From Candidatus Blautia excrementipullorum (GTDB lineage: Bacteria; Bacillota; Clostridia; Lachnospirales; Lachnospiraceae), in the NCBI GenBank assembly GCA_019118645.1, contig DWYN01000052.1, positions 1 to 64,000 on the forward strand: 64,000 bases of DNA, read 5' to 3'. Shown in pieces: positions 1 through 64,000 of this stretch. The notes under the pieces were generated by a model. That model made no database searches and had not been told where the DNA came from. It saw only the letters and a program-made list of their open reading frames with translations. A program made the position numbers and the translations under genes. The number at the start of each line of letters is the position of its first letter. Position 1 is the first letter of the stretch.

Positions 1-1589
1 TGCTTAGCATTTTCGGATTTGGGTTTGTTGTAACACTCTCGTTCAACAATACCATGCTTCTGTTTGACCTGCGCGACATACAAGCTGGATACCTTCAAAC
101 CATATTTAGCCTGTATCCATTGTTTTATCTCGGAATAGGTCGCTCCGCCGGGCAGATCAATTTCTTTCGAAGGCTCATAATCCAAGTAGACATGTTCGCT
201 GCTTTTTTCTAATTCCCTACCTAAGAGAACAACCGTCTCCACATGAACACTTTGCGGAAACATGTCTGTCCCGCAGACCTTCTCCAGCCTGTATCCCCGG
301 TCGCAGAGGTACCGCAGATCCCGTGCCAGGGTGGCGGAATCGCAGCTGACATAGACCACGCGGTCCGGCTGCATTTTAACGATAGTATCCAGAAGCGTCT
401 CGTCACATCCCTTTCTGGGCGGATCTACCACAATCACATCCGCGCGGGCCTTTTCTCCATGTTCCCTCTCGTATTTCTCATAGTATTCCGGCAGAATCTC
501 CTCCGCCTTTCCTGTATAAAATTCCGCATTCCGGATTCCGTTCAGCTCCGCATTTTTCCTGGCGTCCTCCACAGCCTGCGGAACAATCTCCACTCCGCGG
601 ACAAATTTTGCCTTCTGTGCCAGAAACAGAGAAATTGTTCCGATGCCGCAGTAAAGATCCCAGACCGTCTCCTCTCCGTGAAGATCCGCGTATTCCATAG
701 CCTTGGAATAAAGTTTAACCGTCTGGCGGGGATTGACCTGAAAGAAGGAAAGAGGCGAAATTTGGTAAGAGATATCGCCGATCCTGTCTGTGATATATCC
801 CTGTCCCCAGAGAACTTTCATCTGGTCACCCAGAATCACATTTGTCTTTTTCCGGTTGACATTCAAAGATATACTGGTCATTCCCGGAATTTCACGGAGA
901 GAGGCAATCAGTTCTCGCTGATGGGGAACTGCAGTTCCGTTCAGGATAAGACACACCATCACCTCTCCGCTGTAAAATCCATATCGGATAAAAATATGAC
1001 GCACAAGGCCTTTCCCCGTCTTTTCATCATAAGGCTCTATCTGATATCTTTCCATATGGCGCAGAACTCTGTCCAGCACTTCTTTATTCTGAGGCACCCC
1101 AAGGGCACAGTCCCTGTTTTCTATAATTACGTGGGTTCGGCCGGCATAAAATCCTGTTACAAGCTTTCCTTCCTTGTTTCTTCCCACTGGAAACTGGGCT
1201 TTGTTCCTGTAGTGCCAGGGATCCTCCATTCCGATCACTGGCTCCATCGGAATCTCTGCAAAACCGCCGATACGTTCCAGGTTCCCCCGGATCTTTTTTT
1301 CTTTGAAGGCAAGCTGCTGCTCATAGGAGAGGGCCTGAAGCTGGCACCCTCCGCACTGACGGGCAGAAGGACAAACCGGCTTTACCCGGAACGGCGATGG
1401 TTGGATAACCTCCATGAGTCTTGCATATCCGTAATTTTTCTTGGCCTTCATTATTTTTGCGGAAACTATGTCTCCGATCACTGCATCTTTTACAAAAACA
1501 GTGAAGCCATCAGTCTTGCCGATGCCTTCACCGTCTGTTCCGCAGTCCACGATTTCCAGTGTCAACAAATCATTCTTGCGGTACTCCAT
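1..1589 (-). CDS. rlmD: 23S rRNA (uracil-5-)-methyltransferase, RlmD/RlmCD (TrmA) family, 3' end cut by window edge
   Basis: SAM-dependent methylation of a uracil in 23S rRNA. The frame is open from an ATG at 1589 to base 1 without a stop, so the C-terminus lies outside the window (at least 529 codons). Visible in order: an N-terminal TRAM-like domain, the iron-sulfur cysteines C73, C79, C82 and C161 in the family spacing, a SAM-binding stretch (LYCGIGT), DPPRKGC at residues 389-395, and the catalytic cysteine C416 in YVSCDS. The tail beyond about residue 435 is an extension I associate with Lachnospiraceae homologues. The start follows an AGGAGA inside the end of the upstream yhaM gene, which stops 5 bp before it, so the two are probably cotranscribed. 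The exact uridine methylated cannot be read from sequence. Confidence 0.9.
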   Translation of the reverse strand, partial: MEYRKNDLLTLEIVDCGTDGEGIGKTDGFTVFVKDAVIGDIVSAKIMKAKKNYGYARLMEVIQPSPFRVKPVCPSARQCGGCQLQALSYEQQLAFKEKKIRGNLERIGGFAEIPMEPVIGMEDPWHYRNKAQFPVGRNKEGKLVTGFYAGRTHVIIENRDCALGVPQNKEVLDRVLRHMERYQIEPYDEKTGKGLVRHIFIRYGFYSGEVMVCLILNGTAVPHQRELIASLREIPGMTSISLNVNRKKTNVILGDQMKVLWGQGYITDRIGDISYQISPLSFFQVNPRQTVKLYSKAMEYADLHGEETVWDLYCGIGTISLFLAQKAKFVRGVEIVPQAVEDARKNAELNGIRNAEFYTGKAEEILPEYYEKYEREHGEKARADVIVVDPPRKGCDETLLDTIVKMQPDRVVYVSCDSATLARDLRYLCDRGYRLEKVCGTDMFPQSVHVETVVLLGRELEKSSEHVYLDYEPSKEIDLPGGATYSEIKQWIQAKYGLKVSSLYVAQVKQKHGIVERECYNKPKSENAK

Positions 1590-1594
1590 GTGTC

Positions 1595-2542
1595 TCACAC
1601 GTCTCCTGTTCTTCTCAGATTTGATTCAAAAAGTCTGTTGTAGCCGAGCCAGTCTTTCTTTCCTTTGTCAGAGGCAAAAATTTCTGTCAGAGTCTCCATG
1701 CGGGCATCCGTATTGTCTGCCAGATTCAAAGCCACTGCCTCTGCAAGAGCCGGCTTTTTGGGAGAGCCATATTCCAGTTCACCATGATGGGCCAGGATGC
1801 AGTGCACCAGCTGATTTTCCAGTGTCTGCGGAAAGTCCGGAATCTCTTTCGCCAGATCATGAACCATCTGGGCTCCGATCACGATATGCCCCAGAAGCTG
1901 TCCCTCGTCCGTATAGTCATTCAAAGGAAAAGCGGACAGTTCCTTTGTTTTTCCTACATCATGAAGAAGAGATGCGGTAATAAGCAGATCTCTTTTCAGG
2001 AGAGGATATGCTCCTGCCATATAGTCGCAGAGTCTGGTAACACTCAGCGTATGTTCCATCAGGCCGCCGATGAACCCATGGTGCACTGTTTTTGCAGCGG
2101 AATGTTCCTGGAAAGCCTTCAGGAAATCCTGATCCTCCACAAACAGCTTTTTCAGCAAAGCCGATAAATACGGATTCTGTACAGAATCGACCATGGCAAG
2201 AAGCTGCCGGTACATATCGTCCGTACTGTTTTCGCTTACCGGAAGATAATCTGCCGGATTATATTCGCCTTCTCCTGCTTTTCTGACTCTCTTGATGTTT
2301 ACCTGCATAGCCCCCGCAAAGCTGGTCACATCACCCATGATTTCTATGTAATCCAACGCATCAAATTCATCGATTCCCAGTGAATTCGGATCCCAGATCT
2401 TACCGTCCAGCATACCGGTCTTATCCTGAAGGATAATGCTGTCATAAGGTTTCCCGTTCTTGGTCACTGCCGACTGTTTCTGTTTACAGAGATAAATGCC
2501 GTTTATTCTGTCTCCTTCATGTAACTCGTTAATAAAACGCAT
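1595..2542 (-). CDS. yhaM: 3'-5' exoribonuclease YhaM family (OB-fold + HD domain)
   Basis: A cytoplasmic 3'-5' exoribonuclease of the YhaM/CBF1 type. The 315-residue protein has an N-terminal OB-fold nucleic-acid-binding domain (about 1-95) and a metal-dependent HD phosphohydrolase domain, with a histidine-rich start (VHHGF...MEHTLSV), the HD pair in LLHDVGK, and further metal-ligand candidates in ILAHHGELEYGS. Length is typical of the family. It lies directly upstream of rlmD with 5 bp between stop and start. RNA substrates are not predictable from sequence. Confidence 0.92.
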   Translation of the reverse strand: MRFINELHEGDRINGIYLCKQKQSAVTKNGKPYDSIILQDKTGMLDGKIWDPNSLGIDEFDALDYIEIMGDVTSFAGAMQVNIKRVRKAGEGEYNPADYLPVSENSTDDMYRQLLAMVDSVQNPYLSALLKKLFVEDQDFLKAFQEHSAAKTVHHGFIGGLMEHTLSVTRLCDYMAGAYPLLKRDLLITASLLHDVGKTKELSAFPLNDYTDEGQLLGHIVIGAQMVHDLAKEIPDFPQTLENQLVHCILAHHGELEYGSPKKPALAEAVALNLADNTDARMETLTEIFASDKGKKDWLGYNRLFESNLRRTGDV

Positions 2543-2918
2543 GACTTCTGCCTTTCTGTTCTCAATTATTCTTCACTGCCTGAGTTTCCGGATATTCTGA
2601 ATTTCTCTCTGCGCTCTTTGCAGACTCTGTTTTAAAATATGCGAAACTCCCGGCATTTTTGCACATTATATAATAAATTTACCCATCTGACAATAAGGAT
2701 TCGGGCGATAGCCGCTGAAATTTCGTTTTCTCTTCTGCACCTGCCGCAAACCGGCAAAAAACCCGCTGTCATGCGGGAAACAGATTTTGTGTCTCTGTTT
2801 TCCGTATAACAGCAGGTTTCCTGTTCATTTTCGTCCTGTCTGATACATCTGTCTGCCCCTTGTACAGGTTTCCCTCTCCCGGATGGTACCTGGCGGGACG
2901 GCTCTGACCGATGTGTTT
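2543..2918. other. Intergenic region, no credible gene
   Basis: 376 bp between yhaM and the PDZ-protein gene. It contains the PDZ gene's terminator (2755-2779) and presumably the yhaM promoter. A minus-strand reading frame over 2632-3009 overlaps the 3' end of the PDZ gene out of frame, has no ribosome binding site or recognisable domain, and is treated as spurious. Confidence 0.6.
2755..2779 (-). terminator. Rho-independent terminator of the PDZ-protein gene
   Basis: On the minus strand CCCGC-atgaca-GCGGG is followed by six T residues, about 140 bp after the stop codon of the PDZ-protein gene. Confidence 0.75.
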
Positions 2919-4295
2919 CTATTTTTCTTCCACCATTACCTTCAGCTCCACCTTCACATATTCTCCCGAAGGATTTCTGCGGTACAGAGAAACTGTTGTT
3001 TTCTGCCATACGGGAAGGCTCTGAAGGACTGCTGAATATTCCGCCATGGATGTTATCTCTCTTCCATCTATTTCATATAGAATATCTCCGCACTGGATTC
3101 CCTCGGCCATTGCAGGGGAATTTTCCTCAACACCGTCCACATAGACGCCCTGGGGAATCTCCAGCTCCTGCGACTGTTCTTCTGTTACCGATTCGCCGAG
3201 AACCCCAAGATACCGAATGCTTTCTCCATTGGAAAGAGTTTCCAGAAGAGGACGCAGCTGAGCGGCGGATACCGCGCGGATCACATTGCCGTCCTCTTCC
3301 TCTTCTGTAATGATCACGCCTGCCATCTGTCCCTCCATATCCAGGAGAATGCCATTTCCGCTGCTGCTTCCTACCATATCCGTGGTAAGCACCGTATATT
3401 CTTCGTCCGAAATCTGATACCTTCCCTGAACCGATGTAATATTTCCATAAACAAGAGTCTCTGAATCTCCTGTAGGACTCCCTATCGCAATCACCGGATC
3501 CGCCTGCTCCTGGTCTGCCGCCGCAGCCAGAGAGACCGCGGGAACATTTTCGCCTGTCTCTTTATCCACGTTCTCTGCCGGCACCTGTATTACCATGAAT
3601 CCGGTTCTTGGATCCTCCCCGCAGAGTGTTCCCTCCGCAGAATCGCCTGTGGAAAATACCACACGGTAATTTTCGCTGTCGCCCAGATTTTCAGATACCG
3701 TCAGAATATAGAAGGCATCCTGATTTTTCAGAAAAACAACTCCCTCCTCATCGCCGTATGTAAGTGAAGAGTGATCCAGAAGATCCTGGTTTTCTCCGAT
3801 GCCCGAAACTCTTACCAGCGCTTTCTGGGGTTCCTCGGCGATCTTCTTGATCTCGCCGTAAATATTGGAAAGATGATCGGACAGATCATCTGCCTTCTCT
3901 TTTTCCGCTGCAGTATCCTGTGCGCCGGCAGCTGAGCCGGTGTCATCATTCTCTTCGATGACGCTATTCAGTTTTTCCTGATCTGAAGCGCCGCCCGCCT
4001 CTTCTGCTGCCTTCGTTTCTCCATTCTCTTCTGTTGTCTCTGTATCCGGCGATGCTTCTGTCTGTCTGGAGGTCGGAGGGAACAAACGGACAGTTTCCTG
4101 TTCCGATGTTTCTTTGTCAAAAATTTCCAGCATGGACGGCATGGCTGCTGCAATCGTCAGAGCAGCAAATATGCCGAAAACTATTCCGCACAATGCCGCC
4201 ATCAGAATCTTCTGTATCAGCGCTTTTTTATTTACAGGTCTTTTTTTAATTGTTTCTTTTATAAAAGGATAGTCCTGATCATTTCTGTCAACCAT
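2919..4295 (-). CDS. Membrane-anchored S1C/HtrA-like protein with PDZ domain, catalytic triad apparently degenerate
   Basis: 458 residues: short cytoplasmic N-terminus, one TM segment (about 28-52), a long acidic low-complexity linker (about 60-150), a trypsin-like fold (about 155-350) and a C-terminal PDZ domain (about 360-455). The fold is recognisable from VIAIGSPTG and the serine-loop segment GSSSGNGILLD. At the places where HtrA/DegP proteases carry the catalytic His (TNxHV) and Asp (DLAV), this protein reads ILTVSENL and TGFMVIQV, so both appear lost while a serine is kept. It may be a pseudo-protease that binds envelope proteins; this is inference. I chose the second ATG (4295) because GGGAGA lies 8 bp before it; the upstream ATG at 4310 lacks a ribosome binding site. 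Confidence 0.75.
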   Translation of the reverse strand: MVDRNDQDYPFIKETIKKRPVNKKALIQKILMAALCGIVFGIFAALTIAAAMPSMLEIFDKETSEQETVRLFPPTSRQTEASPDTETTEENGETKAAEEAGGASDQEKLNSVIEENDDTGSAAGAQDTAAEKEKADDLSDHLSNIYGEIKKIAEEPQKALVRVSGIGENQDLLDHSSLTYGDEEGVVFLKNQDAFYILTVSENLGDSENYRVVFSTGDSAEGTLCGEDPRTGFMVIQVPAENVDKETGENVPAVSLAAAADQEQADPVIAIGSPTGDSETLVYGNITSVQGRYQISDEEYTVLTTDMVGSSSGNGILLDMEGQMAGVIITEEEEDGNVIRAVSAAQLRPLLETLSNGESIRYLGVLGESVTEEQSQELEIPQGVYVDGVEENSPAMAEGIQCGDILYEIDGREITSMAEYSAVLQSLPVWQKTTVSLYRRNPSGEYVKVELKVMVEEK

Positions 4296-4363
4296 AAACC
4301 ATTCTCCCATAAACCTGATAATTTAAATCATATATTACCAGAACATTGTGAACTTTTTATGAA

Positions 4364-4375
4364 TAAAATCGTACA
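4364..4375. repeat. Candidate attL core (12-bp direct repeat)
   Basis: TAAAATCGTACA, identical to 48208-48219. The host side carries the PDZ-gene promoter region. The integrase arm-like TTGCCCCTT motifs lie about 115 bp inside. Confidence 0.6.
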
Positions 4376-4478
4376 ATTTAAAGTGCAGTCACAACAGAAC
4401 AATTCAGCACGATAGAAACCGCATAAAATAAGGCTTTTTGAAGATTCAAACATCATCAGATAACACACAACGCAATAA

Positions 4479-4502
4479 ATTTTGCCCCTTTTTTGCCCCT
4501 TC
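4479..4502. repeat. Tandem TTGCCCCTT motifs near attL (possible integrase arm sites)
   Basis: Two TTTGCCCCTT copies in direct orientation, 12 bp apart. The same motif is paired at 48119-48141 right after int. Their position inside both candidate cores suggests arm-type binding sites for the integrase N-terminal domain; inferred from layout only. Confidence 0.5.
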
Positions 4503-4528
4503 GATATGATACGATATGTTCCTCACGA

Positions 4529-4616
4529 CAAACGCATGAATGAATAAAATATGAATGTTTCATTCTTTTTTAATATCTGGACGATATTTTAGTTGAGAGC
4601 CACATTCATGCGTTTG
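4529..4616. repeat. 14-bp perfect inverted repeat flanking a 60-bp spacer
   Basis: CAAACGCATGAATG (4529-4542) and its exact reverse complement (4603-4616). It lies between attL and the first prophage gene. No coding potential; could form a long hairpin or bind a dimeric regulator. Confidence 0.6.
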
Positions 4617-4658
4617 CCGTTTCATGCTCCGCAAAATATATTGTATTCTTTTGATATC

Positions 4659-4681
4659 TGTGATACTGTGTAAGTATCACA
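4659..4681 (+). promoter_or_regulatory. 9-bp perfect inverted repeat upstream of the Fn3/CAP gene
   Basis: TGTGATACT-gtgta-AGTATCACA, 31 bp before the GTG start. TGTGATACT also resembles an extended -10, so the dyad may be an operator over the promoter, or a 5'-UTR hairpin. Confidence 0.45.
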
Positions 4682-4712
4682 GAAAGAAATATCAAGGAAG
4701 GAGTGATTCTCA

Positions 4713-6632
4713 GTGAAAAAGAAACTCACCAAGTTGCTGATCGGTGCTTTTGCTCTTGCCATGGCTGTAGTGCAGCCTGCCGCTGCGTTACCTGACACAT
4801 CGCCGCTGAATACTATTGTTACAGCGGACGCGGCAACGGCCACACCAGGCAAAGTCAAACTGAAGAGCATCAAGGCAGTCACCAACAACAAGATCCAGAT
4901 CAACTGGAACAAGACATCCGGCGCTACACAGTACCGTATCTACTATAAGAAATACGGCACAAGCAAATGGACGTTCCTCAGCACGGTAAATACGAATGTT
5001 ACTTCGTATACGCATGCTTCTTCTGCAAAATATCCTATTAAATGCGGCCAGAAGTATACATACACCGTCCGCGCATATAACAGTACAACCAAGAAATGGG
5101 GAAGCTACGATACAAAAGGCCTTACTACCAGGACGGCGCCGACCACCGTCGCATTAAAGGATGCAAAAAGGAATTCTAATAATACGGTAACAGTATCCTG
5201 GAATAAAGCCTACGGTGGAAATTATTACAGGGTATACCGTAAGACACCTGGATCCGGCTGGAAACTGATTGCCACCGTAAAATCCAATGTCTTATCCTAT
5301 ACAGACCAGAATCCGGCAAAAGGCCAGAAGAACACTTATACAGTGCGTATGTATAACAGCGCTATGAAAGTTGCCGGCGGCTACAGGGTAGCGGGCCTTT
5401 CTGTTACCATCCCCAAAACAAACACTACGGCAGTTGGGACACCGGAACTGACCAGTATCAAGTCTGCTGCTTATAACAAGATCACGGTCAACTGGAAAAA
5501 AGCCGCAAACGCTACAAACTACAGGATTTACTATAAGACTCCCGGCAGCTCCTGGAAACTGATCGCCACAGTTGGTTCTAACGTAACCTCTTATACCCAT
5601 ACTTCTTCTACACGGTATCCGATCCGCTGCGGCCAGAAATATACTTATACAGTAAGGGCATACAATAGCAGGACTAAGAAGTTGGGGCGCTATGACACAA
5701 AGGGCTTGACCGCCTATACAGTACCATCTGCTGTCGGACTGAAAGCTGCAGTGCAGAATAGTGATGGAACCGTAACTGTTTCCTGGAACAGGGCTTATGG
5801 TGGAAATTTCTACAGGGTATATCGAAAAACCACTTCCGTTCCTTCATGGAAACTGATTGATACCGTAAGTTCTTCTGTATTATCCTATACAGATAAGAAC
5901 CCAGTAGTAGGAGAGAAAAATACCTATACGATCAGGATGTATAACAGCGTGATGAATGTTACAGGGGGATATGATGCGAACGGCGTATCCGTAACCATCC
6001 CGGAAAAAGAACCGGAAGTAACACCTACTCCGGATCCCGAAGAACCTGAGATGAGCCTCGATGAAATGGCTCAAGAGATAATAATGCTGACCAATGAAGA
6101 GAGGGCAAAAAAAGGGGCAGCACCGCTAGAATATTCTCCAACGCTAAATTATTTAGCTTGGATTCGTACAGCACGATTACCTGTTACCGGGTCAACCGAG
6201 GGAATACTGGGAGTACATGAAAATTTATTTATAAATACTAATGTCACTTCCCCTGAAAATATCGTAAATAACTGGATGAATATCCCCGAATACCGTGACG
6301 CGATTCTCAATCCTGATAATTGCGTTACCGCGGTTTCTGTATACAAAGCTAGTGACGGGAAAACCTACTGGGTACAATTAATTTCAGACAGGCCGGGATA
6401 TCTGACAAGTGTTATATATCATGTCACCCTTAATGCCAATGGCGGCACATGTAAAGCAAATAGTTTCATGGTACTTATGGGTTTTGATGTTGAGCAATCT
6501 AAGCTCCCCATACCTACCCGTGAAGGTTACACCTTTAAAGGATGGGCATTTCCTGAGTCTGATAATCCATTTATATCATTCTCAATAGTAAGTGACGTCA
6601 CAATATGTGCCATTTGGGAACCAAACAGCTAA
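4713..6632 (+). CDS. Secreted protein: four Fn3-like repeats, CAP/SCP domain, InlB B-repeat (prophage cargo)
   Basis: 639 residues starting at GTG 4713 behind a strong AAGGAAGGAG. Order: signal peptide (about 1-26), four beta-sandwich Fn3-like repeats of about 95 residues in an A-B-A-B pattern (about 45-435; A repeats contain RIYYK and CGQKYTYTVRAYN, B repeats YRVYRKT and NTYTxRMYN), a proline/glutamate linker, a CAP/SCP domain (about 450-565; LTNEERAKKGAAPLEY...WVQLISD), and an InlB/Listeria-Bacteroides type repeat at the C-terminus (about 575-639; LNANGG...GYTFKGW). No LPXTG sorting signal is seen, so release or wall adherence through repeats is likely. It is the outermost prophage gene at attL, opposite to the late operon and with its own upstream dyad, which fits a lysogenic-conversion gene. 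Role in adhesion or host interaction is inference. Confidence 0.8.
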   Translation: MKKKLTKLLIGAFALAMAVVQPAAALPDTSPLNTIVTADAATATPGKVKLKSIKAVTNNKIQINWNKTSGATQYRIYYKKYGTSKWTFLSTVNTNVTSYTHASSAKYPIKCGQKYTYTVRAYNSTTKKWGSYDTKGLTTRTAPTTVALKDAKRNSNNTVTVSWNKAYGGNYYRVYRKTPGSGWKLIATVKSNVLSYTDQNPAKGQKNTYTVRMYNSAMKVAGGYRVAGLSVTIPKTNTTAVGTPELTSIKSAAYNKITVNWKKAANATNYRIYYKTPGSSWKLIATVGSNVTSYTHTSSTRYPIRCGQKYTYTVRAYNSRTKKLGRYDTKGLTAYTVPSAVGLKAAVQNSDGTVTVSWNRAYGGNFYRVYRKTTSVPSWKLIDTVSSSVLSYTDKNPVVGEKNTYTIRMYNSVMNVTGGYDANGVSVTIPEKEPEVTPTPDPEEPEMSLDEMAQEIIMLTNEERAKKGAAPLEYSPTLNYLAWIRTARLPVTGSTEGILGVHENLFINTNVTSPENIVNNWMNIPEYRDAILNPDNCVTAVSVYKASDGKTYWVQLISDRPGYLTSVIYHVTLNANGGTCKANSFMVLMGFDVEQSKLPIPTREGYTFKGWAFPESDNPFISFSIVSDVTICAIWEPNS

Positions 6633-6637
6633 CCTTT

Positions 6638-6668
6638 AAATAGAGGAGGCGAACCGCCTCCTCTATTT
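6638..6668. terminator. Bidirectional terminator between convergent genes
   Basis: 14-bp perfect stem (AAATAGAGGAGGCG, loop aac, and its complement) with A/T ends on both sides, between the plus-strand Fn3/CAP gene and the minus-strand SGNH gene. Confidence 0.85.
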
Positions 6669-6689
6669 TGAATTAAAGTATTATGTTTT

Positions 6690-7937
6690 TTAATTCGATG
6701 GTAATTGAAGCGTTGTAGTGCCACTCCCGCATCCTGTTTTCTCTATACAGAACTGGTAAACGCTTGCTCCTGTAGTAGGAGAGGGATGTATTCCATCATA
6801 CATGTCTTGATCTGCCTTACTTGGGTTTAGGTCGTAAAACCAGCCATTTCTCTTTAAGTGGTCATACAAATCAATTTTTGTGTAAGATCCATTACTACAT
6901 ATTCCATTAATAATGTCATTCATTACCTTAATATCAGCCACCGTTACGCCTGCTTGATTGTCATGTGCGTAAAGTGTTGCATTACTTACCGGATAAACAG
7001 TAGCAAAATAAAGTTTACAACCGCTGTCTATGGCTTTCAGTTTAGTAGCTACACTCTGGAAGACGCTTGGGTATTTTTCACGATTAACTTTTGATGCTGC
7101 ATCATTGACGCCCCAGTTAAATATAATGATGTTATTTTTGTCTTTATGAGATTTTAATTTGGACTCCAATTTAGGAAGTCCTGTACTTTGGAACCAATCG
7201 ATCCCTTTTCCCATTGCTTCAACAAACTCAACTTTTCCATCCAATTTTTTATTGTCCGACCCATCTTGGCTTAATGCTCCACCATTTACCAGTGTATCGT
7301 AAAGATGGGTCATTCTGGAATCCCCAACAAAATACACTACTGTATTGTCTTTTGGAACGCTGACTTCGTACTCATAAGAATTTGTATTTTCCTTAAAGGC
7401 CACCATATAATAAACGCCGCCGGATTTAATCGTATCGCTTTCCATAAAGTAGTCGCCTACTGCCTGAACAATATTTTTTCCACTGGATTTTATATTTTCA
7501 GGAGTGAATACCGCATGTTTCGTCTTTGACCAGCCCAAAACATTATATTCTACGCAGGCAACGGAAGGGAATTTATCATTAACTTTCAGATGAGTGTAAT
7601 ACGTCCCATCTGGTCTGAGAAACACAGCAGTTGATGTATTTAAAGGCTCATTTGATGTTACAGTTGCTGTCTGATCATTTTTCACACTTACCGTATAAAC
7701 TGTTTTATCCAGATCATAGCCATCCGGGGCAGAAAATTCCTTAACATAATATGTCCCAGCTGGCAGATCACAGGAAATATCGGAATCATCATCTACAAGC
7801 CCTATCCATAACGCATCCATGGATTGTGTGCAGGCTTTATCTCTGTATATTCCGTATCCTGCGCCAGTTACGGGGACAGATAAGTTTGATTTCTTTACAA
7901 CCTTGACATTTCCATGATCTTTTTTTCGTAGGCGCAA
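6690..7937 (-). CDS. SpaA-like repeat + SGNH hydrolase-like domain (3' part of a frameshifted gene)
   Basis: Continuation in another frame of the gene starting at 8856. The open frame begins at a TTG with no ribosome binding site and overlaps the upstream part by 101 bp. Contents: the last SpaA/prealbumin-like repeat (GNVKVVKKS...GAGYGIYRDKACTQS...GTYYVKEFSAPDGYDLD), a further beta domain, and from about residue 200 an SGNH/GDSL-type domain with block I VYFVGDSRM, an asparagine block FNWGVND, and DGIHPSP near the end (catalytic Asp-His pair). SGNH domains remove ester groups from carbohydrates or lipids; the substrate here is unknown. Without frameshifting this part would probably not be translated. 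Confidence 0.7.
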   Translation of the reverse strand: MRLRKKDHGNVKVVKKSNLSVPVTGAGYGIYRDKACTQSMDALWIGLVDDDSDISCDLPAGTYYVKEFSAPDGYDLDKTVYTVSVKNDQTATVTSNEPLNTSTAVFLRPDGTYYTHLKVNDKFPSVACVEYNVLGWSKTKHAVFTPENIKSSGKNIVQAVGDYFMESDTIKSGGVYYMVAFKENTNSYEYEVSVPKDNTVVYFVGDSRMTHLYDTLVNGGALSQDGSDNKKLDGKVEFVEAMGKGIDWFQSTGLPKLESKLKSHKDKNNIIIFNWGVNDAASKVNREKYPSVFQSVATKLKAIDSGCKLYFATVYPVSNATLYAHDNQAGVTVADIKVMNDIINGICSNGSYTKIDLYDHLKRNGWFYDLNPSKADQDMYDGIHPSPTTGASVYQFCIEKTGCGSGTTTLQLPSN

Positions 7938-8856
7938 TAGAAGTTACAGTTACCATATCCCCATCATTTGCAAGAGTTACTGTATGAATCTCATCGTCTG
8001 CATAGTTGTCAGCCAGTGTATAATATTCCTTCACATAATAAGTACCTAATGGCAAGTCGATAGAAATATCAGAATCGTCTCCTTTAAGTCCTATCCACAA
8101 CGTATCTACATTATGCTCCAGTGTGCAATCTTTGTTATTATAAATTCCAAATCCTGTCCCTACTACCGGATCGTTGAAATAAGAAGCTTTACAAACTTTA
8201 ATATTCCCGTGTGGTTTCGCCGTAGGTCCTACAGAGTTTACAACAACAGTCTCTCCGTCTTCCTTGAGAGTTACTGAATAAATATCCTCATCCGGGACAT
8301 TGCCGTCTAAGGTATAACATTCTTTCACATAATAAGTTCCAAATGGCAGGTCTACCGAGGTATCTCCATTACCACCGTCAAGTCCCATCCATAGCGTATC
8401 CACGTTATGTTCCAGAGCGCAATAGATCCCAAAACCTGTCCCTACTACCGGATCGTTAAAATAGGTGGATTTGACTACCCGGATATTCCCATGGGGTTCT
8501 GTTGTCGGCTCCACGGAATTTACAACTGCCATCTGCCCATTTTGGGTTAGCTTGACCATATAAACCTCTTCATCTAGCTCATAACCTTCCGGCGCATAGA
8601 ATTCTTTCACATAATATGTACCGAGCGGCAGGTTTGACGCTACATCATAATTTTTTCCTACTGTTCCAATCCATAACGCGCCCACCGCCTGTGTGCAGGC
8701 TTTATCCGTGTAAACTCCGTATCCGGCGCCTATTACTGAAGGTGTAAAATAAGAAGTCTTCATCACTTTGATACTTCCTCTTGCTGCCAAAGGCATGGCA
8801 GTTGGATTAGATACTGATTCTGATGCTAGTGTAGATGGTGTAATCTTTTTCTTCAT
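7837..8856 (-). CDS. SpaA/prealbumin-like repeat protein (5' part of a frameshifted gene)
   Basis: 339 residues from an ATG at 8856 with GGAG 10 bp upstream; the open frame extends further but without a ribosome binding site. Contains tandem repeats of about 85-95 residues, each with a GxGYGVY/GTGFGIY strand, a W(I/M)G segment, LPxGTYYVKE and a closing VVNS/TVTS strand, followed by PHGNI(K/R)V as the start of the next repeat. This is the SpaA/Cna-B type prealbumin fold. There is no obvious signal peptide or sortase motif. In frame, the repeat series breaks off after IAPTKK into unrelated sequence, while the next repeat continues in the +1 frame: a frameshift at the A7 tract (7920-7926). It sits beyond the late-operon terminator, so a cargo or surface role is more likely than a virion role, though a fibre is possible. 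Confidence 0.75.
   Translation of the reverse strand: MKKKITPSTLASESVSNPTAMPLAARGSIKVMKTSYFTPSVIGAGYGVYTDKACTQAVGALWIGTVGKNYDVASNLPLGTYYVKEFYAPEGYELDEEVYMVKLTQNGQMAVVNSVEPTTEPHGNIRVVKSTYFNDPVVGTGFGIYCALEHNVDTLWMGLDGGNGDTSVDLPFGTYYVKECYTLDGNVPDEDIYSVTLKEDGETVVVNSVGPTAKPHGNIKVCKASYFNDPVVGTGFGIYNNKDCTLEHNVDTLWIGLKGDDSDISIDLPLGTYYVKEYYTLADNYADDEIHTVTLANDGDMVTVTSIAPTKKRSWKCQGCKEIKLICPRNWRRIRNIQR
7920..7926 (-). other. A7 homopolymer at the frameshift between SpaA-repeat and SGNH parts
   Basis: The minus strand reads ACG followed by seven A residues, then GATCAT. With six A residues the frame continues as TKKDHGNVKVV, restoring the repeat. It could be a mutation, sequencing or assembly error, phase-variable slippage, or transcriptional slippage. 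A -1 ribosomal shift does not restore the frame (it reaches a stop after eight codons). Confidence 0.75.
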
Positions 8857-8986
8857 AATTTGTATCTCCTTTTCTTTTCGTTGTATTTTATTCATTCTTG
8901 CTTTTGTCGTGGTATGTTCCACGTAGTTAGCGCTGCGAAGGAAGTTTTATCTGGCTCTATCTTTATGTAGAAGTTTTCTTACAAAG

Positions 8987-9640
8987 TTACACCGCTATTT
9001 TTGTGGTGTTGTTTTTCTGTATGAACTCCTTTATCTGATCATATCCCCAGCCGCAGTCTACAAGTCCGCTTACAAGGCGTTCCATAGACTGAACTGCCCT
9101 TATCTCTTCTTCAGACAGATGGTCTCTCAAATTTTCGGTGGCGCTAATCCCCAAATCTTCCCTTAGCTGCTTCGCATTCTTGCCGAAGAGGACTTTATAA
9201 ATGCAGTTCGTATAAGTAGAATAAGCATGCCCATGCATACGCCCGTTTTCCGTGGACTGTTGTAATGCCTTTGTAAGAGACTGCCTGACTGCAATCCCCT
9301 TCTCCCGCTCAATCAGCTTGCCCTGCAATGCTTTCTCCATTGCGTTGAACTGCTTGATATACGCTATTTTAAACTGCATAGCCTTTTCTCCCGTGTAACC
9401 CATCACCAACAGAGTAAATCCATCTCTTGTCATAAGATACATAGGATTCATTTTTCCGTTTGATGCTTTGTAAGAATCTAAATAGAATAGAGCGGAAAAT
9501 TCCGCTGTACTTATAACTGACTCTATATTTCTTATAGATTCCATCACATCCCGGTGATTTTTCTCAAATGTCTCTGCTACGTCCAGACTGCTTACTACTG
9601 TCATTTCTGTTTTGCTGATTCTTTTTACTTCTACTAACAT
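8987..9640 (-). CDS. Rha family phage regulatory protein
   Basis: 217 residues. The N-terminal half matches the pRha domain (VVSSLDVAETFEKNHRDVMESIRNIE, then YLMTRDGFTLLVMGYTGEKAMQFKIAYIKQFNAME), a DNA-binding-type module common in phage antirepressor/regulator proteins. The C-terminal half is an unassigned helical domain. Start at ATG 9640 with AAGGAT upstream. It lies immediately after the late-operon terminator (9700-9731), so it is probably transcribed separately from the lysis genes. Target unknown. Confidence 0.8.
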   Translation of the reverse strand: MLVEVKRISKTEMTVVSSLDVAETFEKNHRDVMESIRNIESVISTAEFSALFYLDSYKASNGKMNPMYLMTRDGFTLLVMGYTGEKAMQFKIAYIKQFNAMEKALQGKLIEREKGIAVRQSLTKALQQSTENGRMHGHAYSTYTNCIYKVLFGKNAKQLREDLGISATENLRDHLSEEEIRAVQSMERLVSGLVDCGWGYDQIKEFIQKNNTTKIAV

Positions 9641-9699
9641 AATTTCAATCCTTTCTGTTGAATTTTTCTATAATCAATATGTCATTTCTTTTTCGGCAT

Positions 9700-9731
9700 A
9701 AAAATAAGGCGCAACTCTATGTCACGCCTTA
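9700..9731 (-). terminator. Late operon terminator after the endolysin gene
   Basis: Minus strand: TAAGGCG, 13-nt loop, CGCCTTA followed by TTTTT, about 20-50 bp after the endolysin stop. Confidence 0.75.
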
Positions 9732-9750
9732 CCTTTATATATTTTTTTGT

Positions 9751-11181
9751 TTACAGTGCGATCAGGTCTTTCCAGGTCGCCGGTCCGCAGATCCCGTCCA
9801 CTTCCAGATAACCGTTACGGGATTTCTGGTACCGTGTCAGCGCATAAATGGTATTTGTCCCTGCGCTCCGGTCAAGCTCCAGCTCTTTCCCGTCTTTTCC
9901 TTTGAATCCTCTCGCTTTCAGGATCTCCTGCAGCAATAATACAGATAATCCTGTGCTTCCTGTCTGCACGGTCTGTGTCTCAAACATATAATTCCCTCCT
10001 GTAGTTGGTGTATTCGGTTTTTCAGTTGGTGTATCTGATCCGGCTACAATGCTGTAGTCGGGCCGGCAGAACTTTGTCCCTGGGAGCTGGCTGTTATAAT
10101 AGCTCTTCGCGCACACGCCGCCTCCGTTCTCAATGATTCCGGAAGCTCCCGAGGTATTGCCTTCGATCGTCCAGAACCGTTCCCCGGATACTTTTGTGAC
10201 GATTCCGGTATGTGCAAATGTGCCATTCCGGTAAAAGATCACGATATCGCCTACCTGCGGGTTTGCGTATTTGGTGAACAGACTTCCAAGAGTCGGGCAG
10301 TACACATAAGGCCAGTGCTTGAGAAGTTTCTTCGCATTGTCCAGGCCGAAAGCCTTCATGAAGCACCAGCTCACAAAATCCGCACACCAGGGCTGCCCCT
10401 GATATTGTGGGTATGTATCACGCCAGTATTTCGTGTAATTGTTGGATCCAGCATTGGCTGTCTTGCTGTCAAGCTGGCTGTTTGACCTCTTTTCCAGATA
10501 TCCGATCTCTTCTTCGGCAATACCGATCACAGCCTGGATCGCTTCATCCTTCGTTATGCCTGTAGCCTCCTCTTTTCCATCATCTGATCCATAATCCTTG
10601 TAGAATACATCCCTATCTACATATCCGGAGATTCCCGGTATTGTTGCCTTACTGCTGTACTGCCAACCCACCCCGAAATCCGGCCGGAGACGCTCCTGAA
10701 GCCATCCGTCATCATTGGCCGGATACCGGGCAATCCACAGATCATACTTTTTCAGAGTGTCCGTCAGGGCATTGTTATACCAATCGACATTACAATAAAT
10801 GCCGCCTTTGTATCCTGCGGCCTGGATCTTGTCAAGGAAAGCCACTGCAATCTTTTCTATGGCAGATTTTCCAAGGCTGCGCTGTTCTGACCATTCCAGG
10901 TCGTAAAACACCGGGAACTGGAGTTTCCGGCCATTCAACACCTTCAGAACTGCTTCTGCTTCTTCCTGTGCCTGAACCGTTGTCTTTGCGTAAGAGTACT
11001 TATATACTCCTACCGGGATCCCATACTGCTCACATCCCGCAAAGTTGCGCTCAAATTTGCCGTCAGTCACGTTCCCGGCCTCTGTGATCCGGAGCAAAGC
11101 AAACCCCATTCCATAATCCGCGACAGTTTTCCAGTCAATGTTTCCCTGCCATGCAGAGACGTCTATTCCTTTTATTTCCAT
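9751..11181 (-). CDS. Endolysin: GH25 muramidase + CHAP + peptidoglycan-binding domain
   Basis: 476 residues with two catalytic modules. GH25 lysozyme at about 1-200 (GIDVSAWQG start, acidic residues D7, D94 and E96 in FYDLEW) cuts the glycan chain. A CHAP domain at about 210-375, with nucleophile C266 in WCADFVSWC and H324 in FAHTGIV, should act as amidase or endopeptidase. After a threonine/proline linker comes a peptidoglycan-binding type 1 domain (about 395-476; TGLSVLLLQEILKARGF...VDGICGPATW). There is no signal peptide, so export depends on the adjacent holin 32 bp upstream. Carrying both glycosidase and peptide-cleaving domains is less common than single-domain phage lysins. Confidence 0.93.
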   Translation of the reverse strand: MEIKGIDVSAWQGNIDWKTVADYGMGFALLRITEAGNVTDGKFERNFAGCEQYGIPVGVYKYSYAKTTVQAQEEAEAVLKVLNGRKLQFPVFYDLEWSEQRSLGKSAIEKIAVAFLDKIQAAGYKGGIYCNVDWYNNALTDTLKKYDLWIARYPANDDGWLQERLRPDFGVGWQYSSKATIPGISGYVDRDVFYKDYGSDDGKEEATGITKDEAIQAVIGIAEEEIGYLEKRSNSQLDSKTANAGSNNYTKYWRDTYPQYQGQPWCADFVSWCFMKAFGLDNAKKLLKHWPYVYCPTLGSLFTKYANPQVGDIVIFYRNGTFAHTGIVTKVSGERFWTIEGNTSGASGIIENGGGVCAKSYYNSQLPGTKFCRPDYSIVAGSDTPTEKPNTPTTGGNYMFETQTVQTGSTGLSVLLLQEILKARGFKGKDGKELELDRSAGTNTIYALTRYQKSRNGYLEVDGICGPATWKDLIAL

Positions 11182-11213
11182 AGTGGTCCCTCCGTTTTAA
11201 AAAAAGAGAACGA

Positions 11214-11663
11214 TCACTCGTCCTCTGAATCTTTATTGATTGCCTTGTCTGCCACTTCCAAGCCTTTTACTAACACCTGCGGTACATTAAATCCTGCCTC
11301 TACGAAGTTTTCGCATATGGACCGGATCTCGTTGACCAGCAAAGAAGCAAGCACAAACCACCCTAACAGGACTGTGATCTGTAAATCGATGCTCAGTACT
11401 TTTCCAATCTCTATAAATACTACACTCGCGCCAAAAGCTACGCCGATCATAAGCCAATACCCAAGTTTTTTCAGGGCGCCCTGCCATCCCTTGACGCTAT
11501 TTTCTTTTCCGGCAATGCGGGACTTCATCCATCCTGTGATCCAGTCGATCACATTAAATGCCAGAAATAGAGCAAACAGGATCCAATGCTCACCCAAAAT
11601 ATAGGACAGCAGCGCTACAACGCCTCCTACAATTGCGTTATATGTATCAATGATTTTTTCCAT
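11214..11663 (-). CDS. Phage holin (toxin secretion/phage lysis holin family)
   Basis: 149 residues with about three or four hydrophobic segments (11-25, 28-46, 69-88, 97-112) and an acidic C-terminus. The AFNVIDWITGWMKS segment and overall size match the Cph1/TcdE-type holin family. It lies directly upstream of the endolysin gene. It should form the membrane lesion that releases the endolysin. Confidence 0.88.
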   Translation of the reverse strand: MEKIIDTYNAIVGGVVALLSYILGEHWILFALFLAFNVIDWITGWMKSRIAGKENSVKGWQGALKKLGYWLMIGVAFGASVVFIEIGKVLSIDLQITVLLGWFVLASLLVNEIRSICENFVEAGFNVPQVLVKGLEVADKAINKDSEDE

Positions 11664-11694
11664 GTTTAACCTTCCTTTCTTTGCGCCGGCGCAA

Positions 11695-12411
11695 TTACTC
11701 CACTATCTCAAAGTACTGCCCGATAAGCTGACTTGGAGTGTACTGCAGGATGATCTTCTGTCCGTACATGGATTCCGGATCCGGGACTCCGCCTCGCTTA
11801 CAAATATAAAGCTTATCGCCTTCGGAATAATACTTTCCGTACTCATACTCCATGTTGGCCACTGCAGGAATCGGATCTTCCGGCGTGCCGGCATGTGCTT
11901 CGTTGATGTGGGTGTAGAGACTTTCCGTTCCTAATCCCGGCCTGTACTGGGCCTGGAAGGTTACATTGTCCTGGGCGGTCTTATACAGATCGTCCCCGTC
12001 CCGGAACCGGTATCCCTGCTTTTCCGCTGTGTATCCCGCTGACGCCAGTTCGTCAAATGTAGGATACAGCCCCTTTACGGTCAGCGCCTGCTCATCCGTC
12101 AGGTAAGCAATGGCTACAGTCACTGTGTCCTGCTGTTTTTCCTCCTCCGTCAGCTCCCGCAGGCCAAAAGTCACCTGCAGGCATGCGGAGTCCTGGGTGA
12201 CACAGAAATTTGGCTGCCGCAGTGCCATGTTTACATAATCTCCCATCGGCTGATCGTCTATCTCGTACTGGACTGTTTTTAAATTTTCTTTTGTGAGTTT
12301 CCCTGCCAGATCTGCAAGCGCTGTGTAATCTTGTACCTGTGTTGTGATATTCCCGATCCCGGATGTCCGCACTTCCAGTTCTGTTCCGTCTTTTAAGATT
12401 AATTTTTCCAT
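11695..12411 (-). CDS. Phage distal protein, possible carbohydrate-binding C-terminus
   Basis: 238 residues, unassigned. The last about 65 residues (EDPIPAVANMEYEYGKYYSEGDKLYICKRGG...IGQYFEIV) resemble a chitin-binding type 3/CBM5-like module: aromatic-rich, with the YEYGKYYSEGDKLY signature. The N-terminal part begins LKDGTELEV and is predicted mixed beta. Position between fibre-type genes and the holin fits a receptor-binding accessory or a lysis-adjacent structural protein. Function not established. Confidence 0.6.
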   Translation of the reverse strand: MEKLILKDGTELEVRTSGIGNITTQVQDYTALADLAGKLTKENLKTVQYEIDDQPMGDYVNMALRQPNFCVTQDSACLQVTFGLRELTEEEKQQDTVTVAIAYLTDEQALTVKGLYPTFDELASAGYTAEKQGYRFRDGDDLYKTAQDNVTFQAQYRPGLGTESLYTHINEAHAGTPEDPIPAVANMEYEYGKYYSEGDKLYICKRGGVPDPESMYGQKIILQYTPSQLIGQYFEIVE

Positions 12412-12462
12412 TTTTGATCCTTTCTTGTTTTACAATGTCCAAAGCTTCTCCATGGTGCAGCC

Positions 12463-12978
12463 TCAGGCATTTGCCAGTGCCAATACCACAAAAGTAGCAT
12501 TTCCGCTGTGTGCGCCGCTGCTCGTATTCAGGAACGTGCATGATAAGGTAGTCCCGCTTATCTCTACTGTCGTCGGGGTAAGCCAGCCATGCTGTTTTAA
12601 AACGGCAAAATACTGTTCCGCTCCAGGGACAGGGTTAAAGTTTGCCGATGCGGTAGACTGACCGTTTACTTCGGCGCTAGGGGCGCTCATCCACACCTCC
12701 TGTATTCCCAATAACTTAAGGTTTCCGATCTTTGCGCTTAGCGCATTCACCTGGTCCTGGAGCAATTTCCCCTGCTTTGCTGTCAGGCCATATCCCGTCT
12801 CTGTAGACGCACAGCTATCTACAAACAGCAGACTCCGCAGCTTTGCCAGGATATTGCTCCATTTTATCTTTTTTATTGTATTGCTCCCGCTGGCACCAAA
12901 TAGATATACATCGGTATCTGCGGGCTCTGTATTTTCGCTTAGATTTTCCACCTTTTTGGTGGTAATTTCTTCTGCCAT
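12463..12978 (-). CDS. Putative tail fibre-associated protein
   Basis: 171 residues. The central segment STETGYGLTAKQGKLLQDQVNALSAKI is a pattern often seen at the C-terminal side of phage fibres, where short helices trimerise; the C-terminal 80 residues look beta-rich. In the late operon between small Ig-like genes and the CBM-like gene. Assignment rests on context and this motif. Confidence 0.6.
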   Translation of the reverse strand: MAEEITTKKVENLSENTEPADTDVYLFGASGSNTIKKIKWSNILAKLRSLLFVDSCASTETGYGLTAKQGKLLQDQVNALSAKIGNLKLLGIQEVWMSAPSAEVNGQSTASANFNPVPGAEQYFAVLKQHGWLTPTTVEISGTTLSCTFLNTSSGAHSGNATFVVLALANA

Positions 12979-12988
12979 CTTCTCCTCC

Positions 12989-13231
12989 TTAATCCGTCTC
13001 TATCATCGCTCCGTCATTGTCTGCAATGGGGATGTTATCTGCGTCTGCGATTACCAATACTCCTTCCGGGACTTGGATGAGGGCCCCGTCTCCGTCTGCG
13101 ATCAAGGAGCCGTCTCCGTCCGCAAGCACGGCATAACGGTCCCTGATCTCCACGGAGATAAGGTATTGCTGTCCGGTATTCACCGGGTTCGGCGTCAGTG
13201 ATGCGCCTGCAATATAAATATCCGCAGCCAT
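12989..13231 (-). CDS. Small phage protein with ADGDG repeats
   Basis: 80 residues, start overlapping the stop of the upstream gene (TGATG). N-terminus ASLTPNPVNTGQQYLISVEI resembles the Ig-like strand also found at the end of the 13815-14705 protein. The remainder has near-repeats AVLADGDGSLIADGDGALI and ADADNIPIADNDGAMI, suggesting a short beta-solenoid or metal-binding turn array. No known function. Confidence 0.6.
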   Translation of the reverse strand: MAADIYIAGASLTPNPVNTGQQYLISVEIRDRYAVLADGDGSLIADGDGALIQVPEGVLVIADADNIPIADNDGAMIETD

Positions 13232-13536
13232 CAGTTGACCCTCAGCCTTATCACATCGATCCAGGTCTCATCCCCAACCTGATAAATAAATTTAAACCGG
13301 TATCTGCCGGTTTCTTCCGGTTTGATCAGTGCGTCAAGGGTATGATCCTGGACGGTACAGTCTCCTTCCGACTCCTTTACAACACACTCGCCGTAGCCTT
13401 TTTCCCGGTACAGTTCCCACCTTGCAGAGCGGATCTGGAAGGGGATATCCTGGCCGCAGACCGGTTTTACCGTCCCTCTGATATGGATCTCCTCTCCTAT
13501 ATCAATATAAATATCAGATACATACCTGATGCTCAA
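13231..13536 (-). CDS. Conserved-type phage baseplate/fibre hypothetical protein
   Basis: 101 residues, predicted beta-sandwich (EIHIRGTVKP...RYRFKFIYQVGDETWIDVIRLRVN). Start overlaps the upstream gene by 23 bp and its stop overlaps the next start, typical of a coupled structural set. Not recognised beyond that. Confidence 0.6.
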   Translation of the reverse strand: MSIRYVSDIYIDIGEEIHIRGTVKPVCGQDIPFQIRSARWELYREKGYGECVVKESEGDCTVQDHTLDALIKPEETGRYRFKFIYQVGDETWIDVIRLRVN

Positions 13537-13813
13537 TCGTAAAACCTCCTTCCGCCAGCCCGTCCAAGAATCCGCCTATGGAGGCGTCTGCCTCGTAGCC
13601 CCTGTCAAGGATCTGGATCCTCATTTCGTGTCCGCTGACTGCAAACAGCATTTTGCAAAAATAGGACACATTCCCAGCCATGTCTTCCGCATACAGGTCA
13701 ACGGCGTATTCCCCGGACAGGTTCGGGGGAACCCTTGCTGTCCATCGGTTCCCCTCTGCCCATTCAAAGAGTATCCTTACGCCGTTGGCTGTACCGGACA
13801 CTCTGCGTACCAT
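13514..13813 (-). CDS. Small Ig-like phage structural protein
   Basis: 99 residues. GEYAVDLYAEDMAGNVSYF matches the closing strands of bacterial Ig-like (Big) domains, the same pattern as in the larger neighbour upstream (VQITAEDMAGN). Probably part of the host-binding tip. It lies 1 bp from the upstream stop. Confidence 0.6.
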   Translation of the reverse strand: MVRRVSGTANGVRILFEWAEGNRWTARVPPNLSGEYAVDLYAEDMAGNVSYFCKMLFAVSGHEMRIQILDRGYEADASIGGFLDGLAEGGFTIEHQVCI

Positions 13814-13814
13814 A

Positions 13815-14705
13815 TCAGTCCTCGATCTCGACAGAGATCGTAAACGGCTGGCTTGCGTCTACTGGGTTCGGTACAAGCTGTACAGAAATGATCTTCGGCG
13901 CTTTTGTATCCAGGTTTAACGTCCTGGTAACAGTCGTCTCCACGCCGGACGCGCTGGTAGCAATAAATTTGACGGTATTCGCTCCCTCGGTTGTCAGTGT
14001 CAGCGTGCCGCTGAATGCGCCCTCGGAGATCTCCACCGTCTGCTCCTCGCCGTCGTTGACGATCACCTTGAGAGTTGCGCCGTCTGTCGTACCACTGAAT
14101 GCCACAGAAGCATTTTTGAACCATCCATTGTCTTCCGGAGTAGTAATGGACAGGTTCGGGGCGGTCGCAAGGACACGGAATGTCAAGGATACGTCAGAGG
14201 ATACATTTCCGTCATTATCGGACGCCCGTACTGTGATCGTATGTTCCCCATCTCCCATCGCTGTCCCTGGCGTGTAGGTGCAGGTGTAGGAGTTCCCGGA
14301 TCCGGATTTGCTGATCGCGCCTTCCACTTCCTCACTGTCGATCAGAAGGACAATGGAATCTGCGTTGACGCCAGAATCGTCGTCTGTAACCGTCCACTTG
14401 ATCTCGGGTTTGCTGTTTGCAGTGAGCTGTCCGGAAGTTGGGGAAACGATAACGCACACCGGGGCAACTTTCTCTTTTACGGTCAACTGCAGAGACGATC
14501 CGATCTCTGCGTCCGTTGCATCTTTTACATCCGAATTACCAGCCATGTCCTCCGCGGTAATCTGGACGCTGTAATAATGCCCGGACTGGTTATAAGACGA
14601 TTTATCCGGGGCTGTCGCCGGGGCTTCCCAGCGCTGTGTCTCGCTGTTGTATGTAAGGTTATAGGTTTGGCCGTTAACGACGGCTTTTACAGTTTTTACA
14701 CTCAT
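13815..14705 (-). CDS. Multi-Ig-like domain tail protein
   Basis: 296 residues built of at least three Ig-like sandwiches: about 1-75 (ITAEDMAGNSDV), 80-180 (VSPTSGQLTANSKPEIKWTVTDDDSGVNADS...GEHTITVRASDNDGNVS), and 185-270 (ITTPEDNGWFKNASVAFSGTTDG). Such domains decorate siphophage tails and often bind cell-surface polysaccharide. Located downstream of the BppU-like gene. Confidence 0.7.
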   Translation of the reverse strand: MSVKTVKAVVNGQTYNLTYNSETQRWEAPATAPDKSSYNQSGHYYSVQITAEDMAGNSDVKDATDAEIGSSLQLTVKEKVAPVCVIVSPTSGQLTANSKPEIKWTVTDDDSGVNADSIVLLIDSEEVEGAISKSGSGNSYTCTYTPGTAMGDGEHTITVRASDNDGNVSSDVSLTFRVLATAPNLSITTPEDNGWFKNASVAFSGTTDGATLKVIVNDGEEQTVEISEGAFSGTLTLTTEGANTVKFIATSASGVETTVTRTLNLDTKAPKIISVQLVPNPVDASQPFTISVEIED

Positions 14706-14717
14706 ATTTTTTCTCCT

Positions 14718-15269
14718 TTATTCTGTTGATATCGCGCTTGATAAAGCGTTTTCGATTTTACCTATTCTTTCCAGTATCGCACCTGTTTCTGACTGATTTA
14801 CGATCTCTTCGCATCTTTCTTTAGCATCTTCTGCCGCCTGTGCAGAATTTGCAGCACTCTGTGCGTATCCCTGGATATCCGCAATTAATTGATCCAGGGG
14901 GCCGTATTCATCGCTGCTTTCTATGGCGCTTTCTGATATAAGGTTCCGTTCCACCCGGAAAACGATCAGGAAGGTGGCAAGGATCTTCTCCCCGGATAGG
15001 ATCTGTAACTGCCCTTCCTGCAGCCCCGCCTCTGCAAACATCTGCGTTGTTGGGTTTACTGTTACTGTATTCCCGGAAATCGTTGCTCCGTTATATACCT
15101 CTTTCCCGGACGGCTTTTTTACAAAGATCCTGGCCTCCGCCCCGGAGGGGACCGTCCAGTCCCGAAAGGTAAAAAGAATAGGGACCGCATTGGTCCCTTG
15201 TACATAATCAATGATCTCCGGCATACCCCGGCTCCTCACCGTGATATCCCTGGTTATTGCTTCCGTCAT
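14718..15269 (-). CDS. BppU family baseplate upper protein
   Basis: 183 residues. The N-terminal 110 residues (TVRSRGMPEIIDYVQGTNAVPILFTFRDW...GQLQILSGEKILATFLIVFRVERNLI) match the BppU N-terminal domain, which anchors host-binding modules to the siphophage baseplate. The rest is a short helical linker (AQSAANSAQAAEDAKERCEEI), so this is a truncated-length BppU lacking a long C-terminal arm; downstream small Ig-like proteins may supply the binding part. Confidence 0.75.
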   Translation of the reverse strand: MTEAITRDITVRSRGMPEIIDYVQGTNAVPILFTFRDWTVPSGAEARIFVKKPSGKEVYNGATISGNTVTVNPTTQMFAEAGLQEGQLQILSGEKILATFLIVFRVERNLISESAIESSDEYGPLDQLIADIQGYAQSAANSAQAAEDAKERCEEIVNQSETGAILERIGKIENALSSAISTE

Positions 15270-15280
15270 CTCATCCCTCC

Positions 15281-17584
15281 CTATGTTGTCGCTCCGGTTA
15301 TGATTCCGTCCTTTACCCTGATCGTCCCTCCCTCTGCGGTAAAACCGCCATTCCCGGTCGGCGTTATGTTTGTCACGATCCGGATATCCCCGGAAAATCC
15401 CCCGGCTGCTTCGATCTCTGCCCGTACCTTTCCCGCGTAGACTCCATCTGGATAAATCCTGGTTACACCATCCGAAAATTTCACATCGTCAACAGACCCT
15501 GCATTATAAAGCCCCATCCCGTCCTTATAAAGCCCTGACGGAATAATGGTCCATCCTCCGATCACTCCTCCCACTTCTGCAGTCAGGGTACCGGAAAAAG
15601 TCCCTGTGGCCGCAATAAGCTGTCCGGCGAAAGTCCCGCTGCCGGCGTGGATCTCCCCGGAGAAATAACCGCTCTCCAGATGGATAACTCCTGTGTCCAG
15701 GTTCCACCAGCTTTTCCCGGTTTGGTCAGAGAGGATGCCGGCCACGATGATCCCGGCAATCAGCCCATTGGCCGTGAGTGCCGTGGTCCAGTCCCAGTCC
15801 CTCCCGTCCGCAGTCCGTGTATTGGAGATCATCAAGCCCTGGGTTCCCATGGCCATTGCGCCATAGAGTGGGCTCTCCTCGTCCAGGTTTTCAAACAGGA
15901 TCGCCAGGACGTCCTGTTTTTGGGCTACATTGTACTGCGCCCGCAATGACGCCATAGCGCCGTTGATAAACCCCGCGATCTTCTCTGCCATCAGGCTCCC
16001 GTCCGGCCGGATCGCTCCATCAATCCGGTTGACTGCGCTGGAAACATTGTCAAAGTAATCATAACGGAAATCCCCCAGCACCACTGAATCGACACGCTTA
16101 TGGATGGAATCATATTTCAGCTCGATCACGCGGGCGTCTGTGATGATCCCCAGCCGGTTATGTCTCAAATGGATGGTATCCCCAAATCCGACTGTCTCTA
16201 GGATCTTGTAATCTTTATAAAGCTCCGTGTTTTCCAGGAGTACCATATCCGCAGATATCGTCACCTTCGGTTTGTCCAGTCCGCCGTCATACTGTTCCTG
16301 GCACCGCTGCTCTAAGGCAGCGTCAAGTTCTTCCTGCGTATCACAGATGATCACGCCTTTATCCTCATCGTCTTCCATGGCATCATCGGACATCTTGACG
16401 TCATCAAAGATAATTGTTGCGGTTTTGACTGTAGGATAACTGTTGATCAAAGGGCTGTCCACATGGCCATTGTCTGTCATGGTATAGCCGTTATAGGCCT
16501 TTGGATAGATCCGTGTCACCACATCTCTGGTGTCTATCTCTTCTGTCAGCCCGTCCTGCTTAATGTTTTTCCCGTATCGCAGCTCTACGCCGTAATCCCC
16601 TCCTATCCGGTCATTGACGATTACCTCAAAGTTATCAAAAAGGATCTCCCCGCCCCAGCGGTTGATAAAACTGTTCTCATCGTCCCCGTTCAGGGCCTCC
16701 ATGAAGTTTTTGAACTGATAATAGGCCGTTGCCGTCCGGATGATGTCGGAGGATCCGCTGTATTTGCTGTTCGGTGCCAGCATCAGGTCAAGGGCCTGCT
16801 GCCCGTTCTTTTTTGTCGGCCAGATGTCTTCTAAGAAACAGTCTCCGATGGAGTCATAAAAGATCGGTTCCATCGTACAGGATATACCGGAGTCTGCTTT
16901 CTCCCGCGTCTTGATCCGGAAGAGCTGGTCCTTATTGAAAGAAGGCATTTTTATCACCGCCTCTTCCTCCAGATATTTCCAGCGTCCTTCCTCGTCAACC
17001 GGGTGTTCCAGCTTTGCCTCCCAGTTTCCATTCAATACCGCATGTACTGTGGCCTCTGTTGGGAATAGTGTCATGTCGCCGTTGTGGGACAGGTAATCTT
17101 CTGTCCCGTATGGTTTGTAAAAATATTCCCCATATGCATTGTTTCCCGCTGGCAGCATGCTTGGTGCTGTAGATCCACCATCTATAAAAGCCGCAAACCG
17201 GATATCCCGGCATCCCTCCGGAGGGTAAAAAATAAGCTCTGTGGCTCCTTTCTCGTAATCTTTTTTTACAAAAAAATCATCCCCTATGTAATAGGTGAAG
17301 CCTTGATACAGGTCAAAAAAATTACCGCTCCCATTTGGCGCGGATAACACAAATTTGATGTATTCGAGATTGTCTGACGGCTGGATGGGCCATGTCAGGT
17401 TGTATATGGCATACTCGCCGGCAGTACAGGTTCCGGTAAATTGATAATGTATATCATATGGGTTCCCTTTGTCCTTATATTCTTCGATGGTAAACCACAT
17501 CCCCATGTAATTGTCATGTGAAATGTAATATTGCTCTATCGGAATCCGTTCCGAGCGCACCCCCTGTCGGTAAACCTGAATCAT
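15281..17584 (-). CDS. Phage tail protein / tail-associated minor structural protein
   Basis: 767 residues, the third gene in the tape measure-Dit-Tal order, so the Tal-type baseplate hub. N-terminal two thirds follow the prophage minor-structural-protein pattern (endopeptidase-tail region); the C-terminal third has beta-helical runs (GEIHAGSGTFAGQLIAATG, then TFSGTLTAEVGGVIGGW) typical of fibre shafts. I use the ATG at 17584, which overlaps the Dit stop as TAATG and follows GGAGG by 8 bp, not the GTG at 17593. Confidence 0.85.
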   Translation of the reverse strand: MIQVYRQGVRSERIPIEQYYISHDNYMGMWFTIEEYKDKGNPYDIHYQFTGTCTAGEYAIYNLTWPIQPSDNLEYIKFVLSAPNGSGNFFDLYQGFTYYIGDDFFVKKDYEKGATELIFYPPEGCRDIRFAAFIDGGSTAPSMLPAGNNAYGEYFYKPYGTEDYLSHNGDMTLFPTEATVHAVLNGNWEAKLEHPVDEEGRWKYLEEEAVIKMPSFNKDQLFRIKTREKADSGISCTMEPIFYDSIGDCFLEDIWPTKKNGQQALDLMLAPNSKYSGSSDIIRTATAYYQFKNFMEALNGDDENSFINRWGGEILFDNFEVIVNDRIGGDYGVELRYGKNIKQDGLTEEIDTRDVVTRIYPKAYNGYTMTDNGHVDSPLINSYPTVKTATIIFDDVKMSDDAMEDDEDKGVIICDTQEELDAALEQRCQEQYDGGLDKPKVTISADMVLLENTELYKDYKILETVGFGDTIHLRHNRLGIITDARVIELKYDSIHKRVDSVVLGDFRYDYFDNVSSAVNRIDGAIRPDGSLMAEKIAGFINGAMASLRAQYNVAQKQDVLAILFENLDEESPLYGAMAMGTQGLMISNTRTADGRDWDWTTALTANGLIAGIIVAGILSDQTGKSWWNLDTGVIHLESGYFSGEIHAGSGTFAGQLIAATGTFSGTLTAEVGGVIGGWTIIPSGLYKDGMGLYNAGSVDDVKFSDGVTRIYPDGVYAGKVRAEIEAAGGFSGDIRIVTNITPTGNGGFTAEGGTIRVKDGIITGATT

Positions 17585-18288
17585 TATAAGCACCTCCAGT
17601 TCGGTATGATCACCAATCCAAATCCCGATGTGATGCTGATCTCATTTTCTCCTGGTTTTAGATAGAGATCTTCGTAGTCCCCGGTTACGGACGTATTCAT
17701 CATTGTTCCGTCTTCCCGGTATGACAGCATCCTGTCTGTATCAACCGTCAGGTTCTGTCCTACTGTGGCTTTCATAGTTTTTTCGTTTACAGTTAAGGTA
17801 CAGGATCCATTCCCGGTTATTTTGTAAATCGGCTTTGACATATCGTATGGATTGTATTTTGCTTCCTGGATTTCTTTTTCCTTTTTTCCTTCTTTTATGT
17901 ATTCAAAGGGAGCGCAGATAAAGGTAACATCAAAATTCCCCAGCTTCTTTATTGTCCGTGTAAATGCATCCAGTTCTACGCTTTTTACTTTCCAAAAGCT
18001 CTCTGGCGAATCAGTAAAGGACAGTTCTCCTTCTCCGTCCAGCCATTTCCGAATCTCCCTGGCTTTTGCATTCCAATCGTTTTTATTTTCCCGGAATCCG
18101 CATGACAAGGTAATCTCCACGTTTTTTCTTTCCCCTGTTTTTACCGCAAGCGGACTATCCCGTCCTGCGATTGTAATATATTCAACCTCTTCTTTTCCTG
18201 CCGGCATGTCTGGGCGTTTTTGGATATATATTCCGTGATGTGACGCTGTTTCTGCGCGAAATTCAAAATCAAATTTAACCGCGCGCAT
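17584..18288 (-). CDS. Distal tail protein (Dit/YomH family)
   Basis: 234 residues. Follows the tape measure gene with a 14-bp overlap and precedes Tal. Sequence features fit siphovirus Dit: an N-terminal half with GRDSPL...ERKNVEITLSCGF and WKVKSVELDAFTRTIKKLGNFDVTFICAPFEY, then a galectin-like beta domain ending KPGENEISITSGFGLVIIPNWR. It should form the hexameric ring joining tail tube and baseplate. Confidence 0.85.
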   Translation of the reverse strand: MRAVKFDFEFRAETASHHGIYIQKRPDMPAGKEEVEYITIAGRDSPLAVKTGERKNVEITLSCGFRENKNDWNAKAREIRKWLDGEGELSFTDSPESFWKVKSVELDAFTRTIKKLGNFDVTFICAPFEYIKEGKKEKEIQEAKYNPYDMSKPIYKITGNGSCTLTVNEKTMKATVGQNLTVDTDRMLSYREDGTMMNTSVTGDYEDLYLKPGENEISITSGFGLVIIPNWRCL

Positions 18289-21200
18289 ACATTCTCACTC
18301 CTTTCGCTGAATATTTTCCTTTCTGCCGCTCGCTGATAGCCCGGAGAGAGATTTCCTCTACTTCAGTTCTCGTCAGCACTTTATCTGTGTAAACCGGAAT
18401 CTCAATCACGATCCTTTCCGGATATCCATAATCACTTTGGCTGGTCCGTTTTTCAAAGGAATTTACATCTATATTTCCTTTTATGTCTGCCGCGGATAAT
18501 GCGTTTTTAGATATCGCCTGCATACTGCTCCGAATCTCAGATTCTACTTCCGGGATTTTTCTGACAAATCCAACCGGCAAGCCTTCCGCCGACAGCATAC
18601 CGATACGCTCAAAAACTCTTGACGGGGAATGGATTTCCAGGCTCGCGTTCGCCTGATTTATCGCTGCCGCACACATATTTGCTACGGCATTGATTACACT
18701 GGACTGTCCGGCGCTGATTCCGTTTGCAAGCCCATAAGCAAGGTTCAAACCTGCGTTGTAGGTGGCGTTTGGATTCAGGCTGTTTTGTATCGCCCTCGTA
18801 ACCTGTGTTCCCATATTTCTGGCATCGTTTGCGACTGTATTGGTCCCCTGCGCAATTGCTGTGTGTATCCGTTGTACCACTCTTTCCGCAAACAGCTCAG
18901 CGCTTCTCTGCGTTCTTTCCGATGCAGAACTGATTCCATTAACCAGTCCTGTCGCAATATATACGCCGGACTGTCTCGTTTTGGTTGACGGCGAAGCCAC
19001 CCCAGCTCCTTTATCCACTGCCTCGACTGTTTTGACTCCAAGATCTTCTCCCTGGCTCTCTGCCTGGCTCTGTGCATTCTGCATTCCTGACACAAGACCT
19101 TGGACAACATATTCTCCGCTCTCAGTCGCTTTCATTCCAAGGCTTTGCGCAAGACTATTCCAGCTTTCTTCCCCTCCGGCCGCCAGTTCTCCGATTGCCT
19201 GGGTAAGATCCTGTCCCCATTGGTCGCTCATGCTTTGGATGTCAATACTCTGGGCCCACATGTCATTTGCATACGAAAGTTCTTCTGCTGTCATCTGGTT
19301 AAAAGCGTCCACATATGTAGATCCCTGCGGTCCCATATCAGCAAGTTTTTGTAGGATACCTTCGTCAACGCCTTTTTCTGCCAGTTCTGTCAAACTCTGT
19401 TCCCAGTTTTGGACGCCTTCAATCTGGCTCTGCATGTTTGTAAGCAAGGTATCCTTGGATATCTCGACCCCGCCGTTAAACTCCTCGAACATGTTCATCT
19501 GAGACTGCAGGGCGCTCTGGACACTGTCCTGCATGGTCAGGACAGTGTTTGTTACATCCAGTGCCATCCCCTGTTGCTGTTCTGCCAGAGCGCTGTATGC
19601 CTGCAATTCCTGTCCGGCAATCTCAATACTGGCAGCTGACGCTTCCTGTTTCCTGGCTTCTGATTCTGCATTCGCATCATTTGCGGCCGTATTGCTCTGT
19701 GTTGCCGTCGTGTTGGCGTCAATATATTCCGTATAGGTGTTGATCTCTTCCTGCGCGGATGTCACCGCATCGTTCAGCTCTTTCTGTGCTTCTTCCTGCT
19801 CTTTTTTCTTCTGTGTCAGAAGTTCTTCATCCTGCGCCATCTGCATATAGGCTTCCGATGTTGTCATTAAGGTCCCGTTATATTCAATCTGGGCCTCCGA
19901 CTGATCCATCATCGTCGCGTATAGCTCATTCATCTTTTCCTGGCTCAGATTCTCTGCTTCTGTGAGCTGTTTTTGTGCCTCCGTCCTCTCGTTGGTCTTG
20001 TCTATCTGGGCCTGGTCTGCTTCTTTCCTCTTTTCCTGTATCTCTGCAAGGGCGTCTGTGGTTTCCTGGAGCTGTTCCTGGGCTTTTGTCTGCTCAATCT
20101 CGGCATCTACCAGCTTTTCCGTGGTCTCTTTTACCGCTTTCTGGACTGCCTCGATCTTCGCCATTTCCAAAGAGTTTTTTACATATTCTTTGATCTCCTC
20201 GGATCCCATGCTGAGCTTTCCAGTGACAGAATCAATTTCCAGTCCCATATCCGGGAACTGGGTATTCAGCTCCCCTACTACTGTTTTCATCCTGCCCTGC
20301 TCGTCAGCGGTTAGCTTTGACTTACTCTGCAGCTGTTCCAGTTCATCAACCAGCTTATAAGCCGTGGCTTCGCTGGCGGAATTTCCGGACATAGACGCTT
20401 CTATCCCGGCTGTAGCCTTGTTCAGTTCTTCTGCCGCTTTTCCAGCACTTTTGTTGACTTCATCCGCCGCAGCTGCCAGATCATAAGTTGCGTCTCTGGC
20501 CGTCTCAGTGTCTCCTGAAAAAATAACAACTGCCGCAGTTAGGGCGGCGACTCCGGCCACAACTGCTGTCACCGGGTTTGCCAGCATAGCAAGGTTTAGC
20601 CCTTCCTGGGCTGCTGTCGCTACTCCTGTAGCTGTTGCCTGTGCTCCCAGGGCGGTAACAAGGTTTCCTACCCCGCTGGCAAGTTCTATCACATCAGAGA
20701 TCGTATCTTTTGCTTTTTTGGCCACAAAGATTGTGGCAACTGCAGCTCCTGCCGCCGTTGCCACCGGAATGATCTCGTCTATATTTTCAGTCAGTACCTG
20801 CATCCCTTCCTGTGCTGCAGGAAGAAATTTTTCTGCTACAGGGACAAGTACTTCCGTCTGGAATGTCCGCCCTAAAGTTTTCCATGAATTTTTGACATCA
20901 TCATACTTGATCTTCTTAATGTCGTTCATGGTGCCTTCTACATTTTTGTAGGCATCGTTGACGTCGTTAAGGGAGGTGATCATGTCCAGCGCATTATCTT
21001 CTCCCAGGGAGCTCCAAACAGTACTGGCTAGAGTCAGGGCTTCCTGCTTGTTTTCCATCTTTGACAGATCGCTGATCACGGAATTAAACACCTGTTTGGT
21101 GCTGGCCTGTCCATTTTTCCACTCTCCGAACAGGTTCCGTGTTTCTTTTGAGAAGGAACCTATATTTTCTTCTATCCTTCCGTCGGAAAGGGAAATTCCA

Positions 21201-22411
21201 AACTCCTTGACAAAATCATTTACTTTGTCCAGGTTGTAAGCCCCGGAATCCAGGCCGTTTTGTAGGATCGTAAACATTTCCTCTGCCGAAAATCCCGCCT
21301 GGCTCCACAGCTGTGAATATTCTTTTATGTTATCCGCCAGCTCGTCACTTTGATTCAATCCATTCTGTGCCCCTGCTGCAATCAGATCAAAGGCTTCCTC
21401 CGCGGTAACGCCCATATTGTCCATCAATGCATCCACCGCTTTGATGCCTTCGCCAAGATCTATCTGGAAAACGTCATCCAGGGCCATCGCATTTTCTGTC
21501 AAGTCTTTGATTTTGTCTGGATCTGTCTCGTTGGTATACTGTTTTACCAGTTCCATGGCATTGGCAATGTCCCCTACGGAATCTCCGTAATTGCTTTTGT
21601 ACAGATCTTCCATAACGCCGCTGTATTTTTCCATCTCTGCGGCTGTACTGCCTGTGCTGGCCTGCAGTTGGTTCTGGGCTTCCTTCAGGTCTGTGGCTCC
21701 GGATATGGCAGCGTCAAACCCGGCGCTGAGCAGATTTTTTGATGCGTCTACGGCGGTATCAACAAGATTGACTTTTATCAGGCTTCCGACATCGTAAATT
21801 TCTTCTTTCAGATTCTGTGTTTTCGCTCCAAACTTATCAATACTTGTAGCGCACTGATCTGTTGCGTTTTCAGCCTCTTTCATGTATGCAGCATTCTCAT
21901 TCAGTGCTCTTGTTGCCGTAATTGTCTGCGCTTCCGCGTTATTCAGCGTTTTCTGCCAGTTCTGGACCCGCGATTCGGCTTTCTGATAGGTATCTTCTCC
22001 TTTTTTTACAATTTCCGCAAGCTCTGATACTTTCTTTCTCTGCTCTTCTACGGCTTCCGAAGAAGAATCCTGCGTTTTTTCCATTTCGTTTAGGGCTTTT
22101 TCTGCTTCGTCCAATTTCTTTTTGTACTGGTCCAGCTCCGTTCCTACCCGCTGATAATCTTCTTCCGCATGCTCAAGGGCCTTGCGCACAGCCTCTTCTT
22201 TTTTTACCTGTTCATCCAGTGTTTTTTGCAGTACTGCGTGTTTCTTTTCCAGCGACTCCAGCGAATTCGCATTTCCCTCTGTCTGTGCGGACACGAGTTT
22301 CATTTCCGATTTCATTGTCGCAAGGCTTTTGTTGCACGCCGTTACCGCTGTTTTAAATTCTTTTTCTCCGTCAAGGACGATATGTGCCCCTATTTCCCGT
22401 TTTTTTGCCAT
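18275..22411 (-). CDS. Phage tail tape measure protein
   Basis: 1378 residues, the largest prophage gene. Long N-terminal coiled coil (about 20-230, heptad-rich), a TP901-type core (about 240-560; STAAEMEKYSGVMEDLYKSNYG, FGISLSDGRIEENIGSFS), a hydrophobic stretch (about 600-640), further coiled coil (about 760-930) and a C-terminal region with VQRIHTAIAQGTNTV and SLEIHSPSRVFERIG. It sets tail length and is ejected with DNA. By the usual proportion of about 1.5 angstrom per residue, the tail would be about 200 nm. AGGAGGAG precedes the start. Confidence 0.95.
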   Translation of the reverse strand: MAKKREIGAHIVLDGEKEFKTAVTACNKSLATMKSEMKLVSAQTEGNANSLESLEKKHAVLQKTLDEQVKKEEAVRKALEHAEEDYQRVGTELDQYKKKLDEAEKALNEMEKTQDSSSEAVEEQRKKVSELAEIVKKGEDTYQKAESRVQNWQKTLNNAEAQTITATRALNENAAYMKEAENATDQCATSIDKFGAKTQNLKEEIYDVGSLIKVNLVDTAVDASKNLLSAGFDAAISGATDLKEAQNQLQASTGSTAAEMEKYSGVMEDLYKSNYGDSVGDIANAMELVKQYTNETDPDKIKDLTENAMALDDVFQIDLGEGIKAVDALMDNMGVTAEEAFDLIAAGAQNGLNQSDELADNIKEYSQLWSQAGFSAEEMFTILQNGLDSGAYNLDKVNDFVKEFGISLSDGRIEENIGSFSKETRNLFGEWKNGQASTKQVFNSVISDLSKMENKQEALTLASTVWSSLGEDNALDMITSLNDVNDAYKNVEGTMNDIKKIKYDDVKNSWKTLGRTFQTEVLVPVAEKFLPAAQEGMQVLTENIDEIIPVATAAGAAVATIFVAKKAKDTISDVIELASGVGNLVTALGAQATATGVATAAQEGLNLAMLANPVTAVVAGVAALTAAVVIFSGDTETARDATYDLAAAADEVNKSAGKAAEELNKATAGIEASMSGNSASEATAYKLVDELEQLQSKSKLTADEQGRMKTVVGELNTQFPDMGLEIDSVTGKLSMGSEEIKEYVKNSLEMAKIEAVQKAVKETTEKLVDAEIEQTKAQEQLQETTDALAEIQEKRKEADQAQIDKTNERTEAQKQLTEAENLSQEKMNELYATMMDQSEAQIEYNGTLMTTSEAYMQMAQDEELLTQKKKEQEEAQKELNDAVTSAQEEINTYTEYIDANTTATQSNTAANDANAESEARKQEASAASIEIAGQELQAYSALAEQQQGMALDVTNTVLTMQDSVQSALQSQMNMFEEFNGGVEISKDTLLTNMQSQIEGVQNWEQSLTELAEKGVDEGILQKLADMGPQGSTYVDAFNQMTAEELSYANDMWAQSIDIQSMSDQWGQDLTQAIGELAAGGEESWNSLAQSLGMKATESGEYVVQGLVSGMQNAQSQAESQGEDLGVKTVEAVDKGAGVASPSTKTRQSGVYIATGLVNGISSASERTQRSAELFAERVVQRIHTAIAQGTNTVANDARNMGTQVTRAIQNSLNPNATYNAGLNLAYGLANGISAGQSSVINAVANMCAAAINQANASLEIHSPSRVFERIGMLSAEGLPVGFVRKIPEVESEIRSSMQAISKNALSAADIKGNIDVNSFEKRTSQSDYGYPERIVIEIPVYTDKVLTRTEVEEISLRAISERQKGKYSAKGVRMYARG

Positions 22412-22459
22412 ATCTCCTCCTAAAAACAGGCATAAAAATACCGCCTGTTTCCAGGCGGC

Positions 22460-22756
22460 TTATTTTAGCCCTTGTTTGACATAATCCAGAAGGATTTCAC
22501 GTTCCCTCTGTTTTTTTAATTTTCTTTCTGTCTTTGCTCTCGAGCTTCCAAAATCGCTCAAGACAATCCACGCTTTCCATATCATCCATACAGCGGCCAT
22601 CACTGTGATAATCATGCCGGCGCAAATCCCCCATGATGAGGTAACTCCGATATAGATGCTTCCAGCACACCATACAAAAAGGAAAGTACTCAGGTACGGA
22701 TGTTTCCTTACATAAAACTCTATAATTTTCATCAAAGCCCTGATATATAATTTCAT
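22460..22756 (-). CDS. Small two-TM protein between tail chaperone and tape measure
   Basis: 98 residues, using the ATG at 22756 which is 8 bp after AAAGG. Two hydrophobic segments (about 22-42 and 45-65) and a basic C-terminal helix (RAKTERKLKKQRERE). It lies between the tail assembly chaperone and tape measure genes. Not recognised; a membrane role in DNA entry is only a guess. Confidence 0.6.
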   Translation of the reverse strand: MKLYIRALMKIIEFYVRKHPYLSTFLFVWCAGSIYIGVTSSWGICAGMIITVMAAVWMIWKAWIVLSDFGSSRAKTERKLKKQREREILLDYVKQGLK

Positions 22757-22800
22757 ATCCATCACCTTTCTTCGTTATGGATATTTTACCATATATCCGT

Positions 22801-23043
22801 CTATAAATCCATCAGTGAAACTTCTTTTTTCTCTTCAAAAATTCCTCTTCTGGTCTCAAAATTATAGAGTTTCTGGTACTCTTCGAACATATCGCACCAT
22901 TTTCCGAAATACATTTTCGCGATTTCCGCTTCGGAATATCCGATCTTCAGGCCGATCAGGACCACCCACGCAAAATTTATCGGCTCTGTTTCTCCGTCGT
23001 CTTCTGGTTCTGCGTGGGTTCCTGGTTTTTTCTCCGGAAACAT
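22801..23043 (-). CDS. Tail assembly chaperone T extension, expressed by -1 frameshift
   Basis: Reading frame for the C-terminal part of a G-T fusion. Its own apparent ATG (23043) lies inside the upstream G gene and lacks a ribosome binding site. A ribosome slipping -1 at A AAA AAC (23025-23031) enters this frame at PGTHAEPEDD and continues to EVSLMDL. The segment GLKIGYSEAEIAKMYFGKWCDMFEEYQ is typical of T domains that contact the tape measure protein. Position right before the tape measure gene fits the lambda gpG/gpGT arrangement. Confidence 0.8.
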   Translation of the reverse strand: MFPEKKPGTHAEPEDDGETEPINFAWVVLIGLKIGYSEAEIAKMYFGKWCDMFEEYQKLYNFETRRGIFEEKKEVSLMDL

Positions 23044-23405
23044 CTCGTAAACTCATTATGCAGGATAGTCCCGAGTTCTTTTGGCGGTATGTCGACCATA
23101 CGGACAAGTTTTTCTCTTTCCTCCGGTTCTTTGTCCTGGCATCTCAGACCCTCTTCCGTCATGGATGTCAAGCTGAATATCAGGGCATGGATGTCCGGTG
23201 TCCCGGACATTCCAATCGTGCGCCCTTCTTCGTCTTTTTTGACCGTCCCGTCTTCATTTTTCGACGGGAAGAATCCTATCAGTTTGTTTTCAAACTCGGA
23301 GATATCCCCGAATTCATCCTGGATCTTCTCCAAAACCAATAAGTCACAGCGGATCGGAAATTTCTCTCCGGAAAGTGTGAGGTAGTTCATATCTTCGTAA
23401 AGCAT
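22977..23405 (-). CDS. Tail assembly chaperone G
   Basis: 142 residues from the ATG at 23405, with GGAAG 6 bp upstream; a GTG at 23426 lacks spacing. YLTLSGEKFPIRCDLLVLEKIQDEFGDISEFENKLIGF... fits the Gram-positive phage tail-chaperone family. It directly follows the major tail protein. The main product ends at 22977; a minority should shift frame into the T extension. In lambda-like phages the two products are made in a fixed ratio and coat the tape measure protein during tail assembly, then leave. Confidence 0.85.
   Translation of the reverse strand: MLYEDMNYLTLSGEKFPIRCDLLVLEKIQDEFGDISEFENKLIGFFPSKNEDGTVKKDEEGRTIGMSGTPDIHALIFSLTSMTEEGLRCQDKEPEEREKLVRMVDIPPKELGTILHNEFTRCFRRKNQEPTQNQKTTEKQSR
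23025..23031 (-). promoter_or_regulatory. -1 ribosomal slippery heptamer A AAA AAC
   Basis: In the zero frame of G the codons are AGA AAA AAC, giving the X XXY YYZ pattern. The overlap of the G and T frames (22977-23043) contains it 48 bp before the G stop. Confidence 0.85.
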
Positions 23406-23422
23406 TTTTCTTCCTTTCTGGC

Positions 23423-24052
23423 TCACGCCTTTTTGCTTTCCTCTGTCTCGTTTTCTCCGGTCGTTGTCTTTGCTGCTTTTGCAGACATAATCTGAGTATT
23501 TTCCTGTGTGGCAACTCCGAACTTAGTGTTGATCCACTCCATAGCTTCCTCTTCTGTGTTGAATGACTGAACCTCTTTCCAGTCCCCATCATCCTCTATG
23601 GAGGCCCGTCCGGTGATAGATGGCGTTTTGTACTCGATAGATTCTCCTTTTGTGGTGTAATCCTCCGACGGTTCGGAAAATTTCACTTTGTAAAGGAAAT
23701 TACCTGTAAAGCTTCTCTTTCCATCTACCTTTTCAACAGAGATCCACGCCATTCCAACATAGGAATTTTCATCATCAGCGTTCAGTTTTACGCTCTTCTG
23801 ATCCTCTTCTACGGTATGTCCAAACATTTCCTGCTGCGCTTTGATCGGGATGGTGCTGGTTCCCAGCGTAACTTCTGCGTAGCTGAATTCCTTGTCGTAT
23901 TCCGCCTGTCCATCATCAGCGTACAAGGATCCTTCTGCGTAATTCGGCGTTACCTGAAGGGAAACAGCTTTTCCCAACGCAAAAGGCTCTCCATATGTTT
24001 TCGCAGCTGTACGTTTTCCGATGATCGGTTTTCTAAGTCCTATATAAGCCAT
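23423..24052 (-). CDS. Major tail (tube) protein, phi13 family
   Basis: 209 residues. IGLRKPIIGK, KAVSLQVTPNYAEGSLYADDGQAEYDKEFSYAEVTLGTSTIP and the VGMAWISVEKVDGKRSFTGNFLYKVKFSEPSEDYTTKGESIEY segment match the phi13-type major tail protein. A linker and GENETEESKKA tail follow, sometimes a small Ig-like extension in relatives but absent here. It lies between the tail completion gene and the tail chaperone. Confidence 0.92.
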   Translation of the reverse strand: MAYIGLRKPIIGKRTAAKTYGEPFALGKAVSLQVTPNYAEGSLYADDGQAEYDKEFSYAEVTLGTSTIPIKAQQEMFGHTVEEDQKSVKLNADDENSYVGMAWISVEKVDGKRSFTGNFLYKVKFSEPSEDYTTKGESIEYKTPSITGRASIEDDGDWKEVQSFNTEEEAMEWINTKFGVATQENTQIMSAKAAKTTTGENETEESKKA

Positions 24053-24064
24053 ATCTTCTCTCCT

Positions 24065-24397
24065 TTATTCTTCTTCAATATCGCATTCAAAAATAATGTG
24101 CCTGGTCTTTTCGTCATCCTCTACCTGGATTGTGATTTCCGGAAAGGTAAAACCCGCTTCAAACAAAGCATTTCTTATCTTATTTTTCATCGTTGCAAAC
24201 GGCCTGTTCCGGGGAAGAAAAAAATGGACCTGCACACTGTTGATCACCGTCTGCGGGGCATCGTCTGCATAATCATTTCCATAGTCATCCGCATAATTAT
24301 AAGTGAAATACTGCTTTTCGGCCCCGTTGTAAACATCAGGCTCCATTGGAAGCTCAAAAGATTCCAACGCTTTTTTTATCTTTTCAAAGGTTGTCAA
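24065..24397 (-). CDS. Tail completion/terminator-like protein
   Basis: 110 residues using a TTG start at 24397 placed 9 bp after GGGAGG; the long upstream extension of this frame runs antiparallel-free over the coding part of the HK97 gp10-like gene in another frame and is spurious. Sequence: TTFEKIKKALESFELPMEP...INSVQVHFFLPRNRPFATMKNKIRNALFEAGFTFPEITIQ. Position immediately before the major tail protein is that of tail terminator/completion proteins in HK97-like operons. Confidence 0.75.
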   Translation of the reverse strand: MTTFEKIKKALESFELPMEPDVYNGAEKQYFTYNYADDYGNDYADDAPQTVINSVQVHFFLPRNRPFATMKNKIRNALFEAGFTFPEITIQVEDDEKTRHIIFECDIEEE

Positions 24398-24788
24398 TAT
24401 AGTCGACCTCCCTGTCAAATACTTCCTGCATCTTCTCAGCCGCAGGGGCTTCCGCTTCCCTGACTGCAGGACTGAGTACCGGAGTGGCGGCTTGTTTATT
24501 TGTGCCAAATTCCAGGTAAGCCATTTTATCCATGTTCCTGACACCTTTCTTATCCTTTCCTGTAGGGCGGACAGTAATCCGGTATGCATTATCTTTGTTT
24601 GCGGGTTTTGTTGGTTTGATAGACGCAATCATAGATCCTGTGTCTTTATGCTCCGCCGCCCTCTTCTTTACCTTTTCTTCCAGGATAGGCGCGGCCTCTT
24701 CCAGCATTTTAGGGGCGATCCGGTCTATATCAATCTGGCTCAGCCCATTCATGAAATCGTCCATCCCTTCCATTTCAAAGCTTGCCAT
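24384..24788 (-). CDS. HK97 gp10-like head-tail/tail connector protein
   Basis: 134 residues. The MEGMDDFMNGL start, RAAEHKDTGSMIASIK and MAYLEFGTNKQAATPVLSPAVREAEA match the HK97 gp10 family. It overlaps its neighbours on both sides (14 bp each), a typical coupled connector cassette. Confidence 0.9.
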   Translation of the reverse strand: MASFEMEGMDDFMNGLSQIDIDRIAPKMLEEAAPILEEKVKKRAAEHKDTGSMIASIKPTKPANKDNAYRITVRPTGKDKKGVRNMDKMAYLEFGTNKQAATPVLSPAVREAEAPAAEKMQEVFDREVDYIDNL

Positions 24789-25095
24789 GTTCCCTCCTCT
24801 CCCCGGTCAGCTGGATCTTTCTGGATTTTTCCGGCTGGAAAGTTCGCTTGATATCATAGATATCCCCGGTCGCCTCATCCACAAAAAATGACGCTCCATT
24901 GTAGGCGCAGGCCGCAATTTCCACTATGATAGAAGCGCTGTATCCGCACTGGCTAGCAAGGATCTCGTCCTGCCGTGTCGTATCCTTGAAATCTGCCCGG
25001 ATCCCTCTCAGGAACTCCCACTGTTCTTTCCGGAATCCTTCGCTGTCCTGGACGCTCCTCTTTTTTATTGGGATCGAAATACTCCTGTTATGCAT
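24775..25095 (-). CDS. Phage head closure protein (SPP1 gp16-like)
   Basis: 106 residues of mostly beta structure; SEGFRKEQWEFLRGIRADFKDTTRQDEILASQCGYSASIIVEI...DIKRTFQPEKSRKIQLTGER fits the head-tail adaptor/head-closure family. It seals the portal after packaging. One base separates it from the upstream connector gene. Confidence 0.88.
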   Translation of the reverse strand: MHNRSISIPIKKRSVQDSEGFRKEQWEFLRGIRADFKDTTRQDEILASQCGYSASIIVEIAACAYNGASFFVDEATGDIYDIKRTFQPEKSRKIQLTGERREHGKL

Positions 25096-25096
25096 C

Positions 25097-25357
25097 CTAT
25101 CCCTCCTCCAGTGTCAATCGGAACACCTTCTGCCGGTACAGTTCCATGTATTTTTCCGTGTCCGTCCGGTCGTCTCCTAGATGTGCTTTTACATAGAGTG
25201 TAGCCGCTGTAACTGCCCGGGGATCATCCAGTATGCTTTCCGGTACCCCGGAGGCTTTCATGTCCTCCAGGCAGTCTTTCAGGTATAAAGCAATGTCTTT
25301 ATCGTATACTTCAATCTCTTCCGGAATTCCGCAGCGCTCTTTTATGATCTCAAGCAT
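25097..25357 (-). CDS. Head-tail connector, HK97 gp6-like
   Basis: 86 residues, helical: MLEIIKERCGIPEEIEVYDKDIALYLKDCLEDMKASGVPESIL...AATLYVKAHLGD, as in gp6-like DNA packaging/connector proteins that bind the portal as a ring. Ordered directly before the head-closure gene. Confidence 0.88.
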   Translation of the reverse strand: MLEIIKERCGIPEEIEVYDKDIALYLKDCLEDMKASGVPESILDDPRAVTAATLYVKAHLGDDRTDTEKYMELYRQKVFRLTLEEG

Positions 25358-25371
25358 CCTTACGCCTCCTC

Positions 25372-25749
25372 TCAGGCTTTTGGTTCAAAAACAGCTTTAT
25401 CAAATTTCAAGGTAATGACTTCTTCGTCATCCACAAGGATTGTAAATGTATCTCCTTCTGTTACGCGGAATACATTGTCTGCCTCCCAGTCAATACCCTC
25501 CTTGGATGTTTCCCCGTTTTTCTTAAAAGTCATTTTACTTCCTGATTTTGCAAGGTGGAACGGGAAGAAGTAACCTTCCTGCTCTGCTTTCTTGGTGCTG
25601 TTGAACCCTGTATATCCCTCTACATAGTGGAATGTTCCGGTCACGTTCCCTTCCGCATCTACCGCAGGATCCGTAATCATTTCTCCAGCAGTCTTACCAT
25701 AAAAGTCCTGACCTGCTGCCGGCATGGTCATAATGTCAGGACTTATCAT
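25372..25749 (-). CDS. Capsid-adjacent phage protein (possible head decoration/accessory)
   Basis: 125 residues, beta-rich (GYTGFNSTKKAEQEGYFFPFHLAKSGSKMTFKKNG...RVTEGDTFTILVDDEEVITLKFDKAVF). Its ATG overlaps the major capsid stop by 4 bp (ATGA), so it is translationally coupled to capsid and likely made in similar amounts. Position suits a decoration or capsid-stabilising protein; no direct evidence. Confidence 0.65.
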   Translation of the reverse strand: MISPDIMTMPAAGQDFYGKTAGEMITDPAVDAEGNVTGTFHYVEGYTGFNSTKKAEQEGYFFPFHLAKSGSKMTFKKNGETSKEGIDWEADNVFRVTEGDTFTILVDDEEVITLKFDKAVFEPKA

Positions 25750-26906
25750 TCCCCCGATACTTCCTCGTCGGTAATGGTAAGCTCCCCGTTTACAAACGCC
25801 TGATCATCTTTCATCACGCAGTCTTCGCGCTCGATCGCCCTGAATAAGGTCAGGTCTTCTTCAAACGCATTCAGGTCTCCGGCCGTAGCAATGTTGGATG
25901 TCATAATCGTAAGCAGTTTCCGGTCAAAGAATTTGACTCCTTCTTTCAGATCTCCGATGATCACAGGGATCTTCCGGGTTTTTGCGGTTCTGGTATCAGA
26001 CTGCATGTCTCCGTTCGGAATGACAGATACCGGAACTCTCGTTGCGCCGGCGCAAAGCGCCATCTGCATCGGGCTTGCCGGATCCGGCTGCAGGAGATAT
26101 TCTCCTTTTTCATTTTTCAGAGTATCCAGGTACTGAAGGCCGTCATCATTTGTTATGATTCGAGAAGTAGGTTTGAACGCCTGCCCCAGCGTAACATTCA
26201 GGGCCTTCTTAATGTCATCCAGCCCTGCAATGGCCGTCTTTTCTTTTTCATTTACCACTTCCAGGATGATCTTGTTCCTTGTGACGCGGGACTCATCCCC
26301 GATCCATTCCACCAGCGTTTTTGTAATGTTGGCATCAGAATCCTCCAGAAGCTCATTTGTAATCGGAAAATATCCGCCGTATTTATCAATGTCATAATCG
26401 ATACGCCCAAACTGTGGAGTTTTGCCTCCTGGAATTTTCCCGCCTTCTCCGACTTTTGTAAAACCGGTCTGCTGAGAGCGTTTTTTGAACGTTCTGGACC
26501 CCTTATTTGTAGTGACATCTTCCACGTCCACCAGATCAATCAGGGAAGCCTTTGCTTCGCGGTAAGTGTTGATCCGCGTCTGGATGTCCTCCGGCACGGT
26601 ATATCCACCCTCTGCCGGGGTTCCTTCGTTCATTGAATTCCGGAATCCTCTTCTGGCTGCATCGGCAAATTCTTTTTCCGGATCCTTCTTCTGTACTGGC
26701 TGCGCGGTCCCTTCCTGGATCTGGCTTGTTACATTACTGATGTCTTCGTCTTCCAGATCCTTCAGGATATCAAATTCATCCTGAAGCTTTTTCAACTCTT
26801 CCTTTGCTGCTTTGGCTTCTTCGATCTTTCCCTGGTCTACCAGGTTTTTGATCTCGGTCTTTTTGCCATTGATTTTGTTTAACAGTTCCAGCAGTTTCTT
26901 GTTCAT
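25746..26906 (-). CDS. Major capsid protein, HK97 fold family
   Basis: 386 residues from the ATG at 26906, with AGGAGA 8 bp upstream; the upstream start at 26927 is not supported. Residues about 1-80 are a coiled-coil scaffolding (delta) domain (KINGKKTEIKNLVDQGKIEEAKAAKEELKKLQDEF). The mature capsid likely begins near the charged linker before EGGYTVPEDIQTRINTYREAKAS. Later HK97-fold segments include YGGYFPITNELLEDSDANI and IPVIIGDLKEGVKFFDRK. The neighbouring ClpP-like protease should remove the delta domain. Confidence 0.95.
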   Translation of the reverse strand: MNKKLLELLNKINGKKTEIKNLVDQGKIEEAKAAKEELKKLQDEFDILKDLEDEDISNVTSQIQEGTAQPVQKKDPEKEFADAARRGFRNSMNEGTPAEGGYTVPEDIQTRINTYREAKASLIDLVDVEDVTTNKGSRTFKKRSQQTGFTKVGEGGKIPGGKTPQFGRIDYDIDKYGGYFPITNELLEDSDANITKTLVEWIGDESRVTRNKIILEVVNEKEKTAIAGLDDIKKALNVTLGQAFKPTSRIITNDDGLQYLDTLKNEKGEYLLQPDPASPMQMALCAGATRVPVSVIPNGDMQSDTRTAKTRKIPVIIGDLKEGVKFFDRKLLTIMTSNIATAGDLNAFEEDLTLFRAIEREDCVMKDDQAFVNGELTITDEEVSGE

Positions 26907-26938
26907 GTTCTTCTCTCCTTTTTGCATAATAAAAGGAT

Positions 26939-27610
26939 TCAGACACCGTACATGTCCAAATCCCCAAGAATCTCATTTTTCATTTTTTCTGTTTCCTCAG
27001 CTTCTGCTTTTTCTTTTATAGCCTGCTGCCTTTTTTCATCCGTCAGCCACATTCCGCTGAAGCTATTCGTGTACTGGGGCGCCTGCTGCTCCGTCATAAT
27101 CTCGTCCACAAAACCATATTCCAGGCACTGGTTGGCCGTCAGCCAGGTTTCCCGGTCCATCAGTTTCAAAATTTTATCCAGCGGATATCCGGATTTTTTC
27201 GAGTATGCGTTTGCCATAGCTGCGTTCATCTGTTTCAGGATTTCCGCGTTTTTCTGCATATCGTGATAATCTCCGGATGCTCCCGACATTGATACGTTAT
27301 GTATCATGATCATGGCCACTGGGCTGATCAGACACCTTCCTGCCATTGCGACCACCCCGGCCGCGCTTCCGGCAAGGCTCTGTATCTTGATCGTTACCTT
27401 ATCGTTTCCCATCAGGGCGCTGTAGATCTCCTGCCCCGCCATAACAGAACCGCCTCCGGAATTTACCAGGACTTCAATTTCTTCGTCTTCCTGAGCCGCT
27501 TCCAGGATGTCTTTTACATCCTTGGGGCAGGTAGCATCCATATCAAACCAGTCATAGATCCACTTGTCGTCATTACTAACAATGTCTCCCCGGATGTTAA
27601 TTACTGCCAT
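26939..27610 (-). CDS. ClpP-like head maturation protease
   Basis: 223 residues from ATG 27610, which is 8 bp after a G-rich ribosome binding site (AAAGGGGG) and overlaps the portal 3' end by 14 bp. ClpP/S14-type fold: NSGGGSVMAGQEIYSAL, the nucleophile serine in SLAGSAAGVVAMAG, the histidine in MIMIHNVSMSGASG, and the acidic residue in LEYGFVDEIM. It cleaves the capsid scaffold domain during prohead maturation. C-terminal residues 175-223 are charged and helical. Confidence 0.92.
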   Translation of the reverse strand: MAVINIRGDIVSNDDKWIYDWFDMDATCPKDVKDILEAAQEDEEIEVLVNSGGGSVMAGQEIYSALMGNDKVTIKIQSLAGSAAGVVAMAGRCLISPVAMIMIHNVSMSGASGDYHDMQKNAEILKQMNAAMANAYSKKSGYPLDKILKLMDRETWLTANQCLEYGFVDEIMTEQQAPQYTNSFSGMWLTDEKRQQAIKEKAEAEETEKMKNEILGDLDMYGV

Positions 27611-28868
27611 TTCCTTCACCCCCTTTCATGTACTGGTTTCCAACCTGCGTGAGCGGGATGTAATTTCCGTTTACAATCAGGGTATCTCCGCCTTCCTCGG
27701 AAGGAAGATCCAGGTATTCCCTGGCTTCGTTTGGTTTGTATATTCCATTATTCACTGCTTTCGCCAGGTTCTCCATCTGTGTTTTGCTGTCTGTCCGGAG
27801 GATTGCTTTTTCGTTGAATTTATAAAAATTTTGGTTTGCGATCTCCTGCGGCAGAAGGACCTTCCCATTGATCTCCTCTTCGTACATTTTCAGGCGGTAA
27901 GACATCGTATCCACCAAAAAGGCCAGCTGCTGCGTCTCGCTGTTTGCGTAGCTGGATTTTTCATAATTATTGATTTGGTTCGGTTTGATCCCGAACGCCC
28001 CAGCGATCTGCAGCGCACTGTATTTTCTAAGCTCAAAAAATTGAGCGTCAGCAAGGCTTACGTTCAGCGGCGTCAGTGTAAGCCCCATCGGAACAGGAAC
28101 TACTTTTCCAGCGTTCTCCGGCCCTGACAGCGATTTTGCAAATTTTTCTTTCAATTTTCCGACACGTTTATCATCCAGATCCCCGGTGTACTGCATGGCC
28201 ATACTTGCGGTGAGCCCGTTTTTGTACAGCTGGTTCATATAATTCTGGCTTTCATTGGCTCCGTCTACAGTGGCCTTCAGGATATTCCGCACCGGTTCTC
28301 CGGTGAAGCCATCCAGGCTGTACCAGGTCTTAAAATGCATCACTTCACTGTTTTTAAACAGGTATTGCTTTCCTGTTTTCGGATCGCTGTACCGGTAATA
28401 GATGTTCCCTTCCCCTCCCCAGATCCCGATATCGTCCATGATCGGTGTGACATATTGGCTCTGCATAGGCCACATATCCATGATCTGGTATTCTCCTCCG
28501 TACCTTGAAGGAGTAAACCTTCCTCTCATCCAGATATATCCATTCCCATAGTGCTGGCAGTTCTGTTCTACCGTGGTCCACATGGTGGTCGGAGTCATAA
28601 AGGGATTGGGCCGCACAGTCATGAGTATTCCCGCTGTTGTTGGATCCGCCCGTATCCTTCCCCTGTCGGTCTGCTGGTAATATTTCAGCGGCATCTTTCC
28701 AATGGTCTCCGAAAGCATCTTCAAGCATGTGAAATATGTCACTTCCGCCACCGCTTTTTTATTTGATGTATCTATCCCTAACCATTCAAGGAGTTTTTCA
28801 TCGTTCAGTTCTGCCGTCGGCCTTACCAGCTCTGTCATGGCATTTTTTATTCTTTTCCAAATTCCCAT
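27597..28868 (-). CDS. Portal protein, HK97 family
   Basis: 423 residues. ATG at 28868 shares TAATG with the terminase stop and is preceded by GGAGAG. Characteristic parts: VTYFTCLKMLSETIGKMPLKYYQ, LMTVRPNPFMTPTTMWTTVEQNCQHYGNGYIWM, VMHFKTWYSLDGFTGEPVRNIL and a C-terminal AFGIKPNQINNYEKSSYANSE. Forms the dodecameric portal ring and motor docking site. Confidence 0.95.
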   Translation of the reverse strand: MGIWKRIKNAMTELVRPTAELNDEKLLEWLGIDTSNKKAVAEVTYFTCLKMLSETIGKMPLKYYQQTDRGRIRADPTTAGILMTVRPNPFMTPTTMWTTVEQNCQHYGNGYIWMRGRFTPSRYGGEYQIMDMWPMQSQYVTPIMDDIGIWGGEGNIYYRYSDPKTGKQYLFKNSEVMHFKTWYSLDGFTGEPVRNILKATVDGANESQNYMNQLYKNGLTASMAMQYTGDLDDKRVGKLKEKFAKSLSGPENAGKVVPVPMGLTLTPLNVSLADAQFFELRKYSALQIAGAFGIKPNQINNYEKSSYANSETQQLAFLVDTMSYRLKMYEEEINGKVLLPQEIANQNFYKFNEKAILRTDSKTQMENLAKAVNNGIYKPNEAREYLDLPSEEGGDTLIVNGNYIPLTQVGNQYMKGGEGNGSN

Positions 28869-30634
28869 TACCATTCACTCTCCAAAAATTCGTCAATCCC
28901 TTTTAGGATAGAAGGATAGAATTCATGGTACATTGCCAGCTTATACGCGCATAGCACAGCATCTACCGGGTCTATCCTTTTTGTGGTGGCATCTTTATCG
29001 ATCTTGATCAGTCCGTTGCTTCTTTTTACAACCGCATTGCTCATGGCGTAATTCAGCAGCGGATTATAGGTGTATATAATATTCCGGGCAAACACCTGCT
29101 CCCGGAATCCCTGGGTGGATTCATTCAGGGACTTGTGGCTCTGGAAGACTTCTTCCACATCGTACCCCTCGTCCGAAAGATCCATCATGATCTTGCTGGC
29201 ATTGGCCGGGTCGAAGCATAATGTCTTGATATTCCATCCATGTTCTTCGCAGGTTTTCATGACATATCTCATTACCGCTGCCTGGTCCACGATCGGGCTG
29301 TCTGTTACCGTCAGGAATCCCATCCTTTCCCAGGCGTCATAATCAACTTTGTCCCTTGCCTTCCTTTCCGCAAGCTTTTCCCTGTTCGGGATGAATGAGT
29401 GGGAATAAACGATATATTTTACAATCGTCTTTCCGTCCTCATCTTTCTCATCGCTTTCGAAAGGAATCACAAAAGCAACGGAAGTCAGGTCTATTTTGGC
29501 CGACATATCGAAGCCCACATAGACATCGAATCCCCTGGTATCTATCGGAATCTCGTCCACCTGGCAGTCTTTCCATTTCGCCATATCCATGTAGCCGTTT
29601 TCTGTCGCCTGCACCCATATGTTCAGCATCTTCGTGAGGAATGCGGTCATTTTTTCCGGAATGTTTTTTGCCACCTTCCAGGCATTCCGGATCTTCTTCC
29701 GGCCGTTTTCATAACTCATCCGGATCGGATTCGCTTTTTCCCAGAGCTTTTCGTTCTCCAGGTTGCTCACATCTTCTTTGTAATCCTCCGGATCCACTTC
29801 GCAGATATCTATCAAATACTCATCATTCCATATATCTACATCAGGGTTTAGAACGCTGGAACAATAGGTATATTCCTGCGTGTAACATGGATATGTAAGA
29901 TCCATTCCCGCAGTTGTGATGATCATCAACAACGGTTCTTTAGTGTTGGATCCCAGCCCCAGATCATAAAATTCCGTTGTTTTGTGCTGGTGATATTCAT
30001 CCAGGATCAGCCCTGCCGGGTTTGTTCCATCTCCATTCTGTCCATCTTCCTTGGACAGCGCTTTTATAAAACTTCCTGTTTTTCTATGTAATACTGCATC
30101 CCTGGTAATTTTAAAAGACGGCTTCAGCGGGGAATTATTAAGCATCAGTTTCGCTTCGTTCAGAATGATCTTCGACTGGTCCCGTTTTGTCCCGGCTGTA
30201 TAATACTCATAGTTCTCCTGGTTTTTTGTGGCACACACGGATATTTCGTAAAGCGACACTCCGGCTTCCATCTGTGACTTTGCGTTTTTCCTTGCCACTT
30301 CAGTAAAGGATTGCTTAAATCTTTTATATCCCGTTTCCTGCTCCCGCCATCCATATAACTGGCAGAGATTAAATTTTTGCCAGGTTGTCAGTTCGATCGG
30401 CTGTCCCGCCAGCTCCCCTTTTGAGTGCCGCAGTAACCTGAACCAATCTACAATATTCTGCGCTTCCTCTTCGTTCCAAATGTATCCCCACCCTTCTGTC
30501 AGGACATTCCTTGCCGTCTCTTTCTGGCAGTCCTCCAGATACCTCTGGCATGCCCATCTGTGCTTCTTTCCTGATATGATCTCCCCATTCAGGCACTGAT
30601 TGGCATATTCCATAAGTTCTTCCCGGATGGTCAT
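28868..30634 (-). CDS. terL: Terminase large subunit
   Basis: 588 residues with an N-terminal ATPase and a C-terminal nuclease domain. The Walker A-like motif is ARKNAKS (114-120), the variant without a canonical GKT that is common in HK97-type terminases. Walker B is LILDE (D212, E213). Nuclease acidic residues lie in VGFDMSAKIDLTSV, LCFDPANA and RIDPVDAV. It drives DNA into proheads and cuts at genome ends. Overlaps terS by 4 bp. Confidence 0.95.
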   Translation of the reverse strand: MTIREELMEYANQCLNGEIISGKKHRWACQRYLEDCQKETARNVLTEGWGYIWNEEEAQNIVDWFRLLRHSKGELAGQPIELTTWQKFNLCQLYGWREQETGYKRFKQSFTEVARKNAKSQMEAGVSLYEISVCATKNQENYEYYTAGTKRDQSKIILNEAKLMLNNSPLKPSFKITRDAVLHRKTGSFIKALSKEDGQNGDGTNPAGLILDEYHQHKTTEFYDLGLGSNTKEPLLMIITTAGMDLTYPCYTQEYTYCSSVLNPDVDIWNDEYLIDICEVDPEDYKEDVSNLENEKLWEKANPIRMSYENGRKKIRNAWKVAKNIPEKMTAFLTKMLNIWVQATENGYMDMAKWKDCQVDEIPIDTRGFDVYVGFDMSAKIDLTSVAFVIPFESDEKDEDGKTIVKYIVYSHSFIPNREKLAERKARDKVDYDAWERMGFLTVTDSPIVDQAAVMRYVMKTCEEHGWNIKTLCFDPANASKIMMDLSDEGYDVEEVFQSHKSLNESTQGFREQVFARNIIYTYNPLLNYAMSNAVVKRSNGLIKIDKDATTKRIDPVDAVLCAYKLAMYHEFYPSILKGIDEFLESEW

Positions 30635-31113
30635 ATATTCCCGAACTTCCTTGTGATTTCTTCCTGGGTTTTATCGGTTTTGATTGCTGCCGCCTTCAAT
30701 CTGGCGTCTATCGTCAAGCCACACAGGGAAGCGAACCGTCTCATTTCGTCTGCATAGGTACGCTGGATGTCTACCATGGGATTTTTTACTACGATTACGC
30801 CCGTCCGGGTTTCTCGGTCTATATAATAACTCTGGTCTTTCAGGATATTGGTCGCCTTTACATAGTTGGCAAATGCATTACAGTAGCCTCCCAGGTTGTT
30901 ACGGTCCAGGTTCCCGATCAGGTTTATCTTTTTTAATTCCCTGACGATCCTTTTCCATTCTTTAACGGCCACTTCATCAATTAGCCAGTCCGGCGGCCGG
31001 CTTAATTGGTTTGCCCCGGTTTTTATCTTTTTTTCTTCTGCTTTTCTCCGTTCCATGCTGACAATTGTCAGATTTCCCTTCTGCATGTCGAGAGGCTTCC
31101 TGGCTCGTCCCAT
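30631..31113 (-). CDS. terS: Terminase small subunit, P27 family
   Basis: 160 residues. Features of the P27 family: RPPDWLIDEVAVKEWKRIVRELKKINLIGNLDRNNLGGYCNAFANYVKA and LCGLTIDARLKAAA near the C-terminus. It recognises packaging DNA and loads terL. Preceded by GAAGGTGAG. An HNH gene lies directly upstream, the arrangement associated with cos-type packaging. Confidence 0.92.
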   Translation of the reverse strand: MGRARKPLDMQKGNLTIVSMERRKAEEKKIKTGANQLSRPPDWLIDEVAVKEWKRIVRELKKINLIGNLDRNNLGGYCNAFANYVKATNILKDQSYYIDRETRTGVIVVKNPMVDIQRTYADEMRRFASLCGLTIDARLKAAAIKTDKTQEEITRKFGNI

Positions 31114-31207
31114 ACTCTCACCTTCTTTTTTGCCAACTTTTATTTTTTATTTAGAAAATTGCGTAAAGAAAGGAGGGAACGCGGTCTGGGCGTTTTTTCC
31201 AAAACTT

Positions 31208-31630
31208 TTAGACTCCCCCCTGCCCTGCTGTTTCCCTGAATCTTTTCAGCATTTTCAGCAATTCTCTCTGCATTTTCTGTTTATCTTTTTTGTACATCGA
31301 CTCTATCAGACTGTGCGTATCATGGTTCAGGCTCATAAGATTACTGATATCACATCTTTTTTCCCAGTCATCTTTCAGCGGAATAATGTGGTGGGCGGTA
31401 TCTGCATGTTTGATCTCTCCTGTTGTCTCAAAGAGATATACATCAATCCCCTGGTCAGCCTCCATTGCGTCAGCCCTTGCCCTGATCCACTCCCCGCTGT
31501 CGTAGAATTGTTTGCTCTTTTTGTCCCGAATCAGCCTGTCATACTCTTTATGTCTATCTTTTAAACACGGACACCTGCTGCCCGCCGGGATCCTGCTGCC
31601 GCACCTGCTGCACCGTTTATATATCGGCAT
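31208..31630 (-). CDS. HNH endonuclease (terminase-associated)
   Basis: 140 residues from ATG 31630, 7 bp after GAGGTG. N-terminal zinc-ribbon cysteines (YKRCSRCGSRIPAGSRCPC) and the HNH core: the EWIRARADAMEADQG segment, HADTAHHIIPLKDDWEKRCDISNLMSLNHDTHSLIE. HNH proteins next to terS/terL in Gram-positive and HK97-like phages are required with terminase for cos cleavage; the same role is inferred here. Confidence 0.9.
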   Translation of the reverse strand: MPIYKRCSRCGSRIPAGSRCPCLKDRHKEYDRLIRDKKSKQFYDSGEWIRARADAMEADQGIDVYLFETTGEIKHADTAHHIIPLKDDWEKRCDISNLMSLNHDTHSLIESMYKKDKQKMQRELLKMLKRFRETAGQGGV

Positions 31631-31644
31631 TTTATAACACCTCT

Positions 31645-31762
31645 TTAAATACAGTCCTGCCAGCGCCATAGTGACAGCCGATTGCCGCCACGCCGAAAGG
31701 AGGTGTGCAAACATACCAGGACTGCCAAATCACTGATATGCTGGCGCTGTACACGCTGTACG
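31645..31762. other. Dyad-rich region upstream of HNH/terminase, candidate cos/terminase-binding region
   Basis: Contains CAGTCCTG (31652-31659) with its reverse complement at 31717-31724, CAGCGCC (31661-31667) with its reverse complement at 31743-31749, and a direct repeat CGCTGTAC at 31745-31752 and 31754-31761. It lies just upstream of the HNH-terminase genes, where cos is often located. No cohesive-end sequence can be proved. Confidence 0.35.
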
Positions 31763-31785
31763 ATTGATAATCTATTTTGTTGCAC

Positions 31786-31815
31786 AAGAAAAGCACCCAG
31801 ATTGTTCTGAGTGCT
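31786..31815 (-). terminator. Terminator after the dam-like gene
   Basis: Minus strand: AGCACTCAG-aacaat-CTGGGTGCT (one G-U pair) followed by TTTTCTT, starting just after the methylase stop. It could limit readthrough from the Dam gene into the late genes unless antiterminated. Confidence 0.7.
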
Positions 31816-31816
31816 G

Positions 31817-32557
31817 TCAATAATTTTTAATGATCAATTCTTTGTACCTTCTGATCCCTGACTTGGTTCGGAGATTGTCTGACCGGTCAATCTCTAATAT
31901 CTTGTATCCATCATAAAGGTTTCTGATCTCTCTGCAGTCATTGTAAGATAAAATGAATTTCCCCTGGATATTCCTCAGAGTATTTCTCATCCGTTCATGA
32001 TCTTCCGGCATAAATCTGTCTGGATAGTATTTTTCTGTGTCGTAATAGGGTGGATCTAAATAAAACAGGGCGTCCTCTCTGTCGTAGGTCCTGATCAGAT
32101 GCTCAAAATCCAAATGTTCTATCACAACTTTATCCAGTCTCTTCGATGCTTCTTTTAGGAATTCGACTGCCTTTCGCATATTTTTCGGCCGGACGCCGAA
32201 AGAATCCAATTTCGTTCCGTAGCTCTCCTTGATGGATATAAAGAACCTCGCCGCCCTCTGGATATCTGTCAGGCCTTTGATATCTTGGATCGCATCAAAG
32301 AATAATTCCCGGGACATCAAAACACCATCCAATTCCTTTTGTATGGCTTCCGGATGGTACTTTACACATCGATACAAATTGATAAGATTACTGTTTACAT
32401 CATTGTATACCTCCATTCCTTTTTCTTCTTTTCCAAACAATACCCATGCAGCACCACCGAATACTTCGATGTACCGTCCGTAGTCTTCCGGGAATTGTTC
32501 CAGTATTTTCTTTCTCAGCAGCTTCTTACCGCCGATCCAGCTTATAAAACTATTCAT
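31817..32557 (-). CDS. DNA adenine methylase (Dam / D12 class)
   Basis: 246 residues from ATG 32557 with GGAAGG 8 bp upstream; the longer frame reading into the tRNA is spurious. N6-adenine methyltransferase: FISWIGGKKLLRKKIL (SAM-binding motif I), YIEVFGGAAWVLFGK, NDVNSNLINLYRCV and the catalytic LDPPYYDTEKYY (motif IV). Phage Dam enzymes protect DNA from host restriction or mark replication/packaging sites; GATC specificity is the family default, not shown here. Confidence 0.92.
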   Translation of the reverse strand: MNSFISWIGGKKLLRKKILEQFPEDYGRYIEVFGGAAWVLFGKEEKGMEVYNDVNSNLINLYRCVKYHPEAIQKELDGVLMSRELFFDAIQDIKGLTDIQRAARFFISIKESYGTKLDSFGVRPKNMRKAVEFLKEASKRLDKVVIEHLDFEHLIRTYDREDALFYLDPPYYDTEKYYPDRFMPEDHERMRNTLRNIQGKFILSYNDCREIRNLYDGYKILEIDRSDNLRTKSGIRRYKELIIKNY

Positions 32558-32605
32558 GCATATCGCCTTCCTTACTTTTATTCGTAGGAAAGCCTTGTCG
32601 GGTAA

Positions 32606-32679
32606 TGGATCTTCTGGGACTCGAACCCAGGACCGGCCGGTTATGAGCCGGCTGCTCTGACCAGCTGAGCTAAAGATCC
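32606..32679 (-). tRNA. tRNA with CAU anticodon (Met elongator or Ile2)
   Basis: 74 nt on the minus strand. Perfect 7-bp acceptor stem (GGATCTT/AAGATCC), D arm GCTC-AGCTGGTCA-GAGC, anticodon stem GCCGG/CCGGC with loop CTCATAA, T arm CTGGG-TTCGAGT-CCCAG. CCA is not encoded. CAU could decode AUG, or AUA if modified to lysidine; sequence alone does not decide. It lies between a GAAA-loop terminator and the Dam gene. Confidence 0.92.
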
Positions 32680-32683
32680 GTGC

Positions 32684-32713
32684 AAAAAGCCCCATATTTC
32701 TATGGGACTTTTT
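32684..32713 (-). terminator. GAAA-tetraloop terminator, left copy
   Basis: Minus strand: AAAAAGTCCCATA-gaaa-TATGGGGCTTTTT, a 13-bp stem with one G-U pair, ending 5 nt before the tRNA. Same shape as 33738-33764. Confidence 0.8.
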
Positions 32714-32754
32714 AAGTTATGGTTGAAAATGGTGAGTTCTTTTTTCTTTTTAAC

Positions 32755-32801
32755 CTGTATACAGCATAACACAGGTAGAGTGTGCAATTCTATGCAGTCT
32801 T
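32755..32801 (-). promoter_or_regulatory. Late-type promoter repeat, left copy
   Basis: 47 bp matching 33813-33859 at 36 of 47 positions. On the minus strand it ends in an extended -10 (TGTTATGCT, -10 at 32763-32768) without a -35 consensus, and contains CACACTC...CTGTG half-sites. The predicted RNA meets the GAAA-loop terminator after about 45-70 nt. Downstream lie tRNA, Dam, HNH and the late operon. An activator-dependent late promoter used by the ArpU-like protein is inferred. Confidence 0.5.
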
Positions 32802-32927
32802 TTCTGTCCACGGAAAGTTTTTTAATGCATTACTGTGGATATCATGTGTCCTTCTCCAACTGCGTCTCTCAGGTTGATCAAGTATTCTTCTATGAATCAT
32901 TTCTGCTTCTTTGTCATTCAGGCTCAC
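32790..32927 (-). pseudogene. Remnant of an ArpU-like gene 3' end
   Basis: 45-codon frame ending SWRRTHDIHSNALKNFPWTEKTA, which aligns with the C-terminus of the intact ArpU-like protein at 33848 (SWKQVHRIHSDALRNFKMT). Both stop codons sit at the same place in the adjoining 47-bp repeat. The sigma-region-4-like helix before SW is mostly deleted. It is preceded by GAAGGTGAG-like sequence and may still be translated, but looks decayed. Confidence 0.6.
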
Positions 32928-33011
32928 CTTCTTTTAAGGTAAAAATGTAAAGTTATGTTTTATATTTTTTATTCTCTTTCATCCGTTTATAAATATTTAG
33001 TCAACAATTCT

Positions 33012-33698
33012 TTATTTACTAATTTTCAAAAATTTTTCATATTTAACCCATAACCTATAAAAATCAATTATTTGATCTTTTCTAGATTTAAATGTAGGAT
33101 TTTTGAAATAATATCCCACAAAATGCTGATGGGTATAATCGTTCTCTAGTTCTCTTAAAAACTGACAATCTGCTATTTCTTGCAATATCGCTAATTCTTC
33201 TTCATCCATATAATTAGCCAATTTTACATAAATTTGATCTATCACGTTCAAAATATATGTCGCTTGATTTCCAAAAAACTCTAAAAAATTATATTGCTCG
33301 TTTATTCCTCCAAATACTCCACATAAATCATTCATTCGAATTTTTTCAGAACATTCTGCTATCTTTTCTTCGGTAACATCGTGTAAAGAATAGCTACCTC
33401 CTAAATACAACTTCCATATTCTTTCTACAGCATTTTTTATAGATTTTCTTTTATTTGTTATTGCGTTTTCGAATAATGCTTTTTTCCTAATCCATCTAAT
33501 ATAAACTGTAAAGAAGTAAAAAAAAGTGCTTGCAATTATACTATAAGATATTTGAACAACAATCTTTAAAAAAGAATATAAAAGTTCATTGTTTTGAAAC
33601 ATTCCCCCCGATAACTCATACAATAATACTATCAAGCAAGCTACTAGACATATAATTGCAACTGCTTTTTCACTACATAAAAATTTGTACTTTTTCAC
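33012..33698 (-). CDS. AT-rich two-TM protein of unknown function (cargo gene)
   Basis: 228 residues. The GTG at 33698 is chosen because GGAGG lies 8 bp before it; the ATG at 33716 overlaps that site. Two hydrophobic segments (about 12-31 and 44-68) form a hairpin, followed by a cytoplasmic, mostly helical domain of about 155 residues (KRKSIKNAVERIWKLYLGG..., CGVFGGINEQYNFLEFFGNQATYILNVIDQIYVKLANYMDEEELAILQEIADCQFL). No known domain recognised. Base composition is markedly more AT-rich than the flanking phage genes, and the gene is bounded by two copies of a promoter-terminator module. That is the signature of a moron; superinfection exclusion or phage defence is a hypothesis, not shown. Confidence 0.75.
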   Translation of the reverse strand: MKKYKFLCSEKAVAIICLVACLIVLLYELSGGMFQNNELLYSFLKIVVQISYSIIASTFFYFFTVYIRWIRKKALFENAITNKRKSIKNAVERIWKLYLGGSYSLHDVTEEKIAECSEKIRMNDLCGVFGGINEQYNFLEFFGNQATYILNVIDQIYVKLANYMDEEELAILQEIADCQFLRELENDYTHQHFVGYYFKNPTFKSRKDQIIDFYRLWVKYEKFLKISK

Positions 33699-33737
33699 AC
33701 TAGTTTCCTCCAACATTTTCTTTTATCATACACCAAA

Positions 33738-33764
33738 ACACCCCGTATTTCTACAGGGTGTTCT
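33738..33764 (-). terminator. GAAA-tetraloop terminator, right copy
   Basis: Minus strand: AACACCCTGTA-gaaa-TACGGGGTGTT followed by TTGG, an 11-bp stem with one G-U pair. It sits between the right promoter repeat and the two-TM cargo gene, so that transcript would meet it within about 75 nt. Confidence 0.7.
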
Positions 33765-33812
33765 CAAAAATGTTAGGGGAGTTAAATTGAGTGGTTTCTT
33801 GTCCTTTGAAAT

Positions 33813-33859
33813 CTATATACACTATAGCACAGATGGAGTGTGTCATTCTATGTCATCTT
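33813..33859 (-). promoter_or_regulatory. Late-type promoter repeat, right copy
   Basis: 47 bp starting in the last codons of the ArpU-like gene. Minus strand has an extended -10 TGCTATAGT (-10 at 33821-33826), no -35 consensus and CACACTC...CTGTG half-sites shared with 32755-32801. Followed by the GAAA-loop terminator. Confidence 0.5.
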
Positions 33860-34273
33860 AAAATTTCGCAAGGCATCCGAATGTATTCTATGAACCTGTT
33901 TCCAACTATATCCCATCTCCACAGCAACTTCTTCCCATTTCAACCCTTTTATGTAGCGGAGCCTCAGAACTCTCTGTTCGTCCTCGTCTTTCATCTGTCG
34001 GATCCGTTGTTCAATCTCCTGCTGCCGCTTCGCTCTTTTGAGGCGCTCTTGTTTCAGATCTTCAATCATCTCGTCAATTGTTACTATGTAATCAGACAGG
34101 TCCGTCTGACTGCTGCCGTGGGGCATCCCGTCATTAACTATGGATGGAAACATCTTGTCCAGGCGCAGGCGCTGTATCTCATCCAGAATATCCTGTTCCC
34201 TCTTGACTGATCGCTGGTATGATTTCAGATATTCCTTCTTTTCTTCATTTTCTGTCCATTCCTTTTCTGTCAC
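33848..34273 (-). CDS. ArpU-like / sigma-70 region 4-like late transcription activator
   Basis: 141 residues. N-terminal two thirds are charged coiled coil. The C-terminus (QRVLRLRYIKGLKWEEVAVEMGYSWKQVHRIHSDALRNF) is a sigma-region-4-like helix-turn-helix as in ArpU/DUF1492 family phage regulators. Such proteins sit at the end of the early operon and switch on packaging and structural genes. Here the two repeats just downstream are the obvious candidate targets. It is upstream of the cargo gene and the late operon. Confidence 0.8.
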   Translation of the reverse strand: MTEKEWTENEEKKEYLKSYQRSVKREQDILDEIQRLRLDKMFPSIVNDGMPHGSSQTDLSDYIVTIDEMIEDLKQERLKRAKRQQEIEQRIRQMKDEDEQRVLRLRYIKGLKWEEVAVEMGYSWKQVHRIHSDALRNFKMT

Positions 34274-34293
34274 GATCTTTCCCTCCCTGGTTT

Positions 34294-34581
34294 TTATTTC
34301 TGCATCATCCGCCTGAGCTTTGTATATGGCGGAGCTGTCCGGCTGCCATGCTCATCTGCAAGCAGAACGCAGTGTTTATACAATTCGATAATACGATATG
34401 TCTTAAATTTTGTTTTCGTCTTTCCATGCGGCTCCGTTTGATCCACAAGTTTAACGGTGATTTTCTGTCCCCGTTTCAATCCATATTCCTTTTCTCTTTC
34501 TTTCTGCAATTCTTCCCAACGTATGTTGCTGATCGCCTGTCCCGGTGTTGGGTCTGAGATTCCTTCGTTATTTCTGTACAT
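34294..34581 (-). CDS. Phage hypothetical protein
   Basis: 95 residues: NIRWEELQKEREKEYGLKRGQKITVKLVDQTEPHGKTKTKFKTYRIIELYKHCVLLADEHG, a small beta-barrel-like sequence typical of early-operon proteins next to ArpU. No function recognised. Confidence 0.65.
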   Translation of the reverse strand: MYRNNEGISDPTPGQAISNIRWEELQKEREKEYGLKRGQKITVKLVDQTEPHGKTKTKFKTYRIIELYKHCVLLADEHGSRTAPPYTKLRRMMQK

Positions 34582-34675
34582 GTCTGCCCTCCTTTTCTAT
34601 TGGCTTAAAGATACCTTTCTCCACACATTCCAGTGGACTGCAGCCTCTGCTGTGGCCGTGGTGTGCTATGTAGTC

Positions 34676-34783
34676 TCAGGTTCGGTTTGCAAATACCGTC
34701 TTGCTTCTGCCGATGCTCCCTGACAGGTAAATGCACTTACTGCACTGATCGACTTTTAATTTATTTATCTCTTTTTCCGTCAT
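34676..34783 (-). CDS. Very small Cys-pair phage ORF
   Basis: 35 residues (MTEKEINKLKVDQCSKCIYLSG...SKTVFANRT), ATG 34783 with GGAAAGAA upstream, overlapping the end of the next ORF in another frame. CxxC suggests metal binding, as in its neighbours. Supported only by start context and resemblance to small phage zinc-ribbon proteins. Confidence 0.45.
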   Translation of the reverse strand: MTEKEINKLKVDQCSKCIYLSGSIGRSKTVFANRT

Positions 34784-34967
34784 TTCTTTCCATGGTTTTT
34801 TCTTCATCTCTGTCCTCCCAGAATTCGCATTTCCGGCACCTGTTTTTACTGCTTACTAAGGTGCCCTTGATCATCGTTGCATTGCGGCAGGTTGGAAGGA
34901 CGTATACTGCAAGCTGTCCCACCTCTTTTACATGCCGGCAGATTTCATAATGTTCCTTTCTTTTCAT
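34761..34967 (-). CDS. Small Cys-containing phage protein
   Basis: 68 residues (EICRHVKEVGQLAVYVLPTCRNATM...KNRCRKCEFWED). Four cysteines in C-x~16-C...CxxC spacing could bind zinc. Overlaps its upstream neighbour by 4 bp (ATGA). Function unknown. Confidence 0.6.
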   Translation of the reverse strand: MKRKEHYEICRHVKEVGQLAVYVLPTCRNATMIKGTLVSSKNRCRKCEFWEDRDEEKTMERNDGKRDK

Positions 34968-35131
34968 GGTCTGTCCTCCTGGTGTTTCCGGTGATTGTCA
35001 CCTGCTGCCCTGAAATCCCCATTACGATCCCGATGCTTTTCGCAGGTGTCGTCATCCTCTACCAATATTCCTAATCTGTCACAAAGTCCATCGTCGTTGT
35101 CTGCGCATGTTTTGCACGTCTTTTCTTCCAT
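34964..35131 (-). CDS. Small Cys-rich phage protein
   Basis: 55 residues from ATG 35131, behind GGAGGGTGAGG. MEEKTCKTCADNDDGLCDRLGILVEDDDTCEKH: CxxC-x8-C-x15-C, likely a zinc knuckle. One of several short Cys-rich early proteins in 34.7-37.2 kb. Confidence 0.65.
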   Translation of the reverse strand: MEEKTCKTCADNDDGLCDRLGILVEDDDTCEKHRDRNGDFRAAGDNHRKHQEDRP

Positions 35132-35198
35132 TGTCCTCACCCTCCCTGAAATATTTTTATACATTTATTTTCGACTTCTCTTTTTCTCATCTCTGTGT

Positions 35199-35204
35199 TA
35201 TACT
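35199..35204 (+). promoter_or_regulatory. Extended -10 promoter of tRNA-Ala
   Basis: TGT-TATACT immediately 8 bp upstream of the tRNA 5' end on the plus strand, an extended -10. No clear -35 at 17 bp. Confidence 0.5.
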
Positions 35205-35212
35205 ATCCGCAT

Positions 35213-35285
35213 GGGGCATTAGCGCAGCTGGGAGCGCGCCACACTGGCAGTGTGGAGGTCACGGGTTCGAATCCCGTATGCTCCA
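35213..35285 (+). tRNA. tRNA-Ala(GGC)
   Basis: 73 nt on the plus strand, opposite to all neighbouring genes. Acceptor GGGGCAT/ATGCTCC, D arm GCGC-AGCTGGGA-GCGC, anticodon stem CCACA/TGTGG with loop CTGGCAG (anticodon GGC), T arm ACGGG-TTCGAAT-CCCGT. No full CCA is encoded (only the discriminator A). A T7 run follows directly and may end the transcript. Confidence 0.93.
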
Positions 35286-35290
35286 TTTTT

Positions 35291-35746
35291 TTATTTGCCT
35301 TCCGGTCGGTACGGATCCGGAAGAGGTCGCCAGGCTATAATAGTTGCCGCAGCTCCGCATAGATGGAAGAACATCTTTCTGGTATGCGGGCTGTTCCAAC
35401 CATAGCGATAAATCAAAACTTCATCATACTTATTTGTTCCGAGAACATATTCCCCGACTTCTGGCAGCCTCTCTTCCACCGGACTCCAACCGTCATTCTC
35501 TTTGTTTTTCAGATTCTGTATTTCCTTCCGTAGTTCTCCACATTCTCGGGATTTCTCCCGCAGGCAGAACTGCATGTCCTTGATCTGCTGAGGCGTAAGG
35601 TCTGACATGTAATGCTCAATCATCTGACCGACACGGAATACGGAAATTAATTCTGATCCGTTTGTGTATATCTGTTGCTTGTCACTGAAAGAGTATTGTT
35701 TGATAAAATCTATTGGATTTTCCGGATAATTCATTGTCTCTCCCAT
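35291..35746 (-). CDS. DUF551 domain phage protein
   Basis: 151 residues from ATG 35746, 6 bp after AGGAGG. C-terminal 60 residues (DGWSPVEERLPEVGEYVLGTNKYDEVLIYRYGW...IIAWRPLPDPYRPE) are a typical DUF551 domain, common in phage early regions with unknown function. A coiled coil at about 70-90 precedes it. Confidence 0.8.
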   Translation of the reverse strand: MGETMNYPENPIDFIKQYSFSDKQQIYTNGSELISVFRVGQMIEHYMSDLTPQQIKDMQFCLREKSRECGELRKEIQNLKNKENDGWSPVEERLPEVGEYVLGTNKYDEVLIYRYGWNSPHTRKMFFHLCGAAATIIAWRPLPDPYRPEGK

Positions 35747-35760
35747 ATTCGTCCTCCTTT

Positions 35761-36048
35761 TTAGTATGTGCACTCGCCGCAAATTCCCGTCTCGCTTAAG
35801 TAGGCTGGGCTTTCTTTACAAACACACAATTCAATTTCTTCTTCGTCGCTGTTTTCTATCTTTTTCATCCACGGACAGTTGCAGCACTCATGAACTGTTT
35901 CATCGTCACCTGCTGCCGCGTCCGGTCCTTCTCCGTATGTTTCCGCGCAGACTTTACTGTCCGGATAAAATAATAAGCATGCACCTCCTGTAATCTCGCA
36001 TTCCCAACCGTGATATTGATCTGTTTGTTTTGCTGCTTTACATCCCAT
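35761..36048 (-). CDS. Cys-rich phage hypothetical protein
   Basis: 95 residues with ten cysteines (WECEITGGACLLFY, ECCNCPWMKK, ELCVCKE, GICGECTY). Strong AAAGGAGG before the ATG. Probable multi-zinc protein; not recognised. Confidence 0.65.
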   Translation of the reverse strand: MGCKAAKQTDQYHGWECEITGGACLLFYPDSKVCAETYGEGPDAAAGDDETVHECCNCPWMKKIENSDEEEIELCVCKESPAYLSETGICGECTY

Positions 36049-36070
36049 ATCGCTTCCTCCTTTATTTTAT

Positions 36071-36595
36071 TCATTCCTGTCTTCTTTCAAATTCTTCATA
36101 GCACTTCTCGCATCCTATTGAATCGATGATGCCGCAATCTATGTATCCATCCTGGAAGATAGATACCGCAGCCTTTAAACAGTGCTTTACTTTCTGTCCT
36201 TTGTACTTTACGAAATGTTCACAGTAATGGATTGGGTAATTCTCCCCGCCCCGACACCAGTAGGCTTGTTCTCCAGGCTTATTCCAGTTGCTCCAATATT
36301 TTCGCGGAGGTTGATCCGTGTGTGCCTTATCATACGGATTTATAATCGCCCGATGATCGTCCCAGCACTCTCCATATGGACACCGGGAGGACCACCAGTA
36401 CAGACAATTCCGGCATATGCATCCTGTACATCCGGCGTAAACTTTATGATTAATGCTCTGCTGCCATTCTTCCAGGTTTATCTGCCCTTCCATATCATTG
36501 TTTTTCTTTTCACACATTTTTGACATGTCTATCACACACTCTTCATAATCATTTGTTATCTTATACTCAAACAAAGGGATAATCCCTTTTGACAT
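36071..36595 (-). CDS. Cys-rich phage hypothetical protein
   Basis: 174 residues from ATG 36595 after AAAGGAAAG. About a dozen cysteines, many paired (GCTGCICRNCLYWWSSRCPYGECWDD; IDCGIIDSIGCEKCYEEF). Likely a structural-zinc protein; WxRGGENYPIHYCEHFVKYKG suggests a conserved fold. Function unknown. Confidence 0.65.
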   Translation of the reverse strand: MSKGIIPLFEYKITNDYEECVIDMSKMCEKKNNDMEGQINLEEWQQSINHKVYAGCTGCICRNCLYWWSSRCPYGECWDDHRAIINPYDKAHTDQPPRKYWSNWNKPGEQAYWCRGGENYPIHYCEHFVKYKGQKVKHCLKAAVSIFQDGYIDCGIIDSIGCEKCYEEFERRQE

Positions 36596-36637
36596 ATATC
36601 TTTCCTTTCCCTGCCGGATCATTGGATCCGGCTTATT

Positions 36638-36907
36638 TTACGTCAACGCGCCTTTTATAGCTTCTTTTATCTCATCTGTTGTTTTTCTGATTACCTCTAA
36701 GACTTCAGATAATTCCATGTCCCGTGTAGATACTCTGTCAGATGTCGCTTTTCTCTTAAGGAGGAAGAGCACCTCTTCAATGTCTCCGCAATATCCAATG
36801 GTTTCGTATACGGGTTTTCCCTCTTTGTCTGTTTTCCCTTTGTTTACCGCAAGGGTAAAGCCCATATTGTTAGGAATTGCACAGTAATTATCTATCAATC
36901 TGATCAT
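36638..36907 (-). CDS. Small phage protein (DUF5405-like)
   Basis: 89 residues: IDNYCAIPNNMGFTLAVNKGKTDKEGKPVYETIGYCGDIEEVLFLLKRKA, a pattern seen in DUF5405 early phage proteins. Overlaps the upstream gene by 4 bp. No defined role. Confidence 0.65.
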   Translation of the reverse strand: MIRLIDNYCAIPNNMGFTLAVNKGKTDKEGKPVYETIGYCGDIEEVLFLLKRKATSDRVSTRDMELSEVLEVIRKTTDEIKEAIKGALT

Positions 36908-37149
36908 GTTCTCTCCTCCTTACTTCCTTCTACAACTTTCCATTTTTCCCTTAATTTCCTGGCATGATAATTATCTATCTCATATCGCTCACAGTTTTTT
37001 ACAGGATTTCTGTTTAGATTAATGTGATCCCAGTGCCAGCATTCCTCTTCGCATCGGTAGCATATCTCACCATGATCCGCATGTATGTTTCCAAAGCTTT
37101 TTGCGCATCTGTTACACAAGCATGATCCGCAGGCTGTAACTGTCTCCAT
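36904..37149 (-). CDS. Cys-rich phage hypothetical protein
   Basis: 81 residues. The ATG overlaps the upstream HNH stop (TGATG). CGSCLCNRCAKSF...ICYRCEEECWHWD suggests two zinc ribbons. Unknown function. Confidence 0.6.
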   Translation of the reverse strand: METVTACGSCLCNRCAKSFGNIHADHGEICYRCEEECWHWDHINLNRNPVKNCERYEIDNYHARKLREKWKVVEGSKEERT

Positions 37150-37505
37150 CACAAATAGTTCTTTCCGAAAATCTCCATAAACTCTTCCCGGCTGTGGGTC
37201 TTTTCAAATTCCCGCTGGCCAATTTTATGAAGGAGATCCATGGTCTCTTTACAGTTGTGGACTGCCAGTTTTCCGGTCAAATGGTGATCCGGGCAAAGAT
37301 ATACTTTAAGGCCGTATTCTTCGGAGTGGGTCCGGTTCGGGCCTCCGAAGATGTGGTGCTCGTGGAGCTGTCTGTGTAATTTATGGTTCCCATCAAGCAG
37401 CATGCAAAGGTAACATGTGTGGTCTTTGTCGTGTAAAATGCTTGGTGAGTGATGTTTCCTCTTCTTTTTTGTTTTGATTTTTGGAAATAGTAATCCTGCT
37501 GCCAC
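37149..37505 (-). CDS. HNH-type phage nuclease/recombination-like protein
   Basis: 118 residues; GTG 37505 is chosen for the GGAGG 7 bp upstream, rather than the unsupported GTG at 37571. HNH-like core with CYLCMLLDGNHKLHRQLHEHHIFGGPNRTHSEEYGLKVYLCPDHH, two CxxC/CxxH pairs and EHHIFGG. Comparable proteins occur in the replication/recombination part of Firmicutes phages. Enzymatic activity is inferred. Confidence 0.75.
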   Translation of the reverse strand: MAAGLLFPKIKTKKKRKHHSPSILHDKDHTCYLCMLLDGNHKLHRQLHEHHIFGGPNRTHSEEYGLKVYLCPDHHLTGKLAVHNCKETMDLLHKIGQREFEKTHSREEFMEIFGKNYL

Positions 37506-37574
37506 TCCGGCGCCTCCTTTCCGGGGGATGTAACAGGCATCCCCCTTATCTATATGGATTTTAGATTGCACCCG

Positions 37575-38849
37575 TTATGTTGTTTCCAGGACTCTGATCG
37601 CCATGATGCAATACCCGTCTTCCAGTCCTGTGTAATCGTCCAGGATGTAGGTGATCTCTGTCTTTAACATCCTCCCGGTGTGGCGGCCTTCGGAGAACTC
37701 CAGCATGTTCAGGAGTTCTCCCGTCCGGAACTCTCCTTTTGCAAACCAGAAACTCATGATTCCTGCTGCCACATCGTCATAATATTTCGCCGGCATCCGA
37801 ATCTGGTGAACTTTTGGGCCTTCATCAGATGGAAGATGGTTCATTTTCTCTTCATCTTCCATCTCCTTCAACTTTCTCTTAGTCTCCCGGTCAATCCTGG
37901 CTTGTTCCTCGCTATACTTCTGTTCTTCGCTCTTTTGCGCCGGCGCAATTTTCTTTTTCATCTTGCATCCCTGGCAGTCCTCCGAAACACATTGTTCTTC
38001 AGGACAGTAAATGCAGTGCTCAAATTTTCTTCCATGGAGCTTTCCGGGAAGATATTCCGGATGGTTCAGAATATTGTCCTGGCCAGGGATTTCTTCCGGA
38101 TCAAAATGATTCTTCCAGGTATCTTCCCCGGCGCTTCCGTCAAACACGCTTCCCATGACTTTGAAAAATTCTGTCCATGTGATATCCCTTGGTTCCCCGT
38201 CTGAGCCCTTCACAAAGATCTGGTCCGGGTAAAGGATGATAAATATGTTTTCGCTGCGGAAGCGCTTGGGTTTTCCATGGTATAAAAACATGGCCATCTC
38301 TTTTGTCTCGTCCTCGGTGTACGGACTAATGCCGTATTTTTCATAGATCTGGTTCAGGTCGTTTTTTCTCTCCCGGAAGAATTCTTCTGCTGCTTCTTTT
38401 AAGATTTCGTCCGGATCCTGCTGCCAATTCAGCAGCTTGTCCGGGTTATTCTCGTTTTCTTTGTTAAATCTTGCCAGTTCCCGGATATCTTCCCGTTTAA
38501 CTTCCGGCCGGATCATGGCGTGGTCGGATTCCGGAATCTGCAGCATTTCTACAAGTTGAGAAAAATTGTATTCCCGGTATTCTTCTTTGAGTTCCGGGGT
38601 ATCTCCTGGAAGGGAGTATTTTTCATACACTCGGATAAACCGGCTCACGCCGTCCGGGGACATGCCGAATGTTTCCCTGGCGTAATCCGCAATGCTCCGG
38701 AATCCCTTTAATTTATATGCCCCTGATCGGTCAATCCGGGATAAGCTCCATCCTGTCCGGACAAAATTCTTGACGATCCCGCCCAGGTTATTCCGGATCT
38801 CCTGTTCTTCCTGGTTTAATTCTTCCAGGGTTAAGGTTAGCTGTTCCAT
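37575..38849 (-). CDS. Phage protein with KorB/DUF3102-like N-terminus and DUF3850 C-terminus
   Basis: 424 residues from ATG 38849 (GGAG 4 bp upstream). The N-terminal region about 15-120 (IVKNFVRTGWSLSRIDRSGAYKLKGFRSIADYARETFGMSPDGVSRFIRVYEKYS) resembles helix-turn-helix segments of phage/plasmid replication or partition proteins. A middle Cys cluster (EHCIYCPEEQCVSEDCQGCKMKKK) could bind metal. The C-terminal 80 residues (VHQIRMPAKYYDDVAAGIMSFWFAKGEFRTGELL...YILDDYTGLEDGYCIMAIRV) match DUF3850, a PUA/ASCH-like RNA-binding fold. Likely nucleic-acid-binding in replication or regulation. Confidence 0.7.
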   Translation of the reverse strand: MEQLTLTLEELNQEEQEIRNNLGGIVKNFVRTGWSLSRIDRSGAYKLKGFRSIADYARETFGMSPDGVSRFIRVYEKYSLPGDTPELKEEYREYNFSQLVEMLQIPESDHAMIRPEVKREDIRELARFNKENENNPDKLLNWQQDPDEILKEAAEEFFRERKNDLNQIYEKYGISPYTEDETKEMAMFLYHGKPKRFRSENIFIILYPDQIFVKGSDGEPRDITWTEFFKVMGSVFDGSAGEDTWKNHFDPEEIPGQDNILNHPEYLPGKLHGRKFEHCIYCPEEQCVSEDCQGCKMKKKIAPAQKSEEQKYSEEQARIDRETKRKLKEMEDEEKMNHLPSDEGPKVHQIRMPAKYYDDVAAGIMSFWFAKGEFRTGELLNMLEFSEGRHTGRMLKTEITYILDDYTGLEDGYCIMAIRVLETT

Positions 38850-39071
38850 CTTTCTCCTTTCTGCGGACACGTTCCGCCTTGTAGTTTTTCAGCGATTTCA
38901 GCGGTTTTTCTTCAAAATTGTGGACATTTTCCAAAATCTGTCCGCACTTTCCCCGTTTTATGCATCGCAAAGCCTTATTTTCTACCGCGCTGTCGGTGTC
39001 TTTGGCTTTTTATCCACATTTTCCACTTCCGAATCCCAGAAAACGTTGATTTTATACAGCGCGGAACGGTT

Positions 39072-39476
39072 TTATTTCTCGTATTTATACAGGCCCATAT
39101 CTTCCACACGGAACCGGACTGCGTGGGATCTTAAAAGACCTGATAACTGCTGCCACAGATCCGCATTTCTCAGATTTTTTCCATCCGCTCTCTTCCAGCC
39201 GGCCTTTTCCCAGTCTGATAGACGGTTATTAGCCAGATAATGGCTATCTGTGTGGATCGTGATCAGCGACGGCAGACGCATCCTCTTGAGGGCGGCCACG
39301 GCACACATCAGCATGAGGCGATGGCCGGAAATCTCCTGAACTTCCTCTTTTTCTTCGATCCTATGTTTCCCGCATACCATGATGTATTTGTACCAGGCTC
39401 TCCGCATCTTCCCCGGAGAACGGCTGGAGATGATCAGGAAGATATCTACTTGCTGCATTCCTTTTTCCTCTTTCAT
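39072..39476 (-). CDS. RNase H-like protein
   Basis: 134 residues. Start at ATG 39476, 2 bp after the upstream stop, with AGGAGG inside that gene's end; the long upstream frame is spurious. An RNase HI-like fold: VDIFLIISSRSP (first Asp), EEVQEISGHRLMLMCAVAALKRM (Glu), TIHTDSHYLANNRLSDW (second Asp), KNADLWQQLSGLLRSHAVRFRVE. The usual C-terminal HxGxxxNxxAD segment is missing, so activity may be altered. With the HUH protein upstream it could act in phage replication. Confidence 0.7.
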   Translation of the reverse strand: MKEEKGMQQVDIFLIISSRSPGKMRRAWYKYIMVCGKHRIEEKEEVQEISGHRLMLMCAVAALKRMRLPSLITIHTDSHYLANNRLSDWEKAGWKRADGKNLRNADLWQQLSGLLRSHAVRFRVEDMGLYKYEK

Positions 39477-39478
39477 CT

Positions 39479-40237
39479 TCAAATCCTCCTGTTGATTTTG
39501 ATTAACGTATAATGTCGGTAGGCAAATCCCGTCACCGGGTTTATTCCCATTCTCACGGAGTCCGGGTCTATGTAATATCCCTTTGGGGCTTTCGGCGGGA
39601 TCATGTGTCCTTGCTTGTCCACCAGGTTTCTCCGGTTGATCACCTTTTCCTTTGGTTCTTTTCGGATCAGGTTCCGGGACGGATGGTACCTCTTTGCTTC
39701 TTCCGGCTCCCACTCTTCCAGCGGTTTGGCGATATACTCCGCCAGGTCTTTATATCCTCCGGACTCGTGAAGGGAACGGAAGTTGATATGTCCTTTTGTC
39801 CAGCAGTCTGAAAAGATCATGTCCGTGGCCGTCCCCTCTGCCTGGATCCGGTTAACCAGGATGTGAATATGTGGGCCGCCGCGCTTCCCGATCGCCAGAC
39901 GGTAGATGTATTTCAGTTCTTTTCCAAGTTTTTTATATTTTCTCCTGACCTTCCGGATCAGATCCTGTACATCCTTTACCATCTGTTCCCAGGTGGGCCG
40001 GTCTCCTTTCCGGTAGGTGATCGTCATCCAAAGATCATATCGACCAAAATTCCATTTGATTAACCTCCGGAGGTCCCGTTCCCGTTTCCACTGATTCTGT
40101 CTTACTATGTCCTCCGGGGAGGCTTTCTTTTTCTTTCCTCTCTTCTGCCCTCTGGCTCCGTACCGGCCGGTGTGTTTTTCTTCTACTTCCAAGGATTCCC
40201 CGCAGTCCCATATATGTCTTATGTATGCCCATCTCAT
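39479..40237 (-). CDS. HUH replication initiator-like protein (REP_ORF2-G2P type)
   Basis: 252 residues from ATG 40237 with AGGTGG close upstream. The catalytic fold is recognisable: LWMTITYRKGDRPTWEQMVKDVQDLIRKVRRKYKKLGKELKYIYRLAIGKRGGPHIHILVN with the HUH pair HIH, then INFRSLHESGGYKDLAEYIAKPLEEWEPEEAKRYHPSRNLI with a candidate tyrosine in YIAK and the SRNL signature. Such proteins nick and join single strands in rolling-circle systems of plasmids and ssDNA phages. It is followed by the RNase H-like gene. It is the only recognisable replication initiator in this prophage. Confidence 0.75.
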   Translation of the reverse strand: MRWAYIRHIWDCGESLEVEEKHTGRYGARGQKRGKKKKASPEDIVRQNQWKRERDLRRLIKWNFGRYDLWMTITYRKGDRPTWEQMVKDVQDLIRKVRRKYKKLGKELKYIYRLAIGKRGGPHIHILVNRIQAEGTATDMIFSDCWTKGHINFRSLHESGGYKDLAEYIAKPLEEWEPEEAKRYHPSRNLIRKEPKEKVINRRNLVDKQGHMIPPKAPKGYYIDPDSVRMGINPVTGFAYRHYTLIKINRRI

Positions 40238-40304
40238 AATCCACCTGTACCTATCTCTAATACTCCTGATCAAGCTGTTAAGGGGCCTTTCCCCTAAAAA
40301 ATTT

Positions 40305-40335
40305 AAAAATAAAAACGGGATTTTGCCCCGCGTTG
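40305..40335 (-). terminator. Terminator within the early operon
   Basis: Minus strand: CGGG-gcaaaat-CCCG followed by TTTTTATTTTT, between the 40428-40619 gene and the HUH gene. A conditional stop for early transcription is possible. Confidence 0.6.
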
Positions 40336-40337
40336 TC

Positions 40338-40366
40338 TTGACCTTACGCCCTGCAGGTGGTATAGT
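40338..40366 (+). promoter_or_regulatory. Promoter of the plus-strand small RNA
   Basis: TTGACC (40338-40343), 17-bp spacer, TATAGT (40361-40366). Imperfect 13-bp inverted repeat (11 of 13) flanks it at 40344-40356 and 40386-40398. Confidence 0.75.
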
Positions 40367-40372
40367 TTAATT

Positions 40373-40436
40373 AGATATAGCACATCTGTAAGGCGTAAGC
40401 CCTTGCCCGTACATTGCCGTGTACGGGCTATTTTTT
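40373..40436 (+). ncRNA. Candidate small RNA antisense to the early operon spacer
   Basis: About 64 nt from a predicted start 6-7 bp after TATAGT to a U-run. It contains a hairpin near 40389-40403 with a GTAA loop (AAGGC/GCCCTT) and an 8-bp terminator stem GCCCGTAC/GTACGGGC (40405-40412, 40421-40428) followed by TATTTTTTG. No start codon with a ribosome binding site lies in it. It overlaps the stop codon of the minus-strand 40428-40619 gene. Target unknown. Confidence 0.6.
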
Positions 40437-40619
40437 GTTCTTTTTTATCAGTTCTTCCAGTTCCTCCGGGGACCCCAGGTCCTCGTATCTTCCCAGCTTG
40501 TCCGCCACCTCCCCGTAGACGGCAAGGTCTGATTGCTGCCATTCCAGGCGCAGGGTTTTCTGGGTGCACATGGGGATCCGGTATCCTCCGGAGCCTGGAT
40601 TTTTTCTTGTCAATCTCAT
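40428..40619 (-). CDS. Small phage protein with VYGEVADKLGRYEDL motif
   Basis: 63 residues from ATG 40619, overlapping the upstream stop (ATGA), GAGGG upstream. The C-terminal DLAVYGEVADKLGRYEDLGSPEELEEL motif is frequent in small early proteins of Firmicutes phages. Function unknown. Confidence 0.7.
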   Translation of the reverse strand: MRLTRKNPGSGGYRIPMCTQKTLRLEWQQSDLAVYGEVADKLGRYEDLGSPEELEELIKKNKK

Positions 40620-40834
40620 GCGGTCCCTCTTTTTATGGATTCCAGGTATTTCTGGATCTCTTCTTTGACTTCGCGGTCCGCTCCGGCAAGAGTGAATTTT
40701 GCCGACATGATCCGGATGCTGGCGTTGCATTCATCGTCTGACAAATCCTGCAGCGCTGTTTCTATCGTTTTCCGGAGGACCATATTCTCAATTTGCAAGC
40801 GTTTAAGCTTTGTGAAATCGTGTTTCCTTTTCAT
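40616..40834 (-). CDS. Small helical phage protein
   Basis: 72 residues, all-helical, basic N-terminus, coiled-coil-like (IENMVLRKTIETALQDL). GGAGAC before the ATG. Overlaps the upstream gene by 32 bp. Confidence 0.65.
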   Translation of the reverse strand: MKRKHDFTKLKRLQIENMVLRKTIETALQDLSDDECNASIRIMSAKFTLAGADREVKEEIQKYLESIKRGTA

Positions 40835-40985
40835 TTTTGTCTCCTTCCGTCGCCGTCAGCAGTGCAAGAATGATCCAGAAAAATACTGCGGCTGCCGCGA
40901 TCATATCTCCGATTCCGTCCCATTCCCAGATCGGGAGGTAGGGAAGACAGATTGACATAGCAGCGGATATGATTATGTTCCTCAT
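40803..40985 (-). CDS. Small membrane phage protein
   Basis: 60 residues with one or two TM segments (about 5-18 and 26-45). GGGGGAAGAAG before the ATG; ATGA overlap with the upstream gene. Unknown. Confidence 0.6.
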   Translation of the reverse strand: MRNIIISAAMSICLPYLPIWEWDGIGDMIAAAAVFFWIILALLTATEGDKNEKETRFHKA

Positions 40986-41329
40986 TCTTCTTCCCCCATC
41001 ACGATTACTTCCCGGATGATCGGGCAGATCGCCGCCACTTCCGCCGGATTAAACGGCCGCACATATTTTTTTAATTTACGGTCTTTTAATTTCCTTCTGT
41101 TTGCCATGTAATCACGGTATACATAGTAATTCACACTCCGAGGTTTATCATCACTGATCGATACAGGGGAGTATCGTCCCTGTTCAATCTGGTCTTCAAT
41201 CTCGCCGAAGATTAGCCTGTAGTATCCCGCAGTCATCCCCTCATACTCTGCCAGCTGAGAAGCTGTCATGAACAATCTGGGGAGACTCTTTCCTGTCTCA
41301 ACATAGGTTTTCCTGCTTAACACTTCCAT
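40982..41329 (-). CDS. Phage early protein of unknown function
   Basis: 115 residues from ATG 41329 after AAAGGGG. Sequence includes LFMTASQLAEYEGMTAGYYRLIFGEIEDQIEQGRYSPVSI and VNYYVYRDYMANRRKLKDRKLKKYVRPF. The first segment resembles a helix-turn-helix used by phage DNA-binding proteins, but I do not recognise the family. Confidence 0.65.
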   Translation of the reverse strand: MEVLSRKTYVETGKSLPRLFMTASQLAEYEGMTAGYYRLIFGEIEDQIEQGRYSPVSISDDKPRSVNYYVYRDYMANRRKLKDRKLKKYVRPFNPAEVAAICPIIREVIVMGEEE

Positions 41330-41507
41330 GGTTATTCCCCTTTCTGATATATCTTTCTGTGACAATTTCGGTCTTTCCGTTCTTGGCGATCTTTTTAATC
41401 TCTGATACTGTTTCATCTTTCAAAATACTCAGCCATTCCATTAGATCTTTTCTGCTGTGGGCGTAGTTGTGGCAATGGCCGTCCGCATATGTAATTTTGT
41501 AAAGCAT
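41298..41507 (-). CDS. Small phage early protein
   Basis: 69 residues from ATG 41507 behind GAGGAGGTGAT. ITYADGHCHNYAHSRKDLMEWLSILKDETVSEIKKI. Overlaps the next gene by 32 bp. It is the minus-strand partner of the first 78-bp divergent repeat. Confidence 0.65.
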   Translation of the reverse strand: MLYKITYADGHCHNYAHSRKDLMEWLSILKDETVSEIKKIAKNGKTEIVTERYIRKGNNHGSVKQENLC

Positions 41508-41519
41508 CAGATCACCTCC

Positions 41520-41597
41520 TCTGGCTCCAGAAGCTCCTACTTGTTTTCTCCTTTCCTCCGCTTTATACTTTATGTACAGGTGTTGCAGCACCGAGTA
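41520..41597. repeat. 78-bp promoter repeat, copy 1
   Basis: 77 of 78 bases identical to 41972-42049. Plus strand contains TTGTTT (41541-41546), 17 bp, TATACT (41564-41569), then the near-palindrome GGTGTTGCAGCACC at the expected start of transcription. Lies between divergent genes. Confidence 0.9.
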
Positions 41598-41615
41598 AAA
41601 AGAAAGGAGATTTAC

Positions 41616-41777
41616 ATGAATAAAGAAAAAGCCATAAAAGCTATAGAATCTTTTAGAGATTCTACTTCTCCAGTGGTATCTTATCCAAATGATCCAGCAA
41701 CTAAGGGTGATCTTGAAAAATTATCCCGTAAGATTGCTGAACTGGCCGAAAAATTAGTTGAGTCTATTTCTGATTAA
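41616..41777 (+). CDS. 53-residue protein from plus-strand cassette 1
   Basis: MNKEKAIKAIESFRDSTSPVVSY... with a C-terminal amphipathic coiled coil (KGDLEKLSRKIAELAEKLVESI). ATG 41616 after AAAGGAG. It has its own promoter in the repeat just upstream and points against the early operon. A hairpin (ACCTCCTGT/ACAGGAGGT) lies just after the stop. Unknown function. Confidence 0.65.
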   Translation: MNKEKAIKAIESFRDSTSPVVSYPNDPATKGDLEKLSRKIAELAEKLVESISD

Positions 41778-41950
41778 TTGCCACCTCCTGTTCTTTTACA
41801 GGAGGTTGTCTCTGGTAATACTCCTATGAGATCCAGAGCCCTCAGCTCTTCATAACATTTTTCAATTTCTTCCTTTGCTTTTGACATTCTCTTAAAAATA
41901 TCATTCAGTTTCTCGTCGTTTACGATTAAACAGAATCTGTATTTTTCCAT
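41774..41950 (-). CDS. Small phage early protein
   Basis: 58 residues from ATG 41950 behind GAGGAGGTGAAG. Helical (EKLNDIFKRMSKAKEEIEKCYEELRAL). Its stop overlaps the convergent plus-strand gene by 4 bp. Partner of the second divergent repeat. Confidence 0.6.
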   Translation of the reverse strand: MEKYRFCLIVNDEKLNDIFKRMSKAKEEIEKCYEELRALDLIGVLPETTSCKRTGGGN

Positions 41951-41971
41951 CTTCACTTCACCTCCTCCGGT

Positions 41972-42049
41972 TCTGGCTCCAGAAGCTCCTACTTGTTTTC
42001 TCCTTTCCTCCGCTTTATACTTTATGTACAGGTGTTGCAGCACCAAGTA
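41972..42049. repeat. 78-bp promoter repeat, copy 2
   Basis: Near-identical to 41520-41597. Plus strand: TTGTTT (41993-41998), 17 bp, TATACT (42016-42021), GGTGTTGCAGCACC (42031-42044). Confidence 0.9.
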
Positions 42050-42074
42050 TTATAAAAATTAAAGGAGTGTGCTT

Positions 42075-42458
42075 ATGAAATTAAATCCGGATTGTATTCG
42101 AGATATTTTGATCATTATGGAAGACCAACCTTTTAAAAAACAAATGGATTTTGATGATCTCGTTCCATTATTGCCATCTTACTCATCAGATGATATCGAA
42201 TACACGTGTTTAAAATTGAAAGAAGCTGGTTTTATACATGCCATTACAACTTCTGATTTTACAGGTGAGACCGTGGTTACGCTTCTTGACATCACTTATA
42301 CCGGGCATCAATTTCTAAACGATATTCGTTCGGATACTATTTGGAATAATGTCAAAGAAGTCAGTAAAAAAGTCGGCTCTCAGTCTGTATCTGCAATTTC
42401 GCAGATTGCATCCGGTGTTATTACGGCAATTATCAAGGCTCAGCTCGGGCTTATCTAA
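42075..42458 (+). CDS. DUF2513 family protein, plus-strand cassette 2
   Basis: 127 residues from ATG 42075 (AAAGGAG 7 bp upstream). MKLNPDCIRDILIIMED...LKEAGFIHAI...VTLLDITYTGHQFLNDIRSDTIW is the DUF2513 signature, a winged-helix-like phage domain. A C-terminal amphipathic/hydrophobic helix (ISQIASGVITAIIKAQLGL) may contact membrane or partners. Driven by repeat copy 2. Role unknown; presumed expressed in the lysogen because it runs with the repressor. Confidence 0.8.
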   Translation: MKLNPDCIRDILIIMEDQPFKKQMDFDDLVPLLPSYSSDDIEYTCLKLKEAGFIHAITTSDFTGETVVTLLDITYTGHQFLNDIRSDTIWNNVKEVSKKVGSQSVSAISQIASGVITAIIKAQLGLI

Positions 42459-42624
42459 GCAGGTTTCTTATTGTTTCCTGGGTACATTCTCTGATTTCTT
42501 CATCGTTCGGGAGTTTGTACCCTTTCTTTTTCATGTAATAAATCATGGCTGTGCATGAAATATATCTTGTCAGCCACCCTAATGCACAGATAATCGTTAT
42601 TACCGCAAATATGATTGTCAGCAT
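42451..42624 (-). CDS. 57-residue membrane protein
   Basis: MLTIIFAVITIICALGWLTRYISCTAMIYYMKKKGYKLPNDEEIRECTQ in two or fewer membrane passes: one TM at 3-20. Start ATG 42624 behind AGGAGGTGAAG. Resembles short membrane proteins often seen in Lachnospiraceae prophages (YYMKKKGYKLP motif). Stop overlaps the plus-strand DUF2513 gene by 8 bp. Confidence 0.65.
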   Translation of the reverse strand: MLTIIFAVITIICALGWLTRYISCTAMIYYMKKKGYKLPNDEEIRECTQETIRNLLR

Positions 42625-42674
42625 CTTCACTTCACCTCCTTCGGATCTGGAATTTCCTCTTTATCTTCTCTTAC

Positions 42675-42703
42675 TTGCTTCTTTCTTTACGCTGTCCTAT
42701 ACT
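42675..42703 (+). promoter_or_regulatory. Promoter of plus-strand cassette 3
   Basis: TTGCTT (42675-42680), 17 bp, TATACT (42698-42703). Diverged relative of the promoters in the two 78-bp repeats; lacks the GGTGTTGCAGCACC dyad. Confidence 0.75.
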
Positions 42704-42742
42704 ATTTATTAAGAAATCTCTGTAATGAAAGGAGCTGTAGGT

Positions 42743-43216
42743 ATGCCTGATATTTTCCTTAGCCAAGAGTCGTATGATATTTTGCAGCAATTCAACGCCC
42801 ACTCTTCTATTCCAGACGAATCCCTTCGTAAATACCCGGAATCATGCATCCAACAACTTTGTGATTATGGACTTATCGAATCTCATATTAAGGACTATGA
42901 TGAATCTAATCATTTTTCTCCCGTGTATTCCGACTATGCCATAACCGAGCTGGGAAAAGGTTACTTACTTGGCCGAAAAAATGATGAAGAATTTCTGGCT
43001 TCTGTTAAGTCCATGTCCGAATCCGCTTCTAAGCAGGCATTGCATGCCGAGGAAATTGCAGCCTCCGCAAAAAAGCATTCTGAAACAGCTGAATATGTAG
43101 CACACAAGGCTGATATCAAAGGCTGGATTGCTATTTTTATCTCTTTTGCCGCTCTCGGTATTGAAATCATAGCAAATCTTGATAAAATTCTTTTCATTCT
43201 CAAATTGGTTATTTGA
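42743..43216 (+). CDS. Winged-helix-like protein with C-terminal TM, plus-strand cassette 3
   Basis: 157 residues from ATG 42743 after AAAGGAG. Region 1-80 (YDILQQFNAHSSIPDESLRKYPESCIQQLCDYGLIESH...ITELGKGYLLGRK) is a winged-helix-like fold, 85-125 a coiled coil, 128-155 one or two hydrophobic segments. A membrane-tethered DNA- or protein-binding factor is plausible. Own promoter and own terminator (43279-43310), within the early operon and opposite to it. Confidence 0.65.
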   Translation: MPDIFLSQESYDILQQFNAHSSIPDESLRKYPESCIQQLCDYGLIESHIKDYDESNHFSPVYSDYAITELGKGYLLGRKNDEEFLASVKSMSESASKQALHAEEIAASAKKHSETAEYVAHKADIKGWIAIFISFAALGIEIIANLDKILFILKLVI

Positions 43217-43343
43217 CAACGAAGTTCATTAATATAACAAACAGCAGCGTTAGTATTGAAAATATTAACGATACATCTGAAACCGTTATCTTAGACGGTT
43301 TCTTCTTTTTCGGTGATATATCTCTTTTTTTCATCCTTTTCAT
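43209..43343 (-). CDS. 44-residue single-TM phage protein
   Basis: MKRMKKRDISPKKKKPSKI followed by a TM segment (about 22-42). ATG 43343 behind AGAGGAGGTGAAG, the same leader as its minus-strand neighbours. Stop overlaps the plus-strand gene by 8 bp. First small gene after cro. Unknown. Confidence 0.6.
   Translation of the reverse strand: MKRMKKRDISPKKKKPSKITVSDVSLIFSILTLLFVILMNFVVK
43279..43310 (+). terminator. Terminator of plus-strand cassette 3
   Basis: GAAACCGT-tatcttag-ACGGTTTC followed by TTCTTTTT on the plus strand, 63 bp after the stop. Confidence 0.75.
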
Positions 43344-43397
43344 CACTTCACCTCCTCTAGCTCTTTTTAATTCTTATTTACTCTCCCTCTCCTTATT

Positions 43398-43601
43398 TCA
43401 ACTCTTTTCTTTGATAAATTTTTCAAATTCAACTCCAAGCGCTTTACATATGTTTGCATATTCTCCAACTTCGCATTTTCTTTTTTTGTTCAAGATAGCG
43501 CTTAGCTTTGATTCTGCCATATTGGCCTTTTCTGCAATATATTTTTGCTTGATACCGCAATCCTCGATGTATTTTCTTAATTTCACGATATCTAAAATCA
43601 C
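43398..43601 (-). CDS. Cro-like XRE helix-turn-helix regulator
   Basis: 67 residues starting at GTG 43601 behind GGAGG. VKLRKYIEDCGIKQKYIAEKANMAESKLSAILNKKRKCEVGEYANICKALGVEFEKF is a compact XRE HTH domain and nothing else. First gene of the leftward early operon and divergent from the repressor gene, the Cro position in the lytic-lysogenic switch. Confidence 0.88.
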   Translation of the reverse strand: MILDIVKLRKYIEDCGIKQKYIAEKANMAESKLSAILNKKRKCEVGEYANICKALGVEFEKFIKEKS

Positions 43602-43752
43602 GTTTTTTCCTCCTTTCTGAATCCATGTTTTATGGATTAATTATATGATATTCCATGATTATTGAAATGTCAATAATTAATTTTAAGTTTTTTGAAATTA
43701 TAATTTACAATTTCAAAATTTCGGGATATAATTGTTTCAAGGAGGTGAGTCA
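43602..43752. promoter_or_regulatory. Lysogeny switch: divergent promoters with three dyads
   Basis: Leftward promoter: TTGACA (43668-43673), 17 bp, TATCAT (43645-43650). Rightward promoter: TTTACA (43704-43709), 17 bp, TATAAT (43727-43732). Inverted repeats: AATCCAT/ATGGATT (43620-43638) at the leftward transcript start, ATTATTGA/TCAATAAT (43658-43677) over the leftward -35, TTGAAATT/AATTTCAA (43692-43716) over the rightward -35. The three dyads share no obvious consensus, which may mean different binders. Confidence 0.8.
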
Positions 43753-44241
43753 ATGAATAGCTACCTAATAGGAAAGCTTAAAGAAGGGAGACTTAATAAA
43801 GGACTTAAGCAAAGTGATGTAACACGTTTAATCGGCATAAAAAATACGACTCTTAGTAATTACGAGAACGGCAATACCGAACCTGATATGGACACCTTTT
43901 TAAAATTGTGCCGTTTATATGATTTGAATTATTCAGAATTACTCGGAGATGCATACGGATATAAGGTTCCGGGGTGTTCTTTTGATATAAGGAGTTCTGA
44001 TATAAAAATGATAAGCAAATACCATCGCCTCGATGATCACGGTAAAGAAATGGTTAATATCGTTCTGGAAAAAGAATACGAGCGTTCCGTGGCTCTTGCA
44101 GATCAGAAAGCAGACAATATTATTAAGATGGATTCTCATATTCAGCCTAAGGCCGCCCATGCCCGTACTGACATAGAGGTCACTGAGGAAATGAACCAGC
44201 ACGATGATGATATTATGAGTGACGATTCCGAATGGGAATAG
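43753..44241 (+). CDS. Phage repressor, XRE family (CI-like)
   Basis: 162 residues from ATG 43753, with AAGGAGGTGAG upstream. N-terminal XRE HTH (GKLKEGRLNKGLKQSDVTRLIGIKNTTLSNYENGNTEPDMDTFLKLCRLYDL), then a helical dimerisation region and an acidic C-terminus. There is no S24 LexA-type autoprotease domain, so induction probably depends on the ImmA-like protease encoded three genes downstream, as in ICEBs1-type immunity. Expressed from the rightward promoter. Confidence 0.9.
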   Translation: MNSYLIGKLKEGRLNKGLKQSDVTRLIGIKNTTLSNYENGNTEPDMDTFLKLCRLYDLNYSELLGDAYGYKVPGCSFDIRSSDIKMISKYHRLDDHGKEMVNIVLEKEYERSVALADQKADNIIKMDSHIQPKAAHARTDIEVTEEMNQHDDDIMSDDSEWE

Positions 44242-44253
44242 GAGTATCGCGCT

Positions 44254-44577
44254 ATGAAAGAATTAAATATTTTAGAGCTATGCAAACTATATAAAAATGA
44301 TATGGTATTTCTTACCGCCCACTGTTCCCTTCGTCTCGATCAGCGCGGCATTACAGAGGATGATATAGAATCCGCTTTGAATAACGGCGAGATTATAGAG
44401 CAGTATCCAGAAGATTATCCGTGGCCAAGTTGCTTGATTCTTGGTTATTCCAACAATCGTCCTCTTCATATATGTATTGGATCAAATGGGGAGGCTGCAA
44501 AGCTGATCACAGCTTACTGGCCTGATCCCGAAAAATGGAACAGTGATTTTAAACAAAGAAAGGAGACCGAATCATGA
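44254..44577 (+). CDS. DUF4258 protein, probable toxin of a type II toxin-antitoxin pair
   Basis: 107 residues. FLTAHCSLRLDQRGITEDDIESALNNGEIIEQYPEDYPWPSCLILGYSNNRPLHICIGSN...LITAYWPDPEKW fits the DUF4258 family (a RelE/BrnT-like fold, toxins when paired with MqsA-type antitoxins). Stop overlaps the antitoxin start by 4 bp. Order is toxin first, as in MqsRA. It lies directly downstream of the repressor gene, so is expressed in the lysogen. RNase activity is inferred. Confidence 0.8.
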   Translation: MKELNILELCKLYKNDMVFLTAHCSLRLDQRGITEDDIESALNNGEIIEQYPEDYPWPSCLILGYSNNRPLHICIGSNGEAAKLITAYWPDPEKWNSDFKQRKETES

Positions 44578-44804
44578 AATGTTTATCTTGCAAACACGGT
44601 GACATGCTGCCATCCACAACAACTTATTTTACAGAATTTAATAGCTGTATGCTGATTATTAAGAATGTTCCGTGTATGAAATGTGAGCAATGTGGTGAGG
44701 TCGTGTTTTCCACTTCTGTTCACCGTAAAATCGAACACATTGTCGCAAACGTAAAGAAATTAACAAGTGAGCTTACAATCCTGGAATACGACAACGTTGC
44801 ATAG
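44574..44804 (+). CDS. MqsA/YgiT-type zinc-finger antitoxin lacking the C-terminal HTH
   Basis: 76 residues. Zinc ligands C3, C6, C37 and C40 occupy the same positions as in MqsA-type N-terminal domains. The C-terminal half is a helix; the XRE DNA-binding domain that full-length MqsA uses for autoregulation is absent, so operon control must come from elsewhere, perhaps the upstream repressor promoter. Confidence 0.82.
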   Translation: MKCLSCKHGDMLPSTTTYFTEFNSCMLIIKNVPCMKCEQCGEVVFSTSVHRKIEHIVANVKKLTSELTILEYDNVA

Positions 44805-44842
44805 CAATTTTATGAAATACCTTCAGCAAAGGATGTGATCTT

Positions 44843-45310
44843 TTGACAGATTATGAATTGCTCATAAATAAAGCATATAATAAAGGATTGGTTATTAAAG
44901 AAAAGTCACTTCACGGAAGCGACGGAAGAATAAACGGAAATCGGATTGCTATCCGAAAAGATATTGAGACACAGACCGAAAAGTCTTGTGTACTGGCTGA
45001 AGAATTGGGACATTATTACACAAGCTCCGGGGATATCCTCAATCAGTCAAAAACTTCTAACCGCAAACAGGAGTACAGGGCTCGATTGTATGGGTACAAT
45101 CTCCGGATCGGGCTTATGGGAATTATCTCTGCATATCAGGCTGGATGTCGTAATTTATATGAGATGGCAGAGCATCTTGAGGTAACTGAGGATTATCTAA
45201 AAGAAGCGATTGAGTGTTACAGATCTAAATATGGAGAGTTCGCAAAAATAGACAATTATATCATTTATTTTATCCCATGTCTGGCTGTACTGAATATTAT
45301 TGATAATTAA
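44843..45310 (+). CDS. ImmA/IrrE family metallo-endopeptidase (variant zinc motif)
   Basis: 155 residues from a TTG at 44843 with AAAGGATGTGATC upstream. The zinc helix reads AEELGHYYT, so the first histidine of HEXXH is replaced by Glu while E-x-x-H remains; this variant is common in phage copies. Then come QEYRARLYGYNLRIGL and a short helical C-terminus (AEHLEVTEDYLKEAIECYRSKYG) as in ImmA. Expected function: cleave the repressor on induction. Confidence 0.82.
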   Translation: MTDYELLINKAYNKGLVIKEKSLHGSDGRINGNRIAIRKDIETQTEKSCVLAEELGHYYTSSGDILNQSKTSNRKQEYRARLYGYNLRIGLMGIISAYQAGCRNLYEMAEHLEVTEDYLKEAIECYRSKYGEFAKIDNYIIYFIPCLAVLNIIDN

Positions 45311-45354
45311 ACCGCTTCGGTGGTTGAATATTTATACACAAAGGAGGATAGCAC

Positions 45355-46467
45355 ATGAAACACCTAAAGAAAAAAATGTTTAGTTTCCTGTTGTCACTTT
45401 TTCTTGTTTGCGGGTTGTTCCTGCCTCAGATCAATGTATTTGCCGGAGCGGAAACGACTATGGCTGTCCATTTTATTGATGTCGGTCAAGGCTTATCTAT
45501 CCTGGTGCAGTCCGGAGGTCAGAACCTGCTGTATGACGGAGGAGATCAGGAACATGCGGCCGAGGTCATCTCTTACTTACAGCAACAGAATGTCCAGAAC
45601 ATTGATTACATGATCTCTTCTCACTATGACGAAGATCACGTATCTGGGCTGATCGACTGTATGAATACCTTTACTGTCAGTGACATAATCGGCGCTGACT
45701 ATGCGCAGGATTCCGATGTTTTTACTGAATTTATGGATACTGCTTCTTCCAAAGGCCTTGAAGTAAGATATCCATTTGTCGGAGACTCCTATTCTTTGGG
45801 TACTGGCAGTTTTACTATCCTAGCTCCGGAAGGCATTAATGCCGCTGACAGTAACAATAATTCTGTTGTGATTAAGCTTGAAAATGGCTCTACAAGTTTT
45901 ATCTTCACCGGAGACGCTGAAGAAACAAGTGAACAGGATATGATTAAACCTGACGCAAATCTGGATTGCGATGTTCTCTGCGTAGGACATCATGGGTCAT
46001 CAAGCTCTACATCTTGGGATTTTCTGGAAGCTACTACGCCCTCTTATGCCGTCATAAGCTGCGGTGCAGGCAACCAGTATAACCACCCATCAGCAGAAAC
46101 CATGGGGCGGCTTTCCGATATGGAGATCCCCGTATTCCGTACAGATAAACAGGGAACAATCATCGCACAATCAGATGGAGCATCCATCATTTGGAACGTA
46201 GAACCCTGTAATGACTACTCTTCTGGCGCCGAATTTTCCAGTGCTATAGCTCCGGCCGATTCAACGGCTGTTTCTGCTCCTGTTGAAAATACTACACCAG
46301 AAGCAACGACCGAAACCACAAATTCAGCCACCGTATGGTTATCTGCTACAGGTGAAAAATACCATAGTATACCAAACTGTGGACGTATGAATCCCGATAA
46401 AGCAAGACAGGTGTCAGAGGCTGATGCGATCGCACAGGGTTACACAGCTTGCAGTAAGTGCTTTTAA
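45355..46467 (+). CDS. Secreted ComEC/Rec2-type metallo-beta-lactamase fold protein (prophage cargo)
   Basis: 370 residues. Signal peptide (1-30), MBL domain (about 35-285) with FIDVGQGLSILV, the metal motif HYDEDH (90-95), GDAEE, VGHHGSSSST and NHPS, matching ComEC C-terminal nuclease-like domains. After a Thr/Ala-rich linker a C-terminal 45-residue module (GEKYHSIPNCGRMNPDKARQVSEADAIAQGYTACSKC) resembles the Cys-His modules that follow ComEC-like and nuclease domains. It could be an extracellular nuclease or phosphodiesterase. In the lysogeny operon of a prophage it may degrade incoming DNA or alter the cell surface; inference. A GC-rich hairpin (CCCCGGC/GCCGGGG) follows. Confidence 0.85.
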   Translation: MKHLKKKMFSFLLSLFLVCGLFLPQINVFAGAETTMAVHFIDVGQGLSILVQSGGQNLLYDGGDQEHAAEVISYLQQQNVQNIDYMISSHYDEDHVSGLIDCMNTFTVSDIIGADYAQDSDVFTEFMDTASSKGLEVRYPFVGDSYSLGTGSFTILAPEGINAADSNNNSVVIKLENGSTSFIFTGDAEETSEQDMIKPDANLDCDVLCVGHHGSSSSTSWDFLEATTPSYAVISCGAGNQYNHPSAETMGRLSDMEIPVFRTDKQGTIIAQSDGASIIWNVEPCNDYSSGAEFSSAIAPADSTAVSAPVENTTPEATTETTNSATVWLSATGEKYHSIPNCGRMNPDKARQVSEADAIAQGYTACSKCF

Positions 46468-46583
46468 GAACAATCTCCCCGGCCTCTGCGCCGGGGACTA
46501 CCTTGACAATAATATATTTACCCAGGGGACCGTTGGGGTGCTATGTCAGCCGCCGGACGCTACGTGAAAGGAGGCTGGTGCTT

Positions 46584-46670
46584 ATGGTTACATATTCGGA
46601 TCTGTTCCAGTTTGTAATTATGCTTTGCGCTGTCATAACTCTTGTTATACTTTTTATACGCAAAAAGTAG
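46584..46670 (+). CDS. 28-residue holin-like toxin (type I toxin-antitoxin)
   Basis: MVTYSDLFQFVIMLCAVITL...IRKK: a single TM helix with a basic tail, the shape of Hol_Tox/Fst-like small toxins. ATG 46584 follows AAAGGAGG. Its transcript ends at a bidirectional hairpin that also ends the convergent antisense RNA. Toxicity is inferred from family resemblance. Confidence 0.7.
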   Translation: MVTYSDLFQFVIMLCAVITLVILFIRKK

Positions 46671-46703
46671 CGCCCTCGTCCTGGTAAGATAAGGCGCTAC
46701 TTT
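46668..46703. terminator. Bidirectional terminator shared by toxin mRNA and antisense RNA
   Basis: AAAGTAGCGCC and GGCGCTACTTT (10-11-bp stem). On the minus strand it is followed by TTTTTG, on the plus strand by TTTCAG. Confidence 0.8.
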
Positions 46704-46760
46704 CAGTAAAACCTATTTTGCCGGCGGCTAGGTGTACACTAGCCAACGGTTCTCTTGTTA
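46668..46760 (-). ncRNA. Candidate antisense antitoxin RNA
   Basis: About 90 nt from a predicted start near 46759 to the shared terminator. It contains the hairpin GGCTAG/CTAGCC (46728-46746). Segments ACCGTTGG and AGCCGCCGG occur in this RNA and in the 5' leader of the toxin mRNA in the same sense, so only the terminator region overlaps as antisense. Confidence 0.6.
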
Positions 46761-47013
46761 AGTATATTATATGTCATTGGTGGTAAATTTTCAACCCAAA
46801 ATTATAAAACCGCCCCGGTGCGCCAACACCAGGACGGCAATCGCAGGACACGCGCCAACGAATCCTGCACCCGCAATCAATACGGGTATCTCACATTTAA
46901 TGCCCCGAGGGCGATATCATGCAAACATATTGTATCATCTTCGGGGACGGCGGACAATCAGAAAGTTTGTTTGCTGTTATTTTTACACCCAAAGAAAGGA
47001 AGATGATATTATT
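46671..47013. other. Region between toxin and integrase: antisense RNA and structured int leader
   Basis: 343 bp. Left part holds the antisense RNA and its promoter. The rest (46795-47013) is a GC-rich leader with several short inverted repeats, e.g. GCCCCGA...TCGGGG (46908-46962), and frames in it have no ribosome binding site or known domain. It probably regulates int. Confidence 0.55.
46766..46794 (-). promoter_or_regulatory. Promoter of the antisense RNA
   Basis: Minus strand: TTGAAA (46789-46794), 17 bp, TATAAT (46766-46771). Confidence 0.75.
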
Positions 47014-48117
47014 ATGTGGGTAGAAGAAACAAAACAAGGTAAATACAAGTATATAGAGCGCTTTACCGACCCTCTGACGGGCAAATACAGGCGTGTGAGC
47101 ATTGTCCTAGATAAAAATACCAGGCAGGCTCAGAAACAGGCTCAGGCGGCCTTGCAGGAAAAGATGAGAGTCTCTTCAGAGCCTAAGAAAAAAGAGATTA
47201 CATTATCAGAATTGCTGGAGCTTTATAAGGAAGAAAAAAAGGTTACAACAAAGGCATCTTCGTATCATGCGAATATCCCTCGCATAAAAAAAGCAATAGA
47301 AATCATCGGCGATGACGTATTTGTAGAAAAGCTTACATCCGGATATATCCGAAACAAACTTATTGCCACAGGGGAAAAGGCATCCACCATAAATGGACGC
47401 ATATCTAAGATAAAAGAGATCCTGCGCTGGGGCTATAAAAATGATTACATCCATGATATAAGCTATCTGGACAAATTGGAGAAGTTGAATGAAGAAAAAA
47501 CACAGGCGGAAAAACTGGAGGATAAATTTTTGGAATCCGAGGACGCTATAAGGCTTGTGCGGCATATCAGAAATCGGAAATGGAGAAATTTCACAGAATT
47601 TTTATTACTGTCCGGCCTGCGATATGGAGAAGCCGCCGCCCTGCTGCAGTCTGATCTGGACTTTTCCAACAGAGTAATCCATGTGACTAAAAATTATGAT
47701 GATAAGAATAAGCTCATCAGTACGCCTAAAAGTTCTGCATCCAACAGAGAAGTATATATGCAAATGGAATTATACGTTCTGTGCAAAAGAATAATAGCGG
47801 ATTCTGTTTCTGGAACGGTAATCCCGATCCAAAAAAACGGCCTTCTTTTTTGCCAGGATAATCATCCATTAGGATACGAGGGGTACTGCGCCTATTTAAA
47901 AAGAGCATCACTTAAGACACTTGGACGGGAAATAACTCCCCATGTACTCCGTCACACCCATGCCAGCTTAATGATGGAACATGGAATGAGCGTAGAAGCG
48001 ATTACAAGACGCTTGGGACACACTGACAGCAGGATTACAAGTCGTATTTATTTGCATGTTACCAACCGTCTGAGAGAAAAGGAAAATGATCAAATAAATA
48101 ATATTCGGATTTTATAA
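47014..48117 (+). CDS. int: Phage tyrosine integrase
   Basis: 367 residues from ATG 47014 (AGGAAG upstream); the 81-codon upstream extension crosses structured leader and is not coding. N-terminal AP2-like arm-binding domain (about 1-55; GKYKYIERFTDPLTGKYRRVSI), core-binding domain (about 62-160), catalytic domain with R203, H310, R313, H336 and nucleophile Y346 in the order R-HxxR-H-Y. It catalyses integration and excision at the candidate 12-bp core. Stops 2 bp before the attR-proximal TTGCCCCTT motifs. Confidence 0.95.
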   Translation: MWVEETKQGKYKYIERFTDPLTGKYRRVSIVLDKNTRQAQKQAQAALQEKMRVSSEPKKKEITLSELLELYKEEKKVTTKASSYHANIPRIKKAIEIIGDDVFVEKLTSGYIRNKLIATGEKASTINGRISKIKEILRWGYKNDYIHDISYLDKLEKLNEEKTQAEKLEDKFLESEDAIRLVRHIRNRKWRNFTEFLLLSGLRYGEAAALLQSDLDFSNRVIHVTKNYDDKNKLISTPKSSASNREVYMQMELYVLCKRIIADSVSGTVIPIQKNGLLFCQDNHPLGYEGYCAYLKRASLKTLGREITPHVLRHTHASLMMEHGMSVEAITRRLGHTDSRITSRIYLHVTNRLREKENDQINNIRIL

Positions 48118-48118
48118 A

Positions 48119-48141
48119 GTTGCCCCTTCGTTGCCCCTTTT
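48119..48141. repeat. Tandem TTGCCCCTT motifs near attR (possible arm sites)
   Basis: Two TTGCCCCTT copies, 12 bp apart, directly after the int stop; the same motif pair occurs at 4479-4502. Confidence 0.5.
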
Positions 48142-48207
48142 CGCTGTTTGGCGTACTTATAAAGCCTGAAAACCCAGTATTTTCAAGGGTTCTGAATGAT
48201 GTATTGG

Positions 48208-48219
48208 TAAAATCGTACA
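48208..48219. repeat. Candidate attR core (12-bp direct repeat)
   Basis: TAAAATCGTACA, identical to 4364-4375. To the right, host sequence includes TAGAAT (48249-48254), a -10 candidate for mutS2. Confidence 0.6.
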
Positions 48220-48354
48220 TTTTCCTTTTCATTCTGAGACAAATCATGTAGAATAGACGTTGAAAAGCCGGGTGCCGCATTGACGCGGCTGAAAAGCTTT
48301 CCGGCCTTTCCATATGCATTAAATCACGAAACAGTTACAGCAACAGGAGAATTT

Positions 48355-50736
48355 ATGAACCAAAAAGCATTGATTTCATTAGAATATCCGAAAATCATAG
48401 AAAAACTTACAGAAAAAGCATCCTCTTCCATGGGGAAAGAACTTTGCCGGAATCTGACGCCTTCCACAGATATCGAAGAAATCCGGCTGATGCAGATACA
48501 GACGAAAGACGCTCTGACCAGGCTCTTTCAGAAAGGTTCCGTCTCTTTCGGCAGCGTAAAAGATGTGCGGGGTTCACTGAAGCGTCTGGAAATTGGCAGT
48601 TCACTGGGAATTATGGAGATTCTGGCTATCTGCGGCCTGCTGGAAAATACCTCCAGAGTAAAGGCCTACTCCAGAAAAGAGAGAAATGACGCCCCGGACG
48701 ATTCACTGGATGCCATGTTTGACGGGCTTTCTCCTCTCACTCCTCTCGCAGGAGAGATCAGGCGCTGTATTCTCTCTGAGGATGAGATCAGCGACGACGC
48801 AAGCCCCGGCCTCCGCAGTGTCCGCCGTAACATGAAAATTACCAATGACCGCATACATACCCAGCTTTCCGGCCTTGTCAACGGAAGCGCCCGGAACTAT
48901 CTGCAGGATTCTGTCATCACTATGCGCAATGGGAGATACTGTATCCCTGTCAAAGCGGAATATAAGGGGCAGGTTCCCGGCATGATCCACGATCAGTCAT
49001 CCACAGGCTCCACATTATTTATCGAACCTATGGCTATCGTAAAGCTGAATAACGATATGAGGGAGCTTGAGCTTCAGGAACAGAAAGAAATTGAGGCTGT
49101 TCTTGCCTCTTTAAGTGAACAGATTGCAGAAGAACGGGAAGCCATTTCCACAGACCTGACCCTGATGGTTCAGCTTGACTTTATCTTTGCCAGAGCAGCT
49201 CTGGCCATGGATATGAACGGAAGTGAGCCCGTCTTTAATGAAGAAGGACATATCCGTCTCAGGCAGGCGCGCCACCCGCTGATTCCGAAAAAACAGGCTG
49301 TTCCTATCGATATCCGCCTGGGGGATGAGTTCGATCTTCTGATTATCACAGGCCCGAACACAGGCGGAAAAACAGTTTCATTAAAAACTGTGGGGCTTCT
49401 GACCCTCATGGGACAGTCCGGGCTGCATATCCCCGCTCTGGACCGCAGCGAGCTTTCTCTGTTTCACGAAATCTATGCAGATATCGGAGACGAACAGAGC
49501 ATAGAGCAGTCTCTGAGTACCTTTTCCTCGCACATGACAAACATTGTCTCTTTTCTGGAAAAGGCGGATCAGAAATCCCTCGTGCTTTTTGACGAACTCG
49601 GCGCAGGTACGGATCCCACCGAAGGAGCGGCTCTTGCCATCTCTATTCTCTCTCATCTCCATGAGCAGGGAATCCGCACCATGGCAACCACTCATTACAG
49701 CGAACTCAAAGTCTATGCACTCTCCACTCCAGGCGTGGAAAATGCCTGCTGCGAATTTGATGTAGAAACCCTGCGTCCCACTTACCGCCTGCTTATCGGA
49801 ATTCCGGGAAAGAGCAACGCCTTCGCTATTTCCTCAAAACTCGGCCTCTCGGACGACATCATTCAGCGCGCCCGGGAGCAGATCAGCGAAAAAGACGAAT
49901 CTTTTGAAGATGTGATTTCCTCTCTGGAAGAAAACCGTATAACAATTGAAAAGGAGCGCCAGGAGATCGCCAGGTATAAGGAAGAAATCCGGCAGTTAAA
50001 AGCCCAGCTTGAGGCCCGCCAGGAAAAACTTGATTCCCAGAAAGACAGAATCCTGCGCCAGGCCAATGAAGAGGCTCATAAAGTTCTGGAAGAGGCAAAG
50101 GAATATGCCGACCAGACCATGAAACTTTTTCATAAATTTCAAAAAGACCATGTGGATACTGCATCCATAGAGCGGGAGCGCCAGGAACTCCGTAAAAGGA
50201 TGAGCAAAACAGAAAAGAACATGTCACGTCCGGAGAAAAAGAAAAAGCCGGAAAAGCAGCTGACTGCCAAAGATATTCATCCCGGCGATTCCGTAAAAGT
50301 TCTCAGCATGAATCTGAAGGGAACAGTCAGCAGCCGCCCGGACTCCAAAGGCTTCCTTTTCGTGCAGATGGGAATTATCCGTTCAAAGGTGCATATTTCC
50401 GATCTGGAGCTTATCGACGAACCAGTGATCACTGCTCCTTCTCTTCAGAAAACCGGCGCCGGAAGAATCAAGATGGCCAAATCCGCCAGCATTTCCACGG
50501 AAATTAATCTTTTGGGAAAAACTGTGGATGAAGCTGTCGCGGAGCTTGACAAATATCTGGACGATGCCTATATCGCACATCTGAAAACTGTCCGCATTGT
50601 GCACGGCAAGGGTACCGGCGCACTCCGAAAGGGCGTCCACAATTACCTTAGAAGGCAGAAGCATGTGGAATCCTTCCGGCTGGGAGAGTTCGGAGAAGGA
50701 GACGCCGGCGTCACTATAGTAGAACTGAAAAAATAG
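48355..50736 (+). CDS. mutS2: Endonuclease MutS2
   Basis: 793 residues from ATG 48355 (AGGAGA upstream; the earlier start is unsupported). MutS-core and clamp region, ABC ATPase with Walker A GPNTGGKT (333-340), Walker B LVLFDELGAGTDPTEGA, a long coiled coil (about 520-640), a KOW-like segment, and a C-terminal Smr nuclease domain (about 715-793; INLLGKTVDEAV, RIVHGKGTGALR). MutS2 suppresses homologous recombination and, in Bacillus, rescues collided ribosomes. First host gene right of the prophage, so the insertion lies in its promoter region. Confidence 0.96.
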   Translation: MNQKALISLEYPKIIEKLTEKASSSMGKELCRNLTPSTDIEEIRLMQIQTKDALTRLFQKGSVSFGSVKDVRGSLKRLEIGSSLGIMEILAICGLLENTSRVKAYSRKERNDAPDDSLDAMFDGLSPLTPLAGEIRRCILSEDEISDDASPGLRSVRRNMKITNDRIHTQLSGLVNGSARNYLQDSVITMRNGRYCIPVKAEYKGQVPGMIHDQSSTGSTLFIEPMAIVKLNNDMRELELQEQKEIEAVLASLSEQIAEEREAISTDLTLMVQLDFIFARAALAMDMNGSEPVFNEEGHIRLRQARHPLIPKKQAVPIDIRLGDEFDLLIITGPNTGGKTVSLKTVGLLTLMGQSGLHIPALDRSELSLFHEIYADIGDEQSIEQSLSTFSSHMTNIVSFLEKADQKSLVLFDELGAGTDPTEGAALAISILSHLHEQGIRTMATTHYSELKVYALSTPGVENACCEFDVETLRPTYRLLIGIPGKSNAFAISSKLGLSDDIIQRAREQISEKDESFEDVISSLEENRITIEKERQEIARYKEEIRQLKAQLEARQEKLDSQKDRILRQANEEAHKVLEEAKEYADQTMKLFHKFQKDHVDTASIERERQELRKRMSKTEKNMSRPEKKKKPEKQLTAKDIHPGDSVKVLSMNLKGTVSSRPDSKGFLFVQMGIIRSKVHISDLELIDEPVITAPSLQKTGAGRIKMAKSASISTEINLLGKTVDEAVAELDKYLDDAYIAHLKTVRIVHGKGTGALRKGVHNYLRRQKHVESFRLGEFGEGDAGVTIVELKK

Positions 50737-50750
50737 AAAGGGGGATTATT

Positions 50751-51452
50751 ATGGCCGCAAAACAGAAAATACTGATTATTGACGATGACAATAATATTGC
50801 GGAGCTGATCTCTTTATATCTTACAAAAGAATGTTTTGAAACAAAGATTGTAAATGACGGAGAACAGGCCCTGAAAGAATTTCATATTTTCCAGCCTGAT
50901 CTTCTCCTTCTGGATCTGATGCTTCCCGGTATCGATGGCTATCAGGTATGCCGGGAAATCCGGCATATTTCAGATGTGCCCATCATCATGCTTTCCGCAA
51001 AGGGGGAGACTTTTGACAAGGTTCTTGGCCTGGAGCTGGGGGCTGACGACTACATCATTAAGCCCTTTGATTCCAAAGAACTGGTCGCCCGTGTCCGCGC
51101 TGTCCTGCGCCGGTTTAAGGTAAAACAGCCCTCCGCTGTGTCCAGTGAAAAGTCTGTTTCCTACCCGGATCTCACCATCAATCTGACGAATTATTCTGTT
51201 ACCTACATGGGCAGGCAGATTGATATGCCTCCGAAGGAGCTGGAGCTTCTTTATTTTCTGGCCTCCTCTCCCAATCAGGTGTTTACAAGGGAGCAGCTCC
51301 TGGATCATATCTGGGGATATGAATATATCGGTGATACCAGGACTGTGGATGTACATATCAAGCGTCTCCGTGAAAAAATAAAGGATCATCCGGACTGGAG
51401 CATTTCTACCGTATGGGGAATCGGTTATAAATTTGAGGTGAAAAACAGATGA
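50751..51452 (+). CDS. OmpR-family response regulator
   Basis: 233 residues. Receiver domain with acidic pocket D11-D13 and phosphoacceptor D55 (LLLDLMLPG), then a winged-helix Trans_reg_C domain (about 135-230; EQLLDHIWGYEYIGDTRTVDVHIKRLREKI). GGGGG-type ribosome binding site 14 bp after mutS2. Overlaps the sensor kinase gene by 4 bp. Target genes unknown. Confidence 0.94.
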   Translation: MAAKQKILIIDDDNNIAELISLYLTKECFETKIVNDGEQALKEFHIFQPDLLLLDLMLPGIDGYQVCREIRHISDVPIIMLSAKGETFDKVLGLELGADDYIIKPFDSKELVARVRAVLRRFKVKQPSAVSSEKSVSYPDLTINLTNYSVTYMGRQIDMPPKELELLYFLASSPNQVFTREQLLDHIWGYEYIGDTRTVDVHIKRLREKIKDHPDWSISTVWGIGYKFEVKNR

Positions 51453-52858
51453 CAAAGCGGATCTCACTGAAATTTCTGGAAGCCTATTTGCTGATAGGCT
51501 TCCTTGGCTTTCTGCTGATCACTCTGGCCGGTTCTCATATGATCGAATCTCTTCTGGAAGAGGAAATCAGTGAAAGTCTTTATCAGTCCGCCTACCGTGT
51601 TGCGGAAAACGAATCTGTAAAAAACAATATTTCTTCTTCCAACTTAAACAGTATTCAGGCGAATCTGTATATGATCTCCGACTATCCGTCCACTGTGGTC
51701 TGGATCATCAACAGTGAGGGAGATATTATTGTCAGTACACGAAAGGATATTTCTCCGGATCAGCCCATAGCGCTTCAGGATTTTGATCCTTCCGACTGGG
51801 GCAGCAATTACTACCAGGTAGGAAATTTTTACGGATATTTTCAGGATACTTACCTCAGTGTGCTTGCTCCTATTACAGATAATATGACAACAAAAGGATA
51901 TGTTGCCATCCATTATCTTATGAGTGACCTGTATCAGAAACGGGGCGAAATCCTTTTTGTGATCCAGATTCTTTTTCTTGTGGTATATGTGATGGCGGCC
52001 TACCTGATCCTGATATACCGGCATTATGTACATAAGCCGCTGAAAGAAATCACGCACGGAGCTTCGGAATTTGCCAACGGCAATCTTTCCTACAAAATCC
52101 CGGTTTCCTCTGAAAATGAAATCGGTTATCTGGCAAACAGTCTGAATTATATGGCTGAGAAGCTGAACCGCAACGGCGAGTACCAGAGACAGTTTATCTC
52201 AAATATTTCCCATGATTTTCGCTCTCCCCTTACTTCCATCAAAGGCTATGTGGATGCCATGCTGGACGGGGTAATTCCGCCGGATAACCAGGAGAAGTAT
52301 CTGAAAATCATCGCCTACGAGGCAGGACGTCTGGAAAAGCTTACGGAAGGTCTTTTAACGCTCAATGAGCTTGACATTCACAAACGTCTGCTGAATATTC
52401 AGACCTTCGATATTAACGAAGTAATCAAAAAAACAGCCGCCACATACGAGGGCGACTGCACCAGGCGAAAAATCCTTCTGGAATTGGTTCTCTCAGGAAA
52501 AGAGCTTTATGCAAAGGCAGATGTGGAGCAGATCCAGCAGGTGCTGCATAATCTCCTGAATAATGCCATTAAATTCAGCCGGAACAATTCTACCATCATT
52601 ATTGAAACCACAGAAAAAAATGATAAAATTTTCGTCTCTGTCAAGGACCATGGCATCGGAATCCCCAAACAGAGCCTCCACCGGATTTGGGAGCGCTTTT
52701 ACAAAACTGATATTTCCAGGGGAAAAGACCAGACAGGAACAGGTCTGGGGCTTTCCATTGTTAAGGAAATTATCACCGCCCATGGCGAAAATATCAACGT
52801 GATCAGCACAGAAGGCGTGGGAACGGAGTTTATCTTTACTCTGGAAAAAGCAAAATAA
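51449..52858 (+). CDS. Sensor histidine kinase
   Basis: 469 residues. TM1 (about 12-32), extracellular sensor region (about 33-165), TM2 (about 170-195), HAMP (about 196-245), HisKA with H255 in NISHDFRSPLTSIKG, HATPase_c with N box LLNNAIKFS, DHGIGI and GTGLGLSIV. Pairs with the upstream response regulator (ATGA overlap). Signal unknown. Confidence 0.94.
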   Translation: MTKRISLKFLEAYLLIGFLGFLLITLAGSHMIESLLEEEISESLYQSAYRVAENESVKNNISSSNLNSIQANLYMISDYPSTVVWIINSEGDIIVSTRKDISPDQPIALQDFDPSDWGSNYYQVGNFYGYFQDTYLSVLAPITDNMTTKGYVAIHYLMSDLYQKRGEILFVIQILFLVVYVMAAYLILIYRHYVHKPLKEITHGASEFANGNLSYKIPVSSENEIGYLANSLNYMAEKLNRNGEYQRQFISNISHDFRSPLTSIKGYVDAMLDGVIPPDNQEKYLKIIAYEAGRLEKLTEGLLTLNELDIHKRLLNIQTFDINEVIKKTAATYEGDCTRRKILLELVLSGKELYAKADVEQIQQVLHNLLNNAIKFSRNNSTIIIETTEKNDKIFVSVKDHGIGIPKQSLHRIWERFYKTDISRGKDQTGTGLGLSIVKEIITAHGENINVISTEGVGTEFIFTLEKAK

Positions 52859-52903
52859 ATCATTTTTATGGAGAGACATTTTCCTAAACGATATTCCTGC
52901 GGA

Positions 52904-54631
52904 TTACTTCTCGAAAGGCGTCTCAAGAAGCCTGTCTTCTTTTACCAGGTAAACTCCGCGGGGGGTAATCCGGATTTCCGGAATAACCGGCAGTGCCATA
53001 AAAGAAAGAGTGATAAACGGATCAAAGCCTTCCGGAATTCCCATTTCGTGGGCTTTTGCAATCATTTTCTTTAAAACGCGGTTGACTTCCTCATACCCTG
53101 CGTCACTCATAAGTCCCATCACAGGCAGCGGCAGAGTCTCATAAACTTTTCCGTTTTCTGTGATGGTATAGCCGCCCTGAGAACGAACCAGCTCCTGCAC
53201 TGCCAGATACATATCCCTGTCATTATCGCCTATAACGATCAGGTTATGAGAGTCATGGGAAACACTGGAGGCAATAGCTCCTCCCCGGATACCGAATCCT
53301 TTTACAATTCCAACTCCTGTCTTTCCGGTGCCTTTGTGACGTTCCACTGCGGCAATCTTCAGATAGCCGTCTCCGGGAGCAAACAGAAGATCCCCCTCGG
53401 TTTTACTGCACGGAACCTCTTCCATAAGGTCTTCTGTGGCGATCTGTCCCTCAATCATCCTGAGCACATGAGCCTTCCCGCCTCTATGAGGCAGACGCAG
53501 GTGATCCTGGGTAAAATGCTGCAGATGAACTGTATTTTTCAATGCCGGAGGGCATGGCGGAATTTCTTTCTTTTCATCTGCCCGGATCAGCCTTCCCTTG
53601 TGATACACTTCCAGAACATTCAGATCAGCCAGATTGTCCAGCACAACAAAGTCGGCCTGATATCCCGGCGCCACAGCTCCCAGGTGCTTCAGCCCATAAC
53701 ACTGGGCAGCCTGTATAGTAGCCATTTTAAGCGCCTTTTCCACAGGAAGTCCCAGCTGTACAGCTCTTTTTACATTATAATTGATGTGGCCTTCTCTTCG
53801 TATCTCTTCAATATGCTTATCATCTGTACAGAAGCAGAAAAAGGAAGTATCTGTATGACGACTGACAAGGCCGCGGATAATGGCATCCAGATTTCGTGCT
53901 GCGCTGCCTTCCCGGATAAGCACATACATCCCGTTCCGGCATTCAGCCATAGCATACTCATAGTCCACGCACTCATGGTCAGTGGAAATTCCGGCCAGGG
54001 CATAGGCAGCAAGATCTCCGGAATTGAGAAAAGGGGCATGACCGTCCCGGACACGCCCTTCGAACAAAGCCAGTTTCTCATGCATGGACACGCTCCCGCT
54101 GATAACAGAGACCGCGTCCATCACCTCTCCCAGTCCGAGAATCCTTGGGCAGTCCAGGTATGCCTTCATTTTTCCTGCAGTAAGTATACAGCCGTTGTCG
54201 TCCACATGAGTGGCCGGCACGCAGGAAGGCACCATTACGAATACATTGGCAGGAACCTCTTCTGTCTGTTTCAGAATATAATCAATTCCCTCGCTGCCGG
54301 ATACATTGGCGGATTCATGGGGATCTACAATAAAGGTGGTCGTCCCGCAGCCGGCAGCCTGCCGGATCAGTTCTCCCGGTGTAACCAGAGTAGATTCCAG
54401 ATGAAGATGACTGTCTATAAAACCGGGACAGAGATACTTTCCGGTAAGATCAATTTCTTTCTCGCCGCTGTAGGATCCCACGCCCAGGACAATGCCGTCC
54501 GCAACTGCCACATCCCCCTGTACAAATTCACCTGAATGCGCCATAAAAACGTATGCGCCTTTCAGCACAAGTTCCGGCTTTTTCAGTCCTCTGGCCGCTT
54601 CTGAATAAAAACGATATTTTCCAAGATCCAT
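52904..54631 (-). CDS. ade: Adenine deaminase
   Basis: 575 residues from ATG 54631, behind AAAAGGAGG. Amidohydrolase-fold enzyme converting adenine to hypoxanthine and ammonia. Recognisable parts: GKYLCPGFIDSHLHLESTLVTPGEL (HxH metal site), TTFIVDPHESANVSG, SADHECVDYEY-like TDHECVDYEYAM, and the C-terminal VSHDSHNLIVIGDN and PLPVMGLMSDAGYEEV typical of Ade. Convergent with the histidine kinase gene; 45 bp separate the stops. Confidence 0.95.
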   Translation of the reverse strand: MDLGKYRFYSEAARGLKKPELVLKGAYVFMAHSGEFVQGDVAVADGIVLGVGSYSGEKEIDLTGKYLCPGFIDSHLHLESTLVTPGELIRQAAGCGTTTFIVDPHESANVSGSEGIDYILKQTEEVPANVFVMVPSCVPATHVDDNGCILTAGKMKAYLDCPRILGLGEVMDAVSVISGSVSMHEKLALFEGRVRDGHAPFLNSGDLAAYALAGISTDHECVDYEYAMAECRNGMYVLIREGSAARNLDAIIRGLVSRHTDTSFFCFCTDDKHIEEIRREGHINYNVKRAVQLGLPVEKALKMATIQAAQCYGLKHLGAVAPGYQADFVVLDNLADLNVLEVYHKGRLIRADEKKEIPPCPPALKNTVHLQHFTQDHLRLPHRGGKAHVLRMIEGQIATEDLMEEVPCSKTEGDLLFAPGDGYLKIAAVERHKGTGKTGVGIVKGFGIRGGAIASSVSHDSHNLIVIGDNDRDMYLAVQELVRSQGGYTITENGKVYETLPLPVMGLMSDAGYEEVNRVLKKMIAKAHEMGIPEGFDPFITLSFMALPVIPEIRITPRGVYLVKEDRLLETPFEK

Positions 54632-54698
54632 TCTGTCCCTCCTTTTCTGCTCCTGTCCGAATCTCACCGACGATTCTGAGAGCCGGCTGTTCTTTATC

Positions 54699-55208
54699 TT
54701 ATCTCTCCTGCTTCCACTGATACCTGGTAAGCTGTCCTTCTTTTTTCAGGTGGCTGAAATTATTTTGTCTGAGAGCCTCATAAAGCACAATGGCCGCCGC
54801 ATTGCTCAGATTCAGGGAACGGATCTCATCCAGCATAGGAATCCGTATGCATCTCTCCTGATTTTCCAGGAGAATTTCTTCCGGAATACCGCCGCTCTCT
54901 TTTCCGAACATCAGAAAGCAGTCTTCCTCATAATGAACTTCTGTGTAAGCCCGGGGAGCCTTTGTGGTTGCATAATATATTTTAGCTCCCGGATTTTTAC
55001 GGAGAAAGTCTTCATAATCCAGATATGTTGTCACATCAAGATCTTTCCAGTAATCCATTCCCGCACGCTTAATTTCTTTTTCACTCAGCCGAAACCCCAG
55101 AGGCTCGATCAGATGAAGTCTTGTCCCCGTAGCCACACAGGTACGCCCGATATTTCCTGTATTTGATGGAATTTCCGGCTCATGAAGCACAATATTTAAT
55201 CCTGCCAT
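54699..55208 (-). CDS. trmL: tRNA (cytidine(34)-2'-O)-methyltransferase
   Basis: 169 residues from ATG 55208 (GGAAAG upstream). SPOUT-fold: NIVLHEPEIPSNTGNIGRTCVATGTRLHLIEPLGF, LMFGKESGGIPEEIL and IPMLDEIRSLNLSNAAAIVLYEALRQ, the three family motifs of TrmL, which modifies wobble position 34 of certain tRNA-Leu. Overlaps the upstream gene by 13 bp. Confidence 0.93.
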   Translation of the reverse strand: MAGLNIVLHEPEIPSNTGNIGRTCVATGTRLHLIEPLGFRLSEKEIKRAGMDYWKDLDVTTYLDYEDFLRKNPGAKIYYATTKAPRAYTEVHYEEDCFLMFGKESGGIPEEILLENQERCIRIPMLDEIRSLNLSNAAAIVLYEALRQNNFSHLKKEGQLTRYQWKQER

Positions 55209-55852
55209 ACTGCATCTTTCCTTTCCTGTCCCGGAAAAATCCCAGTGGTTCTCCATCCGGCTCCCCAGGGCATCTTCGTAATCTCATCCTGGCCTGGCCG
55301 ATCCAGAAAACGGGTAATTTTCCCGCTGTATAAAATTCTGTCGTTTCCTCTTACCGCTCTTCCTATCACCGCCGCCGGTATTCCGCTGCGGCAGAAAGAT
55401 TCCGCCAGTTCTCTTCCTCTGTCTGTTCCCAAAAGGACTGAACCGCCGGAAAGCAGACGGTAGGGATCCAGGTCAAATCTTTCACAGATTTCAATTGTTT
55501 CCTGTCGGATCGGAATCTGTCTCAAATCCGCCTCAAGCCCCATCCCTGAAGCTTCCGCCATCTTCCAGAGCGCGCACAGCACGCCCCCTGTCCCCATAAC
55601 GCAGACTGCATGGCATTGTTCTTTTTTCGCTAAAATTATTTCTTTTCTGACTCCGAAAATTTCCGCGCACTTCTCCGCATCATGAAGAAAGCCCTCAGAA
55701 AAAAATTTCTTCAGCTGTGCTCTCTCCTTGTTTACGAGAAGCGCAGTTCCCTCAAGCGCCACTTCACCTGCCGCAACAAGAGAGTCTCCCTCCTTAAGAC
55801 TCCCGGTAACTTCTGCTTTCAGAGCTTCCATTGCTTTCTGTCCCAGTTTCAT
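55196..55852 (-). CDS. AIR synthase-related C-terminal domain protein
   Basis: 218 residues. CVMGTGGVLCALWKMAEASGMGLEADLRQIPIRQETIEICERFDLDPYRLLSGGSVLLGT matches the C-terminal domain of the PurM/HypE/ThiL/SelD superfamily. The N-terminal ATP-binding AIRS domain is absent, so this is a single-domain member with unknown substrate. The C-terminus overlaps trmL. A 34-residue membrane peptide gene lies 12 bp upstream. Confidence 0.75.
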   Translation of the reverse strand: MKLGQKAMEALKAEVTGSLKEGDSLVAAGEVALEGTALLVNKERAQLKKFFSEGFLHDAEKCAEIFGVRKEIILAKKEQCHAVCVMGTGGVLCALWKMAEASGMGLEADLRQIPIRQETIEICERFDLDPYRLLSGGSVLLGTDRGRELAESFCRSGIPAAVIGRAVRGNDRILYSGKITRFLDRPGQDEITKMPWGAGWRTTGIFPGQERKDAVWQD

Positions 55853-55864
55853 ATTGCCTTACCG

Positions 55865-55969
55865 CTATACCAGAATGGAAAGAATTGTCGGAATAACCAT
55901 AGCCGCAACAAGAACCACTGCAATCACCGCTGTAATTATCTTTCTTTTTCTCGGGTCAAACATTCCCAT
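55865..55969 (-). CDS. 34-residue membrane peptide
   Basis: MGMFDPRKRKIITAVIAVVL...LSILV: a short basic N-terminus and one TM helix. ATG 55969 follows GAGGTG by 7 bp and begins 5 bp after the radical-SAM stop. Matches small DUF4044-like proteins I associate with Lachnospiraceae. Function unknown. Confidence 0.65.
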   Translation of the reverse strand: MGMFDPRKRKIITAVIAVVLVAAMVIPTILSILV

Positions 55970-55974
55970 TTTAT

Positions 55975-57648
55975 TCACCTCTCTGCTGTCGATTTGTCTT
56001 CCCGCAGACAAATCTCTTCCGTAAATGCATTATAAGACAGGGGATCTCTCCTGTCATAGTCAAACAATACTGCCGTTCCATCCTGGAATACCTCAATATG
56101 GGCTGTTTTCGGAACGTGATGCTCCTTCCGGTAAGCCCGGACAGCCTTTTCATAAACCTTTTGATCCAGGGCGAAGCCCGGACGTTTTTTTAGCTTTTCT
56201 CTGAGGTAAAGGTCAAAAACCATGTTCCGGGAAGCCTCCTCCGGAGATAGTTCTGTTTCTTCCTGAAGGAATTCCAGAAGAATCTCGTATCTCCTGATTC
56301 TGGAATGTGAAATTTCTCCGTATCCTTTTTTTTCGTAAAATCTTCCAAGACTCTCATAAAAAGAAAAGGCGTCTTTCCAGAATTTCATCAGCCAGTTCAG
56401 AGTATGCTGGAACTGCCCACTATTATAATACACTTCAACCATACTTTCCACCATTTTCAGCTTCAAAATTTCTTCATAGGACAGCCATTTGGTGGCTAAA
56501 ACTTCATATGGTTCCCGCTCTTTGCAGATTATTCCATACCCGGGCGCTTCCAGTTCCATGGCGGAGCCCTTCAAAATTTTCAGAAATCCAAGCTGGAGCT
56601 GATCCGGCTGCATACCGTACACATAGTTAAAAGAACGGCGGAAGCTTTCATAATCCTCATAAGGAAGTCCGGCAATCAGGTCCAGATGCTGATGGATATT
56701 GCGGCGGCTTTTTACTTTGGCCACCGCTTTTTCCAGTTTCCATAGATCCGTTTTTCTTCGTATCGCTCTTAATGTTTCAGGATTTGACGACTGCACTCCG
56801 ATTTCCAGCTGAATCAGTCCCGGTCTCATTTTTCCAAGCAGCTCCAGTTCTTCTTCTGTAAGCAGATCTGCGGATACTTCGAAATGAAAATTTGTCACAC
56901 CGTTATCATGTTCAAGAATATATCTCCAGATTTCTTCCGCATGGCTGTGGCGGCAGTTAAATGTCCGGTCCACGAATTTTACCTGAGGTACTTTATGATC
57001 CAGAAAAAACTGAAGTTCCTTTTTCACCAGAGAAAGATTCCGGAACCGCAGTTTCCTGTCTATGGAGGAAAGACAGTAGCTGCAGGAAAACGGACAGCCG
57101 CGGCTGCTTTCATAATATATGATTCTGTTTGAAAAATTTTCAATCTGCTCGTATACAAAGGGGATTTTATCCAGTTCTGCCGTATCTCTCGGCTCACTCC
57201 GGCATATTTTCTCTCCATCCCGGTAGATAATTCCCCTGATATCTCTCAAATGTCCTTTTTTCTCTGCATAAAACCCGGCAAGCTCCAGAAAAGTTTCTTC
57301 GCCCTCGCCCACCATCACTCCGGTAAACTGCGGCATGGATCTGAGAAAATTCTCCCCATGAAAAGAAACCTCCGGACCCCCGGCCCAGAAGGCCGTGTCC
57401 GGAAGCAGCTTTTTCAGATCCTCAGCCAGTTCTTTTACAAAGGAGATATTCCATATATAACAGGAAAAACACACTACGTCCGCCCTGCTCCTGTATATCT
57501 CTTTCATAATTTCATCTTTTGGCTGATTGATGGTAAATTCCTTTATGCATACATAGTCTTTATATGAGGAGGCATATGCGCGGAGATTATAAACCGCCAG
57601 ATTGGCATGAATATATTTTGCGTTGCAGGCTGCCAGTAATATTTTCAT
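55975..57648 (-). CDS. B12-binding radical SAM protein (DUF4080)
   Basis: 557 residues: N-terminal cobalamin-binding Rossmann domain (about 1-140; ACNAKYIHANLAVYNLRAYA), radical SAM barrel with [4Fe-4S] cysteines C185, C189 and C192 (GCPFSCSYC), and the C-terminal DUF4080 domain (about 365-550). It should generate a 5'-deoxyadenosyl radical; the substrate is unknown. Followed by the membrane peptide gene. Confidence 0.9.
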   Translation of the reverse strand: MKILLAACNAKYIHANLAVYNLRAYASSYKDYVCIKEFTINQPKDEIMKEIYRSRADVVCFSCYIWNISFVKELAEDLKKLLPDTAFWAGGPEVSFHGENFLRSMPQFTGVMVGEGEETFLELAGFYAEKKGHLRDIRGIIYRDGEKICRSEPRDTAELDKIPFVYEQIENFSNRIIYYESSRGCPFSCSYCLSSIDRKLRFRNLSLVKKELQFFLDHKVPQVKFVDRTFNCRHSHAEEIWRYILEHDNGVTNFHFEVSADLLTEEELELLGKMRPGLIQLEIGVQSSNPETLRAIRRKTDLWKLEKAVAKVKSRRNIHQHLDLIAGLPYEDYESFRRSFNYVYGMQPDQLQLGFLKILKGSAMELEAPGYGIICKEREPYEVLATKWLSYEEILKLKMVESMVEVYYNSGQFQHTLNWLMKFWKDAFSFYESLGRFYEKKGYGEISHSRIRRYEILLEFLQEETELSPEEASRNMVFDLYLREKLKKRPGFALDQKVYEKAVRAYRKEHHVPKTAHIEVFQDGTAVLFDYDRRDPLSYNAFTEEICLREDKSTAER

Positions 57649-57669
57649 AAACTCACTCTCCGCCGCTGT

Positions 57670-57972
57670 TTATTCGTCAAGAAGAGCCTTCAGCGTATTC
57701 TTTGGAGTCAGCCCTACCAGCCGTTTCGCCTCTTTTCCATCTTTAAAAATGATCAGCGTCGGAATGCTCATCACCTGGAACTGCTGTGCCAGCCCCGGCT
57801 CCTGATCCACATCCACTTTTCCCACAACATACCCTTCGCCGGCAAGCTCCTCTACAATCGGGCCCTGACGCATGCAGGGACCGCACCAGGTTGCCCAGAA
57901 GTCTACCAGCACCGGTTTTTCTGATTTTAATACTTCCTGTTCAAAATTCTGAGATGTAAGTGTTATTTCCAT
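57670..57972 (-). CDS. trxA: Thioredoxin
   Basis: 100 residues, thioredoxin fold with active site W29-C30-G-P-C33 in DFWATWCGPC and cis-proline segment MSIPTL. Reduces protein disulfides using TrxB encoded upstream; the two genes are 96 bp apart, same direction. Confidence 0.96.
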   Translation of the reverse strand: MEITLTSQNFEQEVLKSEKPVLVDFWATWCGPCMRQGPIVEELAGEGYVVGKVDVDQEPGLAQQFQVMSIPTLIIFKDGKEAKRLVGLTPKNTLKALLDE

Positions 57973-58068
57973 ATTGATCGTCTCCTTTTCTTTTATAAAT
58001 TCAGATATTCTCTCTTTCTCTGTCTTTGTCCCCGGGCTGCTTTATCTCCGCCGGGATATCCTGAAAGT

Positions 58069-58974
58069 TCAGGAACTCTGCTTTCTGCGTCTGACATACT
58101 TGCCGGCGCTGATTCCAGCCATGCTTCCCTCATATACCGCTTTGGAAACCTGGAGAAGACCGCCGGTGCAGTCACCGGCCGCGAAAAGCCCCGGAATTGT
58201 AGTTGCCATTTCCGCATCCACCTTAATGTTTCCTTTTTCCGTCAGCTCCGCTCCCATCTGCCTTGCAATCTCCGTACTTCCCGCGGTACCCAGAGCTACG
58301 AACACACCGTCTGCCGGATAGAAAGAGGGCTGTGCGTCTCCCCGCCCCTGCGCGCTTAAATCGCCTTCCAGGCGAAGTCCGGATACTCTGTCCTCTCCTT
58401 CAATAGCCTGGATTTTCATAGTATTCACCGCAATCGGATGCTCTCGGGAAAACTCAGGTTCTTTTCCGTTGGTATAGATCGTTACGGAAGGGGTTACATT
58501 TTTCAGCTCCTCGGCCTCATGGAGGGCAAAATCACTGTTTCCGAGAACAGCAACCTCTTTTCCTCTGTAAAAAAATGCATCGCAGACCGCGCAGTAGCTG
58601 ACGCCTTTTCCTTCAAATTCCCGGATTCCCGGAATTCTGGGTGCGGAACGCCTGCCTCCTGTGGCAAGAATTACGCTTTCCGTTTCAAAATCCCCCTCTG
58701 TTGTCTTGACAGTAAACGTGTCAAATCCGCTGATTCCCAGTACCTGAGCCTCCAGAAACCTTACGCCAAGGGCCTTTGCCTGGGAAATTCCTCTTTCAAA
58801 AAGTTCCGTTCCGGAAATCGGCTTTTCCAGTCCGTAATAATTTTCAATCTTCTCTGCTTTTGCCAGGTCTCCTGTGCCGCAGTAGATTACCAGGGGATTC
58901 AGATTTCCTCTTGCCGTATACAGAGCCGCGGAAATTCCTGCCGGGCCCGCTCCAATGATAATTATATTTTCCAA
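58069..58974 (-). CDS. trxB: Thioredoxin reductase (FAD/NAD(P)H)
   Basis: 301 residues. FAD-binding GAGPAGISAALYTARG (8-23), redox cysteines C128 and C131 in CAVCDAFFYRGK, NAD(P)H-binding VAVLGNSDFALHEA, and the C-terminal FAAGDCTGG. The usual GGGDSA reads LGNSDFA here, so nucleotide preference may differ. A minus promoter candidate lies at 59098-59125. Confidence 0.93.
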   Translation of the reverse strand: MENIIIIGAGPAGISAALYTARGNLNPLVIYCGTGDLAKAEKIENYYGLEKPISGTELFERGISQAKALGVRFLEAQVLGISGFDTFTVKTTEGDFETESVILATGGRRSAPRIPGIREFEGKGVSYCAVCDAFFYRGKEVAVLGNSDFALHEAEELKNVTPSVTIYTNGKEPEFSREHPIAVNTMKIQAIEGEDRVSGLRLEGDLSAQGRGDAQPSFYPADGVFVALGTAGSTEIARQMGAELTEKGNIKVDAEMATTIPGLFAAGDCTGGLLQVSKAVYEGSMAGISAGKYVRRRKQSS

Positions 58975-59097
58975 TTTTGCTCACCTGCCTTCTTATTATT
59001 CTATAATATACGCCTTTTTTTAAAATTTCAGTGATTTTATCACAGATCCTGCTGCAAACCTCTTTTTCTTCCGGAATGCAGCCTGCCCGTAAATTAT

Positions 59098-59125
59098 ATT
59101 ATACACGGTTGTCCATTTAAAACAA
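59098..59125 (-). promoter_or_regulatory. Candidate trxB promoter
   Basis: Minus strand TTGTTT (59120-59125), 16 bp, TATAAT (59098-59103), 124 bp upstream of the trxB start. Confidence 0.5.
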
Positions 59126-59181
59126 GATCTTTCGCCGGTGAAAAACCGGAACCTTTCTATGGCTTGATTCTCCTGAAAAGC

Positions 59182-59243
59182 AAAAATCAGGGGCTTCCGG
59201 AAATGCAGCCCTGTTCCGTCTGCCTCCGGATCCCCTGATTTTT
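59182..59243. terminator. Terminator of the pxp/acc operon
   Basis: 12-bp perfect stem AAAAATCAGGGG / CCCCTGATTTTT (59182-59193, 59232-59243) enclosing secondary dyads, 18 bp after the pxpA stop; T-runs on both strands. Confidence 0.9.
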
Positions 59244-59260
59244 CAATTCATGGATTTTTC

Positions 59261-60028
59261 TCAGACAATTTTATCCAAAGAACAAATTTCCACGCCTTCC
59301 TCCGTCAGCGCCCTGCGGATTTTTTCCACAAAAGCCAGAGCCTTTGCTCCGTCTCCATGTACGCAGACAGAATCCGCCTGAATGGGAATGTCTTTTCCGG
59401 TAATTGCCGTTACCTTTTTCTCTTTGATCATCCTTACCACACGGGCAATGGCGATATTCTCATCTGTGACCATAGCTCCCTCTTTTCTCCTGTTCACAAG
59501 AGAACCGTCTTCCTCGTAAGCTCTGTCCGCAAATACTTCCAGGGCAGTACGCAGCCCCATATCCTTTGCCGCCCGGGCGAGCTCCCCGCCTGACAAAGCC
59601 AGAACAATCAGATTATCGTCAAACTCTTTCACTGCCTGGCAGATTGCTTTTGACAGCTCATAGTCCTTCGCCGCCATATTGTAGAAAGCTCCGTGCGGTT
59701 TCACATGCTGCATCTTCATCTGATGCGCCCTGCAGAAGGCATCCAGCGCCCCAAGCTGATAAAGGGTATACGCCCTGGCCTCCTCAGGAGTCACATTTAA
59801 GTTTCTCCTGCCGAAGCCCATCAGATCCGGGTAGCCCGGATGTGCACCCACGCGGATCCCCGCCTCTTTCGCCATAGACAGTGTTTTATCCATCACTACG
59901 GGGTCAGACGCGTGATATCCGCAGGCTACATTCGCTGATGTGATCAGAGGGATGATCTTGTCATCGTTTCCGATGGTATAACGGCCAAAGCTCTCCCCAA
60001 GATCACTGTTTAAGTCCACACGATACAT
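59261..60028 (-). CDS. pxpA: 5-oxoprolinase subunit PxpA (LamB/YcsF family)
   Basis: 255 residues; VDLNSDLGESFGRYTIGNDDKIIPLITSANVACGYHASDP, GAHPGYPDLMGFGRR, HVKPHGAFYN and EVFADRAYEEDGSLV are the LamB/YcsF signature. With PxpB and PxpC it hydrolyses 5-oxoproline to glutamate using ATP. Last gene of the operon. Confidence 0.94.
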   Translation of the reverse strand: MYRVDLNSDLGESFGRYTIGNDDKIIPLITSANVACGYHASDPVVMDKTLSMAKEAGIRVGAHPGYPDLMGFGRRNLNVTPEEARAYTLYQLGALDAFCRAHQMKMQHVKPHGAFYNMAAKDYELSKAICQAVKEFDDNLIVLALSGGELARAAKDMGLRTALEVFADRAYEEDGSLVNRRKEGAMVTDENIAIARVVRMIKEKKVTAITGKDIPIQADSVCVHGDGAKALAFVEKIRRALTEEGVEICSLDKIV

Positions 60029-60056
60029 TGAGATTCCTCCTCATTATCCACAAATT

Positions 60057-61403
60057 TTATTTTATATTCATCATACTCTCAATAAATCCGGTGTCCGCCT
60101 TTCCCTCGCAGAACACAGGATGACGCATGATCTGATACTGGAAGTCCAGATTTGTCTCCACGCCCATAATCAGCATCTCATCAAGTGCGGAGCGCATCTT
60201 CTGAAGAGCCGCCTCTCTGTCCGGCGCATGTACAATCACTTTCGCAATCATGGAGTCATATTCGGACGGAATGCGGTACCCTGTGTACAGGCCGGTGTCT
60301 ACACGGACTCCGTTGCCTGCCGGAAGATGCAGATGCTGCACAACGCCTGGACTCGGCATAAAGTTTTTCTCCGGAATCTCAGCATTAATCCGGCACTCAA
60401 TGGCATGACCGCGAAGCTTGATGTCCTCCTGCTTAAAGCTTAAAGGCTCTCCCATAGCCACACGGATCTGTTCAATAATCAGATCTGTTCCAGTCACCAT
60501 CTCTGTGACTCCATGTTCCACCTGAATTCTTGTATTCATCTCCATAAAGAAAAATTCTCCCTGGGGACTTACGATAAATTCGATGGTTCCCGCATTTGTA
60601 TAATTTACTGTCTTTGCAGCCAGAACAGCATATTGATTCATTTTCTCACGGGTTTCCTCGGTAATTGCCGGAGAAGGCGATTCCTCAATCAGCTTCTGAT
60701 GATTTCTCTGAACAGAGCAGTCCCTTTCTCCCAGAGCGACCACATTGCCAAAGTTGTCCGCCATAATCTGTATTTCCACATGGCGTGGATTCTGGACAAA
60801 CCTCTCAATATACATGGTGTCGTCGCCGAATGCATTGGCGGATTCTCTCTGAGCCATATTAAACTGAAACTCAAACTCATCTTCAGAGGCTGCCACCCGC
60901 ATTCCTTTTCCGCCGCCGCCTGAAGAGGCCTTGATCATTACCGGATATCCGATTTCTCTTGCTAGAATCATGCCGGTTTCCGCGTCATAGACAGGTTCTT
61001 TCGTCCCCGGAACTACAGGAACGCCAGCTTCCATCATGGTTTTTCTTGCATGGGATTTGTTGCCCATTTTGTCAATTACATCTGCCTCGGGGCCGATAAA
61101 GGTTATGCCGTTTTCTTTGCATCTGCGGACAAACTCGCTGTTTTCCGACAGAAATCCGAATCCCGGGTGGATAGCATCTGCTCCCATATTTTTTGCAGCC
61201 TGGATAATGCGGTCCATATTCAGATAGCTGTTTTTGGCAGGCCCCTCTCCAATACAGATTCTCTGATCCGCAAGCTGCACATGAAGACTTTTGGCATCTT
61301 CTTTGGAATAGACTGCCACACTGCGGATTCCCATATTGCGGCAGGCGCGGATAATACGGACAGCAATTTCTCCCCGGTTGGCTATTAAAATTTTGTTAAA
61401 CAC
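60057..61403 (-). CDS. accC: Biotin carboxylase subunit AccC
   Basis: 448 residues, ATP-grasp. NKILIANRGEIAVRIIRACRNMGI, the glycine loop ASSGGGGKGMR, RDCSVQRNHQKLIEESPSP and EMNTRIQVEHGVTEM are textbook biotin carboxylase motifs. It carboxylates biotin on AccB. Located between pxpA and accB, so its partner carboxyltransferase may not be AccAD alone. Confidence 0.94.
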   Translation of the reverse strand: MFNKILIANRGEIAVRIIRACRNMGIRSVAVYSKEDAKSLHVQLADQRICIGEGPAKNSYLNMDRIIQAAKNMGADAIHPGFGFLSENSEFVRRCKENGITFIGPEADVIDKMGNKSHARKTMMEAGVPVVPGTKEPVYDAETGMILAREIGYPVMIKASSGGGGKGMRVAASEDEFEFQFNMAQRESANAFGDDTMYIERFVQNPRHVEIQIMADNFGNVVALGERDCSVQRNHQKLIEESPSPAITEETREKMNQYAVLAAKTVNYTNAGTIEFIVSPQGEFFFMEMNTRIQVEHGVTEMVTGTDLIIEQIRVAMGEPLSFKQEDIKLRGHAIECRINAEIPEKNFMPSPGVVQHLHLPAGNGVRVDTGLYTGYRIPSEYDSMIAKVIVHAPDREAALQKMRSALDEMLIMGVETNLDFQYQIMRHPVFCEGKADTGFIESMMNIK

Positions 61404-61425
61404 AGTTCCAACCTCCCTCTGGCTC

Positions 61426-61866
61426 TTATAATTTCTTTACACGGAACAGAGGCTGTCCGTACTCTACCTTCTGCTCATTGCTCACAAGCACTGCCTCAAT
61501 CTCACAGTCGAAATCGCTCTGGATTTCGTTCATAAGTTTCATCGCTTCCAGGATACAAACCGTCTGTCCGTTCTTCACCTGATCCCCTACCTTTACAAAT
61601 GCCGGTGCGTCCGGCGCCGGAGCGGAGTAGAAGGTTCCGACAATAGGCGATGTAATGAACAGAGTTTCCTCCTCTGCCTCTTCCTCGGCGGGAGCTGCTT
61701 CCTGCGCTGCCGCAGGAGCTGCTGCCACAGGCACGCCTGCCGCTACAACCGGCGGATTATCCAGCTTGCTCATTGTAATTTTCAGATCGCCTTCTTTTAA
61801 AGTAAACTCCGTGAGGGAAGAATTCTCAATGATTTTTACCAGTCCTTCAATCTTTTCTAAATCCAT
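61426..61866 (-). CDS. accB: Biotin carboxyl carrier protein AccB
   Basis: 146 residues: N-terminal dimerising segment, Ala/Glu/Pro linker (about 40-68), biotinyl domain with K110 in EAMKLMNEI. Preceded by AAAAGGAG. Forms the carrier for AccC. Confidence 0.94.
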   Translation of the reverse strand: MDLEKIEGLVKIIENSSLTEFTLKEGDLKITMSKLDNPPVVAAGVPVAAAPAAAQEAAPAEEEAEEETLFITSPIVGTFYSAPAPDAPAFVKVGDQVKNGQTVCILEAMKLMNEIQSDFDCEIEAVLVSNEQKVEYGQPLFRVKKL

Positions 61867-61990
61867 TCCTATTTCTCCTTTTCTATCTGGGATTTTATTA
61901 TTTATCTCTTATTTTCCGGGCGCGTTTTTTCTCTCCCTGCTGAAGCTTCCGCGCCTCCGCCTTCCTGGTTCTCCCCGGCAGTTCGGCCCT

Positions 61991-62995
61991 TTATTCAAAA
62001 AGTTTCCGCAGCCGTTTTGCCACAAGGCGGCAGTCCAACACCTCTTTACAAGGCTGATGGATCGTTCTTCGCATTTCGTCCAGTTCTTTCACTTCTTTCA
62101 GATAAAGATCCTGGGCTTCCTGGACGGTAATCGCCCGGAAACGGATTTTATGATCTGTTTTTCTCTGCACTACTTTCGGTATATCCACAGAGGCAACTGT
62201 GGCAATCTTTGCATATCCTCCCGTCGTCTGCCGGTCTGAGAGAAGGATAATCGGTTTTCCGTGAGAGGGCACCTGCACAGATCCGAAAACAGTTCCGTCA
62301 GAAATGATGTCAGATGTACTCTTCTGTGCGATAAACGGCCCCTCCAGCCGGCAGCCCATGCGGTCAAAATCGCTGGTCACTACATATTCGCTGTTCAGGA
62401 AAGTCTCAATGCCCTGTCTGCTGAAAAGGTCATCCTGAGGTCCCATTACCACGCGGATTTCCGCTTCCTCCTGGTCAAACTCATCCAGCTCCAGCTTCCT
62501 GGAAAGGAAAAACGGAAGGTACCGTCTCTTGATACGGAAATTGATGTAGTCCCCCGCTTGGAGTTTTCTTCCCTTGAAACCGCCGATACTGCTCTTTGTG
62601 TTGGTGCACCGGCTGCCCATCACCACAGGAATATCCAGATAGCTTGAAAATGCAATATAGCCTCTGCTTCCGGTTCTGGCACTGTGGAATTTCAGAATAT
62701 CCCCTTTGTTCATATAAAGGGCCGTGTACATAGGCGCGGGTTCCCCGTTGACCTCCGGCTGAAAATCTCCCCCTGTAATAGCGACAATCGTAGCGGAGGT
62801 AAATTCCAGCGTAGGACCGATCAACGTAAATTCCAGCACCGCCTCATTCTCCGGATTGTCAAGCAGAAGGTTGGCTATTTTAAAGGAACGGACGTCCATT
62901 ACTCCGGCAACAGGAAATCCCTGGCTCTGATATCCGGTACGTCCCAGATCCTGAACAGTGGTAAACATCCCACCCTTGAGTATACGAATTCCCAT
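61991..62995 (-). CDS. pxpC: 5-oxoprolinase subunit PxpC (biotin-dependent carboxyltransferase family)
   Basis: 334 residues. GGMFTTVQDLGRTGYQSQGFPVAGVMDVRSFKIANLLLDNPE, RGYIAFSSYLDIPVVMGSRCTNTKSSIGGFKGR, and FLNSEYVVTSDFDRMGCRLEG...ISDGTVFGSVQVPSHGKPIILLSDRQTTGGYAKI are the KipA/PxpC signature. One base separates it from pxpB. Confidence 0.94.
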   Translation of the reverse strand: MGIRILKGGMFTTVQDLGRTGYQSQGFPVAGVMDVRSFKIANLLLDNPENEAVLEFTLIGPTLEFTSATIVAITGGDFQPEVNGEPAPMYTALYMNKGDILKFHSARTGSRGYIAFSSYLDIPVVMGSRCTNTKSSIGGFKGRKLQAGDYINFRIKRRYLPFFLSRKLELDEFDQEEAEIRVVMGPQDDLFSRQGIETFLNSEYVVTSDFDRMGCRLEGPFIAQKSTSDIISDGTVFGSVQVPSHGKPIILLSDRQTTGGYAKIATVASVDIPKVVQRKTDHKIRFRAITVQEAQDLYLKEVKELDEMRRTIHQPCKEVLDCRLVAKRLRKLFE

Positions 62996-62996
62996 T

Positions 62997-63725
62997 TTAC
63001 ACCTCTCCTTCGTGAACTACGCACTGGTATTCGCCGCGGTCCACCGCTTCTTTAATTCTTTTATATTCCTCTTCATTTATGGGAACAAAACGGATATAAT
63101 CGCCCGCCTCCACCAGAATAGGCACTTCCCGGCCGGGATCATAGGTCTTTACAGGAGTCATTCCCATAAGCTGCCATCCTCCCGGGGAATCCAGTGGATA
63201 AATTCCTGTCTGGGATCCGGCGATTCCTACGCTGCCTGCGTTGATCTTAATTCTCGGATTCGCCAGACGGGGGGTATGAATTCTCTCATCCAGTCCGCCC
63301 AGATAAGTAAATCCCGGAAGAAAGCCCAGCATATAAATCAGATAGTCTCTTGAGGAATGAATCTGAATTACCTCTTCTTCCGTCAGCCCGGCATGTTCCG
63401 CAATATTTCCAATGTCCGGACCATATTCACCCCCATAGCATACCGGAATTTCAAAAATGCGCCGTTTCTGCTCGCCGGCTTTGGCATCCACCTTCACCAG
63501 GGCCTGCATCCGCTCTTTCATTTCATCATAGGAAATCACCCGGGGATCATAATTGATCAGAAGAGAACAGAATGCAGGAATTACGTCCACCACTCCTTCA
63601 ATATGCTGTTCTCTCATCAGCTGCACCGTTGCCGTGATTTTCTGATTGATTTCCGGGCTGATTTCTTTTCCGAATTCAATCAGAAGGGAGGAATCTCCCG
63701 CTGTTAAAAATCGAATTTTCTGCAT
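62997..63725 (-). CDS. pxpB: 5-oxoprolinase subunit PxpB (KipI family)
   Basis: 242 residues: FLTAGDSSLLIEFGKEISPEINQKI, IPVCYGGEYGPDIGNIAEHAGLTEEEVIQIHSSRDYLIYMLGFLPGFTYLGGLD and TGIYPLDSPGGWQLMGMTP match KipI/PxpB. Weak ribosome binding site. Follows the Nramp gene across a 91-bp spacer containing a hairpin. Confidence 0.93.
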   Translation of the reverse strand: MQKIRFLTAGDSSLLIEFGKEISPEINQKITATVQLMREQHIEGVVDVIPAFCSLLINYDPRVISYDEMKERMQALVKVDAKAGEQKRRIFEIPVCYGGEYGPDIGNIAEHAGLTEEEVIQIHSSRDYLIYMLGFLPGFTYLGGLDERIHTPRLANPRIKINAGSVGIAGSQTGIYPLDSPGGWQLMGMTPVKTYDPGREVPILVEAGDYIRFVPINEEEYKRIKEAVDRGEYQCVVHEGEV

Positions 63726-63767
63726 AATTACTTCTTGTCACCCCATTTTCATATTTATTTGCATAGA

Positions 63768-63800
63768 GGAAAAGGTGCAATCCTCCGGGATCACACCTTT
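63768..63800 (-). terminator. Hairpin between nramp and pxpB
   Basis: Minus strand AAAGGTG-tg-ATCC-cgga-GGAT-tg-CACCTTT followed by TTCC: 11 base pairs interrupted by a 2x2 TG/TG internal loop. May attenuate readthrough or stabilise mRNA ends. Confidence 0.5.
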
Positions 63801-63816
63801 CGCTGTCTTACTCTGT

Positions 63817-64000
63817 TTAGAACAGGCTTCCCAGATTGGATGCAAAAGTTGTAATTCCAAGATAAGCGGAAATAATTACAACAATAATTCCCAGTACCAG
63901 AAGCCAGGTGGGATGATGATAATTTTCACCCATAATGGTTTTCTTTTTAGACGCTATCAGGCAGATTCCCAGAGAAATCGGGAGAATCAGTCCGTTAACG
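63817..64000 (-). CDS. Nramp-family divalent metal transporter, C-terminal end (5' part beyond window)
   Basis: Last 60 residues: a TM segment (NGLILPISLGICLIAS), the KKKTIMGENYHHPTW loop and a final TM helix (LLVLGIIVVIISAYLGI). Fits the C-terminus of Nramp/YcsG-type transporters, which are encoded next to pxp genes in several Firmicutes. Start lies outside the window. Confidence 0.7.
   Translation of the reverse strand, partial: VNGLILPISLGICLIASKKKTIMGENYHHPTWLLVLGIIVVIISAYLGITTFASNLGSLF

Follow-up and report, generated by a model that had tools for sequence, protein, structure and literature searches.

In phage lambda, the gene for the late regulator Q lies beside the promoter PR', which is followed by the terminator tR' and then by the late genes. 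Q with PR' and tR' is discussed in PMC7969949 and PMC11150451. Each of these papers also describes a positive regulator that acts on termination: PMC7969949 deals with AlpA of Pseudomonas aeruginosa and PMC11150451 with GafYZ of Caulobacter. It is likewise known that Ltr promoters can have repeats where the regulator gene ends: in Phi13 the Ltr-dependent promoter P23 has repeats at the 3' end of ltr (PMC13123087), and that paper cites earlier work according to which Ltr promoters have four repeats. It describes Phi13 Ltr as an activator, and likewise TP901-1 Alt, which it cites (PMC13123087). ArpU-type regulators are frequent in the order of the host analysed here, occurring in 85 of the 295 order genomes searched (its own genome included), and the studied relatives that these sources cover are described as activators. 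In the literature searched, which took in few subscription papers, we found no account of leader terminators, a helix-to-DNA code or a passenger cassette for the ArpU family, and none of ArpU together with a late promoter and a terminator.

Organization of the late-control locus

The locus lies on the minus strand of a 64,000-nucleotide stretch of DNA (the window) from Candidatus Blautia excrementipullorum. A preliminary description had placed two 47-bp repeats, identical at 36 of 47 positions, at 33859-33813 (copy A) and 32801-32755 (copy B), and these coordinates and this identity proved exact. Read along the minus strand, the order is arpU, repeat A, hairpin A, cargo gene, decayed arpU end, repeat B, hairpin B and tRNA-Met, and then the genes for a Dam methylase, an HNH protein and the small and large terminase subunits:

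33848..34273, minus strand: arpU, resident late regulator, 141 aa (Sigma70_r4, DUF1492, phrog_36, AlphaFold)
33841..33856, minus strand: predicted operator A, two ATGACA half-sites 10 bp apart, about -42 to -27
33821..33829, minus strand: predicted late promoter A, extended -10 TGC-TATAGT, no -35; start about 33814
33737..33762, minus strand: hairpin/terminator A, GAAA loop, about +52 to +77 (fold)
33725..33753, minus strand: probable cargo promoter, TAGAAA-17 bp-TATGAT (sigma-70-type match, cassette recurrence)
33012..33698, minus strand: cargo gene, 228 aa, GTG start, 27% GC, putative membrane protein
32814..32861, minus strand: remnant of a second arpU, recognition helix SWRRTHDIHSNALKNF (blastx)
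32783..32798, minus strand: predicted operator B, half-sites ACTGCA / ATTGCA 10 bp apart
32763..32771, minus strand: predicted late promoter B, extended -10 TGT-TATGCT; start about 32756 (profile)
32684..32713, minus strand: hairpin/terminator B, GAAA loop, about +43 to +72 (fold)
32606..32679, minus strand: tRNA-Met (CAT), 4 nt behind hairpin B (Rfam tRNA, 70.7 bits)
31817..32563, minus strand: D12-class DNA adenine methyltransferase (Dam), first protein gene behind copy B
31208..31714, minus strand: HNH endonuclease (phrog_144, E 1.1e-26)
30631..31113, minus strand: terminase small subunit (PF05119, E 1.8e-20)
28868..30634, minus strand: terminase large subunit (PF20441 and PF03354)

Two tRNAs were the only known RNA families above the gathering score around the module (Rfam, 30000-36000); one of them is the tRNA-Met adjoining hairpin B, a gene absent from the preliminary description.

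ArpU matched PF04545 (Sigma70_r4; E 7.7e-8) and PF07374 (DUF1492; E 9.6e-7), both above the cut-off, as well as phrog_36 (E 6.4e-25). Its AlphaFold model (pLDDT 91) consists of long N-terminal helices and a sigma-region-4-like helix-turn-helix with the recognition helix at residues 123-136 (model numbering, first residue left out), and a Foldseek search with ArpU placed sigma region 4 folds on top, none of them with an E-value below 0.001. We take ArpU to belong with the Ltr-type late regulators: it has a DUF1492/sigma-70 region 4-like domain, its gene lies upstream of the terminase genes on the same strand with the cargo in between, and direct repeats and a promoter are found at the 3' end of arpU itself. 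The arpU loci differ from the described Ltr type in that a leader terminator is common among them, the word terminator being absent from the main text of PMC13123087. The layout is also like that of lambda Q in that arpU adjoins the promoter, which is followed by a terminator and the late genes, the terminator before the first late gene being recognised in the window by its fold and not by a stricter scan. ArpU differs from lambda Q in being sigma-region-4-like and in having its predicted sites at about -42 to -27 and not between -10 and -35. Compared with a 169-residue part of E. coli YdfT (PF03589), it gave no profile match (hhalign probability 0.1 of 100). PF06530 matched 2 of 16 ArpU proteins weakly (best E 0.007), and in these two comparisons no homology of ArpU to a Q family was established. 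With the AlpA and GafYZ systems, as presented in PMC7969949 and PMC11150451, the arpU loci share the order of promoter, terminator or terminators and operon, although the hosts are unrelated and the element of AlpA, like the putative one of GafZ, is placed between -35 and -10.

A promoter common to arpU loci

Loci with arpU were collected from 200 genomes of the host's family (20 with a match), the 295 order genomes (70 of 119 listed arpU places used), and viral and named genome contigs. This gave 106 loci, of which 95 remained after dropping those with at least 85% protein identity and 94 had enough downstream DNA to be searched from 70 nt before to 130 nt behind the arpU stop. The motif search returned a log-likelihood ratio of 612, versus 228-276 in five control sets drawn from regions of the same loci, and the resulting promoter was present in 73 of the 94 non-redundant loci (score at least 7). 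The TG of an extended -10 occurs in 65 of these 73 loci and at least four of six -10 bases in 71, while a -35 element (at least 5/6) occurs in 1.4% of loci versus 2.2% in shuffles, which is no -35 signal. L076, L085 and L088 also belong to the 94; their promoter is placed beyond the stretch first searched, which explains their scores below 7. As near-duplicates, L092 and L093 are not among the 94.

A profile built from the 94 loci, with copy A included and copy B left out, gave its two best scores on both strands of the window at copy A (16.7) and copy B (14.3), which were the only hits reaching 9, the next best being given as 9.0. Both repeats thus carry an extended -10 and lack a -35, as had been described, and this is the usual state across the family of arpU loci. 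Local alignment of the A and B regions scored 87, versus a mean of 28 and a maximum of 60 in 500 dinucleotide shuffles. Each repeat had also been said to lie across the stop of an ArpU reading frame; copy A covers the stop of the intact gene (33848-33850), and copy B lies behind the decayed ArpU C-terminus SWRRTHDIHSNALKNF. The operator A sequence, ATGACANNNNATGACA, has a single exact match within the window. Promoter B is well preserved beside a decayed gene and may still be used. A second -10-like element was considered as a sigma pause site and discarded, its position, judged by eye, being unlike that of the lambda element.

Paired half-sites covary with the recognition helix of ArpU

Direct repeats agreeing at 6 or more of 7 positions at a spacing of 10 bp were found in 54 of the 73 promoter-bearing loci, while other spacings (5 to 18) occurred in 0-4 of 73 and the 10-bp-spaced repeat arose in about 5% of shuffles. 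The half-site sequence varies among loci and mostly agrees within one locus. ATGACA half-sites go with helix SWKQ or SWKT (window, L002, L009, L062, L068), ATGATA with EWAQ (L007, L008, L012, L047), GTACA with SWKW (L003, L095), and ATGTCC or ATGTCA with ERH and related helices. Across 38 loci, picked for clear repeats after inspection, similarity at three helix residues (WKQ or their equivalents) predicted half-site similarity with a partial r of 0.55 once the identity of the whole proteins and that of the C-terminal half of the helix stretch were accounted for, a value reached in 0 of 2000 permutations; the C-terminal nine residues of the stretch gave -0.13. In the 12 pairs with less than 45% protein identity but the same three helix residues the half-sites were identical, versus a half-site identity of 0.52 in the 263 pairs with none of the three in common. 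Likewise, the nearest distant locus chosen by four helix residues had a half-site identity of 0.82, compared with 0.68 when chosen by the remaining protein and 0.63 at random. In the confident AlphaFold model (pLDDT 91) the informative residues are located within the first half of the recognition helix. Two groups of loci break the code: L029, L030, L090, L091 and L106 have a lysine at position nine of the helix stretch but lack a GT half-site, and L075 and L078 have an asparagine but lack TGCA.

This covariation of helix and half-site is the best sequence evidence that ArpU would bind these predicted sites. The code lets one predict which regulator pairs with which promoter, including orphan promoters left behind by recombination, and it bears on the question of which promoter in the window is in use. 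Promoter B, and not A, might be the working late promoter, either without ArpU or through cross-recognition, with the upstream cargo unit as a separate insert; its intact profile score of 14.3 beside a decayed gene and its position directly before tRNA-Met and Dam speak for this arrangement. We consider it unlikely, given that the half-sites of B are not of the type that the code assigns to the resident ArpU and that hairpin B stands between promoter B and the late genes.

Terminator-like hairpins behind the late promoters

At both copies the promoter is followed by a GAAA-loop hairpin of the same design, as the preliminary description had it, and the fold energies are low: -19.3 kcal/mol (z -6.7) for hairpin A (33762-33737) and -17.6 kcal/mol (z -5.8) for hairpin B (32713-32684). 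When each was folded with its whole leader, the z values were -1.9 for hairpin A and -4.7 for hairpin B. A stricter terminator scan reported neither hairpin on the minus strand and hairpin B on the plus strand only, the minus-strand hairpins being missed because their U residues lie largely within the stem. The U tracts of both are short, and since the stricter scan misses A and B their strength as terminators is uncertain.

Among the 73 loci, 53 have a terminator that begins between the start site and +220; the figure for control windows, taken at these loci and consisting largely of coding DNA, is 29 of 219. The fixed rule applied here accepts a hairpin of -10 kcal/mol or lower whose loop is no longer than 9 and whose tail has at least 5 T in 8. 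Hairpins with larger loops, such as those visible by eye in L034 and L040, escape it, and it found no terminator in 20 of the 73 loci. Around arpU ends, 65 of 91 loci folded to a dG of -12 or below, versus 30 of 546 shuffles. The first open reading frame begins less than 70 nt from the T tract in 34 loci, and in 31 of these 34 it begins 15-41 nt after it. No sigma-70-type match lies between hairpin and reading frame in 29 of the 34 tight loci; the other five (window, L003, L047, L099, L107) are mostly cargo loci. In those five, the sigma-70-type match could restart transcription behind the hairpin. In one clade of five loci from three genomes (L076, L085, L088, L092, L093), which stands outside the 73, the promoter lies about 280 nt behind arpU, and terminators are present both before and after it in all five, the second with -10.1 to -12.0 kcal/mol. 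With a terminator on either side of the promoter in these five loci, the downstream one must be more than the terminator of the early operon. A promoter module at the arpU end with a terminator-like hairpin behind it is thus a frequent pattern of the family (53/73; 5/5), one that lends support to the earlier suggestion that late transcription must pass a terminator.

The same evidence bears on what ArpU does. It may only activate, the hairpins being weak, or ending early (arpU) transcripts, or shielding the cargo and late genes, with enough late RNA polymerase passing them unaided. Predicted half-sites that overlap the -35 region, a usual position for an activator, agree with such a role, as do the short U tracts of the window hairpins and the loci L035, L041 and L075, whose reading frame starts 26-35 nt after the predicted start and leaves no room for a terminator, so that ArpU must there manage by activation alone. 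Phi13 Ltr, moreover, activates a promoter with upstream repeats (PMC13123087). Activation as the sole role nonetheless seems somewhat doubtful to us, as it sits poorly with the strong enrichment of leader terminators over control windows, with the tight loci, where the reading frame mostly starts just behind the T tract and 29 of 34 show no promoter match in between, and with the retention of a leader terminator in all five loci of the clade that has a separate early terminator. The 20 loci without a terminator, together with L035, L041 and L075, indicate that ArpU is probably an activator and that, at loci with a leader terminator, something must also give readthrough. ArpU-dependent readthrough is plausible, and the idea of antitermination raised in the preliminary description is strengthened by this comparison of sequences.

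A wider reading, which we put forward tentatively, is that ArpU/DUF1492 proteins may constitute a separate class of processive antiterminators derived from sigma region 4, which would load onto RNA polymerase via paired half-sites at an extended -10 and then pass the leader terminator. These phages would then possess a switch that resembles Q but arose independently, with a helix-to-DNA code that can be read and with ghost operators that can be recognised. If a terminator behind the promoter is frequent, many ArpU regulators would fall into the logical class of lambda Q, and frequent leader terminators would make termination control testable in these phages.

Copy B resembles the operator of a lost regulator

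The preliminary description had treated the two modules as copies of each other, and comparison with other loci speaks against this. Copy B DNA scored 73 against L033, 71 against L095, 64 against L011, 59 against L097 and 58 against L132, and likewise 58 against copy A; it is thus no closer to A than to the modules of other phages. The half-sites of copy B, CTGCA/TTGCA, agree with the helix of the decayed ArpU next to it, which differs from that of the resident protein. By blastx the remnant matched the resident ArpU with an E-value of 8e-5 (58% of 19 residues) and next L132 with 1.5e-4 (69% of 16 residues), and weaker arpU similarity extends further upstream of the remnant at 32814..32861. 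This order of the E-values, with the resident ArpU first, speaks against a different lineage for copy B.

When viral contigs were searched with just the sequence of operator B, three were found, those of L131, L132 and L133. The ArpU adjacent to the site in L132 has the helix SWRRIHQIH, with SWRR as in the remnant, and L132 also has the same order as copy B, namely ArpU, TGCA operator, hairpin (-21.1 kcal/mol) and tRNA. L131 and L133 have identical ArpU ends with helix SWRQTHNIH, about 1.9 kb upstream of the site. TTGCA half-sites occur in these three loci and in L004 (helix YRRTLD, half-sites CTGCA/TTGCA), L011 (YRQVHN, GTGCA/TTGCA) and L097 (YRRTLQ, TTTCA/TTGCA). As for the genes behind copy B, L138, from another genome of the family, has the same tRNA-Met, and a Dam with 76% identity to that of the window, behind a different, cassette-borne cargo, and in L096 arpU, promoter and terminator are followed by a Dam gene (59% identical) and a small terminase gene (by eye) with no cargo. 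Copy B DNA matched 273 of 299 family genomes, and the matches listed outside the window span the tRNA-Met part and at most a short flank.

Alternatively, copy B could have arisen by tandem duplication of A at the insertion of the cargo and have decayed since, a history that would account for the 36/47 identity, the shared GAAA-loop hairpin design and the best blastx E-value of the remnant. We nevertheless hold it to be quite improbable: promoter and hairpin design are common to other phages, the DNA of copy B is no closer to A than to L033, L095, L011, L097 and L132, both B half-sites are of the TGCA type with the remnant helix SWRR as in L132, which has that type, and the genes behind copy B match those of L138. 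The scores of copy B DNA and its half-site type led us not to favour simple duplication. Comparison of the sequences supports an origin of copy B in a different lineage than A; copy B has the look of an operator whose regulator was lost, and a mosaic junction of two late-control modules appears more likely than a duplication. The simplest history would be recombination between two such modules with the junction inside the older arpU; no parent pair for it was found among the loci compared.

Taken together, we think it rather probable that the locus is a mosaic late-control locus with an ArpU-driven promoter A and readthrough of the hairpins. The upstream part (arpU, operator and promoter A, hairpin A and the cargo cassette) would come from one phage lineage and the downstream part (the arpU remnant, operator and promoter B, hairpin B, tRNA-Met, Dam, HNH and terminase) from another. 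A probable role of the resident ArpU is to bind both ATGACA half-sites, which would stand in for a -35, and to bring RNA polymerase to promoter A with its extended -10. Transcription would start at about 33814, and ArpU would allow it to continue past hairpin A, over the cargo and past hairpin B as far as the tRNA and the late genes; in the absence of ArpU few transcripts would be made, and these would stop at hairpin A. A probable promoter of its own behind hairpin A could give expression of the cargo in the lysogen with the late genes off; this last point is a guess.

A passenger gene behind a recurrent cassette of hairpin and probable promoter

Morons are phage passenger genes of different base composition with their own promoter and their own terminator. 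The cargo has 27% GC versus 46% for the window. Its GTG start at 33698 is preceded by a Shine-Dalgarno sequence, which makes the 228-aa reading better than a 234-aa open reading frame. It had been described as belonging to no recognised family, which holds except for one weak match to phrog_35088 (E 1.1e-5, function unassigned). No homologue was found in 199 other family genomes at E 0.001 or in phages or plasmids, none was confirmed in viral contigs, and no match better than E 1e-4 was found in the other genomes of 392 searched; order-level matches were weak (E 1e-4 or worse), most with internal stops. No PADLOC defence family matched the cargo, and its AlphaFold model was useless (pLDDT 45).

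Directly behind hairpin A lies TAGAAA-17 bp-TATGAT, with its -35 inside the hairpin, the only minus-strand sigma-70-type match between 32550 and 33950; the scan gave two matches in all versus 6.0 in shuffles, so that the match alone means little. This sigma-A-like match was absent from the preliminary description. A cassette of hairpin and -10 recurs in eight loci (window, L002, L003, L004, L097, L119, L120, L138), and its pattern was found in 2 of the 295 order genomes (the window's and G028, the source of L138) and in none with the reversed control; in L101 there is a hairpin without a fitting -10 (by eye). It is this recurrence, and not the match alone, that supports the reading of TAGAAA-17-TATGAT as a probable promoter of the cargo's own.

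Comparison with the other loci, then, marks the cargo as a passenger that follows a cassette of hairpin and probable promoter. The proposal that it arrived through a copied promoter was not supported: seven relatives carry another cargo behind the same cassette with no second copy seen, which means that the cargo need not have come that way. Six of these seven had one profile hit of at least 9 on the gene strand of the stretch examined and L120 had none; this check covered 12 relatives by profile alone, and a scan that demanded repeats would itself miss copy B. Inspection by eye showed no terminator immediately after the cargo, hairpin B being 300 nt further on, while one is visible by eye behind the cargo in L002, L004, L097, L104 and L138. 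As in phage morons and accessory-gene hotspots (see PMC9122126), an AT-rich passenger, probably equipped with its own promoter, occupies a site that varies among relatives; the locus differs in that the -35 of the passenger promoter lies inside the terminator hairpin and one cassette stands before different cargos.

The cargos behind the cassette include a ParA-type ATPase (L003), a DUF6864 protein (L138), a 718-aa protein with sub-threshold NTPase matches only (L097), and proteins of no Pfam family (L002, L004). Such different cargos mark the spot between the late promoter and the packaging genes as a variable passenger spot, and the cassette can be used to find it when seeking undescribed prophage genes. 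The cargo of L120 is ParA-like by eye, which suggests that some cassette cargos are related.

tRNA genes and tRNA-like elements

Two tRNA genes of the window lie in and near the late-control locus:
32606-32679: tRNA-Met, beginning 4 nt past hairpin B
35212-35286, plus strand: tRNA-Ala (GGC), opposite the prophage early genes

As tRNA-Met lies directly behind hairpin B, the terminator-like hairpin that follows promoter B, its synthesis from this promoter would require readthrough of the hairpin. Similar tRNA-Met genes are found in the host, including one from the same genome to which the window gene has 88% similarity. Because the terminator scan reads hairpin B as a plus-strand terminator with a T run (32691-32706), this hairpin may act in both directions.

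A tRNA or tRNA-like element was also observed in related arpU loci from other genomes or viral contigs, where it occupies the interval between the late promoter and the packaging genes:
L002:3598-3671
L095:6516-6587
L101:6510-6581
L104:6521-6608
L109:2062-2149
L120:6337-6411
L138:2460-2538 (minus)

The acceptor and T arms are alike among these seven elements, and their anticodons vary or look odd (Arg CCG, Cys ACA, Ile TAT, TTA in two cases, CATG, and Trp CCA). ARAGORN called no tRNA at the corresponding element of two further relatives, L003 and L119, although their acceptor and T arms still align with those of the other tRNA-like elements.

Other contents of the related loci

Inspection by eye of L120 revealed that its late regulator, of another type, is followed by repeats approximately 18 bp apart (6215-6260). 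These L120 repeats are reminiscent of the 18-bp repeats of Phi13 and sit upstream of the same hairpin-promoter cassette as in the window. In L107 and L108, three small ORFs form the cargo downstream of arpU; judged by eye, ORFs one and two resemble a HicA/HicB pair accompanied by a putative HTH gene. The relative L096, which lacks cargo, has a match to the skipping-rope RNA of Rfam (6847-6926; 62.7 bits).
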